Assembly: GCF_003260275.1 (NCBI RefSeq)
Contig: NZ_QJHB01000006.1
Coordinates: 186,001 to 250,000, forward strand
Direction of reading: 5' to 3'
DNA length: 64,000 nt
From: Homoserinimonas sp. OAct 916
GTDB taxonomy: Bacteria; Actinomycetota; Actinomycetes; Actinomycetales; Microbacteriaceae
The position numbers and the translations under genes are program-made. Below, piece after piece: positions 1 to 64,000 of this stretch. The notes beneath the pieces were generated by a model. It made no database searches. It was not told the DNA's origin and saw only the letters and a list, made by a program, of their open reading frames with translations. The stretch's first letter is position 1, and each line of letters opens with the position of its first letter.

Positions 1-1329
1 GTCGCCGACGAACTTCTCTGGGTCTTTGGTCGACAGCTCCAGGTAGAAATCGGTCAGCCCGTAGTCACGCAACAGGTTGAGCACGAAGTTGAGCGTCTTG
101 GTCAGCTCCGATTTCATCTGGTCGGTGGTGGTGAAGATGTGCGCATCATCCATGGTCAGTCCGCGCACGCGCGTGAGTCCGTGCACCACCCCCGACTTCT
201 CGTTGCGGTAGACCGTGCCGAATTCGAACATGCGGAGCGGCAAGTCACGGTAGGAGCGTCCGCTGGAGCGATAGATCAGAATGTGGAACGGGCAGTTCAT
301 CGGCTTCAGGTAGTAGTCAGCACCCTGCCGTGTGATCTCACCCTCCTCATTGCGTGCCTCATCGAGGTGCATCGGCGGGAACATCGCGTCGGAGTACCAA
401 CCGAGGTGACCGGACTCCTCGAACAGGTTCGCCTTGGTGATGTGAGGCGTGTAGACGAAGTCGTACCCCTCCTCCTCATGTCGCCGGCGCGAGTAGTCCT
501 CCATCTCGCGGCGGATGATGCCGCCCTTTGGGTGGAAGACGGCGAGTCCCGAACCGATCTCGTCGGGAAAAGAGAATAGGTCGAGTTCAGCGCCGAGTCT
601 GCGATGGTCGCGCTTGGCAGCCTCCTCGAGCCGGGTCTGGTGGGCGCGAAGCTCGTCCTTGGTCGGCCAGGCCGTGCCGTACAGGCGCTGCAACTGTGGA
701 TTCTTCTCCGAGCCACGCCAGTATGCCGCGGCGATGCGAGTGAGCGCGAAACCGTTGCCGATCATTCGCGTATTGGGCAGGTGCGGCCCCCGGCAGAGAT
801 CTTTCCAGACGGTCTCCCCCGACTTGGGGTCGACGTTGTCATAGATGGTCAGCTCGGCGCCGCCGACCTCCACAGACTCGTTGTCGTCGCCGGTGTGACC
901 ACCCTTGAGCCCGATCAGTTCGAGCTTGTAGGGCTCCCCCGCCAGTTCGGCGCGAGCCTCGTCCTCGCTGACCACACGGCGCACGAAGCGTTGGCCCTGG
1001 CGGATGATGCGCGCCATCGCCTTGTCGAAGGCCTTCATGTCCTCGGGGGTGAACGGCTCGGCCACGTCGAAGTCGTAGTAGAAGCCATCGGTGATCGGCG
1101 GGCCGATCCCGAGCTTGGCCTCAGGGTTGATCGATTGCACCGCCTGGGCCGCGACGTGGGCCGCGGAGTGCCTGAGGATGTCCAACCCATCCGGCGAGTC
1201 AATCGTCACCGGTTCGACCTGATCGGTGTCGGTCACAGTGGCCGCCAGATCCGCAAGCTGGCCGTTGACGCGCATGGCGACGATGTTGCGGTCGGCGAAG
1301 ATATCGAATCCGGTCCTATTGCTGCTCAT
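1..1329 (-). CDS. thrS: Threonyl-tRNA synthetase, C-terminus cut by window edge
   Basis: Class II synthetase that charges tRNA-Thr in the cytoplasm. 443 residues are visible; the C-terminal part of the catalytic core and the anticodon-binding domain lie beyond base 1. An N-terminal TGS-like segment (VNGQLADLA) is followed by the editing domain with HSAAH at residues 54-58 and [10 protein letters not shown]. The catalytic core has MNCPFH near residue 343 (zinc-binding Cys) and class II motif 2 ([14 protein letters not shown]). The ATG at 1329 fits the family's N-terminus and has a TATTGT -10-like hexamer 7 nt upstream, so the mRNA may be leaderless. It is divergent from the b561 gene. The identification is secure. 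Confidence 0.97.
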
Positions 1330-1336
1330 TCAATCA

Positions 1337-1342
1337 ACAATA
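1337..1342 (-). promoter_or_regulatory. Candidate -10 box of leaderless thrS
   Basis: On the minus strand the hexamer reads TATTGT and lies 7 nt before the thrS ATG, the spacing seen at about ten other genes here. No good -35 is visible. It is a weak match. Confidence 0.35.
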
Positions 1343-1486
1343 GCGGCGCGGCATCCGCAGTTCAGGTTCGCTGCCACCGGCCGGTGGCGGATGTTCACGT
1401 CGCCACAGATATTCGTGCGGCGCGCCGCCGCAGAAAACTCATTCGGTCCCGGATTCGTGGCTCTGATCAGGTGACCGAGGCGTGAC

Positions 1487-1501
1487 TACTACATTGTGTA
1501 G
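1487..1501. promoter_or_regulatory. Operator-like dyad upstream of the b561/Moco gene
   Basis: TACTACA-TTG-TGTAG contains a perfect 5-bp inverted repeat (CTACA/TGTAG) around a 3-bp centre. It lies 26 bp before the first possible ATG (1527) and 77 bp before the preferred start (1578). CTACA/TGTAG half-sites resemble operators of BlaI/CopY-family winged-helix repressors. No such regulator gene is in the window, so the regulator is a guess. Confidence 0.45.
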
Positions 1502-1577
1502 AAAAGATCTCTCCCGATCTGCTTGAATGGGAGCGCACCATCTTCATCCGGTCACCCCTCTACAGATACAGGCGAAC

Positions 1578-3098
1578 ATGGAAAACCTCGATTTCCCGTT
1601 ATGGTTGCGGGCGACGCACCTCATCAACTTCGTGCTCATCGGCATGCTTCTGCGCTCAGGCTGGGAGATGCTCTCGTCGCTGCCGCGCCTCTGGTGGCGG
1701 AACGACTGCGCTCCCGGCACAGAATGGTTGCGCTTCACCAGGCGCAAGCTGCCCAAGGAGGAGGGTGTCTATACCTCGCTCATGGACGAGCGATCACTTT
1801 CGCCGCTCATCGGGTTGCCCGGTCGCGAGAACATCGGGCTCGGGCGCCACTGGCACGGCCTGTCCGTCATGTTGTGGGTGCTCAATGGTTTTGTTTATGT
1901 GATCCTGCTCTTCGCCACCGGGTTGTGGCAACGCATCATCCCGACCTCGTGGGATGTGATCCCCAAGGCCTGGGACTCATTCGTCATCTATGCCGGGTTC
2001 GGTGTTCCGTCGATCGAACACTTTCAGCCGTATGACGCGCTCCAGATGATCGGGTACACCTTCGTCATCTTCATCCTCGCGCCATTCATGATCGCCAGCG
2101 GCATTGCCATGGCGCCGGCCATTCGAAGCCGTTACCCGTGGTACGTGAAGCTCTTCGGCGGCCACCAGGGCGCACGTTCGTTGCACTTCATCGCGATGGT
2201 GCTGATGAGCGGGTTCATTGTCATGCACGTCAGCCTGGTCTTCCTGGTGCACCGGGAGTACAACGTCGTGCACATGGTCTTCGGCGACGTGGACACTGCG
2301 CGTTACGCCCAGGCACTCGTCATCATGCTGGCGACCATCGTTGCCGTGCTCGTGTTCTGGATCGGGCTGAGCTACTGGACTCTCGCCGACCGGCCGCGCG
2401 CGCACCGTCTGCTGGTGCCCGCCACCGAGATCGGCCGCAAGATCTTCCTCAACTGGATGCGTCCGCGCAACGCCGAGCAGTCCACCTACACGGACAAGGA
2501 CATCTCCGAGTTCCACTGGACCAATGGCCTGCCTCCGACCGAGGAGGAGTCCCCCGAGTGGATTGCCGCTCGCGAGAACGGCTGGGATGGCTACACCATC
2601 ACGCTTGCGGACGACATCAACGGAACGACCAAGGTACTCACGATGGACGACATCCGGAAGTTGCCACAGACCTCGTACATCGCCACCCACACCTGCATGC
2701 AGGGTTGGTCGGCGACGTCGAGGTGGACCGGTGTTCGCCTGTCGGATCTGCTCGCCGAGCTCGGCCCCAGGCCTGAGGGCGCCAACTATGTACTCGTCGA
2801 TTCGTATGGACTCGCGCAGAAGATGATCGACAACCGACCACGTGAACCGTTCTATGCTGCGTTCGATATCGAGACTGCGGCTGAGGACGACTCGATTCTC
2901 GCGTATGAGCGCAACGGGAAGCCGCTGGAACTGTACCTGGGGGCTCCGGCACGTGTCAGGGTCGAGTCGAATCACGGCTACAAGATGGTCAAGTGGGTGC
3001 GCTCGATCAGGTACGTGGCCGACTACGCCGACCACGGTGACGGTCGTGGTGGCACGCGCGAAGACTCTGCCCTGCAGGCCTTCAACGGTAGGATCTGA
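1578..3098 (+). CDS. Cytochrome b561 / molybdopterin-dependent oxidoreductase fusion
   Basis: Membrane redox protein of about 506 residues. The N-terminal half is a cytochrome b561-like unit with membrane helices and candidate haem histidines (RATHLI, RHWHGL, LHFIAM, MHVSLV). The C-terminal half is a sulfite-oxidase-type molybdopterin domain with THTCMQGWSA, in which Cys373 is the expected Mo-ligating residue, and a final VRVESNHGYKMVKW segment. Such fusions probably pass electrons between the Mo centre and the quinone pool; the substrate is unknown. ATG 1527 would add 17 residues rich in rare codons (CTA, ATA) and has no ribosome site, so ATG 1578 is preferred. A small gene follows after 3 bp, and a terminator then closes the unit. 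Confidence 0.85.
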   Translation: MENLDFPLWLRATHLINFVLIGMLLRSGWEMLSSLPRLWWRNDCAPGTEWLRFTRRKLPKEEGVYTSLMDERSLSPLIGLPGRENIGLGRHWHGLSVMLWVLNGFVYVILLFATGLWQRIIPTSWDVIPKAWDSFVIYAGFGVPSIEHFQPYDALQMIGYTFVIFILAPFMIASGIAMAPAIRSRYPWYVKLFGGHQGARSLHFIAMVLMSGFIVMHVSLVFLVHREYNVVHMVFGDVDTARYAQALVIMLATIVAVLVFWIGLSYWTLADRPRAHRLLVPATEIGRKIFLNWMRPRNAEQSTYTDKDISEFHWTNGLPPTEEESPEWIAARENGWDGYTITLADDINGTTKVLTMDDIRKLPQTSYIATHTCMQGWSATSRWTGVRLSDLLAELGPRPEGANYVLVDSYGLAQKMIDNRPREPFYAAFDIETAAEDDSILAYERNGKPLELYLGAPARVRVESNHGYKMVKWVRSIRYVADYADHGDGRGGTREDSALQAFNGRI

Positions 3099-3101
3099 GC
3101 C

Positions 3102-3350
3102 ATGACAGACAGCCACATCACCTCAACGACGCTTCGTGTCGCAGGGGTGCGAACCGATCATGAAGTCATCCGCGCGCTCCAGGCCCTGTACAACGTGTTT
3201 GCCGAACTGGGGCTCGGACAGGCGACCTTTGAGGTCACGCACGCCGGGCCGGCCGAACTGTTCATCAAGCACATGGACACGGTCACGGTGGACGTCGCCG
3301 CGATCAATGCGGCGTTGGCTTCGGCTGGCGACTTCCGCGTGGTCGACTGA
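3102..3350 (+). CDS. Small HMA-fold-like protein of unknown function
   Basis: 82-residue soluble protein starting 3 bp after the b561/Moco stop, so almost certainly co-transcribed and possibly translationally coupled. The pattern (TTLRVAGVRT, helix, ATFEVTHAGP, ELFIKHM, VDVAAINAALASAG, FRVVD) resembles the beta-alpha-beta-beta-alpha-beta fold of heavy-metal-associated domains, but there is no CXXC metal motif and no cysteine at all. A role in maturation or function of the oxidoreductase is inferred only from position. I do not recognise a named family. Confidence 0.7.
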   Translation: MTDSHITSTTLRVAGVRTDHEVIRALQALYNVFAELGLGQATFEVTHAGPAELFIKHMDTVTVDVAAINAALASAGDFRVVD

Positions 3351-3362
3351 ATCAACGATACT

Positions 3363-3410
3363 GGCTCGGGCCGGCCACCTTCGGGTGGCTGGCCTGAGCC
3401 ATTTTTGTTT
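3363..3410 (+). terminator. Rho-independent terminator of the b561/Moco operon
   Basis: A stem begins GGCTCGGGCCGGCCACC and closes with GGGTGGCTGGCCTGAGCC around a TTC loop, followed by ATTTTTGTTT. It starts 12 bp after the small gene's stop codon. Confidence 0.9.
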
Positions 3411-3680
3411 GAGCCACTGCTTCGGCCGGTGCTGTAACGAAAGAGGACACGATCCCGGTCGCGGCGATGGCGTTCATGCAATACGCGAGCTACTTTCGAG
3501 CGATTGTCCAGTCACGGAGGAATGAGTTCCCCGGGCCCACGTCATTGGAGTCTGGCGCGCCACTCGGAACGCTTTGCCCCGGTCTGAACAGGGGCGATGT
3601 GTTCCAACAGGCGCTGCGTGCGTTGAGCAGCAGCCGGGATCATCAAAAGGCCATTTCGAAGGTCATTGCTGTGGCCCTCT
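3411..3680. other. Intergenic stretch with no supported gene
   Basis: Between the plus-strand terminator and the minus-strand tRNA terminator no reading frame has a convincing start, ribosome site or family resemblance. An 85-codon frame (3467-3724) runs into the tRNA terminator and is not believed. Confidence 0.6.
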
Positions 3681-3721
3681 ATAAAACAAAAGCACCGCCA
3701 GACTTGAGAGTCCGCGGTGCT
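3681..3721 (-). terminator. Rho-independent terminator of the tRNA cluster
   Basis: On the minus strand, AGCACCGC pairs with GCGGTGCT around an inner GACT/AGTC stem and is followed by TTTGTTTTAT. It lies 5 bp after the tRNA-Val(GAC) gene, so it ends the Gly-Cys-Val tRNA transcript. Confidence 0.9.
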
Positions 3722-3725
3722 TGAG

Positions 3726-3797
3726 TGGGCGATACTGGGATCGAACCAGTGACCTCTTCCGTGTCAGGGAAGCGCGCTACCGCTGCGCCAATCGCCC
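3726..3797 (-). tRNA. tRNA-Val (anticodon GAC)
   Basis: The 72-nt cloverleaf has acceptor GGGCGAT/ATCGCCC with discriminator A, an anticodon arm CTTCC-CTGACAC-GGAAG giving GAC, and a T-arm with GGTTCGATCCC. CCA is not encoded. It is the last of three minus-strand tRNA genes. Confidence 0.95.
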
Positions 3798-3828
3798 ATA
3801 CCTCGTCCGAGTTTCCCCGGCCAGGTGG

Positions 3829-3899
3829 AGGTGGAGACGGGATTTGAACCCGCGTATACGGCTTTGCAGGCCGCTGCCTCGCCTCTCGGCCACTCCACC
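3829..3899 (-). tRNA. tRNA-Cys (anticodon GCA)
   Basis: The 71-nt cloverleaf has acceptor GGTGGAG/CTCCACC, discriminator U as usual for tRNA-Cys, and anticodon loop CTGCAAA. CCA follows in the DNA at 3826-3828. It sits between the Gly and Val tRNA genes. Confidence 0.95.
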
Positions 3900-3962
3900 G
3901 TGTCTCATACTCGTATTACTTTTGAGCGTTTGTGTTCTGGTGGCGAAACCAGAACATACTCG

Positions 3963-4034
3963 AGCGGATGACGAGATTCGAACTCGCGACCCTCACCTTG
4001 GCAAGGTGATGCGCTACCACTGCGCCACATCCGC
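3963..4034 (-). tRNA. tRNA-Gly (anticodon GCC)
   Basis: The 72-nt cloverleaf has acceptor GCGGATG/CATCCGC, discriminator U and anticodon arm TCACC-TTGCCAA-GGTGA. It is the first gene of the minus-strand tRNA cluster, directly behind a good promoter. Confidence 0.95.
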
Positions 4035-4061
4035 ATTGCTCGCGTTTTTGCGTGCTTAGTG

Positions 4062-4091
4062 ACTCTAGTCGATGCGGGACCATATTTTCAA
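4062..4091 (-). promoter_or_regulatory. Promoter of the tRNA-Gly/Cys/Val cluster
   Basis: On the minus strand: TTGAAA (4091-4086), an 18-bp spacer and TAGAGT (4067-4062). It lies 27 bp ahead of the tRNA-Gly gene and is one of the few sites here with both hexamers recognisable. Confidence 0.7.
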
Positions 4092-4216
4092 ACGCACGAT
4101 TCCAGACGGTGTGTCGCCCCGGTTTTCGGGGGTGGCCAACAGGGCCGCAAGATTCGACTAAGATCGTAAACCGTGGCTCGCGCGCGCTCTATGAGGGCAT
4201 CCGGGCGGGCCGCACA

Positions 4217-4289
4217 GGGCGATTGGCGCAGTTGGTAGCGCGCTTCCTTCACACGGAAGAGGTCATCGGTTCGAGTCCGGTATCGCCCA
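4217..4289 (+). tRNA. tRNA-Val (anticodon CAC)
   Basis: The 73-nt cloverleaf has acceptor GGGCGAT/ATCGCCC, discriminator A and anticodon arm CTTCC-TTCACAC-GGAAG giving CAC. CCA is encoded at 4290-4292. It is closely related to the Val(GAC) gene on the other strand 0.5 kb away, which suggests a local duplication and inversion. Confidence 0.95.
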
Positions 4290-4398
4290 CCACTCAGGAG
4301 TTCTTGTCACGCTTCGATCTACATTGGCGCCCGATCTCGTGACGTGTGGATACTGCGGGTCCACCCGTGACCACTCCCCACCGATGTCGCACAAAGCG

Positions 4399-4427
4399 TT
4401 GACTCCCCCAACCGCCGGTGGTAGCGT
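4399..4427 (+). promoter_or_regulatory. Probable urease operon promoter
   Basis: TTGACT (4399-4404), a 17-bp spacer and TAGCGT (4422-4427). It would give a leader of about 100 nt before ureA. A small dyad TTTCC-GATGAT-GGAAA (4439-4454) sits just past the expected start point. Confidence 0.6.
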
Positions 4428-4534
4428 CAGCACCAGCATTTCCGATGATGGAAAGATACGAATCACCTGATCAATAACGCTTTCCCGAGGCATCACGCCC
4501 CGCTCGTTTGCAGCATTCGCTTGGGAGAACTTCC

Positions 4535-4837
4535 ATGTTTTTGAGCATGCACGAACAAGAACGTCTCATGGTCTACGCGGCTGGAAAGCTCGCGCTTGAA
4601 CGCAAGGAACGCGGCCTCAAGCTGAACCTCCCGGAAGCCACGGCCTTCATCGCCGCCTATCTCCTTGAGGGAGCCCGCGACGGCAAGTCGGTCGCAGACC
4701 TCATGGAGGCTGGCAGACACGTGCTCGGCCGCCACGATGTGATGGAGGGGGTGCCTGAGATGCTCGCCCAGGTGCAGATCGAGGCGACTTTCCCCGACGG
4801 AACAAAGCTCGTCACGGTGACGGAGCCCCTGCAATGA
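4535..4837 (+). CDS. ureA: Urease gamma subunit
   Basis: The smallest structural subunit of nickel urease, which hydrolyses urea to ammonia and carbamate in the cytoplasm. ATG 4535 gives exactly the usual 100 residues ([13 protein letters not shown]...), with a GGGAGA ribosome site; an in-frame ATG at 4508 would add nine atypical residues. Conserved segments include [25 protein letters not shown] and [10 protein letters not shown]. The stop overlaps the ureB start as ATGA, so the two subunits are translationally coupled. First gene of the ureABCFDG operon. Confidence 0.96.
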
Positions 4838-5379
4838 CCAAGACTCCGAATCCATTCGAGAATTCGGAGCCGATTCCGGCTGATCCGTCGGCCCCGCTCC
4901 ACGCTTCGGATGATCCCGGTCGTGACTATCCAGATGCCACGCCCACCCGCCACGGCACCCTGCAGTCGTCGGGCGTCAGCGGCCCGAGCGAGCCACGACG
5001 AGCCGGCACCGGAGAACGTCAGGCGCCGCGCCGCGAATCGGCGAACCGGCTCGGCGATTCAGACCCGATCATCCCGGGCGAAGTGCTGTATGGCCAGGAC
5101 GACATCGAAATCAACGCCGGCCTCGAGGTCACGACGCTGCGTGTCGTCAATGGTGCGGATCGGCCGATACAGGTCGGTTCGCACTTCCATTTCGCCGAGG
5201 TGAATGCCGCGTTGGAGTTCGACCGGGCAGGTGCGTGGGGCCAGCGCCTCAACGTGCTTTCCGGCGGTTCACTGCGTTTTGAACCGGGTGCCGTCGAAGA
5301 GGTCGAGCTCGTGCCCATTCAAGGCAAGCGAATCGTCCCCGGCCTGCGCGGACTATGTGGAGGAAACCTCGATGGCTAA
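4834..5379 (+). CDS. ureB: Urease beta subunit with long N-terminal extension
   Basis: Structural beta subunit of urease. Residues 78-181 are the normal domain, beginning [18 protein letters not shown] and including [15 protein letters not shown] and [14 protein letters not shown]. It is preceded by about 77 residues of low-complexity sequence rich in Pro, Ser, Arg and Gly. Typical UreB is about 100 residues and starts at the (M)IPGE segment. No ATG, GTG or TTG lies near that point, and the ATG at 4834 overlaps the ureA stop, so the extension is probably translated. The gene overlaps ureC by 8 bp. Confidence 0.93.
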
Positions 5380-7081
5380 GATCTCGCGCTCCGAGTACGT
5401 CGCCTCCTACGGGCCGACGACCGGTGACCGCATCCGTCTCGCCGACACCAACCTGGTCATCGAAGTGGAGGAGGATCGGTGCGTCGGCGGGGACGAGTCC
5501 GTCTTCGGCGGCGGCAAGTCGATCCGCGAGTCGATGGGGCAATCCCGCGCGACCCGCGCCGAAGGCACCCCCGATCTCGTCATCACCGGCGCGGTCGTGC
5601 TGGACCACTGGGGGATCATCAAGGCGGACATCGGCATTCGGGACGGCCGCATCACCGCCCTCGGCAAGTCCGGCAACCCGGACACCATGAACGGCGTGCA
5701 TCCCGACCTCAGGATCGGCCCGTCGACAGAGATCATGTCCGGCAACGGGCTCATCCTCACCGCAGGCGCGGTCGACACCCACGTGCATTTTGTGGGACCC
5801 CAGATGCTGCAACTCGCGCTCGCCTCGGGAACCACCACCGTTGTCGGCGGCGGCACCGGCCCGACGGAGGGGTCGAAGGCGACGCTCACCACACCGGGTT
5901 CCTGGTGGATGGCTCGGATGCTGGAGGGCTTCGAGCCCTGGCCCGTCAACGTGCTGTTCCTGGGCCGGGGCAACACGGTTTCACACGAAGCCCTGTGGGA
6001 ACAACTGCGTGGGGGTGTCGGCGGGTTCAAGGTGCACGAGGACTGGGGCGCGACCCCGGCCGTGATCGACGCCGCCCTCCAGGTGGCCGATGACTCAGGC
6101 GTTCAGGTTGCCATCCACTCTGACACGCTCAACGAGGCCGGCTTTGTCGAGGACATGCTGCGCGCAGTGAATGGGCGCACCTTTCACTCCTTCCACACGG
6201 AGGGGGCCGGTGGGGGCCACGCCCCGGACATCATTCGGATCGCCGGCGAACCCAACGTACTTCCCGCGTCCACAAACCCAACGCGGCCATTCACGAAGAA
6301 CACAATCGACGAGCACCTCGACATGGTGATGGTGGCCCACCACCTCAACCCGCGAGTGCCCAACGACCTGGCATTCGCGGAAAGCCGGGTGCGCGCCGGC
6401 ACCATCGCGGCCGAAGATGTCTTGCAGGACCTCGGGGCGATCTCGATCATGTCCTCCGACGCCCAGGCAATGGGTCGCATCGGGGAGGTGATCCTGCGCA
6501 CCTGGCAGACCGCGCACCAGATGAAGAAGATCCGCGGGTCCGCCCCTGGTGACGGCCATGCCGACAACAACCGTGCACGTCGCTACGTGGCCAAGTACAC
6601 GATCTGCCCGGCCATCGCCCACGGGCTGGAGAAGCACATCGGCTCGGTCGAGGTCGGCAAAATGGCAGACCTCGTGCTATGGCAACCCGCACTCTTCGGG
6701 GTTCGCCCCACTGTGGTGTTCAAAGGCGGAGTCGCGGCCACAGCCGCGTTGGGCGACCCCAACGCATCCATTCCCACTCCGCAACCGGTGCTGGAACGCA
6801 CCGGTTTCAGCGTCAACACCCCGGCCGCGGCCGCCACCAGCGTCGCATTCGTCTCGCAGGCGGCGATCGACGATCACCTGGCCGACCGGCTGAACATCGC
6901 ACGCCCTCTGGTCGCGATCGAGAATTGCCGCGGCCGCACGAAAGCGGACCTGCCGGAGAACTCCGCCCTCCCCCACATCGAGGTCGACCCGAACAGCTAC
7001 GCGGTGACCGTCGACGGTGAACTCATCGATCACGAGCCAGCCGAAGAGCTGCCGATGGCGCAACGCTACTTCCTCTTCTAG
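5372..7081 (+). CDS. ureC: Urease alpha (catalytic) subunit
   Basis: Catalytic subunit, 569 residues, normal length. Nickel ligands and active-site residues are present: His137 and His139 (DTHVHF), carbamylated Lys220 ([10 protein letters not shown]), the HSDTLNE and [10 protein letters not shown] histidines, His323 and Asp363 (SSDAQAMGR). Start: ATG 5372 behind a GGAGG site inside the end of ureB. The odd feature is the mobile flap. The usual MVCHHL motif reads MVAHHL, so the flap cysteine (Cys319 of Klebsiella urease) is Ala322, encoded by GCC. The enzyme should still be active but less sensitive to thiol reagents. Confidence 0.97.
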
Positions 7082-7097
7082 GCAACGCGGTATTCCG

Positions 7098-7769
7098 ATG
7101 ACCCCCAACGCGGCCCTTCTCCTTCTCGCGGATGGGCGCCTGCCCGCTGGCGGATACGCCCATTCGGGCGGCTTCGAACCGACGGCGCGCCTCCAGGGGC
7201 TCAATGATGCGGCCGCCCTTGAGGACTTTCTGGAGGGCAGGGTCACCACGTCCGGTTTCGTCGCCGCCGCATTCGCGGCGGCCGCCTGCGCGGCAGCGCA
7301 CGCAGGCAACATCGGGCGACTGGGCCAGCTCGACCCCGAACTCGACGCCCGCATGCCCTCCCCCGCCGTGCGTGCCGTCTCGCGCGCACTCGGGCGCCAG
7401 CTCCTACGGGTGATCACCCGCATCCACCCGCATCCCGTCCTCGCGACGCTCGACCCTCACGCTCATCAGCCAACCGTCTTCGGGGCCGCCGCTGCGAGCT
7501 TCGATCTGAGCCCGCAGGACGCGGCACTCGCGGTGCTGCACGAGACGATCACCGGCCCGGCCTCAGCTGCTGTGAAAGTGCTCAGCCTCGACCCATACGA
7601 GGTGCACTCTGCGTTGGCGCGCCTGACCGGGCTGCTCGATGAGCTCGCTGTGCGTGCCGCGGCACACGCCCTGGACGACCCGGACCAGCTGCCCGCAGAC
7701 GCATCTCCGCTGCTCGACATCGCCGCCGAACATCATCGTAGTTGGGACGTGCGTCTCTTTGCCTCCTGA
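7098..7769 (+). CDS. ureF: Urease accessory protein UreF
   Basis: Nickel-insertion chaperone that works with UreD and the GTPase UreG. 223 residues from ATG 7098, 16 bp after ureC. The N-terminus LLLLADGRLPAGGYAHSGGFE matches the UreF signature (resembling sDSxFPxGgfshSxGLE). The protein is mostly helical and Ala-rich. A longer frame reaching back into ureC is not needed. It is followed directly by ureD; no ureE lies between or near them. Confidence 0.92.
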   Translation: MTPNAALLLLADGRLPAGGYAHSGGFEPTARLQGLNDAAALEDFLEGRVTTSGFVAAAFAAAACAAAHAGNIGRLGQLDPELDARMPSPAVRAVSRALGRQLLRVITRIHPHPVLATLDPHAHQPTVFGAAAASFDLSPQDAALAVLHETITGPASAAVKVLSLDPYEVHSALARLTGLLDELAVRAAAHALDDPDQLPADASPLLDIAAEHHRSWDVRLFAS

Positions 7770-7794
7770 ATCTGCGGTCACGCACCCGGGTGCG

Positions 7795-8613
7795 ATGTCC
7801 GCTCGGGCATCGCTGACGACCGAGCACACCATCGATCGCGCCGGCCGGGGCGTGAGCCGGGTGTACGGGCTCCGCTCCCAGGCACCACTCGTGCTTCGAC
7901 CCACCCATCCCAAGAGCGCCGAACCGTTCACGCGGCACGCCACGAACGTCGCACGCGTCTCGTTGACGTCTGGTGCCGCAGGTCCGCTCGGCGGCGATCA
8001 CTTCGAGCTTGAGGTTCGCGTGGGGCGCGGAAGCACACTGGTGCTCAATGAGGTGTCCGCCACCCTGCTGCTGCCCGGAGCCCGCGGCGGGCTCTCCCAG
8101 ATGCGGATCACGATCACGGTGGAGGACGACGCGACTCTCGTGTGGCTTCCCGAGCCGGTGATAGCGGCCGAACACTGCAATCACGTGCAGGACATCGATG
8201 TGGCGCTCGGTACGAGTTCGCGCCTGCTGATGCGTGATGAACTGCAGCTCGGGCGCCACCGGGAGCCGCCCGGCAACCTCACCCAGCGCATCCGGGTCAG
8301 GCGAGTCGGACGCCCTCTCTTTCAGCAGCAGCTCACCGTCGGCCCCGCGACGCCGAAGTGGCGGAGTTCCGCGGTCGGCGGTGGTCACAAGTCCCTCGGA
8401 ACGGTGCTGGTCGTGGATCCCGACTGGGGCGGTGACCCGCCGTCGGCTCGCATACTCGCACACGGCGCAGCCATGTTTCCGCTAGCCGGACCGGCGGTGC
8501 TGATCAGCGCGCTCGCCGACGACACTCTGACGACTCGGCGGCTCCTCGATCGAGGGGTGGCCCATCTCGGAGACCCCTGGGCGAGCGAAGCAGCTGCCGC
8601 ACCATCTGCCTGA
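7795..8613 (+). CDS. ureD: Urease accessory protein UreD/UreH
   Basis: Scaffold protein that binds urease apoprotein and recruits UreF and UreG for nickel loading. About 272 residues. Family features include an all-beta core with [32 protein letters not shown] and [15 protein letters not shown] 7795, 25 bp after the ureF stop, is the best start, although no strong ribosome site is visible and the frame is open further upstream, so the exact N-terminus is uncertain. It lies between ureF and ureG in the operon. Confidence 0.9.
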
Positions 8614-8636
8614 ATCATCGAAAGAAGGAGCACACC

Positions 8637-9389
8637 GTGACCGACACGCACGACACCCCCCGCACCCGTTCACTCCGCCTCGGCGTTGCGGGGCCCGTAG
8701 GAACCGGTAAGAGCTCTGTGATTGCGATGCTCTGCCGGAAGTTGAACGAGGAGTTCACCATGGGGGTGATCACCAACGACATCTACACCGACGAGGATGC
8801 ACGTTTTCTCCGCTCTGCCGGTGTGCTGCCGTCCGAGCGCATTCGCGCCGTCGAGACCGGCGCCTGCCCGCACACCGCCATCCGTGACGATGTCACCATG
8901 AATCTGCTGGCCGTCGAAGATCTCGAGAAGGACTTCGCGCCGCTCGACATCGTTCTCGTTGAGAGCGGTGGCGACAATCTCACCGCCACCTTCTCCCCCG
9001 CTCTGGTCGACGCTCAGATCTTCGTGCTCGACGTTGCCGGTGGTGGCGATGTCGCCCGCAAGGGTGGGCCGGGTATTGCTCGAGCCGATCTGTTGCTTGT
9101 GAACAAGATCGACCTCGCAGAGTACGTCGAGGTGGATGTGGAGCAGATGGTGAAGGACGCCCAGTCGGCCAGAGACGGCAGGCCCGTCCTCGCCCTGTCA
9201 AAGAAAATGCCGGATACCGTCGAAGCGCTGTGTGAGTGGGTTCGGCAATTGCATGCTGCTCATTCCAGGGGCGTCCACACCCCCACCGATCCCGGACCGA
9301 TGGCGCCGCACTTTCACGCGACCGACGAGGGCGGTTACGAGCACAGCCATGAGTCGGGTGACTCAAGCGGAGAGCACGCGCACCACTAG
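8637..9389 (+). CDS. ureG: Urease accessory GTPase UreG with His-rich C-terminus
   Basis: SIMIBI-class GTPase that powers nickel delivery to urease. 250 residues from GTG 8637 behind a strong AAGGAG. The P-loop GPVGTGKS is at residues 19-26; [13 protein letters not shown] carries the conserved CPH metal-binding motif; NKIDLAEYV is the base-recognition motif. Bacterial UreG is usually about 205-225 residues. Here residues 206-250 form a tail with ten histidines (for example HFH, EHSH, EHAHH). Because the operon has no ureE, this tail may store or hand over nickel. Confidence 0.96.
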
Positions 9390-9423
9390 GCGCGGACCCC
9401 GCGTGACGGGACAGGAACGGTCG

Positions 9424-10497
9424 ATGACGAGCGCAGAGCATACTTCTCGGAGTAGTTTCAGGCCCCTGCTCGCAATGGGACTGGTGACGGTGACCATGCT
9501 GGTGCTGGGCTGGGGAACCTTCTTCATCGTGATCCTGCCCGGTGAGTACCTGATGGGAAAGGCAGTATTCGGAACCGGGCTTGCGTTGACCGCTTTCACG
9601 CTGGGCGCGCGCCACGGATTCGACGCCGACCACATTGCGGCCATCGACAACACGACGCGCAAGCTCCTCGCTGACGGCGAACGCCCCATCACGGTGGGCC
9701 ACTGGTTTGCCCTGGGGCACTCAACGGTCGTGATCGTCACGGTTGCGCTGCTCGCCGCGGGTTTCAACGCCCTCGCGGAGCAACTCACAACGGAACGGTC
9801 GGTCTTGACGACGTTCGCCGGAGTGTGGGGAGTGCTGATCTCTGGGCTGTTCCTCCTGTTCATCGGCATCACCAATCTCGTCTCGGTGCAGGGCATCTGG
9901 GGCGTCTTTCGGGGCATGCGAAGCGGCCAACTCGATGAGGAGGAACTTGAACGCGTGCTGAGGGGCCGGGGCGCGCTCTACCGGGTGTTCGGGCCGATCG
10001 CGCGCCGGGTCGACAAACCGTGGAAGATGTATCCGATCGGAATCCTGTTCGGTCTCGGCTTCGACACCGCGACGACCATCGCGCTCTTCGTCGTGGGCGG
10101 AACGGCCGCTTTGGCCGCTCCCTGGTACGTGGTGCTGGTGCTCCCGGTGCTCTTCGCGTCGGGGATGATCCTCGTGGACACTTTTGATGGCATCATCATG
10201 CACCGCGCCTACGCGTGGGCCTTCCACGCACCTGTGCGCAAGGTCTACTACAACTTGACGATCACCGTGCTGTCGGTCGCAGTCGCTTTTCTCGTCGGAG
10301 GGGTCGGGCTGACGACGCTCGTGGCCAATGCCCTGCACGCCGAGCACGGTCCGCTCGGGTGGATCGCGAACCTCAACCTCGAGGATCTGGGCTACTTCAT
10401 CGTGATTATCCTCGTGCTTACCTGGGCCATCGCCTGGGGCTATTGGAAGATCGCAAAGGTTGAGTCTCGCTACGGCAATCAGGTGTCCTCACCGTAG
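9424..10497 (+). CDS. High-affinity nickel permease, NixA/HoxN family
   Basis: Inner-membrane nickel (possibly cobalt) transporter of the NiCoT family, 357 residues and about eight hydrophobic segments. The signature HGFDADHIAAIDN is near residue 64; further motifs are GHSTVV and LFGLGFDTATTIALF. ATG 9424 sits behind an ACAGGA site and gives a normal N-terminus; the frame is open upstream across the end of ureG but those residues are not family-like. Position directly after ureG indicates that it supplies nickel to urease. Confidence 0.93.
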   Translation: MTSAEHTSRSSFRPLLAMGLVTVTMLVLGWGTFFIVILPGEYLMGKAVFGTGLALTAFTLGARHGFDADHIAAIDNTTRKLLADGERPITVGHWFALGHSTVVIVTVALLAAGFNALAEQLTTERSVLTTFAGVWGVLISGLFLLFIGITNLVSVQGIWGVFRGMRSGQLDEEELERVLRGRGALYRVFGPIARRVDKPWKMYPIGILFGLGFDTATTIALFVVGGTAALAAPWYVVLVLPVLFASGMILVDTFDGIIMHRAYAWAFHAPVRKVYYNLTITVLSVAVAFLVGGVGLTTLVANALHAEHGPLGWIANLNLEDLGYFIVIILVLTWAIAWGYWKIAKVESRYGNQVSSP

Positions 10498-10573
10498 GTT
10501 TGGGCCGGACTCAGCCGCAGCATCTCCCCACCCCCCGGATTGCCAACGGCGACGCCATCGTCCCGATTCGTCC

Positions 10574-11611
10574 TCAGGCGTCGGTGGCTGTGAGGGCGAT
10601 CAGGCGAGAGCTCGCCCGCTGGTATTTCTTGCGATAGCCGCCGGCCAGCATGTCCGGGCCGAAGACGGTGTCCAACGGGATCCCGGTGGACACCACGGGG
10701 ATCTGGGCGTCGTAGACGCGGTCTACGAAGGCCACGAAGCGCAGCGCATCAGATTGGTCGGTCAGCTCCACAGCATCGGTCAACCCGATCATGTCGACCC
10801 CGTTGAGAAGCTTGATGTACTTCGACGGATGAACCGTGCCCAGATGCTTGATCACAGCAAGGAACGAGTCATCGGTCACCGTCAGACCCTGCTCGACGGC
10901 ACGGGTGATGGCTTGCTCGTACTCGGCAGGTGCGACGGTCTCTGCGTGCCCTTCGACGTCACGACGCCGGTAGTCGACCCCGTCGATTCGCAACGTCTGG
11001 AAATTGCTCGACATGGCCTGGATCTCCCTGAGAAAGTCGGCCGCGGCAAACCGTCCCTCGCCCAAAGAGTTCGGTGGAGTGTTCGACGTCGCGGCGACGC
11101 GCGTGCCGCTCGCAACCAGCTCGGCGAGGAGCCGAGTCATCACCATCGTGTCGCCCGGGTCATCCAACTCGAATTCGTCAATGCACAACAGGCTGGCACC
11201 CTTTAAGAGCTCAACCGCCCGCGCATAGCCGAGGGCGCCGACCAGAGCCGTGTACTCCATGAAAGTGCCGAAGTACTTGCGTCCCTTCGCCGCATGCCAG
11301 AGTGCAGCCAACAGGTGGGTCTTGCCCACGCCGAACCCGCCGTCCAGGTAGACACCCGGCAGCACCTGCTCCTTCTTCTTCGCTCGTTTGAACAGTCCGC
11401 CAGACTTCGCCGTCGAACCAGGTGCTGAGAATGCCCGAAGTGTTTCGACGGCGCCCGCCTGAGACGGGAACTCATCGTTGGGCCGATAGGAATCGAAAGT
11501 GGCAGCCCGGAATTGGCGCGGCGGTGTCAGATCGTCAGCGATCTCCTGCCCCGTGATGTCCGGGATGCGGGTGACCAGGCTGCTGACAGAGCGCGTCTGC
11601 TCTGGAATCAT
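10574..11611 (-). CDS. zapE: Cell division protein ZapE / AFG1-like ATPase
   Basis: P-loop ATPase of the AFG1/ZapE family, 345 residues. Walker A GGFGVGKTH is at residues 91-99, Walker B LLCIDEFELDD follows at about 135, and the sensor segment AATSNTPPNSL and terminal VPVVS-type motif (IPVVSTGIPLD) are present. ZapE acts on the Z-ring under stress in E. coli; the actinobacterial role is not established. ATG 11611 has AGAGGG nine bases upstream; the open frame to 11659 adds an unlikely N-terminus. It is divergent from the sulfurtransferase gene. Confidence 0.92.
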   Translation of the reverse strand: MIPEQTRSVSSLVTRIPDITGQEIADDLTPPRQFRAATFDSYRPNDEFPSQAGAVETLRAFSAPGSTAKSGGLFKRAKKKEQVLPGVYLDGGFGVGKTHLLAALWHAAKGRKYFGTFMEYTALVGALGYARAVELLKGASLLCIDEFELDDPGDTMVMTRLLAELVASGTRVAATSNTPPNSLGEGRFAAADFLREIQAMSSNFQTLRIDGVDYRRRDVEGHAETVAPAEYEQAITRAVEQGLTVTDDSFLAVIKHLGTVHPSKYIKLLNGVDMIGLTDAVELTDQSDALRFVAFVDRVYDAQIPVVSTGIPLDTVFGPDMLAGGYRKKYQRASSRLIALTATDA

Positions 11612-11769
11612 TGTGTATAGCCCTCTTTGTTTCGGCGAACGACCAACTGTTGCAGGCAAAGGTGCAGACAGGCACCCACAGTGCGTACAGTCGCAAGGGG
11701 GAACGCAACAAGCTTAATCGGCTCTGGGCCGCGTTGCGTGTTTCCACCCGCTACGCATGAAAGGCAGCA

Positions 11770-12672
11770 ATGACCGTCCCATATGACAATTCACCGAAGT
11801 TCCACGACTACGCCCACCCCGAACGTCTGGTCTCAGCCGATTGGCTGGAAGAGCGCCTCGACACCCCCGGCATGGTCATCGTTGAGTCGAATGAGGACGT
11901 GCTGCTCTACGAGACCGGGCACATCCCGGGAGCCGTCAAGATCGACTGGCACACCGACCTCAACGATTCCGTGGTGCGTGACTATGTTGACGGCGAGGGC
12001 TTCGCGGCCCTGATGAAGGCGAAAGGCATCAACAGGGATGACACGGTCGTGATCTATGGCGACAAGTCGAACTGGTGGGCAGCGTATGCGCTCTGGGTGT
12101 TCACCCTGTTCGGGCATGAAGATGTGCGCCTGCTCGACGGCGGGCGAGACAAGTGGATAGCAGACGGTCGACTGGTCACAACCGAGATCCGGCCGATAAA
12201 AGAGACCGACTACCCGGTGGTCGAGCGACAGGATGACGATATTCGTGCCTACCTTCTGGATGTCCTCGCCCATTTCGGAAATCCGCTGATCGACGTGCGA
12301 TCACCGGAGGAGTACCGCGGTGAGCGCACCACGCTGCCGTCGCACCCGGAGGAGGGTTCCCTGCGGGCCGGCCACATTCCCTCGGCGCACAGCGTGCCCT
12401 GGGGCACAGCTGCAAACGAAGACGGCACGTTCAAGTCGCGCAGCGAATTGGACGAGATCTACCGCGAACAGCTCGGACTCAGCGACTCAGACGACGTTGT
12501 CGCCTACTGCCGCATCGGAGAGCGCTCCAGCCACACCTGGTTCGTGCTGTCGCATCTGGTCGGACTCCCCCGAGTGCGCAACTATGACGGTTCCTGGACC
12601 GAATGGGGCAGCGCCGTCAGGGTGCCGATCGTCACGGGCGCCGAGCGCGGCGAAACTCCCGCTCCACGCTGA
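11770..12672 (+). CDS. Thiosulfate/3-mercaptopyruvate sulfurtransferase (two-domain rhodanese)
   Basis: Cytoplasmic enzyme of 300 residues with two rhodanese domains. The N-terminal one (about 20-145) is inactive-type. The C-terminal one carries the active loop CRIGERSS with Cys247 as the persulfide-carrying residue. It is of the CysA/SseA type common in actinobacteria, where it is usually followed by a SufE-like gene, as here. It probably transfers sulfane sulfur to SufE or detoxifies cyanide or thiosulfate. A GAAAGGCAGCA leader precedes the ATG. Confidence 0.95.
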
Positions 12673-12712
12673 GCGGCCCGGTATTCGTGGCGCCGTGAGA
12701 GAATTGAGGGAT

Positions 12713-13171
12713 ATGACCGCATCACGCATCCCCCCAGAACTTGCCGCGATCCAGGAAGACTTCCTCGCCCTGGAATCAACCAACGATCGGTTGCAGTTCC
12801 TACTGGAGTTGGCGAACGAACTGCCTGAACTGCCCGAGCGTTATCAAGACCACCCGGAGCTTTTTGAGCGGGTCGTCGAGTGCCAGTCACCGGTGTTCAT
12901 CTTCGTCGAGGTGACCGATGACATCGTTCACGTGTTCGCGACGGCGCCCCGAGAGGCTCCGACCACCCGCGGGTTCGCGTCAATTCTCGTGCAGGGACTG
13001 AGCGGCCACACGGTCGACGACGTTTTGGCGGTGCCCGGGGACTTCCCCCAGGAGATCGGGCTCACCCAGGCCGTGTCGATGCTGCGTATTCGAGGCATGA
13101 CGGCGATGCTCGCGCGAATCAAGTATCAGGTTCGGGCGAGGCTGGATCAACCGGTCACCCCCGGTCCCTGA
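12713..13171 (+). CDS. SufE family Fe-S assembly sulfur acceptor
   Basis: 152-residue SufE-fold protein that takes persulfide sulfur for Fe-S cluster assembly. Cys57 in VVECQSPVF is the conserved acceptor; other family segments are LLELANELPELP and FASILVQGLSGHTVDDVL. Start ATG 12713 with TTGAGGG upstream; the longer open frame overlaps the sulfurtransferase. It is paired with the upstream rhodanese gene, which is the likely sulfur donor. Its last 17 bp overlap the 3' end of the convergent hydrolase gene. Confidence 0.93.
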   Translation: MTASRIPPELAAIQEDFLALESTNDRLQFLLELANELPELPERYQDHPELFERVVECQSPVFIFVEVTDDIVHVFATAPREAPTTRGFASILVQGLSGHTVDDVLAVPGDFPQEIGLTQAVSMLRIRGMTAMLARIKYQVRARLDQPVTPGP

Positions 13172-14384
13172 GCCACCCCGAAACAGCGGCGGTCCACGCC
13201 TCACGGTCGTGATTCCAGATCTTGGTGTGCAGCGCCTCCGTGAACTCAACGAAACGCACGATGTCGGGGCGGGCCGCGGCGAAAGCGCGCGAAGGTTCGA
13301 TCGGAACGAAACCGTCGTCTTTGCTGTGCAGCAGCAGGATGGGAACGTCGAGCTCCCCCGCGCGCTTCACGAAGTCGATGCGGTCGAAGTCGACCATGGT
13401 GTCCATTCCTGTCAGCCAGCGGCCCCAATGCGATCCGACGATACCGAGCGCCGCTGACCCGACCAGGCGTGGGAGCCGCATCAGGTGGGCCTGGAACTGC
13501 AGGATGTTGACCCAGTCGATCGCCGGCGAGTCAAGAACGATGCCGACAATCAGATTCCGGAACTCGGAAGCAACCGCCGTCTGCAGGACGATTCCGCCGC
13601 CCATCGACCAGCCCATCAACACGATCTCGCGGGCTCCTCTGGCAACCGCGAACCGGATCGCGGCGTCCACATCCAGCCATTCGGTAGCGCCCATCCCGTA
13701 GCGATGGTCAGCGGATCGGGGCGCATCGCGGTCGTTCCGGTAGGAAATGAGCAGGCTGTTGAAGCCCGCCTCACGAAAGACGGGAACCGCCCTCAGACCC
13801 TCGGACCGCCGGGTGGCCCGGCCGTGCACCTGGATGACCCATCGGTCCCCGGCCGTCGGCGCCGGAATCAACCAGGCCGGGCAGTCGCCCACATCAGACG
13901 AGACAGTGACATCGTGCCAGTCGAACCCGAGATGCGCGGGGTCCATGTAGACCCATCCGGCCAGACGCCCCTTCGTTCCTGCACCGAGGTGTCCGTCGAT
14001 GACCTCCAGGAGACGGCGACGCACCCGGTGGGAACCGAGGTGCAGGATCTCCCCCACTGTGGCGTGCCCGGTCTCGGCATCGAACCAGAAACTGTATTCG
14101 CCGTCGACCCGGCTCTCATCGTTCACGGTCAGATCGATCCAGCCGGCGGCTTCGTCCACGGCGAGAACACGCACGTCGGAGAAGAGGCGGTTCGGCGGGA
14201 TCACCACTCGCCTGGCCATCACGATCGCCACGCCTGCGAATGCTGTTGCTGCGGCTCCAGCGACGGCTCCCACAACCGCACCGACAACGCGGGCAGGTGA
14301 GAGTGGCTCAAAGCGTCCCCTGGAGCGTCCTGCAGGCGTAAGAGATCGCCGGGGTCGCACGGCGAGTCTCCGAGAAACGGTCAC
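13155..14384 (-). CDS. Membrane-anchored alpha/beta hydrolase
   Basis: 409-residue serine hydrolase. A basic N-terminus and one hydrophobic segment (about 33-58) anchor it in the membrane. The alpha/beta-hydrolase triad is visible: nucleophile in GWSMGG near residue 260, acid in LLHSKDDGFVP and histidine in EALHTKIW. The fold resembles acyl-transferase or S9-like hydrolases; the substrate is unknown. GTG 14384 is exactly 6 nt from a TAGAGT -10 box, so the mRNA should be leaderless. It is divergent from the DUF3000 gene, with overlapping promoters. Confidence 0.88.
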   Translation of the reverse strand: MTVSRRLAVRPRRSLTPAGRSRGRFEPLSPARVVGAVVGAVAGAAATAFAGVAIVMARRVVIPPNRLFSDVRVLAVDEAAGWIDLTVNDESRVDGEYSFWFDAETGHATVGEILHLGSHRVRRRLLEVIDGHLGAGTKGRLAGWVYMDPAHLGFDWHDVTVSSDVGDCPAWLIPAPTAGDRWVIQVHGRATRRSEGLRAVPVFREAGFNSLLISYRNDRDAPRSADHRYGMGATEWLDVDAAIRFAVARGAREIVLMGWSMGGGIVLQTAVASEFRNLIVGIVLDSPAIDWVNILQFQAHLMRLPRLVGSAALGIVGSHWGRWLTGMDTMVDFDRIDFVKRAGELDVPILLLHSKDDGFVPIEPSRAFAAARPDIVRFVEFTEALHTKIWNHDREAWTAAVSGWLRDRG

Positions 14385-14390
14385 GTCAGA

Positions 14391-14400
14391 ACTCTAGTCT
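14391..14400. promoter_or_regulatory. Overlapping divergent -10 boxes (hydrolase / DUF3000)
   Basis: ACTCTAGTCT contains TAGTCT on the plus strand (14395-14400) and TAGAGT on the minus strand (14396-14391), overlapping by 2 bp. Each lies exactly 6 nt from a GTG start, at 14407 and 14384 respectively. Both promoters appear leaderless and cannot be occupied at the same time. Confidence 0.65.
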
Positions 14401-14406
14401 GCTTAG

Positions 14407-15030
14407 GTGTCCGAATCTTCTGCGCAAGCGCAGCTGCCCCCCGAGTTCGCGGCGGCTGTGGCCTCGATCGAACGTGCCACCCACCGGGCAGAACTGACGG
14501 TCACGACGATACCGGCGCCGGCGAAACTTGCGCCTCACTCCATCGCACTGGCCGCCGACATCACGCCGCAGACACACAGTCAGGATTCTGATCTCGGCAC
14601 GGGCCGCTTCATCCTGCTGTACGACCCTGATGAGCCCGAGGCCTGGGGAGGCAGGTTCCGAGTGGTGTGTTTCGCCCAGGCGCCCCTGGAGGTCGAGATC
14701 GGCATTGATCCGTTCCTGGCCCGGGTGGCCTGGAGCTGGCTGGTCGATGCCCTCGATACACGCAACGCGAGCTATACCCAGGCATCGGGCACCGCCACCA
14801 GCATCGTCTCTACAGGGTTCGGTGAACTGGCCGCCCAGGGAGACGGCGCACAGATGGAACTCCGGGCATCCTGGACCCCGTTGGAGCACGACATCGGCCC
14901 CCACGTGCAGGGCTGGGGCGAACTGCTGTGCATGCTTGCAGGCCTGCCTCCTGAGAATGACGGCGTAAGCTTGTTGAACGCGCGACGTGTGGCGCATCCC
15001 CGAAACGAGAACGCCGAAAGCGCCCAATGA
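14407..15030 (+). CDS. DUF3000 family protein
   Basis: 207-residue actinobacterial protein of unknown function. Recognisable segments are LPPEFAAAVASIERATHRAE near the N-terminus, and DPDEPEAWGGRFRVVCFAQA and VAWSWLVDAL in the middle. There is no signal peptide or membrane segment. The gene is usually found just before ribonuclease D, as here, where its stop overlaps the rnd start as ATGA. GTG 14407 follows a TAGTCT -10 box by 6 nt, indicating a leaderless mRNA that also covers rnd. Confidence 0.88.
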   Translation: MSESSAQAQLPPEFAAAVASIERATHRAELTVTTIPAPAKLAPHSIALAADITPQTHSQDSDLGTGRFILLYDPDEPEAWGGRFRVVCFAQAPLEVEIGIDPFLARVAWSWLVDALDTRNASYTQASGTATSIVSTGFGELAAQGDGAQMELRASWTPLEHDIGPHVQGWGELLCMLAGLPPENDGVSLLNARRVAHPRNENAESAQ

Positions 15031-16235
15031 CTGAACCGGTGCATACGCCCCCGGTGATCGATTCCCGGTCCGGCTATCGCTCCGCCGTGGCCGCCATCCG
15101 CGACGGTGACGGACCGGTCGCGATCGACACCGAGCGGGCATCCGGATACAAATATTCCCAACGGGCCTACCTGATCCAGGTCTTTCGCCGCGGTGCCGGC
15201 ACCTTCTTGTTCGACCCACCCGCCGTTGGCCGTTTCGACGAATTGGCCGAAGAGATCATCAATGATGAGTGGGTACTTCACGCCGCCAGCCAGGATCTTG
15301 ACGCACTCAGAGAAGTGGGCCTTGACCCCGTGCACCTGTTTGACACGGAACTCGCCGGCCGATTGCTCGGGCTGCCCCGAGTGGCACTGGGCACCGTGGT
15401 TGAGGAGCTGTTGGGGATTCACCTGAAGAAGGAGCATTCGGCCGCGGACTGGTCGATCCGGCCGTTGCCGGAGCCGTGGCTGGTTTACGCTGCCCTCGAC
15501 GTGGAGTTGCTTGTCGACCTTCGCGACGTCATGGAGGACATGCTCGCCGACGCCGGCAAGATGGTGATGGCGGCACAGGAGTTCGAAGCGGTGCTGCAGG
15601 CACCGGCCAAACCGGCACTGGCCGAACCGTGGCGAAGACTGTCCGGGGTGAGCTCGCTGCGTGATGCCCAACAGATGGCGGTCGCCCGCGAACTCTGGCT
15701 CTCCCGGGATGCCCTGGCGCGGAACCTCGATATCGCGCCCGGTCGGCTGGTCCCGGATGCGTCACTGATGGCTGCCGTACGCGCGCAGCCGCAATCCCGC
15801 CAGGCGTTGGCAGCGATGAAGGATTTTCGGGGCCGGGCGAGCCGCACCGAGCTTGCCCGCTGGTGGCACGCCATCGAATCCGGACGGGCCAGCACCGAGC
15901 TACCCGATCTTCGTCCGGAGCGCACCGAACTGCCGTCGGCCCGTAACTGGCCCGATCGCAATCCGGAGGCCCACCAGCGGCTGAAGACGATGCGTGCGCT
16001 CCTTGCCGAGCGCGCTGACGAGTTGGAGATACCGGTGGAGAACCTGCTCAAGCCGAGTATCGTGCGGGATCTGGCCTGGGAACCGCCAGCGGATCCGACC
16101 GCTGAGCAGATTGCCGTCGCCCTGGAGCAGCACGGGGCCAGACCCTGGCAGATTGTGGAAACAGCCCAATTGATTGCCGCAGGCTTTGTGGAAGCCCTCC
16201 AAGCCGAGCCGTCACCAGATGAAAGCGCATCGTAG
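15027..16235 (+). CDS. rnd: Ribonuclease D (DEDDy exonuclease with HRDC domain)
   Basis: 3'-5' exoribonuclease for tRNA and structured RNA processing, 402 residues. Exo motifs: IDTE (Asp34, Glu36), HAASQDLDAL, and the Exo III motif YAALDVELL with its Tyr and Asp. The HRDC domain begins near residue 210 (AVARELWLSRDALA). It is coupled to the DUF3000 gene by a 4-bp overlap. The distant beta-oxidation genes start 76 bp downstream with their own ribosome site. Confidence 0.95.
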   Translation: MTEPVHTPPVIDSRSGYRSAVAAIRDGDGPVAIDTERASGYKYSQRAYLIQVFRRGAGTFLFDPPAVGRFDELAEEIINDEWVLHAASQDLDALREVGLDPVHLFDTELAGRLLGLPRVALGTVVEELLGIHLKKEHSAADWSIRPLPEPWLVYAALDVELLVDLRDVMEDMLADAGKMVMAAQEFEAVLQAPAKPALAEPWRRLSGVSSLRDAQQMAVARELWLSRDALARNLDIAPGRLVPDASLMAAVRAQPQSRQALAAMKDFRGRASRTELARWWHAIESGRASTELPDLRPERTELPSARNWPDRNPEAHQRLKTMRALLAERADELEIPVENLLKPSIVRDLAWEPPADPTAEQIAVALEQHGARPWQIVETAQLIAAGFVEALQAEPSPDESAS

Positions 16236-16311
16236 AAACGATCAAAGGATTCCGCCGGCCAACGGTGCAACCGTAGGATCGAATCAGGCTGAAAAATGAA
16301 GGCAGGACACT

Positions 16312-17508
16312 GTGGCTGAACAATCCGAAATATTCTTTGTAGACGGGATGCGCACGCCATTCGGTCGGGCCGGCGAGAAGGGTATGTATTGGAACACCCG
16401 CGCCGACGACCTGGTGGTCAAAGCGATGATGGGGGTGCTGGAACGCAACCCGCAGGTTCCGAAAGACCAGATTGACGATGTGGCGATTGCGGCGACCACG
16501 CAGACCGGTGACCAGGGGCTCACCCTGGGTCGCACCGCTGCGTTGCTCGCTGGCCTCCCCCGCAGCGTGCCAGGTTTTGCGATCGACCGGATGTGTGCCG
16601 GGGCGATGACCGCGGTCACCACCACTGCTGGTGGAATCGCGATGGGTGCCTACGATCTGGTGATCGCCGGTGGAGTTGAGCACATGGGGCACCATCCGAT
16701 GGGGCAGGGTGTCGACCCGAACCCACGCTTCCTCGCCGAGAAACTTGTCAGCATGGACGCCCTGAACATGGGCAACACCGCCGAGCGCATCCATGATCGC
16801 TTCCCCCACCTGACCAAGGAACGCGCCGACCGATTCGCGCTTGGCAGCCAGCAGAAACTCGCGGCAGCCTACGAGGCCGGCAACATTCAGCCCGACCTGG
16901 TTCCCGTCGCGATCAAAACTGAGGCAGGCTGGGGTCTGGCCACCAGGGATGAAGCACCACGCCCTGACACGACGATGGAGGGACTCGCAGGGCTCAAGAC
17001 CCCATTCCGTCCCCACGGCCGGGTCACGGCCGGTAATTCGTCCGGTCTGAACGACGGCGCAACCGCGGCCATTCTCGCCAGCGGCGCGATGGTCAAGAAG
17101 CTCGGTCTGACGCCGCGCATGCGTATGGTCACCTTCGCCTTCGCCGGAGTCGAGCCCGAGATCATGGGTCTCGGCCCGGTCCCGTCCACCGAGAAGGCAT
17201 TGCGCAAGGCGGGGCTGACAATCGACGACATCGGCCTCTTCGACCTGAATGAGGCGTTCGCCGTGCAGGTGCTCTCGTTGCTCGACCACTTCGGAATTGC
17301 TGATGACGACCCACGGGTGAACCTCTACGGAGGCGCCATCGCAGTCGGGCACCCGCTCGCCTCCACAGGCGTGCGGCTGATGATCCAACTGGCCCGGCAG
17401 TTCGAACAGCGCCCCGACGTTCGATACGGCATCACCGCCATGTGCGTGGGCCTCGGACAGGGCGGCACCGTGATCTGGGAGAACCCGAACTGGAAGGGCA
17501 AGAGGTAG
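16312..17508 (+). CDS. fadA: Acetyl-CoA C-acyltransferase (3-ketoacyl-CoA thiolase)
   Basis: Thiolase that cleaves 3-ketoacyl-CoA with CoA in the last step of beta-oxidation, 398 residues. Catalytic residues are seen: Cys95 (DRMCAGAM), His347 (AVGHPLASTG) and Cys378 (MCVGLGQGG), with NEAFA and a GLNDGA motif. Start GTG 16312 has AAGGCAGGA upstream. The partner multifunctional enzyme starts 6 bp after the stop, so the two form the usual trifunctional operon. Confidence 0.95.
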   Translation: MAEQSEIFFVDGMRTPFGRAGEKGMYWNTRADDLVVKAMMGVLERNPQVPKDQIDDVAIAATTQTGDQGLTLGRTAALLAGLPRSVPGFAIDRMCAGAMTAVTTTAGGIAMGAYDLVIAGGVEHMGHHPMGQGVDPNPRFLAEKLVSMDALNMGNTAERIHDRFPHLTKERADRFALGSQQKLAAAYEAGNIQPDLVPVAIKTEAGWGLATRDEAPRPDTTMEGLAGLKTPFRPHGRVTAGNSSGLNDGATAAILASGAMVKKLGLTPRMRMVTFAFAGVEPEIMGLGPVPSTEKALRKAGLTIDDIGLFDLNEAFAVQVLSLLDHFGIADDDPRVNLYGGAIAVGHPLASTGVRLMIQLARQFEQRPDVRYGITAMCVGLGQGGTVIWENPNWKGKR

Positions 17509-17514
17509 ACGACG

Positions 17515-19650
17515 ATGACCCCCGTTGCAGACAACATCATCCAACAACTGAAAGAGTTCTCGGCGGACGAGGTGGTGACTCACGCCTACGTTCGGGACAT
17601 TCCCCTGACTGGCGGCCGCACCCTGGCCCTGATCACTCTCGACAACGACCGTGACCACACCCGGCCCAATACTTTCGGCCCCCTGGGGTTATTGGAGCTG
17701 GGAGCCGTGTTGGACGAGCAGACCGTGCGTGCTGCGCGCAACGAGATCCATGGCGTTGCAGTCACCGGCAAGCAGTACATCCTCGCTGCCGGGGCCGACC
17801 TGAGCAAGGTCAGCGAGATCCCGTCAGTGGAGGTGGGCCACGGCCTCGGTGAACTCGGCCACGACACGTTCAGCAAACTCTCCGAGCTGGGCGTGCCCTC
17901 ATTCGTGTTCATCAACGGCCTCGCGCTGGGCGGTGGCACAGAGGTGGCACTCCATGCCGACTACCGCACCGTCGACTCGTCGATCGCCGGACTCGCGCTG
18001 CCCGAGGTCTTCCTCGGCCTGATCCCCGGCTGGGGCGGCGCGTGGTTGCTGCCCAACCTGATCGGCATCGAAAACGCCCTCAGGGTGGTCATCGAGAATC
18101 CACTGAAGATGAACCGGATGCTCAAAGGTCCGGATGTGCTGAAACTCGGCATCGCCGACACCATGTTCAGCCCGGCCAACTTCCTCGAGGAGTCCATTCG
18201 CTGGGCCGACGGAGTGATCTCAGGCACCACCGTGGTGAAGCGTGCGAATCTCCCCGGAAAGATCGAGCGGATGGCCAAGTGGGACGTCGCGATCGGCATT
18301 GCTCGCAAGCAGCTCGAGTCGAAGATCGGCACGGTGGCCAAATCACCCTATGTGGCGCTCGATCTGCTCAAAGCGGCGAAGAGCTCGACGAAGGAGGAGG
18401 GCTTCGCCGCCGAGAACGACGCGCTGGCCGCACTGGCCGCCGGCGACCAGTTTCAGGCGAGCATGTATGCGTTCAACCTGGTGCAGAAGCGTGCGAAACG
18501 TCCGGCAGGCGCCCCAGACAAGACGCTCGCTCGCCCGGTCACCAAGGTTGGCGTGATCGGGGCAGGCCTCATGGCGAGCCAGTTCGCGCTTTTGTTCGTG
18601 CGCCGCTTGCAGGTGCCCGTGGTGATCACCGACCTCGACCAGTCCCGCGTCGACAAGGGGTTGGAATACATCAACGGTGAGATCGACAAGCTCGCCGAGA
18701 AGGGCCGCATCTCGACCGACGAGAGAAACCGGCTCACCGCCCTGGTCAGTGGCACCACGGACATGGCGGATTTTGCCGACTGCGACTGGGTCATCGAGGC
18801 TGTGTTCGAGGAACTCGGGGTGAAGCAAGAGGTCTTCGCCAACGTTGAGAAGCACGTCTCCCCCGAGGCAATCCTGGCCACCAACACGTCGTCGCTCTCT
18901 GTCGAGCAGATCGGTGCGAATCTCGCGAACCCCGAGCGGCTGGTCGGCTTTCACTTCTTCAACCCGGTCGCGGTGATGCCGTTGATCGAGGTGGTGAAGA
19001 CGCCACACACAACAGATGAGGCGTTGTCGACGGCCATGGTGACCGCGGCCAAGCTGCGCAAGAACGCGGTCATCACCCGGGACACCCCCGGTTTCGTGGT
19101 GAACCGCATTCTGGCGAAGCTGCTGGGTGAGGCCATGCACGCCGTCGACACCGGCACGTCGTTCGACGTCGTCAACGATTCGTTAAAGCCGTTCGGGCTG
19201 CCGATGACCGCTTTCGAGCTTCTCGAACTCGTGGGGCTCAAAGTGGGCGCCCACGTGCTCGACACCCACCACGCCGCCTTCCCCGAGCGCTTCTTCGAGT
19301 CGAAGAACCTGCACGCGTTGGCGGAGCACGGTCGGATCTTCGACCGTGACAGCAAGGGAAAGATCAAGGGGTTCGACAAGAAGGCCGTGGCGATCGTCGC
19401 CGGTGGAACCAGCCCGATGACGGCCGAACAGATCCTCACCCGGGTCGAAGACGGTCTGGCCGATGAGATCAAGCGCATGCTCGACGATGAGGTGGTGCAC
19501 GCCGCCGAAGACATCGACCTGTGCCTGATCCTCGGGGCCGGTTGGCCGTTCCAGATGGGCGGGGCGACCCCCTACCTCGACCGGGTCGGTGCATCAGAGC
19601 GGGCCTTCGGCGGCACGTTCCACACTCCGATGATCAAGGGCATCGCGTAG
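17515..19650 (+). CDS. Multifunctional fatty-acid oxidation enzyme (enoyl-CoA hydratase / 3-hydroxyacyl-CoA dehydrogenase)
   Basis: 711-residue FadB/FadJ-type enzyme. The N-terminal crotonase domain (to about 310) has an oxyanion-hole segment AAGADLSKV and catalytic glutamates in GGGTEVAL and LPEVFLGLIPGWGG. The NAD-binding domain starts near 340 with GVIGAGLMASQFA; the dehydrogenase signature GFHFFNPVAVMPLIE contains the catalytic His. Together with the upstream thiolase it completes hydration, oxidation and thiolysis. No acyl-CoA dehydrogenase or synthetase lies in the window. Confidence 0.95.
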   Translation: MTPVADNIIQQLKEFSADEVVTHAYVRDIPLTGGRTLALITLDNDRDHTRPNTFGPLGLLELGAVLDEQTVRAARNEIHGVAVTGKQYILAAGADLSKVSEIPSVEVGHGLGELGHDTFSKLSELGVPSFVFINGLALGGGTEVALHADYRTVDSSIAGLALPEVFLGLIPGWGGAWLLPNLIGIENALRVVIENPLKMNRMLKGPDVLKLGIADTMFSPANFLEESIRWADGVISGTTVVKRANLPGKIERMAKWDVAIGIARKQLESKIGTVAKSPYVALDLLKAAKSSTKEEGFAAENDALAALAAGDQFQASMYAFNLVQKRAKRPAGAPDKTLARPVTKVGVIGAGLMASQFALLFVRRLQVPVVITDLDQSRVDKGLEYINGEIDKLAEKGRISTDERNRLTALVSGTTDMADFADCDWVIEAVFEELGVKQEVFANVEKHVSPEAILATNTSSLSVEQIGANLANPERLVGFHFFNPVAVMPLIEVVKTPHTTDEALSTAMVTAAKLRKNAVITRDTPGFVVNRILAKLLGEAMHAVDTGTSFDVVNDSLKPFGLPMTAFELLELVGLKVGAHVLDTHHAAFPERFFESKNLHALAEHGRIFDRDSKGKIKGFDKKAVAIVAGGTSPMTAEQILTRVEDGLADEIKRMLDDEVVHAAEDIDLCLILGAGWPFQMGGATPYLDRVGASERAFGGTFHTPMIKGIA

Positions 19651-19779
19651 GCGGAACCGACCAGATGGGCGTTCGGCCCCAATCGCATCGCCGGGGGCTG
19701 AGTGACCTCGGACTCCAGAGCCCTGCGACGGGGCACGATTCTGGGTCCGGCCTTAATTGGGCAATGCCAATGGATCCCG

Positions 19780-20436
19780 CTACTGATTCAGCGGCGTGAG
19801 CTGAATTTGCTGCGCCAGCGCGTAGGCGGCCGAAAGGTCGCTGTCGTTTTCAACGAACACACGGCCGATCACGAGAACAGAATTGTTTGGTGAAGAGATC
19901 TGGCTGAAGCCGATCGGCACGGTCCCCTTCCAACCGGGACCGCTGAGAAGAAAATCGCCGGCCGCGGTTCCCGTCGTACGCACGCCTACATACGCAAAAT
20001 TGGCGCTTTCCGACGGGTCGGTGAGCTGCACACTGTAGTAGCGGCCGGCCATCTCCGGTACGTGCAGCACCCGCGGCCCCTTTCTCAAATTGATCCAGCC
20101 CCCGACGTAGAGCAGATCGTCTGCTCCGGTCGCCATCAACCCTGCTCCCGATTCTGCAGGCGAAGCGGTCGTGGGCACTGCGTAAAGTGTGTTGATGGGG
20201 ATCGGGCCGCCGCCCAACCCGTGTTTGACGATCGCTTGCTTGTAGCCGTGGACGGTGATGCGTGGCCAGAGGAGAATGAATGCCGGCGCGCCGACCGCCC
20301 ACACGATGACCGCCGCGACGGCGAGCACCACGACATCGCTCCATCCGCGAGAAAGTCGCTGGTAAACGACCCCCGCGAAAATTGCCAGGATGATGACTGT
20401 AATGGGAAACCCGTACTTCAGAATCAGGCGGTTCAT
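19780..20436 (-). CDS. DUF1254 domain membrane protein
   Basis: 218 residues. Two N-terminal hydrophobic segments (about 8-25 and 35-58) are followed by an outside-facing DUF1254-like domain (HGYKQAIVKHGLGGGPIPIN, LYVGGWINL, MAGRYYSVQLTDP). It starts 1 bp after the stop of the DUF1214 gene, so the two are co-translated. In many bacteria DUF1254 and DUF1214 form one secreted polypeptide; here they are two membrane-anchored halves. Function unknown. ATG 20436. Confidence 0.8.
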   Translation of the reverse strand: MNRLILKYGFPITVIILAIFAGVVYQRLSRGWSDVVVLAVAAVIVWAVGAPAFILLWPRITVHGYKQAIVKHGLGGGPIPINTLYAVPTTASPAESGAGLMATGADDLLYVGGWINLRKGPRVLHVPEMAGRYYSVQLTDPSESANFAYVGVRTTGTAAGDFLLSGPGWKGTVPIGFSQISSPNNSVLVIGRVFVENDSDLSAAYALAQQIQLTPLNQ

Positions 20437-20437
20437 G

Positions 20438-21040
20438 TCACCGCACCTTCACCACGGGCGGCAAATGGTATGTGCCGTCGAGAATTGCTGCGCCGGGCAG
20501 ATACGCGCGGAGCATCAGCTTGAACGCGCCGGGAGGCGTCGGCAACCAGTTCTGCTCGTACCCGGCCGGGGCCGCTGACTGGATATAGAGGTCGATTGAA
20601 CCGTCGGCATTCTGGGTGAGATCTGATCGGTTGCCAACGCTGTAGCGGTTGATGGGGTTTTTCACCATGTACCCCGCGGCATCTGTCGGCGTCAGCGACC
20701 AGAACGCGTCATTCGGCGGGAGGCCGCCGGCCGCAAAATGGATCGTATATCCGTGCCTGCCTCTGAGCGTCTGTCCTGAGCCGTCTTGGGCGGTCGTCCA
20801 GTATGCGGCCTCTTCAAACGCGTTGACCACGGGCAGGGCTTTGGCGCAGGCGGCTCGGACGAGGATTCCGTTACCCGGCTGGCCGCATCTGGGGATGGCG
20901 CTCCAACCGTTGACGGTCGTTGTGATCGACCGGCCTACGGCGTTCAGGATGAGGATCGCAGTCAAGAATGCGAACACGGCGCCGATGATGATCCCTTGCA
21001 CCACACCGGAGCCTGAAACCCACGCGAGAACATTGGCCAT
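20438..21040 (-). CDS. DUF1214 domain membrane protein
   Basis: 200 residues. One N-terminal hydrophobic segment (about 14-36) is followed by a DUF1214-like domain: EAAYWTTAQD, YTIHFAAGGLPPNDAFWSLT, YSVGNRSDLTQNADGSIDLY and NWLPTPPGAFKLMLRAYLP. The last segment is the most typical part. It is the first gene of a two-gene operon with the DUF1254 half. ATG 21040 follows a TAAGGT -10 box by 6 nt, so the message is probably leaderless. Confidence 0.82.
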   Translation of the reverse strand: MANVLAWVSGSGVVQGIIIGAVFAFLTAILILNAVGRSITTTVNGWSAIPRCGQPGNGILVRAACAKALPVVNAFEEAAYWTTAQDGSGQTLRGRHGYTIHFAAGGLPPNDAFWSLTPTDAAGYMVKNPINRYSVGNRSDLTQNADGSIDLYIQSAAPAGYEQNWLPTPPGAFKLMLRAYLPGAAILDGTYHLPPVVKVR

Positions 21041-21046
21041 ATTCGC

Positions 21047-21052
21047 ACCTTA
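21047..21052 (-). promoter_or_regulatory. -10 box of the DUF1214-DUF1254 operon
   Basis: TAAGGT on the minus strand, 6 nt before the ATG at 21040. No -35 is recognisable. Confidence 0.45.
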
Positions 21053-21151
21053 GCCCTGTTCCCGTGGTTGAAGAAGAATGAGAACCGACACGCCAAAATG
21101 ATCGCGTCCTGGTGGGCGAACGCCTTCAGACCACGCCTTCTCTTCCACCCC

Positions 21152-21198
21152 GACGAAGAAGAACCCCACACGAATCTCGTGCGGGGTTCTTCTTCGTC
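21152..21198 (-). terminator. Long hairpin terminator after aconitase
   Basis: A 16-bp perfect outer stem (GACGAAGAAGAACCCC with its complement) encloses one mismatch, a 5-bp inner stem CACGA/TCGTG and a 3-nt loop. It begins 9 bp after the acnA stop. The TTCTTCTTC arm supplies the U-rich tail. The dyad could act on both strands. Confidence 0.8.
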
Positions 21199-21206
21199 AG
21201 TTGTTG

Positions 21207-24032
<2,826 letters not shown>

Positions 24033-24050
24033 ATGCACTCCTTCATCCAT

Positions 24051-24075
24051 TTATCTTGACGTCGAGATAATTCTA
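24051..24075 (-). promoter_or_regulatory. acnA promoter -10 with overlapping operator dyad
   Basis: TTATCTTGAC/GTCGAGATAA (24051-24070) is a 20-bp inverted repeat with one mismatched pair. On the minus strand TAGAAT (24075-24070) is a good -10 box, so the dyad covers the -10 edge and start site. Such TCTTGA/TCAAGA dyads suit a MarR-family repressor; TamR, which controls aconitase in Streptomyces, is the obvious candidate from memory. Confidence 0.7.
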
Positions 24076-24130
24076 CCAGATCACGATCGGCCGGGCTCCC
24101 GACCGTGCCCGTGCCGGGCGTGTCAGGTGT

Positions 24131-24961
24131 TCAGCTTTCAGGCGGTTTCGAAGCCGCCGGGGCGGGCGTGAACACGGCCCTGACCATGAGCCAGCTCAGC
24201 AGCAGCAGCGGCGCATACAGGGGCAGCCCCATCGCCAGTCGCGCTCCCGCAAGCCACGACACATAGTCCGGGTCAGACTGGCTGGCCAGGTAGAGCGGCA
24301 GTTGCACCGCAAGGCGAAGGGCGAACATGCCGACCCAGACCAACGTCAGCACCTGCATCGCGTAGAACTTTCGGCGTTGCCGGCGCCAGGCGGTGCCGTC
24401 GCCCATCAGGTAGCCCGCAGCAAGTCCGATCAGGGGCCAGCCAACCAGTACGGATGCGAGCAGTACGACCCCATAGCCGGCGTTCGTGTACAAACCGATC
24501 ACGAAGTTGTCTTCGGGCCGATTGGTCAGCAACGCGAGTGCGGCGGATGCTCCGACTCCGATCAGCCCGGCGAGAGCCTGGGTGAGCGGCGTGCGTTGCG
24601 CAAGGCGTGCAAGGGTGAAGAGCACCGCCACGCCCACCGAGAGGGCAAGAGTGAGTGGCAGCGACCGGGTGACGGTGTAACCAACGAGGAACAGTAGCCC
24701 CGGAAGTACGGTCTCGACGATGCCCCGCGCACCCCCCATCGCCGCCAGGAGTGCCCGGCCGTTCGGCACACTGCCGTCAGCCGCGGGTCCGAGCCCAGCC
24801 CGTTTGGCCGCGGCCTCGACGCTGCCGGCGATCGTGGCGTCCCAGTCGGCGGCGGTCGCCTCGTCACCACCACCGGTATTCGAGGGTGGCGACGACGCGG
24901 TGTCTGCCGGCTGGTCTGGGCGTTTTTTCGCCGAGGGCTGACCCTCGCCGTTCATCGACAT
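24131..24961 (-). CDS. DUF3159 family membrane protein
   Basis: 276 residues. A polar, disordered N-terminus of about 75 residues is followed by about five hydrophobic segments (for example LPGLLFLVGYTVTRSLPL, LAGLIGVGASAALALLTN, GYGVVLLASVLVGWPLIGL). The segment with RPEDNFVIGLYTNAGYG and the order of helices match the actinobacterial DUF3159 family, whose function is unknown. It is the last gene of the dut-DUF3710-DUF3159 operon, starting 10 bp after the DUF3710 gene. Confidence 0.85.
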   Translation of the reverse strand: MSMNGEGQPSAKKRPDQPADTASSPPSNTGGGDEATAADWDATIAGSVEAAAKRAGLGPAADGSVPNGRALLAAMGGARGIVETVLPGLLFLVGYTVTRSLPLTLALSVGVAVLFTLARLAQRTPLTQALAGLIGVGASAALALLTNRPEDNFVIGLYTNAGYGVVLLASVLVGWPLIGLAAGYLMGDGTAWRRQRRKFYAMQVLTLVWVGMFALRLAVQLPLYLASQSDPDYVSWLAGARLAMGLPLYAPLLLLSWLMVRAVFTPAPAASKPPES

Positions 24962-24971
24962 GGTGCTGCCG

Positions 24972-25589
24972 TCAGACGTCGGTTGTGTCCGCGGCGTCGG
25001 CCGGCATGTGCAGGGGGATCAAATCGCGCGGCGGCATCGGGGTGCCACCGCGAACGACGACGATGCTGCGGAACAGGTCTTCCACCGCTTCGGCCGCTTC
25101 CGGGTTCACCGCGCCTTCACCGGCGATCACGCCGCGCAGAAACCAGCGTGGACCGTCGACACCGACGAACCGGGCAATACGGGTGGTTCCGGCTTCGGCC
25201 GATCCGGCGGCCAGAGGGATCTCCGCGACCAGTTCGGGGCCGAAAACGCCGTCGCGCTCAGTGGCGGTGCCGCCCTGCTTCTGGATCTGGTCGGCAATCT
25301 GTGCCCGGATCTCGTGCCAGAGCCCACTGGAGCGCGGTGCGGCGAACGGCTGCACCTGCAGGCTCGTGCCGGCGAAGTCGAGTCCAACAGCAACGACGCG
25401 CTTGGTGGACTCTTCGACCTCGAGCCTCAGCTGCAGCCCTTCCCTGGGCAGAATTTTGACACCGCCCAAATCGATGTAGGGCCGAACCGGGTTGGCTTCG
25501 GTCTCATCCAACGGGCCTGCGCTGTCACGGTCTGCGGGAGCCGATTTTTCCTGATCGATGTCTTCGAACGGGGTCTGGGGGTCACTCAC
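24972..25589 (-). CDS. DUF3710 family protein
   Basis: 205-residue soluble actinobacterial protein. Typical segments are YIDLGGVKILPREGLQLRLE, VVAVGLDFAGTSLQVQPFAA and DGPRWFLRGVIAGEGA. The GTG start overlaps the dut stop by 4 bp (GTGA), so translation is coupled. The gene commonly follows dut in actinobacteria. No catalytic motif is evident and the function is unknown. Confidence 0.88.
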   Translation of the reverse strand: MSDPQTPFEDIDQEKSAPADRDSAGPLDETEANPVRPYIDLGGVKILPREGLQLRLEVEESTKRVVAVGLDFAGTSLQVQPFAAPRSSGLWHEIRAQIADQIQKQGGTATERDGVFGPELVAEIPLAAGSAEAGTTRIARFVGVDGPRWFLRGVIAGEGAVNPEAAEAVEDLFRSIVVVRGGTPMPPRDLIPLHMPADAADTTDV

Positions 25590-26044
25590 GTTACGTCTCC
25601 TGAATCATCTGTGCTGTATCCGGTGGATCCGAACCCGGCTGAGCCCCTCTGGCTCCCCGGAAGTCGCTCCACCCGGGTGAATCGCGCCTGGGCGACCGGT
25701 TGAACAACGATTTGGGCGATCCGGTCGCCGATGTTGACGGTGTACGGCTCCCGGCTATCGGTGTTGATGAGAGTCACTTTGATCTCGCCCCGATAGCCCG
25801 CATCGATCAGCCCCGGCGCGTTGACGATGCTGATGCCGTGCCTGGCCGCAAGGCCGCTCCGCGGAACCACAAGCGCGGCGTAGCCGGCCGGGAGCGCAAT
25901 CGCAGTCCCTGTGCCTACTGTCGCTCTGGCCCCCGGCGCCAGCGTCACTCGTTCGGAGGCGGTCAGGTCGGCCCCGGCATCGCCGGGGTGGGCGTAGCCC
26001 GGCACCCGGTCGCCTGCGAGCAGAACATCCACTATTTCGGTCAC
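25586..26044 (-). CDS. dut: dUTP diphosphatase
   Basis: Trimeric dUTPase, 152 residues; hydrolyses dUTP to dUMP and pyrophosphate, keeping uracil out of DNA. All five family motifs can be placed: PGDAGADL (1), VPRSGLAARHGI (2), APGLIDAGYRGEI (3), GDRIAQIVVQP (4) and the C-terminal GSAGFGSTG arm (5). GTG 26044 lies 6 nt behind a TAACCT -10 box, so it appears leaderless. First gene of a three-gene operon. Confidence 0.97.
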   Translation of the reverse strand: MTEIVDVLLAGDRVPGYAHPGDAGADLTASERVTLAPGARATVGTGTAIALPAGYAALVVPRSGLAARHGISIVNAPGLIDAGYRGEIKVTLINTDSREPYTVNIGDRIAQIVVQPVAQARFTRVERLPGSQRGSAGFGSTGYSTDDSGDVT

Positions 26045-26050
26045 GTGTCG

Positions 26051-26056
26051 AGGTTA
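26051..26056 (-). promoter_or_regulatory. -10 box of leaderless dut
   Basis: TAACCT on the minus strand, 6 nt before the GTG at 26044. Confidence 0.45.
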
Positions 26057-26083
26057 GTGCAGATAACTGGCAAGAATAGAGTC

Positions 26084-26542
26084 ATGACTCAGTTTCGTGA
26101 AAAGCTCTGGCCCGCACCGGGTTGGTTCGCGGCGACCGCACTCGTGATCCCGGCCAGCCTGCTGGCGCTCGCCCCCATTTCAATGTTTGCGGGGATCATC
26201 ACTGCGGTGGTGCTCTACGGCGGATGCGTGGTGGGTCTGCTTCTGGCGAGCCCGGAGATCACCGTGGCCGACGGCCACCTTCACGCCGGCAAGGCGCAGG
26301 TTTCGCTCGATCACGTTGGCCGGGTCGAAGCGTTTCGCGGGCGGGAGGCGTTCCAACAGCGAGGAGCCGATCTGGATGCCCGGGCCTGGCTGCTCATCCG
26401 CGGCTGGGTCCGTGATGTGGTGCGCGTGCAGATCGTCGATCCGGCCGATCCGGCGCCGTACTGGTTGCTTTCCAGTCGCCGCCCCGACGACTTGGTCGCC
26501 GCACTCGAGGGAGCGCGGCGACCCCGTCCAGACCTTCAGTGA
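26084..26542 (+). CDS. DUF3093 family membrane protein
   Basis: 152 residues. Two adjacent hydrophobic segments (about 14-55) are followed by a cytoplasmic beta-rich domain with ITVADGHLHAGKAQVSLDHVG, ARAWLLIRGWVRDVVRVQI and WLLSSRRPDDLVAALE. This pattern is typical of DUF3093, an actinobacterial family of unknown function normally found beside dut, from which it is divergent here. Start ATG 26084; the upstream open frame is antisense to dut. Confidence 0.88.
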   Translation: MTQFREKLWPAPGWFAATALVIPASLLALAPISMFAGIITAVVLYGGCVVGLLLASPEITVADGHLHAGKAQVSLDHVGRVEAFRGREAFQQRGADLDARAWLLIRGWVRDVVRVQIVDPADPAPYWLLSSRRPDDLVAALEGARRPRPDLQ

Positions 26543-26560
26543 AGCGTCACTCCGGAAAGT

Positions 26561-26854
26561 TCAGGCGGCACATTCTTGGCAGATTGGCCCCAACTTGGTC
26601 TCGTGGTGCATCTGTGAACGATGCCGCACGAGGAAGCAGTTCACACAGGTGAACTCATCCGCCTGAGGCGGCAACACAACGACCTCCAGATCGAGGTCGG
26701 ACAAGTCAGCGCCCGGCAGTTCGAAACCGCCCGGGTTGTCAGCGTCATCGACGTCTACAACCCCACTCATTTTGTCCGGCACACGCTCTTTCAGCGCTTC
26801 AATCGAGTCGGAATCGTCTTCGTTCTTGCGCGGTGCGTCGTAATCTGTCGCCAT
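26561..26854 (-). CDS. DUF4193 family protein (zinc-ribbon-like)
   Basis: 97 residues, acidic N-terminal part (DYDAPRKNEDDSDS, SDLDLEVVVLPPQADEF), then CVNCFLVRHRSQMHHE and CQECAA at the C-terminus, giving two CXXC pairs that probably bind zinc. It matches the small actinobacterial DUF4193 family. ATG 26854 gives the family's MATDYDAPRK start; ATG 26860, two codons upstream and close to AAGAAG, is the alternative. Function unknown. Confidence 0.88.
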   Translation of the reverse strand: MATDYDAPRKNEDDSDSIEALKERVPDKMSGVVDVDDADNPGGFELPGADLSDLDLEVVVLPPQADEFTCVNCFLVRHRSQMHHETKLGPICQECAA

Positions 26855-27058
26855 GCCCATCCACTTCTTCTTTTAGCCTCGGCCCGAACAAAATCGGCGG
26901 CGTTAGTCTGCAACAAAGTAAGTCAGATTGCAAACCCTACCGGCTCATCCGCCAGTGTCACCAAGAAATAACTTTCGGCATGCCGAACGTATTCCCGAGC
27001 AAACACGCTCTCTCGTGTAATCCTGAGGGTCAGTCAGAGCGGTGAAAGGCGATTCACG

Positions 27059-28114
27059 ATGCAGGAATTGAAAGTAATCGGCGTCGAGAGCGGGGCTCTC
27101 GTAGCCGCTGGAGACGACGGCGAACGATTTCGGATCGCCATCGATGAGGTTTTGCGCTCCAGCCTGCGCCAGCGCACCCCGGAAAGCGCTGACGAGAAGA
27201 AGCCCTCCCCCCGTCAGATTCAAGCCCTCATTCGATCCGGCCTGTCCGCCGAAGATGTTGCGCTGACCACAGACGCCTCACTGGAGTACATCCAGCGGTT
27301 CGAAGGTGCCATCCTCGCCGAACGCAATTTCATCGTCAGCCAGGCACTCGCCGTACCGGTGCACACCGCCGGCGATATCGATCCACTCGAGGGTGGGGCA
27401 AGTTTCGGAACGGTTATTCGTGACCGGCTCGCGGCGTTGAACGCCACAAACGAGACGTGGACGAGTTGGAAGGAAGAAGACGGCGACTGGATCGTCAAGC
27501 TGTCGTTCACGGTCGACGAGATCGATCACGATGCCCGGTGGAGCTTCGAACCGAAGAAGCAATTGCTGGCCCCGAGCAGCTCGGAAGCGATGACCCTGTC
27601 TCAGCATGGTGAGGCGCCGCCGACACTCATTCCCCGTCTGCGCGCCGTGGGAAAACCGACCGGGGAGGTCGACGAGTCGCGATTCGACAGCGGTGCCTTC
27701 CACTTCACCGGTCGGGAGGCCCAGGAGGGTCGCCTGCTTGAACCGGTTCCCCCGAACCACCTGACGGCACCTCGCAGCGCGACGCCCCAGGACAACGCCG
27801 CCTCGTTCGCAGCGATCAACCGCTCGGCCGAATCGGCGCCGGTCGACACGTCGGCTACAGCGGACCTTCTGGACACACTCCGTCGCCGGCGCGGCGAACG
27901 GGAAGTTGCTGCGTTTGACGACGAAGCCGGCCACGAGCGGGGCCCACGTCTGGTGGATGTTCCGCTTGATGTCTTCGATGACAAGCAGGCGGAGATTCCC
28001 GACGAGCAGATGCACGCCCTCGCCTCGTCAAAATCATCCAAGAAGGCACGGGCACAAATGCCCAGCTGGGACGAGATCGTCTTCGGGGCGCGCTCCGACG
28101 ACGACCCGGCCTAG
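27059..28114 (+). CDS. sepH: Septation protein SepH
   Basis: Actinobacterial cell-division protein that stimulates FtsZ assembly, 351 residues. The N-terminal DUF3071 domain (about 1-165) starts MQELKVIGVESGALV and contains a helix-turn-helix-like part (SPRQIQALIRSGLSAEDVA). The C-terminal half is low-complexity and charged, with a short conserved end (MPSWDEIVFGAR). It is preceded by GTGAAAGG. The 200-bp gap before it carries the divergent promoters for this gene and the DUF4193 gene. Confidence 0.93.
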   Translation: MQELKVIGVESGALVAAGDDGERFRIAIDEVLRSSLRQRTPESADEKKPSPRQIQALIRSGLSAEDVALTTDASLEYIQRFEGAILAERNFIVSQALAVPVHTAGDIDPLEGGASFGTVIRDRLAALNATNETWTSWKEEDGDWIVKLSFTVDEIDHDARWSFEPKKQLLAPSSSEAMTLSQHGEAPPTLIPRLRAVGKPTGEVDESRFDSGAFHFTGREAQEGRLLEPVPPNHLTAPRSATPQDNAASFAAINRSAESAPVDTSATADLLDTLRRRRGEREVAAFDDEAGHERGPRLVDVPLDVFDDKQAEIPDEQMHALASSKSSKKARAQMPSWDEIVFGARSDDDPA

Positions 28115-28121
28115 CCTCTGC

Positions 28122-29288
28122 TCAGCGGGTGAAAGCCCCGAGGCGGATCAACGGCACCAAGGTCTCTTCCGGCGTGAGTGATCCGTGTTGGCCGATCATC
28201 CGCCTGGCCTTCTGGTCCGGCGGCCCTCCGTCTTCGGGGTCGCGCTGATCGTAATACGCCACGCGCTTGCGAGCAGCCACGATGACGTCACCGATTCGCG
28301 GCAGCACCTCGAGGGCGACAGTGCCGAACCAACCGGCGTCGATCGCCTCCTCACGGGAGGCGACCCAGGCGCGCTCCTGTTCGCGGTCGCGCCAGGCCTG
28401 TACGAGTTCATCCCTGGCTGCGGCGGGGATATCGGGTTCGAAATACAGGTGGAGGCAACGGGGGTCGCCCGCGATGTGACGGATCCCGGCGACAAGGCGC
28501 GGGTCGTCGCCGAAGAGGACATGGCTGTGTTCAGGAACATCCAGCACACCGTGGTCCGCGGTGACCAGAAGTCCCTCGCGCGGGCCCAGGATCGAAGCGA
28601 ACGCGGCCACCGCCCCGTCAAGCGCCTCCAATTGCTCCAGCCACTTCACCGACTCTGCGCCAGACGCGTGGGCAATGACATCCAGCTCGGAAACGTACAC
28701 GTAGATCAATTGCGAACCACCGGCGTCCAGAACGCGCCGGGCCGCGGCAAACCGGTCGGCAATACTCCGCCCCGCCACGTAGTCAGCCCCGCGCAGCACC
28801 GCTTTGCTGAATCCCGAGTTGCGGAACTTCTCCGGACCGATCGCGGTGGTGCGCACTCCGAGCGCGGATGCCCGTTCGAAGACGGTCGTGGCCCTTTGCC
28901 AGGTCTCAGGTTGCATCCCGTCATCCCAGCCGGTGAGCTGATTCACAACTCGGTCACGTTCTTCGTCGCGAACGCGATAGGCCACCAGACCGTGGGTGCC
29001 TGAGGGTTGCCCGGTGGCAAGGCTCGCGATGCCGGCGACCGTCGTTGCAGGAAAACCGCTGAACATGGTGCTGCCCCGATCCAACAGATTCGCCAGGAAC
29101 CGCGCGTGACCGGATCGGAATCGCAGGGCGTCACTGCCGAGCCCATCGACCAGCAGCACAACCACACGATCCGCCGAAGGCAGACCCAGCCGATTTTCCC
29201 CCGACCCGCGGATACTGGCTAGGCAACTTGGCAGAACATCGGCAAGGCTCAGCCTGGCGGAATCTAGCGCCGGTAACATGTTGGACAT
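28122..29288 (-). CDS. Alkaline-phosphatase-superfamily nucleotide pyrophosphatase-like protein
   Basis: About 388 residues. The type I phosphodiesterase/nucleotide pyrophosphatase fold is shown by VVVLLVDGLG (metal Asp), FSGFPATTVAGIASLATG (nucleophile Thr), GTHGLVAYR, YVSELDVIAH and LLVTADHGVLDVPEH. Substrate is unknown; homologues act on phosphodiesters. The open frame extends to 29408, but ATG 29288 is the more usual start, with CAGACT 7 nt upstream as a possible -10. No signal peptide is seen. It is divergent from parC and convergent with sepH. Confidence 0.88.
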   Translation of the reverse strand: MSNMLPALDSARLSLADVLPSCLASIRGSGENRLGLPSADRVVVLLVDGLGSDALRFRSGHARFLANLLDRGSTMFSGFPATTVAGIASLATGQPSGTHGLVAYRVRDEERDRVVNQLTGWDDGMQPETWQRATTVFERASALGVRTTAIGPEKFRNSGFSKAVLRGADYVAGRSIADRFAAARRVLDAGGSQLIYVYVSELDVIAHASGAESVKWLEQLEALDGAVAAFASILGPREGLLVTADHGVLDVPEHSHVLFGDDPRLVAGIRHIAGDPRCLHLYFEPDIPAAARDELVQAWRDREQERAWVASREEAIDAGWFGTVALEVLPRIGDVIVAARKRVAYYDQRDPEDGGPPDQKARRMIGQHGSLTPEETLVPLIRLGAFTR

Positions 29289-29352
29289 CGGCTCAAGTCT
29301 GGCACACGCCTGCGTTGCGCCGCTTTCCTTCCACCCCCGGCGAAACTCACGG

Positions 29353-31824
29353 ATGAACGCAGACGACACTTTCGATAATATCCACGCGAGCGAACGAATC
29401 GAAGACATCGATGTCTCCGAAGAGATGCAGACCTCCTTTCTGGAGTACGCCTATTCGGTCATCTATTCGCGCGCGTTGCCCGATGCCCGCGACGGGCTGA
29501 AACCGGTCCAGCGCCGCATCCTCTATCAGATGACCGAGATGGGACTTCGACCAGACAAGGGCCACGTCAAGAGCGCGCGGGTCGTCGGTGAGGTGATGGG
29601 CAAGCTTCACCCCCACGGCGACGCCTCGATCTACGATGCCCTGGTCAGGTTGGCGCAGTCGTTCACCATGCGCGTGCCGTTGATCGACGGCCACGGAAAC
29701 TTTGGTTCCCTCGATGACGGCCCTGCAGCGCCCCGCTACACCGAAGCCAGACTGGCCGGCCCTGCGCTCGCGATGACCGACGACTTGGCCGAAGACGTCG
29801 TGGATTTCGTGCCCAACTACGACAATCAGCTCCTGCAACCCGAGGTTCTACCGGCGGCATACCCGAACCTCCTGGTGAACGGGGCCAGCGGTATCGCCGT
29901 GGGTATGGCCACCAACATGGCGCCGCACAACATGATCGAGGTGATTGCGGCCGCCAGGCACCTGCTGGCTCACCCCGACGCCAGCCTCGATGATTTGATG
30001 GAATTCGTTCCCGGCCCCGACCTGCCCGGCGGCGGCACAATCGTCGGGTTGTCGGGGATCAGGGATGCCTACGCGACCGGACGCGGCAGTTTCCGCATCC
30101 GTGCCCGGGTGGCCGTGGAGGCCCTGACCGCGCGCAAGAGCGGGCTCGTGGTCACCGAACTGCCCTACCTCGTCGGGCCGGAGAAGGTGATCGAGAAGAT
30201 CAAGGAGGGCGTCAACGCGAAGAAGATCAACGGCATCTCCGACGTCACCGATCTCACCGATCGCAGCCACGGGCTCCGTCTGGTCATCGGCATCAAGACC
30301 GGCTTCAGCACCGACGCCGTGCTGGAGCAGCTCTACCGCTTGACTCCGCTGGAATCATCGTTCAACATCAACAACGTCGCGCTGGTCAACGGCGGCCCGA
30401 AGACCTTGGGGCTGCGCGAACTCCTCGACGTCTATGTGGGGCACCGCATCCAGGTCGTGACCCGTCGAAGTGAGTTCCGGCTTGCCCGGCGCAGGGAACG
30501 GCTTCACCTGGTCGAGGGCCTTCTGATCGCGATCCTCGATATCGACGAGGTCATCCAGGTCATTCGCTCCAGTGACGACACAGCACAGGCGCGCACCCGG
30601 TTGATGGAGGTCTTCGATCTCACCCTGATCCAGACCGACTACATCCTCGAATTGCAGTTGCGCAGGCTGACCAAGTTTTCGCGCATCGAGTTGGAATCAG
30701 AACGGGACAGACTTCGCGCCGAGATCGACGAGCTGGTCGCCCTGCTGGCCAGCACCCCGGCGATCCGCGCCCTCGTCTCGGCCGAGTTGGCTGAGGTCTC
30801 CGACCGATTCGGCACGCCGAGGCGCACCCTGCTGACGGATGCGCGGCCGATCGCCACCGGTGCCGCTGCCAAGCGCGCCGCCGCTGTTCTGGAGGTGGCC
30901 GATGTTCCGTGCCGCGTGTTCCTGAGCGCAACCGGGCGCATCGCCCGGGTCGACCTGGTCGGCGCCGAGCAGGCGCCGCTGACGATCACCGTTCCGGCCA
31001 GGCGGAGCAAACACGACGCCATCCGGTCCTCGATCGACACCACCAGCAGGGCTGAGATCGGCGCTGTCACCAGCCGTGGCCGTCTCATCCGCTTCACCCC
31101 GGTGGATCTGCCCATGCTGCCGGCCACGTCGATCCAACTGGCCGCCGGGGTGACCGTCGCCGAATACCTGGGTCTCACTGATCGATCTGAATCCGTACTC
31201 GCTCTGGTTTCGCTTACTTCAGAGCAACCCATCGTTGTCGGCACCAGCCAGGGCGTCGTGAAACGAGTCATCGCAGGGAACTACCCCAACCGTCCCGATT
31301 TCGAACTGATCGGCCTGAAGCCCGGTGATACCGTCATCGGTGCCGGGCAGGGCACCGATGACGATGAGTTGGTCTTCGTCACCTCGGACGCCCAGTTGCT
31401 GCGTTTCCCCGCATCAGTGGTGCGCCCCCAGGGCTGCCCCGCAGCCGGAATGGCCGGGGTCAAACTGTCCGCCGGAGCCCAGGCGGTGTTCTTCACGGCA
31501 CTGTCAGCAGCCGATGCCGCAGACGCGGAGGTGGTGACCATCGCCGCCGGCGCGCCAACCCTGCTCGGCGACGAGACGGGGAGCGCGAAAGTCAGCGACC
31601 TCGCAGAGTTCCCCGGCAAGGGCCGGGCCACCGGCGGCGTTCGCGCCCACCGATTCCTCAAGGGCGAGACGAATTTGCAGTTGGCGTGGGTCGGCGCCGC
31701 CCCCGCACACGCCGTGAGCTCGGTGGGCCAGGTGCGCGCGCTGCCGGAAGGTGGGGTCAGGCGAGATGGCTCTGGCACACCGTTGGAGGGCACTGTCGCC
31801 GCGGTCGGCGGCCAGATCCGCTGA
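29353..31824 (+). CDS. parC: DNA topoisomerase IV subunit A (ParC)
   Basis: Type IIA topoisomerase breakage-reunion subunit, 823 residues from ATG 29353. Catalytic Tyr129 lies in PRYTEARLA; the quinolone region is GKLHPHGDASIYDALVRLAQ; GIAVGMATNMAPHN is also present. The C-terminal beta-pinwheel is there, but the GyrA box is degenerate (GKGRATGG), which favours ParC over GyrA. parE lies tail to tail immediately downstream. An open frame further upstream overlaps the divergent phosphatase gene and is not used. Confidence 0.93.
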   Translation: MNADDTFDNIHASERIEDIDVSEEMQTSFLEYAYSVIYSRALPDARDGLKPVQRRILYQMTEMGLRPDKGHVKSARVVGEVMGKLHPHGDASIYDALVRLAQSFTMRVPLIDGHGNFGSLDDGPAAPRYTEARLAGPALAMTDDLAEDVVDFVPNYDNQLLQPEVLPAAYPNLLVNGASGIAVGMATNMAPHNMIEVIAAARHLLAHPDASLDDLMEFVPGPDLPGGGTIVGLSGIRDAYATGRGSFRIRARVAVEALTARKSGLVVTELPYLVGPEKVIEKIKEGVNAKKINGISDVTDLTDRSHGLRLVIGIKTGFSTDAVLEQLYRLTPLESSFNINNVALVNGGPKTLGLRELLDVYVGHRIQVVTRRSEFRLARRRERLHLVEGLLIAILDIDEVIQVIRSSDDTAQARTRLMEVFDLTLIQTDYILELQLRRLTKFSRIELESERDRLRAEIDELVALLASTPAIRALVSAELAEVSDRFGTPRRTLLTDARPIATGAAAKRAAAVLEVADVPCRVFLSATGRIARVDLVGAEQAPLTITVPARRSKHDAIRSSIDTTSRAEIGAVTSRGRLIRFTPVDLPMLPATSIQLAAGVTVAEYLGLTDRSESVLALVSLTSEQPIVVGTSQGVVKRVIAGNYPNRPDFELIGLKPGDTVIGAGQGTDDDELVFVTSDAQLLRFPASVVRPQGCPAAGMAGVKLSAGAQAVFFTALSAADAADAEVVTIAAGAPTLLGDETGSAKVSDLAEFPGKGRATGGVRAHRFLKGETNLQLAWVGAAPAHAVSSVGQVRALPEGGVRRDGSGTPLEGTVAAVGGQIR

Positions 31825-31852
31825 ATCGCGGCCGTACTACCGCTCACTCAGG

Positions 31853-31886
31853 CGTCGATGCGCTCGATCAGACGTCGATGCGCTCG
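31853..31886. repeat. 20-bp tandem duplication at the 3' end of parE
   Basis: CGTCGATGCGCTCG occurs at 31853-31866 and 31873-31886, 20 bp apart. On the minus strand the two copies read as the parE ending (ERIDV, stop) and then an almost identical ERIDA-stop outside the gene. An older, longer end may have been shortened, or the end was duplicated. Confidence 0.7.
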
Positions 31887-33955
31887 CGGGAGAGGGTGTC
31901 CGAGCCCTCGATGATGAACTCCTTGCGTGGGGCTACTTCGTTGCCCATCAGCAGTTCGAACACGCGTCCAGCGTTTTCGGCGTCGCGCACGTTCACCCTT
32001 CTCAGGTTGCGGTGGCGACGGTCCATGGTCGTGAGCGCGAGTTGGTCCGCGTCCATCTCACCGAGTCCCTTGTACCGCTGGATCGGATCCTGGTAGCGCT
32101 TGCCCTTCTTCTTCAGCCCTGCCAGCACTCCCTGCAGTTCAGCCTCGGAATAGGTGTAGACCGTCTCGTTCGGTTTAGATCCGGGGTTCATCACGACCAC
32201 CCGGTGAAGGGGAGGCACCGCCGCGAACACACGACCGTCTTCGATCATGGGGCGCATGTAACGGAAGAACAGCGTGAGCAGCAGGGTGCGGATGTGGGCG
32301 CCGTCGACGTCGGCGTCACTCATGATGATCACCTTGCCGTAACGTGCCGCCGACAGGTCGAAGCTGCGCCCGGAGCCCGAGCCGATCACCTGGATGATCG
32401 ATGCGCATTCCGCATTCTGCAACATGTCAGAAACACTGGCCTTCTGCACGTTGAGAATCTTTCCGCGGATCGGCAGCAACGCCTGGTGTTCGCTGTCTCT
32501 GGCATGCTTGGCTGTTCCGAGGGCGGAGTCGCCCTCCACGATGAACAGTTCGCTGTTCTTCACGTCACTGGACCGGCAGTCGACGAGTTTGGCCGGCAGC
32601 GAGGAGTTCTCCAGGGCGTTCTTTCGCCGCTGGGTCTCCTTGTGTGCTCGCGCCGAGATGCGTGACTTCATCTCTGCGACGATCTTGTCGAGCAGGAGAG
32701 CTGACTGGGCCTTGTCGTCGCGTTTGGTCGACGCGAACCGTGCCTTCATCGCATCCGCCACGGTATTCGCGACGATGCTGCGCACGGCGGGCGTGCCCAG
32801 CACTTCTTTGGTCTGGCCCTCGAATTGCGGTTCCGGGAGGCGGACGGTCAAGACGGCGGTCAGCCCGGCGAAGACGTCGTCTTTCTCGAGCTTGCCCGTA
32901 CCGGCCTTCAGACGTCGACTGTTCGCTTCTACCTGTTTGCGCAGAAACTTCAGAATGCCTGCGTCGAATCCACTCTGGTGTGTGCCGCCCTTGGGCGTGG
33001 CAATGATATTGACGAAGCTGCGAACCACCGTGTCGTACCCGGTTCCCCAACGCAGCGCGATGTCGACCTGGCACTCACGCTCGAGTTCTGTGGCCACCAT
33101 TGCGCCACCGGGCGACAGCACGGGCACAGTCTCAGTGAAGGTGCCGGTTCCGGTCAAACGCCACGTGTCGGTGATCGCGGTGTCTGGCGCGAGAAAATCG
33201 ACGTATTCGCCGATCCCGCCGTCATAACGGAAGGTACTGCTGGTCTCCTCGTCTCCGCGCTTGTCGGTGATGTGGATGGATAGTCCGGGAATCAGGAACG
33301 CCGTCTGCCTGGCCCGCATCTCCAGTTCTTCGGTCACGAAGTGCGCACCCTTGGTGAAGACCTGGGGGTCTGCCCAGTATCGGATCCGGGTTCCGGTGGT
33401 CTTTTTTGCGACCTTGCCGAGCACCCGCAGTTCGCTGCCCTTCTCGAATGGGTGAAACGGCGCTTCGGGGTCGGGCCCGCCGGTGTCGGTGAAGACTCCC
33501 GGCTCTCCCCGGTGAAAACTCATCGCCCAGGTCTTACCGTCGCGGTCCACTTCGACGTCTAGCCTCGACGACAACGCGTTCACCACTGAGGCGCCGACTC
33601 CGTGCAGCCCACCGGACGAGGCGTACGATGCGGTGCCGAACTTTCCGCCGGCGTGCAACTTGGTCAATACCACCTCGACGCCGCTCAACCCGGTCTTGGG
33701 CTCGGCATCGACCGGGATGCCCCGGGCTCTGTCCCTCACCTCAACGCTGTTGTCGGGATGCAGAATGATGGTGATCTCGTCTCCGTGCCCAGCCAGTGCC
33801 TCGTCGACCGAGTTGTCGATGATCTCCCAGAGGCAGTGCATCAATCCGCGCGAGTCGGTCGAACCGATATACATTCCCGGGCGCTTGCGAACCGCCTCAA
33901 GCCCTTCGAGAACAGACAGGTGACGTGCGGAATAGTCAGAGCTCGACAAGCTCAT
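31868..33955 (-). CDS. parE: DNA topoisomerase IV subunit B (ParE)
   Basis: ATPase subunit of the type IIA topoisomerase, 695 residues. GHKL ATP site: EIIDNSVDEA, then DRARGIPV (residues 75-82), LHAGGKFG and GGLHGVGASVVNALS. The TOPRIM domain has VEGDSAL and DADVDGAHIRTLL, and the C-terminus has RYKGLGEMDADQL. The usual DDGRG of the ATP site reads DRARG (Ala77 in place of the first Gly). Start ATG 33955 directly behind AGGAGG. The last 6 codons plus stop are tandemly duplicated downstream. Confidence 0.94.
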   Translation of the reverse strand: MSLSSSDYSARHLSVLEGLEAVRKRPGMYIGSTDSRGLMHCLWEIIDNSVDEALAGHGDEITIILHPDNSVEVRDRARGIPVDAEPKTGLSGVEVVLTKLHAGGKFGTASYASSGGLHGVGASVVNALSSRLDVEVDRDGKTWAMSFHRGEPGVFTDTGGPDPEAPFHPFEKGSELRVLGKVAKKTTGTRIRYWADPQVFTKGAHFVTEELEMRARQTAFLIPGLSIHITDKRGDEETSSTFRYDGGIGEYVDFLAPDTAITDTWRLTGTGTFTETVPVLSPGGAMVATELERECQVDIALRWGTGYDTVVRSFVNIIATPKGGTHQSGFDAGILKFLRKQVEANSRRLKAGTGKLEKDDVFAGLTAVLTVRLPEPQFEGQTKEVLGTPAVRSIVANTVADAMKARFASTKRDDKAQSALLLDKIVAEMKSRISARAHKETQRRKNALENSSLPAKLVDCRSSDVKNSELFIVEGDSALGTAKHARDSEHQALLPIRGKILNVQKASVSDMLQNAECASIIQVIGSGSGRSFDLSAARYGKVIIMSDADVDGAHIRTLLLTLFFRYMRPMIEDGRVFAAVPPLHRVVVMNPGSKPNETVYTYSEAELQGVLAGLKKKGKRYQDPIQRYKGLGEMDADQLALTTMDRRHRNLRRVNVRDAENAGRVFELLMGNEVAPRKEFIIEGSDTLSRERIDV

Positions 33956-34205
33956 TCCTCCTGACGAGGTAGTGGGCGGATGGTCGTTCGATTCAACACT
34001 AGATCGTCACGGGTTGCCTGGCTGCGACGACACCCGAGATAACAATTGCTACGCGGTCAGCGAACTACCGTCAGATTGGCTCGTGATCTTCAGTGTGAAG
34101 TGCTTGTATGTAGGTAATCGGCACTACCGGTCTTGGCGAAGGAAAACTCCTTCCACTCAGATCGGGCAGGAAGTCCGCCCAGATCGAGAAGTGGAGGAGC
34201 ATCCC

Positions 34206-34442
34206 ATGTCACAGATTGCAACCAACGCCCAATCCGTGGACGAGTTAGGCGCTGCGCCACAGCTGACAGCCCTGGATCGTTGCGACAGTTGCGGCGCTCA
34301 GGCCTACATCAGGGTACGCGTCGCCACCGGAGAACTTCTGTTCTGCGCCCACCACGGCAAGAAGTATGAAGAGAAGCTCTCGGCCATCGCGGAGAGCTGG
34401 CACGACGAGTCGAGCCGACTCCTCGAGAACCAGGGCGCCTGA
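34206..34442 (+). CDS. DUF7455 family small zinc-binding-like protein
   Basis: 78 residues from ATG 34206, with GGAGGAGC upstream. Segments LDRCDSCGAQAYIRV (Cys26, Cys29) and LLFCAHHGKKYEEKL (Cys47, His49/His50) form a likely zinc site. It matches a small actinobacterial family often encoded near the primary sigma factor. Function unknown. The 250-bp gap before it holds its promoter and that of parE; no other gene is visible there. Confidence 0.88.
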   Translation: MSQIATNAQSVDELGAAPQLTALDRCDSCGAQAYIRVRVATGELLFCAHHGKKYEEKLSAIAESWHDESSRLLENQGA

Positions 34443-34461
34443 ACGACTGAGTTGGCCCATC

Positions 34462-34490
34462 CACCGAGAAAGCGCTCAGAGGCCGAGCGC
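34462..34490 (-). terminator. Probable terminator of the rpoD-murT-gatD operon
   Basis: On the minus strand GCGCTC and GAGCGC form a 6-bp stem around a 7-nt loop, followed by TTTCTC. It overlaps the gatD stop codon. The stem is short, so this is a moderate call. Confidence 0.5.
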
Positions 34491-35216
34491 GGTCGTCACT
34501 GCTGACCTCGCATTGGCTGCGAACCGATCGGCTTCCTGCGCCCGCGCAGACGTTGGCAGTGTGCGTCCGGTGCGCTCGAGTGCACGAGACAGCAGATGAT
34601 CGGCGAAGCTCGGATTCCGGGCCAGAATCGGGCCGTGCAGGTGGGTGCCGACCAATGAGCCGGTGAGTGCGCCTTCGGCTCCGTCACCGTTGCCGCTCCC
34701 GTAAGCCACGGTTCCGAGCGGCTTCTCGCCCTGCCCCAACCGATAGTCGGTGGAGTGGTTCTCGTAGCCCACCAACTGACCGTACGCCGTGTCCACGACC
34801 AGGTCATCGCTGATGCGCTGGCTGCGTTTGGATGCGGATCCGCTGAACAGGCCCAGCCCTGCCTCCGATGACCGCCCGGGCGTCAGGAAGCGCTGGCTCA
34901 AAAGGTACCAGCCGGTGCCCACTGCGAGCACCGGAACTCCGGCGGTACCAGCTGCCTCCAGCGCGGGCTGCACCGCCGCCAATCGTTCGTGCGCCCGAAC
35001 CACGTCGGGTTCGCTGCACGCACCGACCACAACGAAATCGACGTCGCGCGGCATCTGCTTGGCGTGCTCTACCTCGATGAGCGAGACGTTGGCGACTCCT
35101 GCCCAGCGCGCCCGTTGGGCGAGCACCCGTGCATTCGCAGCGTCGCCATTGGTGTTGAGGATGCTCGGAAACAGGGTCGCGATCACGAACGCATCGCGTT
35201 CGGTGCCGTCAGACAT
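34476..35216 (-). CDS. GatD-like glutamine amidotransferase subunit lacking the nucleophilic Cys
   Basis: 246 residues, class I glutamine-amidotransferase fold of the CobQ/GatD type. Family landmarks remain: LFPSILNTNGDAANARVL, SEAGLGLFSG, LVGYENHSTDY and VGTHLHGPILARNPSFADHLL with the catalytic-position His192/194. The nucleophile elbow, normally VLAxCGGYQLLG, reads VLAVGTGWYLLS, so the cysteine is Gly100 (GGC). Glutamine hydrolysis by the usual mechanism should be impossible. It overlaps the murT stop by 1 bp (TGATG). In other species MurT-GatD amidates D-Glu of lipid II; here a changed reaction is likely. Confidence 0.9.
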   Translation of the reverse strand: MSDGTERDAFVIATLFPSILNTNGDAANARVLAQRARWAGVANVSLIEVEHAKQMPRDVDFVVVGACSEPDVVRAHERLAAVQPALEAAGTAGVPVLAVGTGWYLLSQRFLTPGRSSEAGLGLFSGSASKRSQRISDDLVVDTAYGQLVGYENHSTDYRLGQGEKPLGTVAYGSGNGDGAEGALTGSLVGTHLHGPILARNPSFADHLLSRALERTGRTLPTSARAQEADRFAANARSAVTTALGL

Positions 35217-36481
35217 CAGACGGTCTCCTTGTTCACAGACAGCCCGAGGTGAACCCGGGTTCGCCGCATGGCATCGGCGGTGAAGATGATCGTCTTGTGA
35301 CCGACCGCAGGCTTCGGAAGCGCGAGGAATGCGTCCAAACCGGCGGCCAGATCAGGCTCCACCCGGTCGACAGCCACCCCGTCGTAGACGAGTTGCAGCG
35401 CGGCATCCCAGGCTTTCGATCCCGTCACCATGTTCACAGTTCCGAGGCCTGAGGTGTCCACCGGCCACAGGTACGACGGGTCACGGACGTCAGAACCGAC
35501 TGCGAGAAGAACTTGTTCTGTATTCGCCTCCATGCTGTCGAGGTTCAACTGGTAGCTGGCCGGGTTCTGCACGAGGATGAACTCCACGGTCTCCCCCCCG
35601 ATTTCGACGACCTCACCACGGCCGAACACCGGCGGCAATGAGCCGATGGTCTTCGCGGCCAGGGCGAGGTCGAATGATTCCCCGAGTATCGTTGCCGCGG
35701 TCTCGATCGCAGCGGCCGCGTCAACGGCGTAATGCACACCCCGGGCCGGCAACGTCACCCGGCACACCTCGCCCGCGTGAACGACCTCGGCTTCTCTGGC
35801 AGCGACGGAGACCAGCAGAGTGCCATCCTCTGCGGGGAGCCTCACATCGGTCATTGCGGTGTAGCCGAGCCCTCGCGGGTTCGCGGCCAATACCTCGTCA
35901 GACACTCCGAAATACCGGATGGCCGCGAGCACGTCGGGTGCGCCAGCAATCTCCATGAGGAAAGCGTCATCGGCATTCAGAATGACGGTGCCCCCGGTCG
36001 CCTCCGCCATGGTGTGCAACATGTCTGCCACCATCTGGGAATCGTGGAACCGATCGATCTGGTCGACCATGACGTTCGTCAGCAACAGAATATCCGGCTG
36101 CACACGCTCGACCAGGGCAGCGCCGTGCCCCTCGTCGAGTTCGAGCACGGCCATTCTTTGATGAACCCGGCCACGCAGGTCAGAACGTTCCAACAGCGCC
36201 GAGGTGAGCCCCTGCGCAATATTGGCCGTCGATGGGTTGGTGAATACTTCCACGCCGTGCGCAGCCAGAACCGCCACCACCATTTTTGTGATCGTTGATT
36301 TGCCTGCCGAGCCTGAAATCATGACCAGACCATCAGGAAAGCTCTTCAACGCGTGACCGAGGTATCCCGGCGCAATTGTGTTGACCACCAGTCCCGGGAT
36401 GGCCGAGCCGCCGCCGGGCTTTCGAATGCGGGCGAGCAGTCGCACCAGCCGTCCGCTCAGAACGGCTGCCGTGTAACGCAT
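35216..36481 (-). CDS. MurT-like Mur ligase without the zinc ribbon
   Basis: 421 residues, Mur-ligase family with C-terminal DUF1727. P-loop SGSAGKST (Lys61) replaces the usual GTNGKT; Mur features NPSTANIAQGLTSALL, LELDEGH, LLTNVMVDQIDRF and NADDAF follow. Canonical MurT carries a four-Cys zinc ribbon in its middle domain. Here the equivalent part (about 195-250) has no CXXC and the whole protein has one cysteine (Cys240). The DUF1727 motif resembling DxSWxWD reads DPSYLWP (334-340). It starts 13 bp after rpoD and is coupled to the GatD-like gene. Confidence 0.9.
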   Translation of the reverse strand: MRYTAAVLSGRLVRLLARIRKPGGGSAIPGLVVNTIAPGYLGHALKSFPDGLVMISGSAGKSTITKMVVAVLAAHGVEVFTNPSTANIAQGLTSALLERSDLRGRVHQRMAVLELDEGHGAALVERVQPDILLLTNVMVDQIDRFHDSQMVADMLHTMAEATGGTVILNADDAFLMEIAGAPDVLAAIRYFGVSDEVLAANPRGLGYTAMTDVRLPAEDGTLLVSVAAREAEVVHAGEVCRVTLPARGVHYAVDAAAAIETAATILGESFDLALAAKTIGSLPPVFGRGEVVEIGGETVEFILVQNPASYQLNLDSMEANTEQVLLAVGSDVRDPSYLWPVDTSGLGTVNMVTGSKAWDAALQLVYDGVAVDRVEPDLAAGLDAFLALPKPAVGHKTIIFTADAMRRTRVHLGLSVNKETV

Positions 36482-36494
36482 TCCTGCGTTCTCC

Positions 36495-38018
36495 CTACTC
36501 GAGGTAGTCGCGCAGCGATTGGGAGCGCGACGGGTGCCGGAGTTTGGCCATGGTCTTGGACTCTATCTGCCGAATGCGCTCACGAGTCACACCAAAGGTG
36601 TCGCCTATCTGGTCGAGAGTCTTCGGCATTCCGTCGCCCAGTCCGAACCGCATGCGAATCACGCCGGCTTCGCGCTCGGACAACGAGTCGAGCAGAGACT
36701 CCAGCTGACGCTGCAGCATGGTGAAGCCCACGGCATCGGCTGGAACCACTGCCTCGGTGTCTTCGATCAGGTCGCCGAACTCGCTGTCGCCGTCTTCTCC
36801 CAGTGGGGTGTGCAGTGAGATCGGCTCGCGACCGTACTTCTGCACCTCGACGACCTTCTCCGGGGTCATGTCCAGTTCGCGACTGAGCTCGTCGGGAGTT
36901 GGCTCCCGGCCGAGGTCCTGAAGCATCTGGCGCTGAACCCGCGCCAGCTTGTTGATGACCTCCACCATGTGCACGGGGATCCGAATCGTGCGCGCCTGGT
37001 CGGCCATGGCACGGGTGATCGCCTGCCGGATCCACCAGGTCGCGTAGGTCGAGAACTTGAAGCCCTTCGTGTAGTCGAACTTTTCAACCGCACGGATAAG
37101 ACCCAGGTTGCCCTCTTGGATGAGGTCGAGAAACTGCATGCCACGCCCGGTGTAGCGCTTGGCGAGGCTGACCACCAGTCTCAGGTTGGCACCGAGCAGG
37201 TGGCTCTTCGCGCGTTGACCATCACGGGCAACCCACTGCAGTTCGCGGGTCTCCTGCTTGGTGCGCTTCTCACCGTCAGCCAGCCGGTCCTCGGCGAACA
37301 GTCCTGCCTCGATCCGCATGGCCAGTTCGACTTCTTGGGCGGCGTTGAGCAGGGCCACGCGCCCGATCTGCTTCAAATAGTCCTTGACGGGGTCGGCGGT
37401 GGCTCCGGTGATTGCACCGGAGTAGACGGGGAGATCATCGTCGTCTTCCTTCGCGGTGAGAACGATTGCCCCGGTCGGCAGGGATCCGGCAGAACCAGTG
37501 GTCTCTGTGGACTCTTCGTCCTGGTCGTCATCGACCTCGATATCGGCGGAGGCGACCGCGAGGGCCTCATCCTTCGTGGTCGGCTTTGTGGCGGCCTTCT
37601 TCGCCGCTGGCTTCTTCGCGGCCGGGGCGGCGGCCTTGGCGGGCGCGGCCTTCTTGGCAGGCGCCTTCTGGGCGGGCGCGGCCTTGGCGACCGGAGCAGA
37701 GGCCCCCGCCTTCTCAGCAGCGGACTTGGTGGGCGCTGCCTTGGCCGCGGCCGCTTTCGTGGCAGGCGTCTTGCTCGCAGGCGTCTTGCTCGCGGGTGTC
37801 TTGGCCGCGGGTGTCTTGGCCGCTGGAGTCTTCGCTGCGGTCTTGGCGGGCGTCTTCGTCGCAGCAGCCTTCGTGGCGGCTGACTCGGTGGCAGTTGACC
37901 CGGTGGCAGTTGACTTCACTGTGGCGCTTGTGGTCGCCGAAGTCTCAGTCTTTGCCGCCGTTTTCTTGCGTGCAGCCGGGGCCGCCTCAGTCTTTTCCTG
38001 TGGAGCCTTGATGGCCAT
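36495..38018 (-). CDS. rpoD: Primary RNA polymerase sigma factor (SigA/RpoD/HrdB type)
   Basis: Group 1 sigma-70 factor, about 507 residues from ATG 38018 (AAAGG site upstream); the frame is open to 38123. Region 1.2 ([21 protein letters not shown]), region 2 ([39 protein letters not shown]), region 3 and region 4 ([18 protein letters not shown]) are intact. The first 160 residues are a histone-H1-like Ala/Lys/Pro repeat (AAKTPA, ASKTPA). It is the first gene of an operon with murT and gatD, only 13 bp apart. Confidence 0.97.
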
Positions 38019-38221
38019 TCCGTTACCTTTCACACCAGCCCACCACCTGCAATTCGGGGCACTTCCGGCTGGTTCCGGTTGAATGCGGACATTACTAAGA
38101 CCCATGTCAAGTCTTTCTGTCACAACCGCAGGCGGTTGAACGACCGAAAGCTCGAACGGGTCCTATTGACAAGTATTGCATATTTCAGTATGCGTAACAG
38201 CCACGCGTGTTCCGAGACGGT

Positions 38222-39553
38222 TCACTTCTTCCGCGGCTTGAACCACCTGTCCCCCAGTGCAACCCAAATCGGTGCCACTTCAATTCCCTCATCCCTCGAG
38301 AGAAGCAGTCGAGTCTTGCGCCGGTAGCGAAACACCATGAACACTCCGAATGCCAGCATGAGGTATTGCACGCTGAACGCCACCTTGAAATTCGGCAACG
38401 AATACAACACTGAGAGCGCATCCGACGCACCCTGCATCCTGTTGAGCAGGTCGAGGATCAATCCGATCATGAACATGGTTACGAATGACGCGGTGAACCC
38501 GCCCACGTTCACGATTCCGGTCGCCACCCCCAGGCTCCGCAGCGGGTTGAAGGTTCGGGCGTAGTCGAAACCGATCAGGGAACCAGGTCCGCCGATCCCC
38601 ATGCTGATGATCAACAGAACGACGGCCCAGAACGGCGGCTCACCCGGCCAGAGCAGAACAAGGCCCCAGGCCGCAGCGATGATGAAGACCACAGTGAGGA
38701 TCAGGTTGCTGCGCCTGGTCGGGTACCGGGCAGACAAGAGGCCGAGTGCGGGCCCGACCACCATCCCGGTGAACACCGGAATGGTCAGCAACGCCGCGGC
38801 CAGCGTGGGTTCATACCCGAGGCCGTAGACCATGAACGGAAAACCCCACAGCAGGCTGAATACAGTTCCCGGTGACTGAGTGACGAAATGAGACCAGAAC
38901 CCCAGTTGCGTGCCCGCACGCGCGAAACTGAACTTCAACTGTTGGATGGCGAGACCCCAAGTGCCGGGAACCGTTTCGGGGCGGACCCCTGCGGGGTTAT
39001 CGGTCAGTGAGGCGAGAACGGCGACGAAGGCGACCACCGAGAGTGCAGCGGCCCAAAGGAACGCGGGCGTCCAGCCGACACTGTGCAGCAACCAGACGAA
39101 CGGTACAGCCGAAAGGATCTGCCCGAGCTGCCCGATGTTGCCGGTCCACTGGGCGAGCTGTGGCACGATCCGACCAGTGAACCACGAACTGATCAACCGA
39201 ATCACCGAGATGAAGAGCATCGCATCGCCCGCTCCGACCAGGATGCGGCCGACCAGGGCCATCCCGATACCGGGTGCGACTGCGAGAGTGACCTGCCCCA
39301 CGATCATGAGTGCCGTTCCCATCAGGATCAGAAAGCGCGGACCCAACCTGTCGATCAGAATTCCGACGGGCACCTGCATCAGCGCGTAGAACACCAGTTG
39401 AACGACCGCGAGGGACGACAGGAACGTCGCCGACGTGTCGAACCGCTCGGCGGCAGACACCCCGGCCACCCCGAGAGACGTGCGCTGCAAGACGGCCGCG
39501 AGGTAGGCGAACGTTCCAACGGAAAAGACAAGCCAGGATCGGCGGGTGTTCAT
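38222..39553 (-). CDS. MFS transporter
   Basis: 443 residues with about twelve hydrophobic segments, major facilitator superfamily. The loop 2-3 signature is seen as GILIDRLGPRF, and the pattern around FLSSLAVVQLVFYALMQVPVG resembles nitrate/sugar-phosphate-type or multidrug members. Substrate cannot be told. The C-terminus is basic (RYRRKTRLLLSRDE, PRKK). It lies 38 bp downstream of the PAC2 gene on the same strand, so probably the same transcript. Confidence 0.88.
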   Translation of the reverse strand: MNTRRSWLVFSVGTFAYLAAVLQRTSLGVAGVSAAERFDTSATFLSSLAVVQLVFYALMQVPVGILIDRLGPRFLILMGTALMIVGQVTLAVAPGIGMALVGRILVGAGDAMLFISVIRLISSWFTGRIVPQLAQWTGNIGQLGQILSAVPFVWLLHSVGWTPAFLWAAALSVVAFVAVLASLTDNPAGVRPETVPGTWGLAIQQLKFSFARAGTQLGFWSHFVTQSPGTVFSLLWGFPFMVYGLGYEPTLAAALLTIPVFTGMVVGPALGLLSARYPTRRSNLILTVVFIIAAAWGLVLLWPGEPPFWAVVLLIISMGIGGPGSLIGFDYARTFNPLRSLGVATGIVNVGGFTASFVTMFMIGLILDLLNRMQGASDALSVLYSLPNFKVAFSVQYLMLAFGVFMVFRYRRKTRLLLSRDEGIEVAPIWVALGDRWFKPRKK

Positions 39554-39591
39554 CGTTTTGCCGACACGTGGGCTGGCGCGGCACAGACGGC

Positions 39592-40518
39592 TCAGGCCGT
39601 CGGTGGGTCGCCGTCCCTGTGTCGTTTCGTGGCCAAAAACTTTTCCAGTTCGGCCGCGATCTCGTCGGCGGTGGGCAGTTCTCCGTCTTCATCCGTCAAC
39701 GGGGAACGCAGTGCCGTTCCCTCCATGTAGGTATCGTGACGTTCTTCCAACGCGCCGACCAGCCGAGCGAGTTCCTCGTTATTCGCAACTTGTTCGTCAA
39801 TCTTCGTGACGAATTCACGCCCGGCCTCCCGAAGGTGGTCGGTCGGAAAAATCAATCCGGTCGCGGTGCTCACGCAGTCCATCGCGGTCAGCGCAGCCGT
39901 CGGAAATTCGGTGTCAGCCAGATAATGCGGGATGAGAAGCGCATAGCCGACGACAGGAGCCTCTTGTTGGTACAGCCTGTACTCCAGCAGCTGCACCACA
40001 TTCGCGGGCACCTGCGTGGTCGGCTTCCAGACCGAGAGAGCTTCTATCAGCTCCGCCTGGTTGCCGCTCACCGTCACACTGATCGGACGGGTGTGCGGCA
40101 CCGGCATCGGGATGGCGTGCAGCCAACAGGTCAACGACACCTGATATCGGGCGATCAAGTCGATGAGCGCCTGCACGAATCGCTCCCATTTGAAGTCCGG
40201 CTCGAAACCGGTCAACAGCAAGAACGGCGAGTGCATCTCGTCCCAGACCAGAAACAACCGGAGTGTCGCCGGGTTGTATTCGGTGAGGTGGTCGTGTTCG
40301 AAGAGCACAATCGGTCGCCGCGCGCGATAGTCCAGCAATTCATCGGTATCGAACTTCGCAACCAGTTCTGTCTGCAGCGATTCAAGGATGTAGTCCCCGA
40401 ATTGGCTCACCGCACTGCCAGCGTCGGCGAATCCGGTCAGGCCAACGATGAGTGGAAGGCCGGGGGGAATCACCGGCCCCTCCGGGCTCAGCTCGTAAAG
40501 TTCGGCAGGATCACGCAT
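39592..40518 (-). CDS. PAC2 family protein
   Basis: 308 residues, soluble, related to the proteasome assembly chaperone PAC2 fold. Segments include LIVGLTGFADAGSAVSQFGDY, LLLTGFEPDFKWERFVQAL, VGYALLIPHYLADTEFPTAALTAM and a charged C-terminal tail with LPTADEIAAELEKFL. No proteasome gene lies in the window. The function in actinobacteria is not established. ATG 40518 follows TAGAGT by 6 nt, suggesting a leaderless mRNA; it is divergent from pepA. Confidence 0.88.
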   Translation of the reverse strand: MRDPAELYELSPEGPVIPPGLPLIVGLTGFADAGSAVSQFGDYILESLQTELVAKFDTDELLDYRARRPIVLFEHDHLTEYNPATLRLFLVWDEMHSPFLLLTGFEPDFKWERFVQALIDLIARYQVSLTCWLHAIPMPVPHTRPISVTVSGNQAELIEALSVWKPTTQVPANVVQLLEYRLYQQEAPVVGYALLIPHYLADTEFPTAALTAMDCVSTATGLIFPTDHLREAGREFVTKIDEQVANNEELARLVGALEERHDTYMEGTALRSPLTDEDGELPTADEIAAELEKFLATKRHRDGDPPTA

Positions 40519-40524
40519 GCCTTA

Positions 40525-40530
40525 ACTCTA
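40525..40530 (-). promoter_or_regulatory. -10 box of leaderless PAC2 gene
   Basis: TAGAGT on the minus strand, 6 nt before the ATG at 40518. Confidence 0.5.
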
Positions 40531-40570
40531 ACCGTCACGCTTGCCTTCCACACTCGGGCGGGCTGAGCAC

Positions 40571-40607
40571 CGGTTCCCGGAACCGTTCAGGTCATCTTCG
40601 CTAGCAT
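40571..40607 (+). promoter_or_regulatory. pepA promoter with palindrome over the -35 region
   Basis: TAGCAT (40602-40607) is 6 nt before the pepA ATG. The perfect 15-bp palindrome CGGTTCC-C-GGAACCG (40571-40585) covers the place where a -35 box would be, so it may be an operator; the right half GGAACC also resembles an ECF-sigma -35. Confidence 0.5.
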
Positions 40608-40613
40608 CGAAAC

Positions 40614-42107
40614 ATGACATTGCCCCAGCTCTCCATCAGCCCCCTCCCCGCCATCGACTCCGATTCTGACGTTCTGGTGATCGGGGTGCGAAGCACGAAT
40701 AACGAAAGCGTCTTGTACGCCGAGGGAGACTTTGCCGCCGTGCAGGAGCAACTGGGGGTACTGGCGGTCTCGGCGGCACCGGATGCACTGACGCGGCTGC
40801 CCGCCCTCGCCGGCTCCGCATCCTCCATCGCGGTCATCGGGCTGGGATCGGGGTCACCGACGGCAGCAACGTTGCGGCATGCTGCCGGTTCTGCCGTGCG
40901 GCAGTTGGCCGGTGTCAAACACGTCTCCTTCGGTTTTCCCCTGGGTGACGACGACGAGGTGCAGGCTGTTCTCGAAGGTGCCGCGCTCGGCGCCTACGCC
41001 TTCACCGCATTCAAGTCAGCGTCGGCCGACTCGGTCAAACCGGTGGTGGAACAACTGACGGTGCACGCGTCGACATCTGATTCCGTGACGATGATCGCTC
41101 GTGCGACCGCGCTCGCGCGGTCGGTGCGACTGGTGAAAGACCTCGTCAACACGCCCCCCGCAGAGCTCTACCCGGAGTCGTTCGCGAAAATCGCCGTCGA
41201 CGAAACCATTGACCTTCCATTGTCGGTGAAGGTCTGGGATGAGAACGAGCTCGAGGCCGACGGATTCGGTGGGATCCTCGGTGTCGGCAAGGGGTCGAGC
41301 AGGCTTCCACGGCTGGTCAAACTGAGCTACACGCCGGAGGGCGCCACCAGCCATCTGGCTCTCGTGGGCAAGGGAATCACCTTCGACACCGGCGGACTCT
41401 CGCTGAAGCCCCCCGCCTCCATGGTGGGGATGAAATACGACATGGCCGGGGCTGCGACCGTCCTTGGCACCATCCTCGCTGCGGCACGTCTTGCGCTGCC
41501 GGTGCGATTGACCGCGTGGCTCTGCCTGGCAGAGAACATGCCTTCTGGCACTGCCACCCGACCGAACGACGTGCTGCGAATCCGCGGCGGCCGCACCGTC
41601 GAGGTGCTCAATACCGATGCGGAGGGCAGGCTCGTTCTCGCCGACGGACTGATCGCCGCCGGCGAGGAGTCGCCAGACGCGATCATCGATGTTGCCACGC
41701 TGACCGGCGCCCAAGTGGTGGCGCTGGGCAACCGTTATTCGGGCCTGATGGGAGACGACGAACTTGTCAACCGGGTTCGCGATGCAGCGGGCAGGGCAGG
41801 CGAGCTGGTCTGGCCGATGCCCCTCCCCGAAGAACTGCGTGCCCTCCTGAAATCAGAGGTTGCAGACATTGCGAACGCCAAGATCGGCAACTCGGCGGCG
41901 GGAATGCTCCTCGCCGGAGTCTTTTTGAAGGAATTCGGCACCCCCGTCGACGGCTCGAACCCGCAGGAGTCCATCCCGTGGGCGCACCTGGACATTGCCG
42001 GGCCGGCCGACAACTCGTCGGCACCGTACGGCTTCACCGGCCCCGGCGGCACCGCCGTTATGGTGCGCACGCTGCTCGCGGTGGCGGAGGACTTTTCCCG
42101 CCCGTAG
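40614..42107 (+). CDS. pepA: Leucyl aminopeptidase (M17)
   Basis: Cytosolic two-metal aminopeptidase that removes N-terminal residues from peptides, 497 residues. The M17 signature NTDAEGRLVLAD is near residue 333; metal ligands are also in LVGKGITFDTGGLSLKP and YDMAGAATVLG. The bicarbonate/DNA-binding N-domain is present. ATG 40614 follows TAGCAT by 6 nt, so it appears leaderless. lpd follows after about 95 bp with its own ribosome site. Confidence 0.96.
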   Translation: MTLPQLSISPLPAIDSDSDVLVIGVRSTNNESVLYAEGDFAAVQEQLGVLAVSAAPDALTRLPALAGSASSIAVIGLGSGSPTAATLRHAAGSAVRQLAGVKHVSFGFPLGDDDEVQAVLEGAALGAYAFTAFKSASADSVKPVVEQLTVHASTSDSVTMIARATALARSVRLVKDLVNTPPAELYPESFAKIAVDETIDLPLSVKVWDENELEADGFGGILGVGKGSSRLPRLVKLSYTPEGATSHLALVGKGITFDTGGLSLKPPASMVGMKYDMAGAATVLGTILAAARLALPVRLTAWLCLAENMPSGTATRPNDVLRIRGGRTVEVLNTDAEGRLVLADGLIAAGEESPDAIIDVATLTGAQVVALGNRYSGLMGDDELVNRVRDAAGRAGELVWPMPLPEELRALLKSEVADIANAKIGNSAAGMLLAGVFLKEFGTPVDGSNPQESIPWAHLDIAGPADNSSAPYGFTGPGGTAVMVRTLLAVAEDFSRP

Positions 42108-42201
42108 TAAGGTCGTATAGGCGGCAAACGCCTGCCCATCAGGGCCCGGTCTTCTCGAGCGGGTTCGTGACACGTATCTGGATGCACGAGGAGTTGCCTA
42201 A

Positions 42202-43575
42202 GTGTCGGAACAAAACTTTGACATCGTCGTTCTCGGGGGCGGAAGCGGGGGCTACGCGGCTGCATTGCGCGCAGTACAGCTCGGTTTCACCGTGGCGTTG
42301 GTCGAGAGGGACAAGCTCGGCGGCACCTGCCTGCACCGTGGCTGTATCCCGACGAAGGCCCTGCTGCACGCTGCAGAGGTGGCGGACTACACTCGTGACT
42401 CCGCCAAGTACGGCGTGAAAGCGACATTCGAAGGCATCGACATCGCCCAGGTGACGAACTACCGCGAATCGATCGTGGCTTCCAAGTACAAGGGGCTGAG
42501 CGGGCTGATCAAGGCCCGCGGGATCACGGTGATCGAGGGCGAAGGCAGACTGGCCTCCCCCACCACCGTTCAAGTCGGTGACACAACCCTGACCGGCAAG
42601 CACATCATTCTCGCCACCGGCTCCTACTCCCGGTCGCTCCCCGGGCTCGACATCGGCGGCCGCGTCATCACCAGCGACCAGGCTCTCGAACTCGACTATG
42701 TTCCGAAGAAGGTCATCATCTTGGGCGGCGGGGTCATCGGGGTCGAGTTCGCGAGTGTGTGGCGCTCGTTCGGCTCCGAAGTGACCATTATCGAGGCTCT
42801 GCCGAACCTGGTTCCGAATGAGGAGCCTAGCATCAGCAAACAGCTCGAGCGCGCTTTCCGCCGCCGCGGTATCGGCTACTCGGTCGGTGTGCGTTTCGCC
42901 GGTGTGACCCAGAACGATGACGGCGTCCAGGTCACACTCGAAGATGGTAAGACCTTCGACGGTGAACTTTTGTTGGTCGCCGTCGGCCGGGGCGCCGCCA
43001 CCGATGGTCTGGGCTACCAAGAGGCAGGAATCACGATGGATCGTGGTTTCGTGCTCACCAACGAGCGCCTCGCCACCAACGTTCCCGGCGTCTACGCCGT
43101 GGGTGACATCGTTCCCGGGCTCCAGCTCGCGCATCGTGGCTTCCAGCAGGGAATCTTCATCGCTGAGGAACTGGCTGGCTTGAACCCGCAGATCGTTGAA
43201 GACGTGAACATCCCGAAAGTCACATACTGTGACCCGGAGGTTGCCTCAGTCGGCCTGACCGAGGCCAAGGCCGCCGAGAAGTACGGCGCCGACTCCGTGT
43301 CGACCTACGACTACAACCTGAGCGGCAATGGCAAGAGCTCGATCATCGGCACCAGCGGCTCCGTCAAGTTGGTCAGGGTCAACGATGGCCCCGTGGTGGG
43401 TATCCACATGATTGGCGCCCGAGTCGGAGAATTGATCGGGGAGGCCCAGCTGATCGTCAACTGGGAGGCCTACCCCGAAGACGTCGCCGGACTGATTCAC
43501 GCCCACCCGACACAGAACGAGGCTTTGGGCGAGGCACACCTTGCCCTGGCAGGCAAACCACTGCACGCAATGTGA
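42202..43575 (+). CDS. lpdA: Dihydrolipoyl dehydrogenase (E3)
   Basis: FAD enzyme that reoxidises lipoyl groups of pyruvate and 2-oxoglutarate dehydrogenases, 457 residues. FAD-binding GGGSGG at 12-17, redox-active disulfide Cys43/Cys48 in GTCLHRGCIPTK, NAD-binding LGGGVIGVEFASVW, and the C-terminal His-Glu pair in HAHPTQNEALGEAH. GTG 42202 with GAGGAG upstream. It is followed 59 bp later by the E2 gene, giving an E3-E2 pair. Confidence 0.96.
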   Translation: MSEQNFDIVVLGGGSGGYAAALRAVQLGFTVALVERDKLGGTCLHRGCIPTKALLHAAEVADYTRDSAKYGVKATFEGIDIAQVTNYRESIVASKYKGLSGLIKARGITVIEGEGRLASPTTVQVGDTTLTGKHIILATGSYSRSLPGLDIGGRVITSDQALELDYVPKKVIILGGGVIGVEFASVWRSFGSEVTIIEALPNLVPNEEPSISKQLERAFRRRGIGYSVGVRFAGVTQNDDGVQVTLEDGKTFDGELLLVAVGRGAATDGLGYQEAGITMDRGFVLTNERLATNVPGVYAVGDIVPGLQLAHRGFQQGIFIAEELAGLNPQIVEDVNIPKVTYCDPEVASVGLTEAKAAEKYGADSVSTYDYNLSGNGKSSIIGTSGSVKLVRVNDGPVVGIHMIGARVGELIGEAQLIVNWEAYPEDVAGLIHAHPTQNEALGEAHLALAGKPLHAM

Positions 43576-43634
43576 CGGCTCGACTCACAATCTGACGAAC
43601 CATTGAACTTTTGTTATTGAAGGAGAACAGGCCC

Positions 43635-45143
43635 ATGAGCGAATCCGTCAACCTCCCGGCACTTGGCGAAAGTGTCACCGAGGGTACGGTCACCCGATGG
43701 TTGAAGAACGTAGGAGATCGGATCGAGGTCGACGAGCCGCTGGTTGAGGTCTCGACCGACAAAGTCGACACCGAGATTCCGTCACCCATCGCCGGTGTCA
43801 TCGAAGAGATCCTGGTGCAGGAGGACGAGACGGTCGAGGTGGGTACCGCACTGGTGCGCATCGGCGACGGTTCCGCTGCCGGTGCACCAGACGAGGCCCC
43901 GGCCGAGCAGGCCGCTCCGGCCGAGGAAGCTCCTTCAGAGCACACCGCGCCGGCTCAGGAAGCGCCCGCAGAACAAGCTGCACCGGCCGCAGCTGCACCT
44001 GCTGAAGCTGCACCTGTTCAGCAGGCTGCTGCCGTTGAACAGGCTCCTGCAGAGCAAGCTGTGCCAGTTCAGGAGGCACCCGTTCAGGAAGCCGCTCCCG
44101 CAGCACAACAGGCCGCCCCTGCCCAGGAAGCTGCAGCCGATCAGGCCGCTCCCGTCGAGCAGGCTCCTGCAGAGCAGGCTCCTGCCGAGCAGTCCGCTCC
44201 AGCTCAGGATGTACCCGCCCAGCAGGCAGCACCCGCTCCGGCCACTGGCTCCTCCGGCGGCGAGTACGTCACGCCGCTCGTGCGCAAACTCGCCAACGAG
44301 TCTGGAGTCGACCTTGCCAACGTGACAGGCACCGGCGTCGGAGGTCGCATCCGCAAACAGGATGTGCTCGATGCCCGCGATTCGGCAGACACTGCCGCCC
44401 CTGCTGCAGCCGCAGTCGAGACGTCGCCGCTCCGTGGTACAACCCAGCCGATGTCGAGGCTTCGCAAGGTGATTGCTGAACGCGCGGTCATCTCGATGCA
44501 GGCGACCGCACAGCTCACCTCGGTCGTCGAAGTGGATGTCACCGCTGTGGCTGCACTCCGCCACCGGGTCAAAGATGAGTTTCTGGCAAAGACCGGCCAG
44601 AAGCTCTCGTTCCTGCCGTTCTTCACGCTGGCTGCCGCGGAGGCGCTCAAGGCCTACCCGATCGTCAATGCCACGGTCGACGGTGACAGCATCGTCTACC
44701 CCGACCACGAGAACATCAGCATCGCCGTCGACACCGAGCGAGGCCTGCTGACGCCGGTGATTCGCAATGCGTCGAGCCTCGACCTCGCCGGCCTCGCCCG
44801 TGAGATCGCCGACCTCGCTCAGCGCACCAGAGACAACAAGCTGACCCCGGACGAGTTGTCCGGCGGCACTTTCACCGTAACAAACACCGGCTCGCGCGGC
44901 GCATTGTTCGACACCCCGCTGGTCTTTCTCCCGCAATCGGCGATCCTCGGCACGGGGATCGTCACGCGCAAGCCGGCGGTCGTCTCCGTCGACGGGAGTG
45001 ACGCGATCGCGGTCCGGTCCATGGTGTTCCTGGCGCTCTCCTACGATCACCGCATCGTAGACGGCGCAGACGCTGCCCGATTCCTGGTGACGATCAAGGA
45101 CCGACTGGAGAATGCCGCCTTCGAAGCCGACCTCGGCATCTGA
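43635..45143 (+). CDS. sucB: Dihydrolipoamide acyltransferase E2 (2-oxoglutarate dehydrogenase type)
   Basis: 502 residues from ATG 43635 behind GAAGGAG. One lipoyl domain (1-80; lipoylated Lys43 in [10 protein letters not shown]), then an exceptionally long linker of about 120 residues made of Ala, Pro, Glu and Gln repeats (about 86-205), the E1/E3-binding domain ([16 protein letters not shown], about 212-245) and the catalytic domain with SYDHRIVDG (His near 472). Annotated as succinyltransferase from [18 protein letters not shown]; a pyruvate-complex role is also possible. The transcript seems to end at a hairpin inside the convergent gene. Confidence 0.93.
43890..44250 (+). repeat. Ala-Pro-Glu-Gln coding repeat in sucB linker
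   Basis: Imperfect tandem units such as CAGGCTCCTGCAGAGCA and GCTCCTGC[AC]GAGCAG recur and encode (E/V)QAPAEQ-like blocks. The DNA similarity between units suggests slippage or recombination has changed linker length. Confidence 0.7.
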
Positions 45144-45196
45144 CCCCGGCAGGGTGGGCACTGAACGCGCGCTCCCCAACCTGTAGCCGCGCCAGG

Positions 45197-46963
45197 TCAA
45201 AAGTCGAAGATCTCGCGTAACCGCCAGCCGGTCTCTGTTCTCAGCAAGAGAACGGAGACCGGCTGGCTCTCTTTTGCAGCCTGAGGTTCCCACTGGATCA
45301 ACGCAGCATCGCCGGAGCGTTCAACCAGCCGTGCACGGTGCGTCTGTGGGCCCGGCGACGGGGTGGCGTCTCCGTCACGGGATGCACCGACCGAATGGTC
45401 GCCCAGCCGGGCACGGTCGGCGGCCATCAGGGCGGTGTCGTCCTGAACCACATCATGCAGGCAGACCAGAGACTCCTGCTGCAAGCACCGCTGCCTGGCG
45501 GCAAAGAGCACTTCGACGGCAGCCAGCGGGTCGTCTCCCTGAACTATCGCCTGCTCGCCCTCGCCGATCGACCACTCGCCCTCACCCGTGGCGGCCTCGT
45601 GCGAAATGGCACGCTTTGGCGTCGTGGTGGCTGGACGCAGTGTCGACGTGCCGAGCTCGTATCCGACAGTACCGACACCGTCACCTCGTGGGTCGAGAGC
45701 ATTATTGTCGTTCGGAGTCGCGAGCAGTAACGCGGTGGCCAGCACAGCGAAGACCAGCCCTCCGATCACGAGCATACGGCGCGCACGTCCGGGAACAGTT
45801 CGCCAGGCATCTTTCACGGCGCGTACGGGGCTCTGGTCAAGGGCACGTTCCGATAGTTGGCGCAGTTCAGCCGGCAGGTGTAACACCGCCAACCAGCTTC
45901 GTCGAAACGGCGCATTATCAGGCTCGGCCGGATCGGATCCCTCCCCGGTGAAGCGATGGGTGCGCCCGGGAATTCGTGAGGAAGCCGCAGTCGACCGGTC
46001 CTTTTCTGGCCCGGAGTCGGCAACGGCACACGGGTGCGCCCACTCGAACAACCGCGCGATCAGTTCCTCGGCCACGCGGAGAAGGATCGGATCCGGAGTG
46101 GACTGGCTGAGCCTGACTTTGAGACCCAGCCACCGCTCATCCGACCGACCGCCCGGAACACGCTCCAAGACCTCTGCGCTCAACGCCACCACAGATTCCC
46201 AGATCTCCGATTCTTCTCGGTGGCGCCGTGCCTCGATCGGGCCGGTACCGGCTCCCAGTTGAGCCACTCGGCCCATCCCCGCGAGCACTGGGGTGCCCCG
46301 GGAGTCGAACATGACCCGTGAGCTGGTCAGGCTACGATGCCAGAATCCGTTCTCGAACAACCCGAGTACGGCGGTGATGATCGGCACCAGGATATTCACC
46401 GCCTCACCCGGCTGGAGCAGACGACGATCCAGCAACTGCCTGAGAGTGCCGCCGGCGAGGTGGGGCAGCACAAGTACCACCCCGCCACCGGGCGAGGTTC
46501 CTATGTCGTTCAGGCCGAGTACGTGCGGATTGGCGACCTCCGTCAGAACCCGCACCTCGAGGTCGATCGAAGACGGTTCGACGGCTGAGTGCAACATCTT
46601 CAGGGCAACCAGGTCGCCCACCTCGAAGTCAGCGTGCCGCAACGACGGGTGCGCGTTCCTGGCAATCGAGGGTCCGAGGGTGTTGATGTCTACGCCCGCG
46701 TGGGCGGGTACGGCGGCATCCACCCTATGACCGAGATACACCGTCGCCCGGCTGCCACGCCCGAGCAGCCGGATGATCCGATGCCCGATGAGTAGTTGGG
46801 GCCCGTCTTCCACTGCGGGAGCGACGAGAGGCGAGATCGGTTGCTCGGCCCGCGGCTGAAACCGCGAAGAGAGCGCCTCTGTGGCGCCGAACGATCCACC
46901 CTGCACCGAATCACGTTCGACGTCAACTTTTCGGCCGGGCAAGCCCTGCCTCTTTCTCCACAT
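45197..46963 (-). CDS. Membrane-anchored pseudokinase (Ser/Thr kinase fold, catalytic residues lost)
   Basis: About 588 residues. A kinase-like domain runs from about 58 to 310: glycine loop LGRGSRATVYLG, Lys122 in LVALKML and an alpha-C-like DLEVRVLTEVANPHVLGL. The catalytic loop HRDxKxxN is HRSLTSSR (209-216) and DFG is replaced by AGM (228-230), so it should not phosphorylate. One membrane helix (397-416) leads to an external C-terminal domain of about 170 residues ending in a typical SNARE-free beta segment. The start is uncertain: the frame stays open to 47692, antisense to the DUF4191 gene, and ATG 46963 is the first plausible start. Confidence 0.8.
   Translation of the reverse strand: MWRKRQGLPGRKVDVERDSVQGGSFGATEALSSRFQPRAEQPISPLVAPAVEDGPQLLIGHRIIRLLGRGSRATVYLGHRVDAAVPAHAGVDINTLGPSIARNAHPSLRHADFEVGDLVALKMLHSAVEPSSIDLEVRVLTEVANPHVLGLNDIGTSPGGGVVLVLPHLAGGTLRQLLDRRLLQPGEAVNILVPIITAVLGLFENGFWHRSLTSSRVMFDSRGTPVLAGMGRVAQLGAGTGPIEARRHREESEIWESVVALSAEVLERVPGGRSDERWLGLKVRLSQSTPDPILLRVAEELIARLFEWAHPCAVADSGPEKDRSTAASSRIPGRTHRFTGEGSDPAEPDNAPFRRSWLAVLHLPAELRQLSERALDQSPVRAVKDAWRTVPGRARRMLVIGGLVFAVLATALLLATPNDNNALDPRGDGVGTVGYELGTSTLRPATTTPKRAISHEAATGEGEWSIGEGEQAIVQGDDPLAAVEVLFAARQRCLQQESLVCLHDVVQDDTALMAADRARLGDHSVGASRDGDATPSPGPQTHRARLVERSGDAALIQWEPQAAKESQPVSVLLLRTETGWRLREIFDF
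45224..45276 (+). terminator. Intrinsic terminator of lpd-sucB inside the pseudokinase coding region
   Basis: A 19-bp stem (left 45224-45242, right 45248-45266, one G-U pair, loop AGCAA) is followed by CTCTCTTTTG on the plus strand. It lies 80 bp past the sucB stop, within the last codons of the convergent gene (its segment QPVSVLLLRTETGW). Confidence 0.8.
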
Positions 46964-47122
46964 ACTCCGAGTTTCCGCGCTGCGCGCCGCGTGGACCCAC
47001 TGTGTCCGCTTATGGGGAGTATGCGTCGCAGTCGGGAGGTTGTGGAGGATAAGTGGTCCCTCCTGACCCTCACCCGGGGCAGCTGACAGGTACGGGTGTG
47101 GTTCTTCGATATCCTTGGAGGT

Positions 47123-47845
47123 ATGGCACGCAGCAAGGACGAGAAGTCGTCGAAGAAAAAGAAGAAGAAGTCCGACGGCCGCTTCAAGCAGATGTGGCAG
47201 GTCTTCAAGATGACCCGCCGGTACGACCCGAACGCGCAGTGGTTCATGGCGCTCGGGTTCATCCTCCCGGTGCTTGCCGCACTCGTTTTCGTTCTCGTAT
47301 TTCCCCCAGGCAATGGCTTCGCGATCGGCATGTGGATCGTCGCGGGCGTTATGGGCGGGCTGCTGATCGCGCTGATCATCCTCGGGCGACGCGCCGAGCG
47401 GGCGGCGTATTCGCAGATCGAGGGCCAACCCGGTGCCGTGGGTGCCATTCTGCGCAGCCCCCTCCGCAAGGGCTGGCGTGGCAGTGAGATGCCGGTCTCG
47501 GTCAACCCGAAGACCCAGGATGCCATCTACCGTGCCGTCGGGCGGGGCGGGGTTGTGTTGATCAGTGAGGGCCCCAAGGGCCGAATGAATCGGATGGTCG
47601 AGGACGAGCGCCGCAAAGTGCAGCGCGTGTTGCCCAACGTTCCGGTGACCACCATGAATGTCGGCCCCGACGACAATGCGGTTCCACTGCACAAGATCGT
47701 CGGCAAGTTGGCGAAGATCAAGCCGGTGCTGACGAAGGCCGAAGTGCTCGCGGTGAGCAACAGGCTCACATCACTCAGCGACAAGGGTCTGCCGATCCCC
47801 AAGGGTGTTGACCCGTTCAAGGTCAAGGCACAGCGACCGCGCTGA
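47123..47845 (+). CDS. DUF4191 family membrane protein
   Basis: 240 residues. A Lys-rich N-terminus (SKKKKKKSDGRFKQMWQVF) is followed by two membrane helices (about 43-63 and 70-91) and a cytoplasmic C-terminal domain with GQPGAVGAIL, VSVNPKTQDAIYRAVGRGGVVLISEGP and a basic end. This is the actinobacterial DUF4191 family, typically near lipoate and glnA genes. Start ATG 47123 right after GGAGGT. Function unknown. Confidence 0.9.
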   Translation: MARSKDEKSSKKKKKKSDGRFKQMWQVFKMTRRYDPNAQWFMALGFILPVLAALVFVLVFPPGNGFAIGMWIVAGVMGGLLIALIILGRRAERAAYSQIEGQPGAVGAILRSPLRKGWRGSEMPVSVNPKTQDAIYRAVGRGGVVLISEGPKGRMNRMVEDERRKVQRVLPNVPVTTMNVGPDDNAVPLHKIVGKLAKIKPVLTKAEVLAVSNRLTSLSDKGLPIPKGVDPFKVKAQRPR

Positions 47846-47918
47846 GCGAAGTGCGGCCGCTGGCTCGGCAGGCGCAGGACCGAGTGCCCCCGGGCAACAG
47901 GCTTGAAGCCGAATAGCA

Positions 47919-47936
47919 CGGAGTCGACAGACTCCG
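47919..47936. terminator. Hairpin between convergent DUF4191 and RDD genes
   Basis: CGGAGTC-GACA-GACTCCG is a perfect 7-bp stem with a 4-nt loop. No clear T-run follows on either strand, so a terminator role is tentative. Confidence 0.35.
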
Positions 47937-47956
47937 AGCGCCGGAATGCGAGAGGT

Positions 47957-48385
47957 TCAGGCGCGAATGAGAACCGTGCCGGCGACCTTGTCGTGGAATC
48001 CCCGCTGGTCGGAGTCCCAGACCATAGCCGGAATGGCCAGACCCAACAGCACACTGCGCACGACCGGCCGCCACAACCCGGCGGGTTGACCCGTCAGGGT
48101 GATCACGCGCATCCCGACCAGCCGATGCCCGATACTGCCGCCGATCACCGTGATGGCGATGATCTGCAACCCGACGAAGATCAGTGTCGAAGCCCAGCCG
48201 TTGTAATCGAAGAACGCCCACGAGATCACCGCGGCTATTGCCAGGTCGATGAACAGTGCGCCGAAACGCCGACCGACCCGGGCCACCGAGTGCTTTCCCG
48301 AGACTGGCAGCCCCAACCGTTCGCCGGGAAATCTGCTCGGTGCCACGTCTCCGAAGGTACGGCGGTAAGATTTGTCTGCTGACAC
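47957..48385 (-). CDS. RDD family membrane protein
   Basis: 142 residues with three hydrophobic segments. The family-defining RDD feature is RRFGALFIDLAIAAVISWAF; the following GGSIGHRLVGMRVITL and RGFHDKVAGT are typical. RDD proteins are small membrane proteins of mostly unknown role, some ion transporters. GTG 48385 follows TAGAAT by 6 nt, so the mRNA is probably leaderless. It is divergent from glnA1. Confidence 0.9.
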   Translation of the reverse strand: MSADKSYRRTFGDVAPSRFPGERLGLPVSGKHSVARVGRRFGALFIDLAIAAVISWAFFDYNGWASTLIFVGLQIIAITVIGGSIGHRLVGMRVITLTGQPAGLWRPVVRSVLLGLAIPAMVWDSDQRGFHDKVAGTVLIRA

Positions 48386-48391
48386 GACGCG

Positions 48392-48397
48392 ATTCTA
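48392..48397 (-). promoter_or_regulatory. -10 box of leaderless RDD gene
   Basis: TAGAAT on the minus strand, 6 nt before the GTG at 48385. A good -10 match. Confidence 0.55.
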
Positions 48398-48558
48398 TCG
48401 CGTCGGCCAGAACGTAACATGCTCGAAACATGGGCGTCACCGGCCAGAAATGCCGCCCCGGTAGGGTGTATCCGGTTGCCGTGGGCAGCCGCCCGGTCAG
48501 AATCAACAGGCCCGTTCGACACAAGAAGAGCTCGATCAATCCAGTGGGAGACACCGTC

Positions 48559-49998
48559 ATGTTCACCGACCCAGCCGAGGTACTCGCGTTCATCGCCGAG
48601 ACCGACGTCAAATTTCTCGACATCCGGTTCACCGATATGCCGGGAACCCAACAGCACTTCAACGTTCCGGCCGCCACCGTCGACGAGGACTTCTTCACAA
48701 GCGGCCAACTGTTCGACGGTTCGTCCATGCGCGGATTCGCCACCATCCACGAGTCCGACCTGCAGCTGATCCCGGATGTGACCACTGCGTACGTAGACCC
48801 GTTCCGTATGGAGCGAACCCTGATCATGCTGTTCGACATCTATAACCCGCGCAGCGGGGAGATCTACTCCCGCGACCCGCGGCAGGTTGCCCGGAAGGCT
48901 GAGAAGTACCTGGTTTCCACCGGAATCGCTGACACCGCGTACTTCGCTGCCGAGGCCGAATTCTACATCTTCGATGACGTGCGGTACGAGGTGAACGAAC
49001 ACTCCAGCTTCTATGCCGTCGACTCCGACGAGGGCGCCTGGAACTCCGGTCGCAACGAGAAGGACCAGCATGGCCGCGGCGGAAACCTGGCCAACAAGAC
49101 ACCATTCAAGGGCGGTTACTTCCCGGTCAGCCCTGTGGACCAGCACGCGGACATCCGCGACGACATCTGCTTGAAGCTCGCCGAGGCGGGTCTCGAGGTC
49201 GAGCGCAGTCACCATGAGGTGGGCACCGGCGGCCAGGGCGAGATCAACTACCGGTTCGACACCATGGTGGGCGCCGCTGACGACGTGTTGACCTTCAAAT
49301 ACATCGTGAAGAACACGGCCCAGGAGTGGGGAAAGACTGCCACTTTCATGCCGAAGCCCCTGTTCGGCGACAACGGTTCGGGCATGCATGTGCACCAGTC
49401 ACTCTGGCGTGACGGCAAACCACTGTTCTACGACGAGACCGGGTACGCCGGGCTCAGCGACCTGGCGCGCTGGTACATCGGCGGACTGCTCAAGCACGCT
49501 CCGGCCGTGCTGGCGTTCACCAACCCATCGGTGAACTCGTACCGCCGGTTGGTGCCCGGATTCGAGGCACCGGTGAACCTCGCGTATTCCGCCGGCAACC
49601 GCTCCGCCTGCATCCGCATTCCGATCACCGGTCACCAGGCCGCGGCGAAGCGCATCGAGTTCCGTGTTCCGGATGCCACCGGCAACCCCTACTTCGCGTT
49701 CGCGGCCCAGCTGATGGCCGGCCTCGACGGGATCAAGAATCGGATCGAGCCGAACGCCCCGATCGACAAGGATCTCTACGAGCTCCCGCCTGAGGAGGCC
49801 AAGAGCATTCCCCAGGTGCCGGACACTCTTGAGGGCGCGCTGGCGGCGTTGGAGGCCGACCACGAGTTCCTGCTCGAGGGCAACGTGTTCACCAAGGATC
49901 TGATCGAGACCTGGATCAGCTACAAACGCGAACACGAGATCAAGCCGATGGCGCACCGCCCGCACCCCTACGAGTTCGAGCTGTACTACAGCGTTTGA
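48559..49998 (+). CDS. glnA: Glutamine synthetase, type I beta
   Basis: Main ammonia-assimilating enzyme, dodecameric, 479 residues from ATG 48559 with GGGAGA upstream. Conserved: [52 protein letters not shown], the NRSACIRIP substrate loop and the adenylylation site Tyr407 in [11 protein letters not shown]. The presence of Tyr407 and of glnE in the same region indicates control by adenylylation. The frame is open upstream to 48430, without a ribosome site. Confidence 0.97.
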
Positions 49999-50002
49999 GC
50001 GC

Positions 50003-50905
50003 TCAGCCCTTCACTGCGCCGGCCAGCGCGAACGATCCGCCGACGCCGCGGGAGATGATCACGTAGAGGACGATCACCGGCACTGAGTACAGGATCGAGA
50101 ATGCGGCCAGCTGGCCGTACGCGATCGCGCCATACTGGCCGAAGAACGCGTAGATGCTCACCGCCGCGGGCTGTTTCGACGGCGACAGCAGCAGTATGAA
50201 CGGTACGAAGAAGTTTCCCCAGGCCTGAATGAACACGAAGATGAACACGACGGCGATTCCCGGGCGCATCAACGGCACCACGATCACGCGCAGAGCCTTC
50301 ATCGCCGAAGCCCCGTCGACCCAGGCAGCCTCCTCCAGGCTGATGGGCACCGAGTCCATGAAGTTCTTCGCCATCCAGATCGCGATTGGCAGAGCAGCCG
50401 CCGACATGAAGAGGATGACCCCCCACAGCGAGTCGAGCAGGTTGAACTGCACGAACAGGCTGTACACCGGCACCATGATTGCCGTGATCGGCAGTGTGGT
50501 TCCGAACAGGACCGTATACATGAACGGCTTGTTGTAGCGCGCCTGATAGCGCGACAACGGGTACGCGGCCAACACTGCAACCACCACGGTGATCACGGCG
50601 GTTCCGAGTGAGAGAAGCAAACTGTTCCACAGGGGCCCGAACGCCAGCTCCGGAGTAAGCACAGCGCTGAAGTTCGACAGCGTGAAACTCTGCGGCACCT
50701 GGGTCTGATAGCTCGCCTTCGGGTCAATTGATGCCAACACCATCCATACCAATGGAATGAGAAAGCACAACCCGATCACGATCAGGATCACATTCGCCAA
50801 CAGCCGGGGCACCGCCTTGCCCGGCAGGGCAACGCTCACTCCCGAAGCGCGCCGTGAGGCCCGGCTCGAGGTGCCCGGGCCAGCCTTCGTGATCGGCGCG
50901 GTCAT
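50003..50905 (-). CDS. Carbohydrate ABC transporter permease (MalG/UgpE-like)
   Basis: 300-residue inner-membrane protein with six predicted helices. The EAA loop that docks the ATPase is EEAAWVDGASAMKALRVIVV, followed by PLMRPGIAVV. It overlaps the upstream permease stop by 4 bp (ATGA) and is the last gene of a permease-permease-binding-protein operon. The sugar is unknown. The expected ATPase gene is absent, so a shared MsmK/UgpC-type ATPase encoded elsewhere probably serves it. Confidence 0.93.
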   Translation of the reverse strand: MTAPITKAGPGTSSRASRRASGVSVALPGKAVPRLLANVILIVIGLCFLIPLVWMVLASIDPKASYQTQVPQSFTLSNFSAVLTPELAFGPLWNSLLLSLGTAVITVVVAVLAAYPLSRYQARYNKPFMYTVLFGTTLPITAIMVPVYSLFVQFNLLDSLWGVILFMSAAALPIAIWMAKNFMDSVPISLEEAAWVDGASAMKALRVIVVPLMRPGIAVVFIFVFIQAWGNFFVPFILLLSPSKQPAAVSIYAFFGQYGAIAYGQLAAFSILYSVPVIVLYVIISRGVGGSFALAGAVKG

Positions 50906-51840
50906 TTGACCTGATCCTCCGATCTCAGAAGCAAAACATAGATCGTCGCGAAGATCGCACCGACCACGAGCATGATGGTCGCAATGGCCGTGCCGTACCC
51001 GATGTCGCCGAACTGGAATGCCTCGTGGTAGGCAAGAACCGGAAGGGTGCTGGAAGCGCTGGCCGGCCCGCCTTTGGTCATCACCCAGATCAGGGTGAAC
51101 ACCGAGAGAGTCTGCAAGGTGATCAACATCAGGTTGGTGGAGATCGACGTCTTGATCATGGGCAGAGTGATGTAGATCAATCGCTGCACTCCCCCTGCAC
51201 CGTCGACCATCGCCGCCTCGGTGATCTCGGTCGGCACATCTTGGAGCGCAGCCTGGTAGACGAGCATCGAGAATGCCGTGCCCCGCCAGACATTCGCAAG
51301 GATGATCGCGACCATCGGAAAACTGAACAGCCAGTTCGGCCCGGTGACTCCGATCAGCGCCAACAACTGATTGAGTGTGCCGTCATTGGAGAAGTAGGCG
51401 TACGCGATGAATGCAGCCACGATTTCCGGAAGCACCCAAGCGGCGACGACCAACGTGCCGACGATCGAGCCGACGACATGGTTGGCACGCTGCATCAGGA
51501 GGGCGATCGACATGCCGAGCACGTTTTGGCCGATGATCGCCGAGACGATGACGAACACCAGAGTGACGATCAGCGAGAGAGGAAAGACCGGGTCGTTCAT
51601 CAGGTCGACGTAGTTCTTCAATCCGATGAATTGCGGATTCTTCGCGTTGGGTCCCGAGAGCGCCGAGTTCGTGAACGAACCATAGAACGACCAGATCACC
51701 GGACCCAACAGGAAGGTTGCCAGCAGAAGCACACTGGGCACGAGAGGGAGCGCCCGACCGAGGCGACCTGCAGTGCGGTGCGGATGCGGCCCTCCCGTGG
51801 GGAGGGCCGCATCGTGCTTGACCAGCGGTTGTGCGGTCAC
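50902..51840 (-). CDS. Sugar ABC transporter permease (MalF/UgpA-like)
   Basis: 312-residue inner-membrane permease with six hydrophobic segments. EAA loop: TEITEAAMVDGAGGVQRLIY followed by ITLPMIK. It forms a heterodimer with the downstream permease. GTG 51840 lies 3 bp after the stop of the binding-protein gene. Confidence 0.93.
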   Translation of the reverse strand: MTAQPLVKHDAALPTGGPHPHRTAGRLGRALPLVPSVLLLATFLLGPVIWSFYGSFTNSALSGPNAKNPQFIGLKNYVDLMNDPVFPLSLIVTLVFVIVSAIIGQNVLGMSIALLMQRANHVVGSIVGTLVVAAWVLPEIVAAFIAYAYFSNDGTLNQLLALIGVTGPNWLFSFPMVAIILANVWRGTAFSMLVYQAALQDVPTEITEAAMVDGAGGVQRLIYITLPMIKTSISTNLMLITLQTLSVFTLIWVMTKGGPASASSTLPVLAYHEAFQFGDIGYGTAIATIMLVVGAIFATIYVLLLRSEDQVK

Positions 51841-51843
51841 GGG

Positions 51844-53238
51844 CTATTGCTTGGTCACCATGTCGGCACCGACGATTCCTTCAACCGCCGTGTCATACGC
51901 CGCCGCCGCCTCTTGCGGGGTCTGCTTGCCGGTGATCACCGATTCCGTCGCCGTCTGGGCGGCCGAGGAGATCTTCGGGTAGTCGCTGGTGGCCGGACGG
52001 TAGTGCGTGACCGAGACCGCGTCGGTCACCGCCTTCTGGAACGGGTTCGCTGCGAGATACGTGGGCTCAGCCGCGACATCCGTGCGCACGGCGATCTGCG
52101 AAGCGGCAATGGCGTACGACAAAGCGTTGTCGTGGTTCAACGCCAGCGACATGAACTCGAATGCCAGATCCGGGTTCTTCGTCGTGGCACTCGCTGCCAG
52201 CGTCCAACCTCCGGACATGCTCACGCCACCGGGTGCCTCACCATTCTGCGTCGGGAACAGCGCAGTGCCGACGTCTGTGGTGTAGGCCGGCCACGGGAAC
52301 GGGCCACCCTTCTCCCAGAAGGACGGGGTGTACGAACCCTCGACCGTGCCGCCCGCCTTGGCCTCGGGCATCAGGGTTCCCAGTACCGTCTTCCAGACGT
52401 TCGGATCCAGGGCCTCGGCCGGGGTCACCGCGTAGCCGTCTTTGTAGAGCGTCTCGAGGAAGGTCAGCGAGTCGATGAAGCCTTGCGAGCCGACGATCCA
52501 CTTCTTGGCCGAGGCGTCATAGAGTCCCAACCCATTGCCTGTGCCGTAAAGCAACTCATAGAAGCTCTGCATCACCGTTCCCTCGCCGGTGCCGGTGCCG
52601 GCGTACATCGTGAACGGCACCACCCCCGGCTCGGCAGCCTTGATCTTGGCCGCGGTGTCAAGGATGTCCTGCCACGTCTTCGGCTGCCACGGCAGTGTGA
52701 TGTTCGCCTTCTTCATGACCGGGATGCTGTACCAGATGACCCGAGTGTCGGTGCCGAGGGAGATCGCGTAAATACTGCCATCATCGCCCTGGCCCGCCGC
52801 CTTTGCGCCCTCGTTGAACTGCGACCAGTCGGGCCACGTTTTCAGGTACGTGTCGAGGTTCAGGAGGTAGCCGGCTTCGATGTCGCTCTTCACCTGGAAG
52901 GTGTCTTCATAGAAGACATCTGGGGCGGTGGATGCCGACCGCAACGACAGCGACAGCTTGGTGTCATAGTCGGTGTCGGTGGCGGTCACCGGTTGAAGTT
53001 CTACCGTGACATTTTTGTGCGTTGACTCGAACTCGGTCTTCACGCTCGTCATCAGGGTGTTCATCGCGGTGAACGTGTCCGACTGCAAATACTGCACCTT
53101 GAGGGTGGCAGGCCCGGCCTGTTCGCTCGGCGCAGAGCTGCTGCCGTTGTCGTTCGGGCTGGAGCCCGACGAACAGCCTGCGAGCAGAACCATGCTGCCA
53201 ACAGCGATGGAAGCAATGATCGGAATGCGTCTGGACAT
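51844..53238 (-). CDS. Extracellular solute-binding lipoprotein (ABC sugar family)
   Basis: 464 residues. A lipoprotein signal peptide with lipobox LLAGC (lipidated Cys22) is followed by a Ser/Asn-rich linker and a family 1 solute-binding domain (YLQSDTFTAMNTLMTSVKTEF, DVFYEDTFQVKSD, GGWTLAASATTKNPDLAFEFM). It delivers an oligosaccharide or glycerol-phosphate-like ligand to the two permeases downstream; the ligand is not predictable. AAAGGAGC precedes the ATG. First gene of the operon. Confidence 0.93.
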   Translation of the reverse strand: MSRRIPIIASIAVGSMVLLAGCSSGSSPNDNGSSSAPSEQAGPATLKVQYLQSDTFTAMNTLMTSVKTEFESTHKNVTVELQPVTATDTDYDTKLSLSLRSASTAPDVFYEDTFQVKSDIEAGYLLNLDTYLKTWPDWSQFNEGAKAAGQGDDGSIYAISLGTDTRVIWYSIPVMKKANITLPWQPKTWQDILDTAAKIKAAEPGVVPFTMYAGTGTGEGTVMQSFYELLYGTGNGLGLYDASAKKWIVGSQGFIDSLTFLETLYKDGYAVTPAEALDPNVWKTVLGTLMPEAKAGGTVEGSYTPSFWEKGGPFPWPAYTTDVGTALFPTQNGEAPGGVSMSGGWTLAASATTKNPDLAFEFMSLALNHDNALSYAIAASQIAVRTDVAAEPTYLAANPFQKAVTDAVSVTHYRPATSDYPKISSAAQTATESVITGKQTPQEAAAAYDTAVEGIVGADMVTKQ

Positions 53239-53496
53239 GATGCTCCTTTGCGGTCAGTCGCGATGAACATCCGTCCTGGTCTCGGCAATCATCGCCTTAC
53301 CCGGAGCATACTCAGGGGGTCGGGCCGGTGGCAGGGCTCACCTCACGGAGAAGTGTTGCCGGTGGGGTTCGCGGGTTCGGCATCCGTGACGAGGTCCATC
53401 TCCTTCCGTATCCGGCGACAGGCTGCCCGTGGGATCACCTTCCGCCGGCCTCGCCGGGATGGCGACACCTGGAGGATCACCTCGCCGATCAGAACC
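53239..53496. other. Intergenic region between binding-protein gene and glnE
   Basis: It holds the promoter of the ABC operon and the 3' flank of glnE. A minus-strand frame (53343 onward) is open here, but I see no start, ribosome site or family resemblance to support a gene. Confidence 0.5.
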
Positions 53497-56478
53497 TCAG
53501 CCCGTGGACGGGGGCGGTTTTTTGAGCGTGGGGTAGAAGTGACGCTCGAAGACCACGCGTGCGCGCCGGGTGGCCGCCAGGTAGTCCTCCTCGAGCACGG
53601 CTGCCTGTCCGGGCGCATAGCCGCACAGTCTCGCAATGCCATCGAGTTGTTGCCAGTCCGTCGGCAACACGTCTGAGGTCTTGTTCGTCCACAGAGTTAT
53701 TGCACTGCGGATGCGCGTGCTGAGCAGCCATGCCGAGCGCAGTTTTCGGGCATCTGACTCGGTCACCAGGTCGTGGGCGCGGGCGATATTCAACGCCACC
53801 AGCGTCGAAGTGGTGCGCAGCTCCGGAATGGAAGCGGCGTGCTGCAATTGGATCAACTGCACAAACCACTCCACGTCGCTGAGCGAACCGGTGCCCAGTT
53901 TCAGGTGGCGCCGGCGATCGACTCCGTGGGGCAGTCGCTCGTTCTCGACCCGGGCCTTTATTCGCTTCACCTCCCGCACTTGTACATCGGTGATCTCGGT
54001 CGGATAACGTACCCGGTCGGCGACCGCCTCGAAGTCGGCGATCAGCCCCGCGTCTCCGGCCACGCCCCGCGCACGCAGAAGGGCCTGCGCCTCCCAGGTG
54101 AGCGACCAGCGCTCGTAGTAGCTGCGGTAGGAGGCCAGAGAACGCGCGACCGGGCCGTTGCGCCCCTCCGGGCGCAGGTCGGAGTCGAGATCGAACGGGA
54201 GAACCGTATCCTCGGTCAGCTTCTTCAGCTGTGAGACCAGCTTTCCCGCTTCACCACTGCCGCCATCGTTGGACTCGGCGCGGTACACGTACAGTACGTC
54301 GGCATCGGAGCCGAATCCGAGCTCCGCCCCGCCGTACCGGCCCATGGCGATCACTGCGAACTCGATCGCTGCCCCACCCCCCGCCTGCTCGCGGCGGCAC
54401 GCCGCCAGAACTCCCTCGATCAGGAACGTGTTCACGTCGGAGAGTGCCCGGCCCAGTTCGTCGGCCGTGCACACGCCGAGTATCGACGAGAGCGCAAGCC
54501 TGAGCAGCTCCCGGCGCCTGACGGCGCGCAGGGCGCGTGCCGCTGCCTCGGCGCCGGTGTGGCGGGCGAGGATCGCGCCCGCCTCCACCCGCAGGGGTTC
54601 CAATGGCCGAGGCACCAGTTCGGCTTGGTCCTCGAGCCAGGCGGTTGCTTCGGGAATGCGCTCCAGCAACTCCCCCACAAATCGGGATCCGGACAGAACC
54701 CGGGTGAGCCTCTGCGCGGCGCCGGAGGAATCCCGCAGCATGCGGAGGTACCAGTGGGTGGTGCCGAGGGCATCACTCAGTCGACGGAAGGCGAGCAGCC
54801 CATAATCTGGGTCGGCTCCCTCGGCGAACCACTGCAGCAGTACGGGCAGCAACAGGCGTTGGATATCGGCTCGGCGGGAGACCCCATTCGTCAGGGCAAC
54901 CATGTGCCCGAGGGCCCCGGCCGGATCGCGGAATCCGATGGCAGCCAGGCGCGAGGCAGCCTGGTCACTGGTGAGCACCTGCTCGCCATCATCCAGTGCC
55001 GCGACGGCGGCCAACAACGGTCGGTAGAACAGTCGTTGGTGGAGACCACGCACTCGGCGCTGCACATCGGTCCACACGCGGGTGATCTCGTCAGCCGTAC
55101 CGGCGAGTCCCGAGGCTCGAGCCAGGATCCGGCGGCCCGCCGCGTCTGCGGGCATCAGGTGGGTGCGTCTCAGTTTCTGCAGTTGCAGGCGATGCTCGAG
55201 GAGGCGCAGCACGCGGTAGTCTCTGGCGAACTCCACGGCCTCGGCCCGTCCGATGTACCCGTGCGCGGCCAAGGCCTCCAATGCCTCCAGGGTTCCGGCC
55301 ACCCGAATCTCTGGATCGGCTCGCCCATGCACGAGTTGCAGCAGCTGCACCGTGAACTCGACGTCGCGCAGCCCACCGACGCCGAGTTTCAGTTGGAGTT
55401 GCGCCTCGTCATCCGGGATCGAATCGGTAACCCGCTGCCTCATGCCCTGTACCGACTCGACGAAGTTCGGCCGGCCCGCACTCTCCCACACGCGTGGTGA
55501 CACTGCCTCGACGAATGAGGCACCCAGTTCGAGGTCACCGGCCAGTGGCCTGGCCTTGAGCAACGCCTGGAACTCCCAACTGTCAGCCCAGCGGTCGTAA
55601 TACGCACCGAAGGAGTCAAACGTGCGCACGAGGGCACCGTCCTTACCCTCGGGGCGCAGGTTGGCGTCGACCTCCCACAGCGCCGGTTCCGCTCCGTCTT
55701 GGGCGAGCCCACGCATGGTGAGTTGGGCGAGCTTGGTGGCGATGTCCAGGTGGTGCTCGGGCGCCTCGGGGTCGGATGACGCAACGAAGAGAACATCGAC
55801 GTCACTGACGTAGTTGAGTTCGCGGGCGCCCGCCTTGCCCATCCCGATGATTGCGAGCCGGGTCGTCTGCACGGCTTCCGCGCTGAATCGGCTGGGGCCG
55901 GCACACAGATGGTCGCGGGCGATCGCGAGAGCGGCGTCCAGTGCGGCGCCGGCGAGGTCTGAAAGCACCCCGGTCACCTCGCCGATCACCTCGACCGGGT
56001 CGGCTGCTTCCAAGTCCCAGGCCGCCAGTCGGGCGAGCTCTGCCCGGTAGCGCACGCGCAACAGGTCCCAAGAGGTCTCGAGATCGTGCGCCTGCCCGAT
56101 TGCGTCTGGCCGAAGCCGTGCGGCCAGTTCCTCGCGGGTCGGCAGGCCTTCCAGCGGCCGCGTGAGCACGTCAAGCTGGTCCGGATGCCTCAGGAAGAAG
56201 TCGACCAGACCGGAAGAAGCACCCGCGACCTGAGCCAGTCGTTCCACGGCACCATCAATGCGCAGGATCCTCTGGAACTGGTCGGGAGAACGGCGATTCA
56301 ATTGGATGAGCGCGGCCACCGCCTGGTCCGGGTCGGCCGTGAGCCCCAGTAGGTGTAGCAACCAATCGGTGGGCAGCGCGAGCTCCTGCTGCGCGGCCGC
56401 CAGGTCTGCGGCACCGCGCCCGAGGTCGCTGAACCCGGCTCGGGCGATCTCGGTCAGCGTCGGGGATGAGCCGGTCAT
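53497..56478 (-). CDS. glnE: Glutamine synthetase adenylyltransferase/deadenylylase
   Basis: Bifunctional regulator of glutamine synthetase, 993 residues. Two nucleotidyltransferase domains: GMGKAGARELNYVSDVDVLF (about 213-233, deadenylylation half) and AMGRYGGAELGFGSDADVLY (about 719, adenylylation half), each with the SDxD metal motif; the regulatory PII-uridylyl-type helices follow each half. It starts 25 bp after glnA2, so both are in one operon. Target: Tyr407 of GlnA1 encoded 5 kb away. Confidence 0.96.
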   Translation of the reverse strand: MTGSSPTLTEIARAGFSDLGRGAADLAAAQQELALPTDWLLHLLGLTADPDQAVAALIQLNRRSPDQFQRILRIDGAVERLAQVAGASSGLVDFFLRHPDQLDVLTRPLEGLPTREELAARLRPDAIGQAHDLETSWDLLRVRYRAELARLAAWDLEAADPVEVIGEVTGVLSDLAGAALDAALAIARDHLCAGPSRFSAEAVQTTRLAIIGMGKAGARELNYVSDVDVLFVASSDPEAPEHHLDIATKLAQLTMRGLAQDGAEPALWEVDANLRPEGKDGALVRTFDSFGAYYDRWADSWEFQALLKARPLAGDLELGASFVEAVSPRVWESAGRPNFVESVQGMRQRVTDSIPDDEAQLQLKLGVGGLRDVEFTVQLLQLVHGRADPEIRVAGTLEALEALAAHGYIGRAEAVEFARDYRVLRLLEHRLQLQKLRRTHLMPADAAGRRILARASGLAGTADEITRVWTDVQRRVRGLHQRLFYRPLLAAVAALDDGEQVLTSDQAASRLAAIGFRDPAGALGHMVALTNGVSRRADIQRLLLPVLLQWFAEGADPDYGLLAFRRLSDALGTTHWYLRMLRDSSGAAQRLTRVLSGSRFVGELLERIPEATAWLEDQAELVPRPLEPLRVEAGAILARHTGAEAAARALRAVRRRELLRLALSSILGVCTADELGRALSDVNTFLIEGVLAACRREQAGGGAAIEFAVIAMGRYGGAELGFGSDADVLYVYRAESNDGGSGEAGKLVSQLKKLTEDTVLPFDLDSDLRPEGRNGPVARSLASYRSYYERWSLTWEAQALLRARGVAGDAGLIADFEAVADRVRYPTEITDVQVREVKRIKARVENERLPHGVDRRRHLKLGTGSLSDVEWFVQLIQLQHAASIPELRTTSTLVALNIARAHDLVTESDARKLRSAWLLSTRIRSAITLWTNKTSDVLPTDWQQLDGIARLCGYAPGQAAVLEEDYLAATRRARVVFERHFYPTLKKPPPSTG

Positions 56479-56503
56479 GGCCGGTGTGCGCCGTGCGCCA
56501 TTG

Positions 56504-57841
56504 TCAGAGTATTTCGAGGTTGCTGCGCAACTCGTACGGGGTCACCTGCGCGCGGTACTCGCGCCAATCCTGGCGCTTGTTCAGCAACACATAGTTGAAC
56601 ACCTGCTCCCCCAGGGTTTCGGCGACCAGTTCAGACTCCTCCATGAGCGAGAGTGCGTGGTCAAGAGAGGATGGCAGCGGGTTGTAGCCCAGCGCGCGGC
56701 GTTCCGAGTCGCTGAGGGCCCAGACGTCGTCTTCGGCCTCGGGAGCGAGCTCGTAGCCCTCTTCGATGCCCTTGAGACCGGCCGCGAGCATCAACGACAG
56801 GGCCAGATAGGGATTCGCCGCTGAGTCGATCGCCCGGTATTCGACGCGGGCGCTCGTGCCCTTGCCCGGCTTGTACAGTGGCACCCGAATCAACGCAGAC
56901 CTGTTGTTGTGGCCCCAACAGACGAAGCTCGGTGCCTCACCGCCGCCCCACAGCCGTTTGTAGGAGTTCACGAACTGGTTCGTGACCGCCGTGATCTCCG
57001 GTGCGTGGCGCAGCAGGCCCGCCATGAAATTGCGGCCGGTCTGGGAGAGCTGGTAGCGAGCGCCAGCCTCATAGAACACGTTCGAGTCACCCTCGAACAA
57101 CGACATGTGGGTGTGCATTCCGCTACCCGGCTGATTCGCCAGCGGTTTGGGCATGAACGTTGCGTGCACGCCTTCTTCGATGGCGACCTCCTTCACCACG
57201 GTTCGGAAGGTCATGATGTTGTCAGCCGTGGTCAACGCGTCCGCGTAGCGCAGATCGATCTCGTTCTGGCCCGGACCGGCTTCGTGGTGACTGAACTCGA
57301 CCGAGATGCCGAGGTCTTCGAGCATGCGCACCGAGCGTCGGCGAAAGTCGTGCGCCGTGCCGCCGGGAACATTGTCGAAGTACCCGGCAGAGTCGACCGG
57401 CTCAGGCCCGTCGGCTCCGAACTTCGAAGATTTGAGCAGGTAGAACTCGATCTCTGGATGCGTGTAGAACGTGAAACCGCGCTCCGCCGCCTTCGCGAGC
57501 GATCTCTTCAACACGTTCCGCGGATCTGCTACGGCGGGTTCGCCGTCGGGGGTGGTGATATCGCAGAACATTCGCGCCGTGGGGTCGATATCGTCGCGCC
57601 ACGGCAGGATCTGGAAGGTGCTCGGATCTGGAACAGCGAGCAGATCGGATTCGAACAGCCGACTGAGCCCCTCGATCGCGGAACCATCGAACCCGATCCC
57701 CTCGGCGAAGGCCCCCTCGGTCTCGGCCGGCGCGATGGCCACCGACTTGAGTTGGCCGACCACATCGGTGAACCACAATCGAACGAACTTGATCCCCCGC
57801 TCCTCGATGGTGCGGAGCACGAAGTCACGTTGTTTGTCCAT
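56504..57841 (-). CDS. glnA2: Glutamine synthetase, type I alpha (GlnA2-like)
   Basis: 445 residues from ATG 57841 (GAAGAGG upstream); the frame is open to 57904. Conserved: WFTDVVGQLKSV, GIGFDGSAIEGLSR, HPEIEFYLL, GSGMHTHMSLF and NNRSALIRVPLYKPG. At the adenylylation loop the Tyr of GlnA1 is missing (EAEDDVWALSDSERRALG), so this enzyme should escape GlnE. In actinobacteria GlnA2 is accessory; some homologues act on polyamines. Operon with glnE, divergent from panB. Confidence 0.94.
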   Translation of the reverse strand: MDKQRDFVLRTIEERGIKFVRLWFTDVVGQLKSVAIAPAETEGAFAEGIGFDGSAIEGLSRLFESDLLAVPDPSTFQILPWRDDIDPTARMFCDITTPDGEPAVADPRNVLKRSLAKAAERGFTFYTHPEIEFYLLKSSKFGADGPEPVDSAGYFDNVPGGTAHDFRRRSVRMLEDLGISVEFSHHEAGPGQNEIDLRYADALTTADNIMTFRTVVKEVAIEEGVHATFMPKPLANQPGSGMHTHMSLFEGDSNVFYEAGARYQLSQTGRNFMAGLLRHAPEITAVTNQFVNSYKRLWGGGEAPSFVCWGHNNRSALIRVPLYKPGKGTSARVEYRAIDSAANPYLALSLMLAAGLKGIEEGYELAPEAEDDVWALSDSERRALGYNPLPSSLDHALSLMEESELVAETLGEQVFNYVLLNKRQDWREYRAQVTPYELRSNLEIL

Positions 57842-57943
57842 CGGCGGCCTCTTCTCTTCGCCTTTCAGGCTACTGGGTACGAAGGCCCGGTTGCTCTCCG
57901 GCATTCCGAACTCCGCGGATGAGCCGCCAGAATCTGTGGTTAC

Positions 57944-57949
57944 TAGACT
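57944..57949 (+). promoter_or_regulatory. -10 box of leaderless panB
   Basis: TAGACT, 6 nt before the panB ATG at 57956. Confidence 0.55.
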
Positions 57950-57955
57950 GGCGGC

Positions 57956-58819
57956 ATGTCTGACCCACTTTCGTCGCTCTCAGGTTCCGAGCCTGCCCAC
58001 TACACAGCGCCCTCCCAGAATCTCAAGCGCGTTCGCACCCGACACTTCCAGACGGCGAAGCAGCAGGGTATCCGAATCACGGGACTGACCAGTTACGACC
58101 AGCTCACCGCGGCCATCTTCGACAAGGCGGGAATCGACTTTCTTCTGGTGGGAGATTCGGCGGCCAACAATGTCTTGGGCTATGACACCACTCTCCCGGT
58201 TACGGTGGACGAACTCATCCCGTTGACGCGGGCCGTCGCCGGTGCGGTGACACGCGCGTTCGTCATCGCTGACATGCCGTTCGGCTCCTACGAGTCGGGC
58301 CCCGACCTGGCGCTTGCAACCGCTGTGCGATTCATGAAGGAGACCGGTGCGCACGCGGTCAAGCTCGAGGGCGGGGTGCACAGTGCGCCGCAGATTCGCC
58401 GCATCGTGGATGCCGGTATCCCCGTGATGGCGCACATCGGCTTCACCCCGCAGAGCGAACACGGCCTGGGTGGCCATTTGATCCAGGGCCGCGGGGCGGC
58501 GGTCGACGCACTGATCCAGGATGGTCTGGCAGTGGAGGACGCCGGCGCGTTCGCAGTGGTTCTGGAAATGGTGCCCGCAGAAGCCGCAGCCAAGGTCACC
58601 GAGACGCTCACCATCCCGACCATCGGGGTGGGCGCTGGGCCCGACGTCAGCGGCCAGTTGATGGTGTGGACGGATTTCGCCGGCCTGGGCAGCGGCCGCG
58701 TGCCGAAGTTCGTGAAGCAGTACGCGAATCTCAACCAGGTGCTCACCGATGCGGTCACCGCATTTCGGGAAGACGTGGCCGATGGGGCGTACCCCACGGC
58801 CGAGCACAACTACGAGTAG
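57956..58819 (+). CDS. panB: 3-methyl-2-oxobutanoate hydroxymethyltransferase
   Basis: First committed enzyme of pantothenate synthesis, 287 residues; transfers a hydroxymethyl group from methylene-tetrahydrofolate to 2-oxoisovalerate. TIM-barrel motifs: LTSYDQLTAAIFDKAG, VGDSAANNVLGYDTT (metal Asp67), ADMPFGSY, AVKLEGG, MAHIGFTPQ and GVGAGPDVSGQLMVW. The VGDSAANNVLG form is the actinobacterial variant. ATG 57956 is leaderless by position. No other pan gene is in the window. Confidence 0.95.
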   Translation: MSDPLSSLSGSEPAHYTAPSQNLKRVRTRHFQTAKQQGIRITGLTSYDQLTAAIFDKAGIDFLLVGDSAANNVLGYDTTLPVTVDELIPLTRAVAGAVTRAFVIADMPFGSYESGPDLALATAVRFMKETGAHAVKLEGGVHSAPQIRRIVDAGIPVMAHIGFTPQSEHGLGGHLIQGRGAAVDALIQDGLAVEDAGAFAVVLEMVPAEAAAKVTETLTIPTIGVGAGPDVSGQLMVWTDFAGLGSGRVPKFVKQYANLNQVLTDAVTAFREDVADGAYPTAEHNYE

Positions 58820-58828
58820 CCCGCCGGC

Positions 58829-59026
58829 TCAGCGGCCCTCGGCCGCATCATCCTCGGCCCACTTGCGGCTGTTCGCGCGCAGAACCTCCAGCCCGTGTTC
58901 GGCCTCGGCACGCGTGGCGAATGGGCCGGCCCGGTCTACAGACGGCGACATGCGGCCGTGCTCCACCTCGCCCGTGACGAGGTTGTACCAATACTTTTCA
59001 TCGGTTTCGATACCATCGGTGTCCAT
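58829..59026 (-). CDS. Small SPOR-domain-like protein
   Basis: 65 residues (KYWYNLVTGEVEHGRMSP, DRAGPFATRAEAEHGLEVLRANS, KWAEDD). This pattern is shared by small actinobacterial proteins annotated as SPOR-domain-containing, but there is no membrane anchor, so a septal peptidoglycan role is doubtful. It is convergent with panB (9 bp apart) and divergent from map. Confidence 0.8.
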   Translation of the reverse strand: MDTDGIETDEKYWYNLVTGEVEHGRMSPSVDRAGPFATRAEAEHGLEVLRANSRKWAEDDAAEGR

Positions 59027-59129
59027 GAAGTGGCTCCTTCGCTCAGGGGTTCGCGTCGGCTGAGTTCGCTGATGCCGGCAGGGGTTTCGGTTCGGGTGAC
59101 CCCGGTCTGCGCCCGCGGATCTGAATGCC

Positions 59130-59135
59130 TAGACT
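59130..59135 (+). promoter_or_regulatory. -10 box of leaderless map
   Basis: TAGACT, 7 nt before the map ATG at 59143. Confidence 0.5.
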
Positions 59136-59142
59136 TGATCCT

Positions 59143-60009
59143 ATGCCTAAGGATTCGCTCGGTCACCTCATTCCCGGGCGCATCGCCCCCGCACGCAGGG
59201 TGCCGGCTCATATCGTGCGCCCGCCCTACATCGGCAAAGCCGCGCCGGACCCGTTCACCGGATCCGATGTGAAGAACGCCGATACCATTGCCCGCATCCG
59301 CACCGCCGGTTCGATCGCCGCCCGGGCGCTGCAGGCAGTGGGCGAGGCCGTCAGGCCGGGAGTCACCACTGATGAACTCGATGTGATCGGCCACGAATTT
59401 CTCATTGCCCAGGATGCCTATCCGTCGACGCTCGGCTATCGTGGCTACCCGAAATCGGTGTGCAGTTCGGTGAACGAGGTGATCTGCCACGGCATCCCAG
59501 ACGACACAGTGCTCGAGGATGGCGACATCGTCAACATCGACATCACCGCCTACGTCGATGGTGTGCACGGTGACAACAACGCCACATTCATCGTGGGCAC
59601 GGCTTCCGACGAGGTGACTCAGCTGGTCGACAGAACCCGCGAGGCGCTGGCGCGCGGTATCAAGGCGGTCGCCCCAGGCCGCCAGGTCAACGTGATCGGC
59701 CGCGCCATCGAGTCGTACGCGAAGAGATTCGGCTACGGAGTGGTGCGCGACTTCACCGGGCACGGAGTGGGCGAGGCGTTCCACTCCGGCTTGATCATCC
59801 CGCATTACGATTCTGCCCCCACCTACGACACCGTGATGGTGCCAGGCATGGTGTTCACCATCGAACCGATGCTCACCCTGGGCACGCACGAGTGGGACAT
59901 GTGGGCGGATGACTGGACCGTCGTCACCCGAGACAAGTCGATCACCGCCCAGTTCGAGCACACGCTGGTGGTCACCGAGCGCGGTGCAGACATTCTCACC
60001 CTTCCCTGA
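59143..60009 (+). CDS. map: Methionine aminopeptidase type I
   Basis: Removes the initiator Met from nascent proteins, 288 residues. Two-metal ligands are visible in [19 protein letters not shown] (two Asp), GHGVGEAFH (His), FTIEPML (Glu) and FEHTLVV (Glu). The N-terminal extension of about 45 residues ([20 protein letters not shown]) has the Pro-rich SH3-binding-like character of actinobacterial MetAP1c. ATG 59143 is 7 nt behind TAGACT. ppgK starts 20 bp after the stop with its own -10. Confidence 0.95.
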
Positions 60010-60016
60010 GTGCGCC

Positions 60017-60022
60017 TAGGCT
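60017..60022 (+). promoter_or_regulatory. -10 box of leaderless ppgK
   Basis: TAGGCT, 7 nt before the ppgK ATG at 60030 and 7 nt after the map stop. Confidence 0.45.
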
Positions 60023-60029
60023 GGATGCC

Positions 60030-60788
60030 ATGACGGAGAAGACGGCCATCGGAATCGACATCGGCGGAACCGGCATCAAAGGCGGCGTGATTGATCTGGC
60101 CACCGGCGACCTCGTATCCGAGCGGGTGAAGGTCGCTACTCCGGAAGGCGGCCGTCCGGATGACATCATCGAGACCACGCGGGAAATCCTTCACCAGCTG
60201 GCGCCCGATGATCACACACTGCCGATCGGGGTCTGTTTTCCAGCGGTGATCAAGAACGGCCGAACCATGTCGGCCGCGAATGTCTCCAAGAAGTGGATCG
60301 GCCTGGCCGCAGAGGAGCTGTTCGAGAAGGGACTGGGCGCGCCCATCCATTTCGTGAACGACGCGGATGCCGCCGGCTACGCCGAGGCGCAGTTCGGCGC
60401 GGCCCGGGGGGTCACCGGCGTGGTCGTGCTCACCACCCTGGGAACCGGCATCGGTTCGGCACTGATCAATGACGGAGTGCTGGTGCCGAACACCGAATTC
60501 GGACACCTGGAGATCGACGGCCACGACGCCGAGTCAAAGGCATCGAACGCCGCGCGTGTGCGTGAGGACCTCGACTGGAAGAGATGGGCCAAACGCCTCC
60601 AGCGCTATTACGAGACGCTGGAGATGTTGCTCTCCCCCGATCTGATCCTGGTGGGCGGCGGTGTCTCGAGGTCGTACGAGGAGTTTCTGCCGTTGCTGGA
60701 TCTGAAGACGCCGATCAAGCCGGCGGTTCACCGCAACAACGCCGGCATTCTGGGCTCAGCTGCCCTCGCCAACAGGTTCCCCGGTTAG
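60030..60788 (+). CDS. ppgK: Polyphosphate glucokinase
   Basis: Phosphorylates glucose with polyphosphate or ATP, 252 residues, ROK family. Motifs: GIDIGGTGIKGGVID (phosphate-binding), HFVNDADAAGYAEAQFG, LTTLGTGIGSALI and NTEFGHLEIDGHDAE, the last being the actinobacterial PpgK glucose-binding form. Lacks the CxCGxxGC zinc motif of other ROK kinases, as expected for PpgK. Leaderless by its -10 position. Confidence 0.94.
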   Translation: MTEKTAIGIDIGGTGIKGGVIDLATGDLVSERVKVATPEGGRPDDIIETTREILHQLAPDDHTLPIGVCFPAVIKNGRTMSAANVSKKWIGLAAEELFEKGLGAPIHFVNDADAAGYAEAQFGAARGVTGVVVLTTLGTGIGSALINDGVLVPNTEFGHLEIDGHDAESKASNAARVREDLDWKRWAKRLQRYYETLEMLLSPDLILVGGGVSRSYEEFLPLLDLKTPIKPAVHRNNAGILGSAALANRFPG

Positions 60789-60986
60789 CGCGCGCAGCAC
60801 TACGCGGGCTGAGCGATCGTGAAGAAAAAGCCACCGCGACGCCCAAGCCTCAGTCCCCCGCGACGTCCACCTCACGGCCCGTCGCAGGGCGCACCCAACT
60901 CACTCCCGCGTACCGCTGAGGGGCCAACATCGGCGCATAATTCGGCTTAATTTGGCGCGGGAGATGCCGATTGTGACCCCTCGCCG

Positions 60987-61049
60987 AGTGGGTGAGATGT
61001 GGGTGAGATGTGGGTGAGAGGTGGGTGAGAGGTGGGTGGAGGGTGGGTG
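60987..61049 (-). repeat. 11-bp G-free tandem repeat behind rnpB (candidate rut site)
   Basis: Plus strand: units GTGGGTGAGAT (twice) and GTGGGTGAGAG (twice), then degenerate copies, about 5.5 units. On the rnpB-coding strand this is a 63-nt C-rich run without one G. Such C-rich, G-poor RNA with regularly spaced YC steps is what Rho binds, and the repeat ends where the rnpB P1 helix begins. Confidence 0.7.
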
Positions 61050-61456
61050 CGAATGGGCCAGCTATTACGCCGGGTTCTGTCCCGGTCACGATGCGCCGTG
61101 CGGCACCCCGTGACCATGGACGGCCATCTATCTACGAACTGCGTTGCCGCAGCCCTCCAGCAGTCTACCCGAAGACTCGGCGAGCAGCCTTGGCGTCTTC
61201 TGTCTGACCTTGCTCCGGACGAGGTTTACCGAGCCGACCAGGTCACCCTGGCCTCTGGTGGTCTCTTACACCACCGTTTCACCCTTACCGCGGGCCGAAG
61301 CCCGTGGCGGTCTGTTTTCTGTGGCACTGTCTCGCGGGTTGCCCCGGGTGGGTGTTACCCACCGTCCTGCTCTGTGGAGCCCGGACGTTCCTCGGCAGCT
61401 GTTGCATCCGTGCGGATGCCCCAACCGACGCGACCGTCTTGCCGACCCATTCGCAC
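61047..61456 (-). ncRNA. rnpB: RNase P RNA (class A)
   Basis: Catalytic RNA for tRNA 5' maturation, about 410 nt. P1 pairs GTGCGAATGGG at the 5' end (61456) with CCCATTCGCAC at the 3' end (61047). Universal parts are seen on the minus strand: GAGGAACGTCCGGGC (around 61393-61379), ACAGAAAACAGACCGCC (around 61322-61306), GGTAAGGGTGAAACGGTGG, AGAGACCACC and, near the 3' end, GGACAGAACCCGGCGTA. No protein is encoded here. The ends are set from P1 and could shift a few bases. Confidence 0.96.
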
Positions 61457-61460
61457 AACA

Positions 61461-61466
61461 AGTCTA
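61461..61466 (-). promoter_or_regulatory. Candidate rnpB -10 box
   Basis: TAGACT on the minus strand, 4 bp before the P1 5' base; a start site 2 nt into P1 would give normal spacing. No -35 seen. Confidence 0.4.
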
Positions 61467-61658
61467 CCGGGCAGGGTGCGCACACCGGCATCCGGGGCAC
61501 GCCACCCGTCACGCCGTATCGGTGGCTCCCCGACTCCTGCGCTCCCGGGCTGCCAGTCTCGTGGCTCCCACGCTCCGTGCCTCGGCGACTCCGCGACATC
61601 CGGGCTCCGGGTACACCGGCACGCACCGACCGGGACTCAGATGTTCGTGCTGCGCTAC

Positions 61659-62090
61659 TCAGGAAGCCTCGAGCAGCCCGAAACTGGACTTGAGGTCCAT
61701 TGCGCGGTTGGCTGCGGCATCGGCCCGGGCGTTCTGCTCGCGTGGAATCCACTCGAAGGTCACGGGCACGGAGCCGATGAGCCCACGCGCCTCGGCGGCC
61801 AGCACCTGCATGTCGGGATGCTTGATCTTCCAGCGCCCGCTCATCTGCTCGACGACCAGCTTCGAGTCGAGCCGGACATGGATCTGCGGCTGGGGGTCCA
61901 GCGCCAACGCGCGCCTGATTCCCTCGATCATGCCGTGGTACTCGGCGACGTTGTTCGTGGCAACGCCCAAGAATTTGCCGATCTCGGCGAGCACCTCGCC
62001 GGTGGCGGCGTCCATCACTACCGAGCCGCTGGCCGCTGGGCCCGGGTTTCCGCGGGACCCTCCGTCGGCCTCCACGATGAGACGCCGCAT
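61659..62090 (-). CDS. Ribonuclease H family protein
   Basis: 143 residues, RNase HI fold. Catalytic residues: Asp9 (VEADGGSRGNPGPAASG), Glu near 49 (NNVAEYHGMIEG), Asp in HVRLDSKLVVEQM and the final ARADAAANRAMD. In many actinobacteria this domain is fused to a CobC-like phosphatase; here it stands alone. ATG 62090 overlaps the upstream stop by one base (TGATG), so it is coupled to the DUF164 gene. Removes RNA from RNA-DNA hybrids. Confidence 0.93.
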   Translation of the reverse strand: MRRLIVEADGGSRGNPGPAASGSVVMDAATGEVLAEIGKFLGVATNNVAEYHGMIEGIRRALALDPQPQIHVRLDSKLVVEQMSGRWKIKHPDMQVLAAEARGLIGSVPVTFEWIPREQNARADAAANRAMDLKSSFGLLEAS

Positions 62091-62821
62091 CACAGGCCCG
62101 ACTCGTCGGTGCGCACAAGGATGCACGCGCTCTCCGGGCACAGCACCACCTCATCTGCGGGTGTGTTCCGAATGGCTTGCAGGTCGGTCGGGGTGAGCGC
62201 CATGTTGCTGCCCTGTGAGACACCGCCCTGCAAGAGGCCGGCGCCCACACCGTAACGGGCGCGCTGCTTCTCGTAGAGCTCCACCAGATCAGCCGGCAAC
62301 GCGTTCACGAGAGCGGCCCGATCCTGCTGGATCTTCTCGCGTTCCCGGTCGATATCGGCCATCAGGTCTGCCTTGGTGCTCTCCAGCGCTTCTTGGCGTT
62401 GCCGTACTTCGTCCCGTTCCGCCTGCACCGACGTGATGGATGCCTCGATCTCCTCGACACGCTCCATCACGCTGAATTCGATCTCTTCCAGATCATTACG
62501 GCGCTTGTTGAGCGCCGCAATATCAGTGTCCAGCGCCTGGGCATCCTTGGCGGTGGCGGTCGCCGCTCGCTCAGAATTGCGTTGGATGCGGGCCTGAACC
62601 ACCGCAACATCGGATTCGATCCGGGAGATCTCGAGTTCGGCATCCTCCCGCTCACCTTCGTGCAGGTTCAGGCGGGACGTGATCTCCGACGCTTGGGCGT
62701 GCAGTTGTTCGAGCTCGGCCAATTGCGGCAGAGTCTTCACGGAATGGTCCAACTGCTGCACCCGCGTGTCCATCTTTTGGAGGGCAAGCAGTTGCTTCTG
62801 GTCTTCGGGGCTGGCTTTCAC
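62090..62821 (-). CDS. DUF164/CdsZ-like coiled-coil protein with degenerate zinc ribbon
   Basis: 243 residues. Long antiparallel coiled coil (about 10-175: LDTDIAALNKRRNDLEEIEF and similar) and a C-terminal domain that in homologues is a CXXC...CXXC zinc ribbon. Here the first pair reads SQGS and the second CPES, so only one of four zinc ligands remains, while surrounding residues (RYGVGAG, ADEVVL, ILVRTDESGL) are conserved. GTG 62821 with CAGGAA upstream. Usually sits between Nif3 and RNase H genes, as here. Function unknown. Confidence 0.9.
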   Translation of the reverse strand: MKASPEDQKQLLALQKMDTRVQQLDHSVKTLPQLAELEQLHAQASEITSRLNLHEGEREDAELEISRIESDVAVVQARIQRNSERAATATAKDAQALDTDIAALNKRRNDLEEIEFSVMERVEEIEASITSVQAERDEVRQRQEALESTKADLMADIDREREKIQQDRAALVNALPADLVELYEKQRARYGVGAGLLQGGVSQGSNMALTPTDLQAIRNTPADEVVLCPESACILVRTDESGL

Positions 62822-62885
62822 GGCGGGTTCCTGACTTCTTCTGGATCTCTGTTGATACTACGGTGCGCCTACGGGTCTGCTGCCT

Positions 62886-63707
62886 CTACTGCACGATCAC
62901 GAAGTCCCACGGGTCGGTGCGGAGATCACTGACTGTGATCTCGACTTCATCAAGCTCGGTACGCAGCTGTTGTGCGGCAGTTTCCAACCACAGCCATTCG
63001 CTCGCCCAGTGTGAGACATCGATCAGTGCCGGTCCGGTGCCGGAAAGGAGCGCTTGCTCCCTGGCCTCCGATGCCGGGTGGTGCCGCAGGTCTGAGGTGA
63101 TATACACGTCTGACTGCACCACCGCCGGCTCTCCAAGCAAGGAGTCTCCAGCGCCACCGCAGAGTGAGACGGTGCGCACCAGTTGGTTGTAGGCGCCAGC
63201 CACCCGAATGCCAGACGCGGTTGGCGGCAGAATCGTGCCCAGCTGGCGGGCAAGTGCGCCGAGAGTGATCGGCTCACGGAGCGTCCCTACCCGGCCGATG
63301 CCGACGCGCGGGTCGGCCTGTGGCTGGATCGGCGTGGCATCCTCGAGGCCCAGACGCGTGGCGATGAGGTCGGAGACACCGTCGGTGACGACATCGGCAT
63401 TCGTGTGGGCTGTGATCAGCGCGCAGTTCGCCCGGATGAGCCGGGCAAGAAGGGCCCCCTTGTACCTGTCTTCGGCCACCGAATGGATGGGCCGCAGCAC
63501 GAGCGGGTGATGGGTCAGCAGCAGGTCGCACCCTTTCTCCACTGCCTCGGCGACGGTTTCAGCGACGGCATCCACGGCGAGATGAATGCTCTCGACCCCG
63601 GATGCCGGGTCGCCGGTCACCAGACCAGGGGCGTCCCACTCGGAGGCTCCCGAAACAGGCCAGAGGCGTTCGACGGCGGCCAGGACATCACTCAAGGTTT
63701 TCGACAC
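62886..63707 (-). CDS. Nif3-like dinuclear metal centre hexameric protein
   Basis: 273 residues, YbgI/NIF3 family. Metal ligands: DLLLTHHPLV (two His), ITAHTNADVVTDG and DVSHWASEWL (His and Glu). Homologues form toroidal hexamers; a GTP-cyclohydrolase-1-like role is annotated but unproven. It is the first gene of Nif3-DUF164-RNase H. GTG 63707 follows TAGGCT by 6 nt, suggesting leaderless transcription. Confidence 0.93.
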   Translation of the reverse strand: MSKTLSDVLAAVERLWPVSGASEWDAPGLVTGDPASGVESIHLAVDAVAETVAEAVEKGCDLLLTHHPLVLRPIHSVAEDRYKGALLARLIRANCALITAHTNADVVTDGVSDLIATRLGLEDATPIQPQADPRVGIGRVGTLREPITLGALARQLGTILPPTASGIRVAGAYNQLVRTVSLCGGAGDSLLGEPAVVQSDVYITSDLRHHPASEAREQALLSGTGPALIDVSHWASEWLWLETAAQQLRTELDEVEITVSDLRTDPWDFVIVQ

Positions 63708-63713
63708 AGCTTC

Positions 63714-63719
63714 AGCCTA
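63714..63719 (-). promoter_or_regulatory. -10 box of leaderless Nif3 gene
   Basis: TAGGCT on the minus strand, 6 nt before the GTG at 63707. Confidence 0.45.
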
Positions 63720-63906
63720 CTGATCCGGCCGACGGATGCCTGAGCCCGGCGTGATTCGGCTCCGGGATCGCGTGCAGACAATGTGGCCCCAGGATGCTCG
63801 TGTGCGATATGTTACAGGTGAGTCATCGCTGACCAGACGACCACGTGTGCCCGGCAAACCGCGACCGGATTCGGGTGCGGCGCCGTGCTGAAAAAAGGAA
63901 GAAGAC

Positions 63907-64000
63907 ATGAGCTCTTACGCAGTGATCAACCCGGCAACCGGCGAGAAGATCCGCAGCTACCCCACAAACACCGACGAGGAGCTGATGAATGCCCTCGCCG
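63907..64000 (+). CDS. Aldehyde dehydrogenase, N-terminus only (succinate-semialdehyde type)
   Basis: 31 residues are visible before the window ends: MSSYAVINPATGEKIRSYP and following. NPATGE is the common N-terminal motif of the aldehyde dehydrogenase superfamily, and the SSYAVINPATGE form is typical of NAD(P)-dependent succinate-semialdehyde dehydrogenases. AAAGGAAG precedes ATG 63907. Catalytic Cys and Glu lie outside the window, so the substrate class is tentative. Confidence 0.82.
   Translation, partial: MSSYAVINPATGEKIRSYPTNTDEELMNALA

Follow-up and report, generated by a model that had tools for sequence, protein, structure and literature searches.

Cysteine-less MurT/GatD pairs of the sigA-parE interval in Microbacteriaceae as candidate amino-acid ligases for the group-B cross-bridge

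The MurT/GatD pair normally puts ammonia on a building block of the cell wall. What does such a pair do when its glutaminase subunit has no catalytic cysteine, and when its owner belongs to the Microbacteriaceae, a family generally described as B-type, whose group-B wall, a type known for decades, serves as a chemotaxonomic hallmark? The question is raised by two adjoining genes of Homoserinimonas sp. OAct 916, located in the 64,000 nucleotides that were analysed as a whole (the window) and belonging to a genome of 3.64 Mb that is 100% complete. A search of the full text in PubMed Central, which does not extend to subscription papers, turned up no account of MurT/GatD from organisms with B-type walls, and the enzyme that attaches the cross-bridge to D-Glu in group-B peptidoglycan is not named in the literature found.

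The gatD and murT genes of the window

The two open reading frames lie on the same strand and overlap by one base. The genes and their diagnostic codons are as follows.

34476-35216, minus strand: gatD, Cys-less glutaminase-fold subunit, type I, 246 aa
34917-34919, minus strand: codon of GatD Gly100, at the place of the S. aureus nucleophile Cys94
34635-34637, minus strand: codon of GatD His194 (S. aureus H189), within THLHGP, kept in the window but lost in many type II relatives and in those of types III/IV
35216-36481, minus strand: murT, Mur-ligase-like subunit, type I, 421 aa, without the Cys4 ribbon
36299-36301, minus strand: codon of the MurT P-loop Lys61 (motif GSAGKST), conserved
36065-36067, minus strand: codon of MurT Val139, an Arg in canonical enzymes
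35480-35482, minus strand: codon of MurT Asp334, equivalent to S. aureus Asp349, conserved

GatD belongs to GATase_3 (E 1.8e-16), and its nearest relative in the PDB is S. aureus GatD (5n9m/6gs2; E 8e-26). MurT comprises Mur_ligase_M and MurT_C domains (Pfam, 7e-10 and 6.5e-7) and also matches the MurT of solved complexes. Both proteins fall far under the equivalog cut-offs of the NCBIfam isoglutaminyl-synthase models (98 versus 450 and 90 versus 800 bits). Their AlphaFold models reach pLDDT values of 96 and 91; that of GatD retains the fold of the S. aureus protein (TM 0.80) and that of MurT resembles the MurF and pMurE structures.

A first reading of this DNA from sequence alone had proposed that the GatD nucleophile is replaced by Gly100, and the alignment with S. 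aureus Cys94 bears this out. The catalytic histidine of THLHGP is His194, His192 being paired with a Tyr of canonical GatD. Equally correct was the description of MurT as a protein with a single cysteine (C240), no Cys4 ribbon and the motif DPSYLWP, which corresponds to DTSWIYD in S. aureus. The glutaminase residue is thus gone with the ligase residues kept, as had been claimed: besides Lys61 and Asp334, MurT retains Glu114 (E108, the Mg glutamate) and Arg288. Asp349 is a catalytic residue of S. aureus MurT (PMC6113224). A single MurT_C match above cut-off was found in the genome, hence no second MurT over that threshold, and further GATase_3 matches score far lower; another complete murT/gatD, which according to the first reading would have spoken against its proposal, was not found there. 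Chance and sequencing error are excluded because the features occur family-wide.

The pair shares with MurT/GatD of S. aureus, S. pneumoniae and M. tuberculosis the operon, both folds, the MurT ATP site and the D349 equivalent. It also resembles the isoglutaminyl synthase in the conserved GatD histidine and in a MurT without the N-terminal UDP-binding domain, but differs in the change of the catalytic Cys to Gly, in altered MurT positions that are otherwise invariant and in its location between sigA and parE. In MurC-F and the archaeal pMur ligases a carboxyl group is activated with ATP and attacked by the amine of an amino acid, a chemistry that is here proposed for the window MurT as well; unlike these enzymes, the latter has no N-terminal UDP-binding domain and adjoins a gene for a GatD-like partner.

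Repeated loss of the GatD cysteine

The GatD cysteine is missing in 111 of 127 Microbacteriaceae loci (about 60 genera) and present in all 50 relatives sampled from the order's other families. Named relatives in Cryobacterium, Naasia and Frondihabitans are Cys-less too. In the alignment its position is occupied by G, A or S in 67/67 rows of types I and II and by Cys in 40/40 canonical rows. MurT has changed as well: position 139 is Arg in all 40 canonical rows and V, T or I in 66 of the 67 type I/II rows, the remaining one having D, and the nearly invariant canonical residues R139, N254, G309 and N329 (window positions) are altered in type I/II. The ATP and acyl-phosphate residues are common to canonical and type I/II enzymes. 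Among 300 Microbacteriaceae genomes MurT occurs in 245 and GatD in 240, mostly the same genomes; about 55-60 have no pair, which rules out a universal presence of MurT/GatD in the family. That all Microbacteriaceae are Cys-less is likewise ruled out, by genera with canonical pairs outside the sigA-parE interval.

The window pair is of type I, which shares a MurT clade with type II. A second clade unites types III and IV, which have a zinc ribbon and elbows such as FTHNALEVLG, with a type III-like group of another class. A single origin of the Cys-less pairs was rejected by a tree test that forced the Cys-less MurTs together (p_AU 1.2e-5), so the glutaminase has been lost at least twice. The zinc ribbon, the loss of which the sequence-only reading had considered meaningful, is uncoupled from cysteine loss in both directions: canonical Cys-containing pairs (L136, L138, L142) have no ribbon and the Cys-less types III and IV have one. 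It was therefore rejected as a functional marker. Loss of the cysteine is not confined to Microbacteriaceae, as judged from Cys-less pairs in a second class of the same phylum, probably Coriobacteriia. These type III-like pairs (L260-L267; G785, G805, G815, G678, G689, G795, G856, G910) have the elbow LFTGNA or IFSGNA, carbamate kinase adjoins most of them, and a CofE-like gene is also present at L264. A Cys-containing pair in a draft genome (L137, G292) groups with another class and is probably contamination.

Could GatD be a decaying remnant, with MurT acting alone or the pair non-functional? GatD diverges more than MurT, many type II relatives have lost the His motif, and streamlined genomes (L063, L163) encode a strongly degenerate form of the protein. 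Set against this are purifying selection on GatD (dN/dS mostly 0.1-0.6), its near-universal retention together with MurT across about 60 genera, genomes of 1.4 Mb included, and an intact fold that is predicted with confidence. Decay is therefore very improbable.

Three streamlined freshwater-type genomes of 1.4-1.5 Mb (L063, L163, L304) retain the pair despite a strongly degenerate GatD. Another genome (G163) has two GatD matches of the Cys-less type (C4 and C2), one in the sigA-parE interval and the other elsewhere. A family member with a genome of 0.9 Mb (G015, L300) keeps a Cys-less GatD with the elbow AISNGLRLLS and a racemase-family neighbour.

The sigA-parE slot and its cassettes

The genes around the Cys-less pairs follow the order PAC2 - MFS - sigA - slot - DUF7455 - parE. 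In the window these are:

31868-33955, minus strand: parE (DNA topoisomerase IV / gyrB family), a conserved gene flanking the slot
34206-34442, plus strand: small DUF7455-type gene, border of the slot on the parE side
36495-38123, minus strand: sigA (rpoD), likewise conserved and flanking the slot
38222-39553, minus strand: MFS transporter adjoining sigA
39592-40518, minus strand: PAC2-family gene, outer conserved flank

Among the 127 family loci, the slot is the location of 108 of 111 Cys-less GatD genes and of 0 of 16 Cys-containing ones (raw counts that ignore kinship); the three exceptions (L029, L170, L300) are loci cut short or uncertain. Both independent lineages of cysteine loss end in this same slot. 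The MFS gene accompanies sigA in most filled slots and, among the empty slots inspected, in L259 only. Five genomes with an empty slot have a canonical pair elsewhere (G014, G003, G082, G059, G087) and two have no pair at all (G019, G051); five empty-slot genomes represent one basal clade.

Genes that share the slot encode members of the alanine-racemase family, EctB, ATPgrasp_ST and F420_ligase, a CofE-like amide ligase. Racemase-family genes accompany 28 Cys-less loci, and an EctB-like gene adjoins the Cys-less pair of L303. In the window, the slot is of type I and holds MurT/GatD only, without a racemase of its own. In most of the inspected genomes without MurT/GatD the slot is occupied by the CofE-like ligase (n=15). 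ATPgrasp_ST and members of the alanine-racemase family frequently accompany it, and two of these slots also contain a gene for diaminobutyrate transaminase:

L256, 5221-6489, minus strand: EctB-like diaminobutyrate-2-oxoglutarate transaminase in a CofE-type slot, above the EctB equivalog cut-off
L268, 1492-2814, plus strand: EctB-like diaminobutyrate-2-oxoglutarate transaminase in a CofE-type slot

CofE itself (F420-0:gamma-glutamyl ligase) is an amide ligase with a fold unrelated to MurT/GatD; the CofE-like protein that fills the same slot without a Cys-less MurT/GatD scores 33 bits against the model of true CofE, the cut-off being 181. One CofE-type slot contains tandem racemase-fold genes (L272, 6460-7134 and 5423-6463), the upstream copy possibly truncated.

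A tree of ParE, SigA and PAC2 from 81 loci requires at least 33 changes of slot content, many of them between loci that stand close together on it; this looks like in-place replacement of cassettes. On a narrow balance of this evidence, the sigA-parE interval would be a modular bridge locus in which at least five amide-ligase cassettes, repeatedly swapped in place and joined by genes for racemases, DAB transaminase and ATP-grasp enzymes, set the B1 or B2 chemotype of each species, the pseudo-glutaminase MurT/GatD pairs being amino-acid ligases.

The cassettes are not always exclusive. In type IV slots (L169, L170; G122, G053) a CofE-like gene is found upstream of MurT/GatD; at L169 an alanine-racemase-family gene lies immediately downstream of gatD. 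This counts against the ligase reading in its plainest form, since CofE and MurT/GatD cannot be simple alternatives for one step when type IV slots carry both. The pair might instead contribute the second residue of the bridge, or some other substituent of the B-type wall, a CofE-like or ATP-grasp enzyme having carried out the first step. Such a sequence would be consistent with the type IV slots, with the frequent ATP-grasp genes of type III slots and with the two bridge residues of B1 walls in the Schleifer-Kandler classification. Many slots, however, carry MurT/GatD alone (the window among them) and many carry CofE without MurT/GatD, a pattern that matches alternatives better than sequential steps, and no CofE was found in the window genome. 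A second-step role is thus quite unlikely.

The proposed reaction and the type of peptidoglycan

In S. aureus the same substitution has been made experimentally: GatD C94G abolishes the use of glutamine and leaves NH3-dependent ligation intact, and MurT alone is inactive (PMC3266927). By analogy, a GatD in which Cys has naturally become Gly would be expected to go on supporting a MurT that accepts an amine from outside, and this amine would be an amino acid because neighbours in the slot supply D-amino acids and DAB. The pair is probably an amino-acid ligase for the B-type cross-bridge, its substrate, its product and the B-type link in the window organism being predicted from genomic data. In the proposed mechanism MurT would use ATP to convert the alpha-carboxyl of D-Glu in the lipid-linked wall precursor into an acyl phosphate. 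GatD would be a pseudo-glutaminase, retained as the partner that MurT requires. A free amino acid would attack in the place of ammonia, and the group-B cross-bridge would begin with it; according to the variant of the pair, the likeliest candidates are Gly and D-diamino acids such as D-DAB, D-Orn or D-Lys. The pair would then be one of several exchangeable ligase cassettes (MurT/GatD I-IV or CofE-like) of a bridge locus between sigA and parE. An amino acid in place of ammonia in a group-B wall was also the core of the sequence-only reading; this part came through all the genomic tests that were run and may well stand, unlike the weight given there to the zinc ribbon.

The main competitor is a complex that still amidates lipid II, from free ammonia, with GatD as a purely structural partner. 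The C94G enzyme supports NH3-dependent amidation at pH 8.5, but the wild-type S. aureus enzyme makes no use of NH3 at pH 7.5 (PMC3266927). The carbamate kinase beside the type III-like pairs outside Microbacteriaceae could provide ammonia and counts against the amino-acid ligase. In a mass-spectrometric study of Clavibacter muropeptides some D-Glu was reported to be amidated (PMC9603630), and B-type walls are thus not devoid of this modification. Ammonia use does not predict two losses of the cysteine in one bridge-like slot, racemase and EctB neighbours, replacement by a CofE-like protein, or mutual exclusion with canonical pairs and FemAB, and the four altered MurT residues of types I and II also argue against it. 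Retained amidation is therefore rather unlikely.

The amino-acid ligase would agree with the chemistry of the one slot owner in the data whose peptidoglycan has been typed chemically. Rhodoluna lacicola (G010, L063; a contig of 1,430,433 bp) carries in the slot a type I pair whose GatD is degenerate, and its peptidoglycan is B2beta with D-Ala-D-Dab and Gly-D-Glu (PMC4156110). In B2gamma walls D-Glu is joined to D-Ala by D-DAB (PMC9603630). FemAB and FemX, the bridge enzymes of A-type walls, resemble the proposed pair in placing bridge amino acids on lipid-linked precursors but differ in using aminoacyl-tRNA as donor and the side chain of the diamino acid as site. FemAB matches, modest yet above the Pfam cut-off, occur in 8 of the 14 cassette-free genomes versus 0 of the 19 that carry a cassette (raw counts, kinship ignored). 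That the slot ligases make some other surface modification, unrelated to bridge type and matching B-type taxonomy by coincidence, gains from the single typed slot owner and from a contrast dominated by one clade; the slot genes for D-amino acids and diaminobutyrate, the ancestry of MurT and the exclusion of FemAB make it highly implausible.

If the ligase reading is true, a glutamine amidotransferase has become an amino-acid ligase through loss of its glutaminase, at least twice and at one locus. The slot offers candidates for the D-Glu bridge enzyme, for racemases and for suppliers of diamino acids, and its content could allow the type of peptidoglycan to be read from genomes. Aurantimicrobium minutum (G059), with a genome of 1,622,386 bp (PMC4929513), has a canonical pair and an empty slot.
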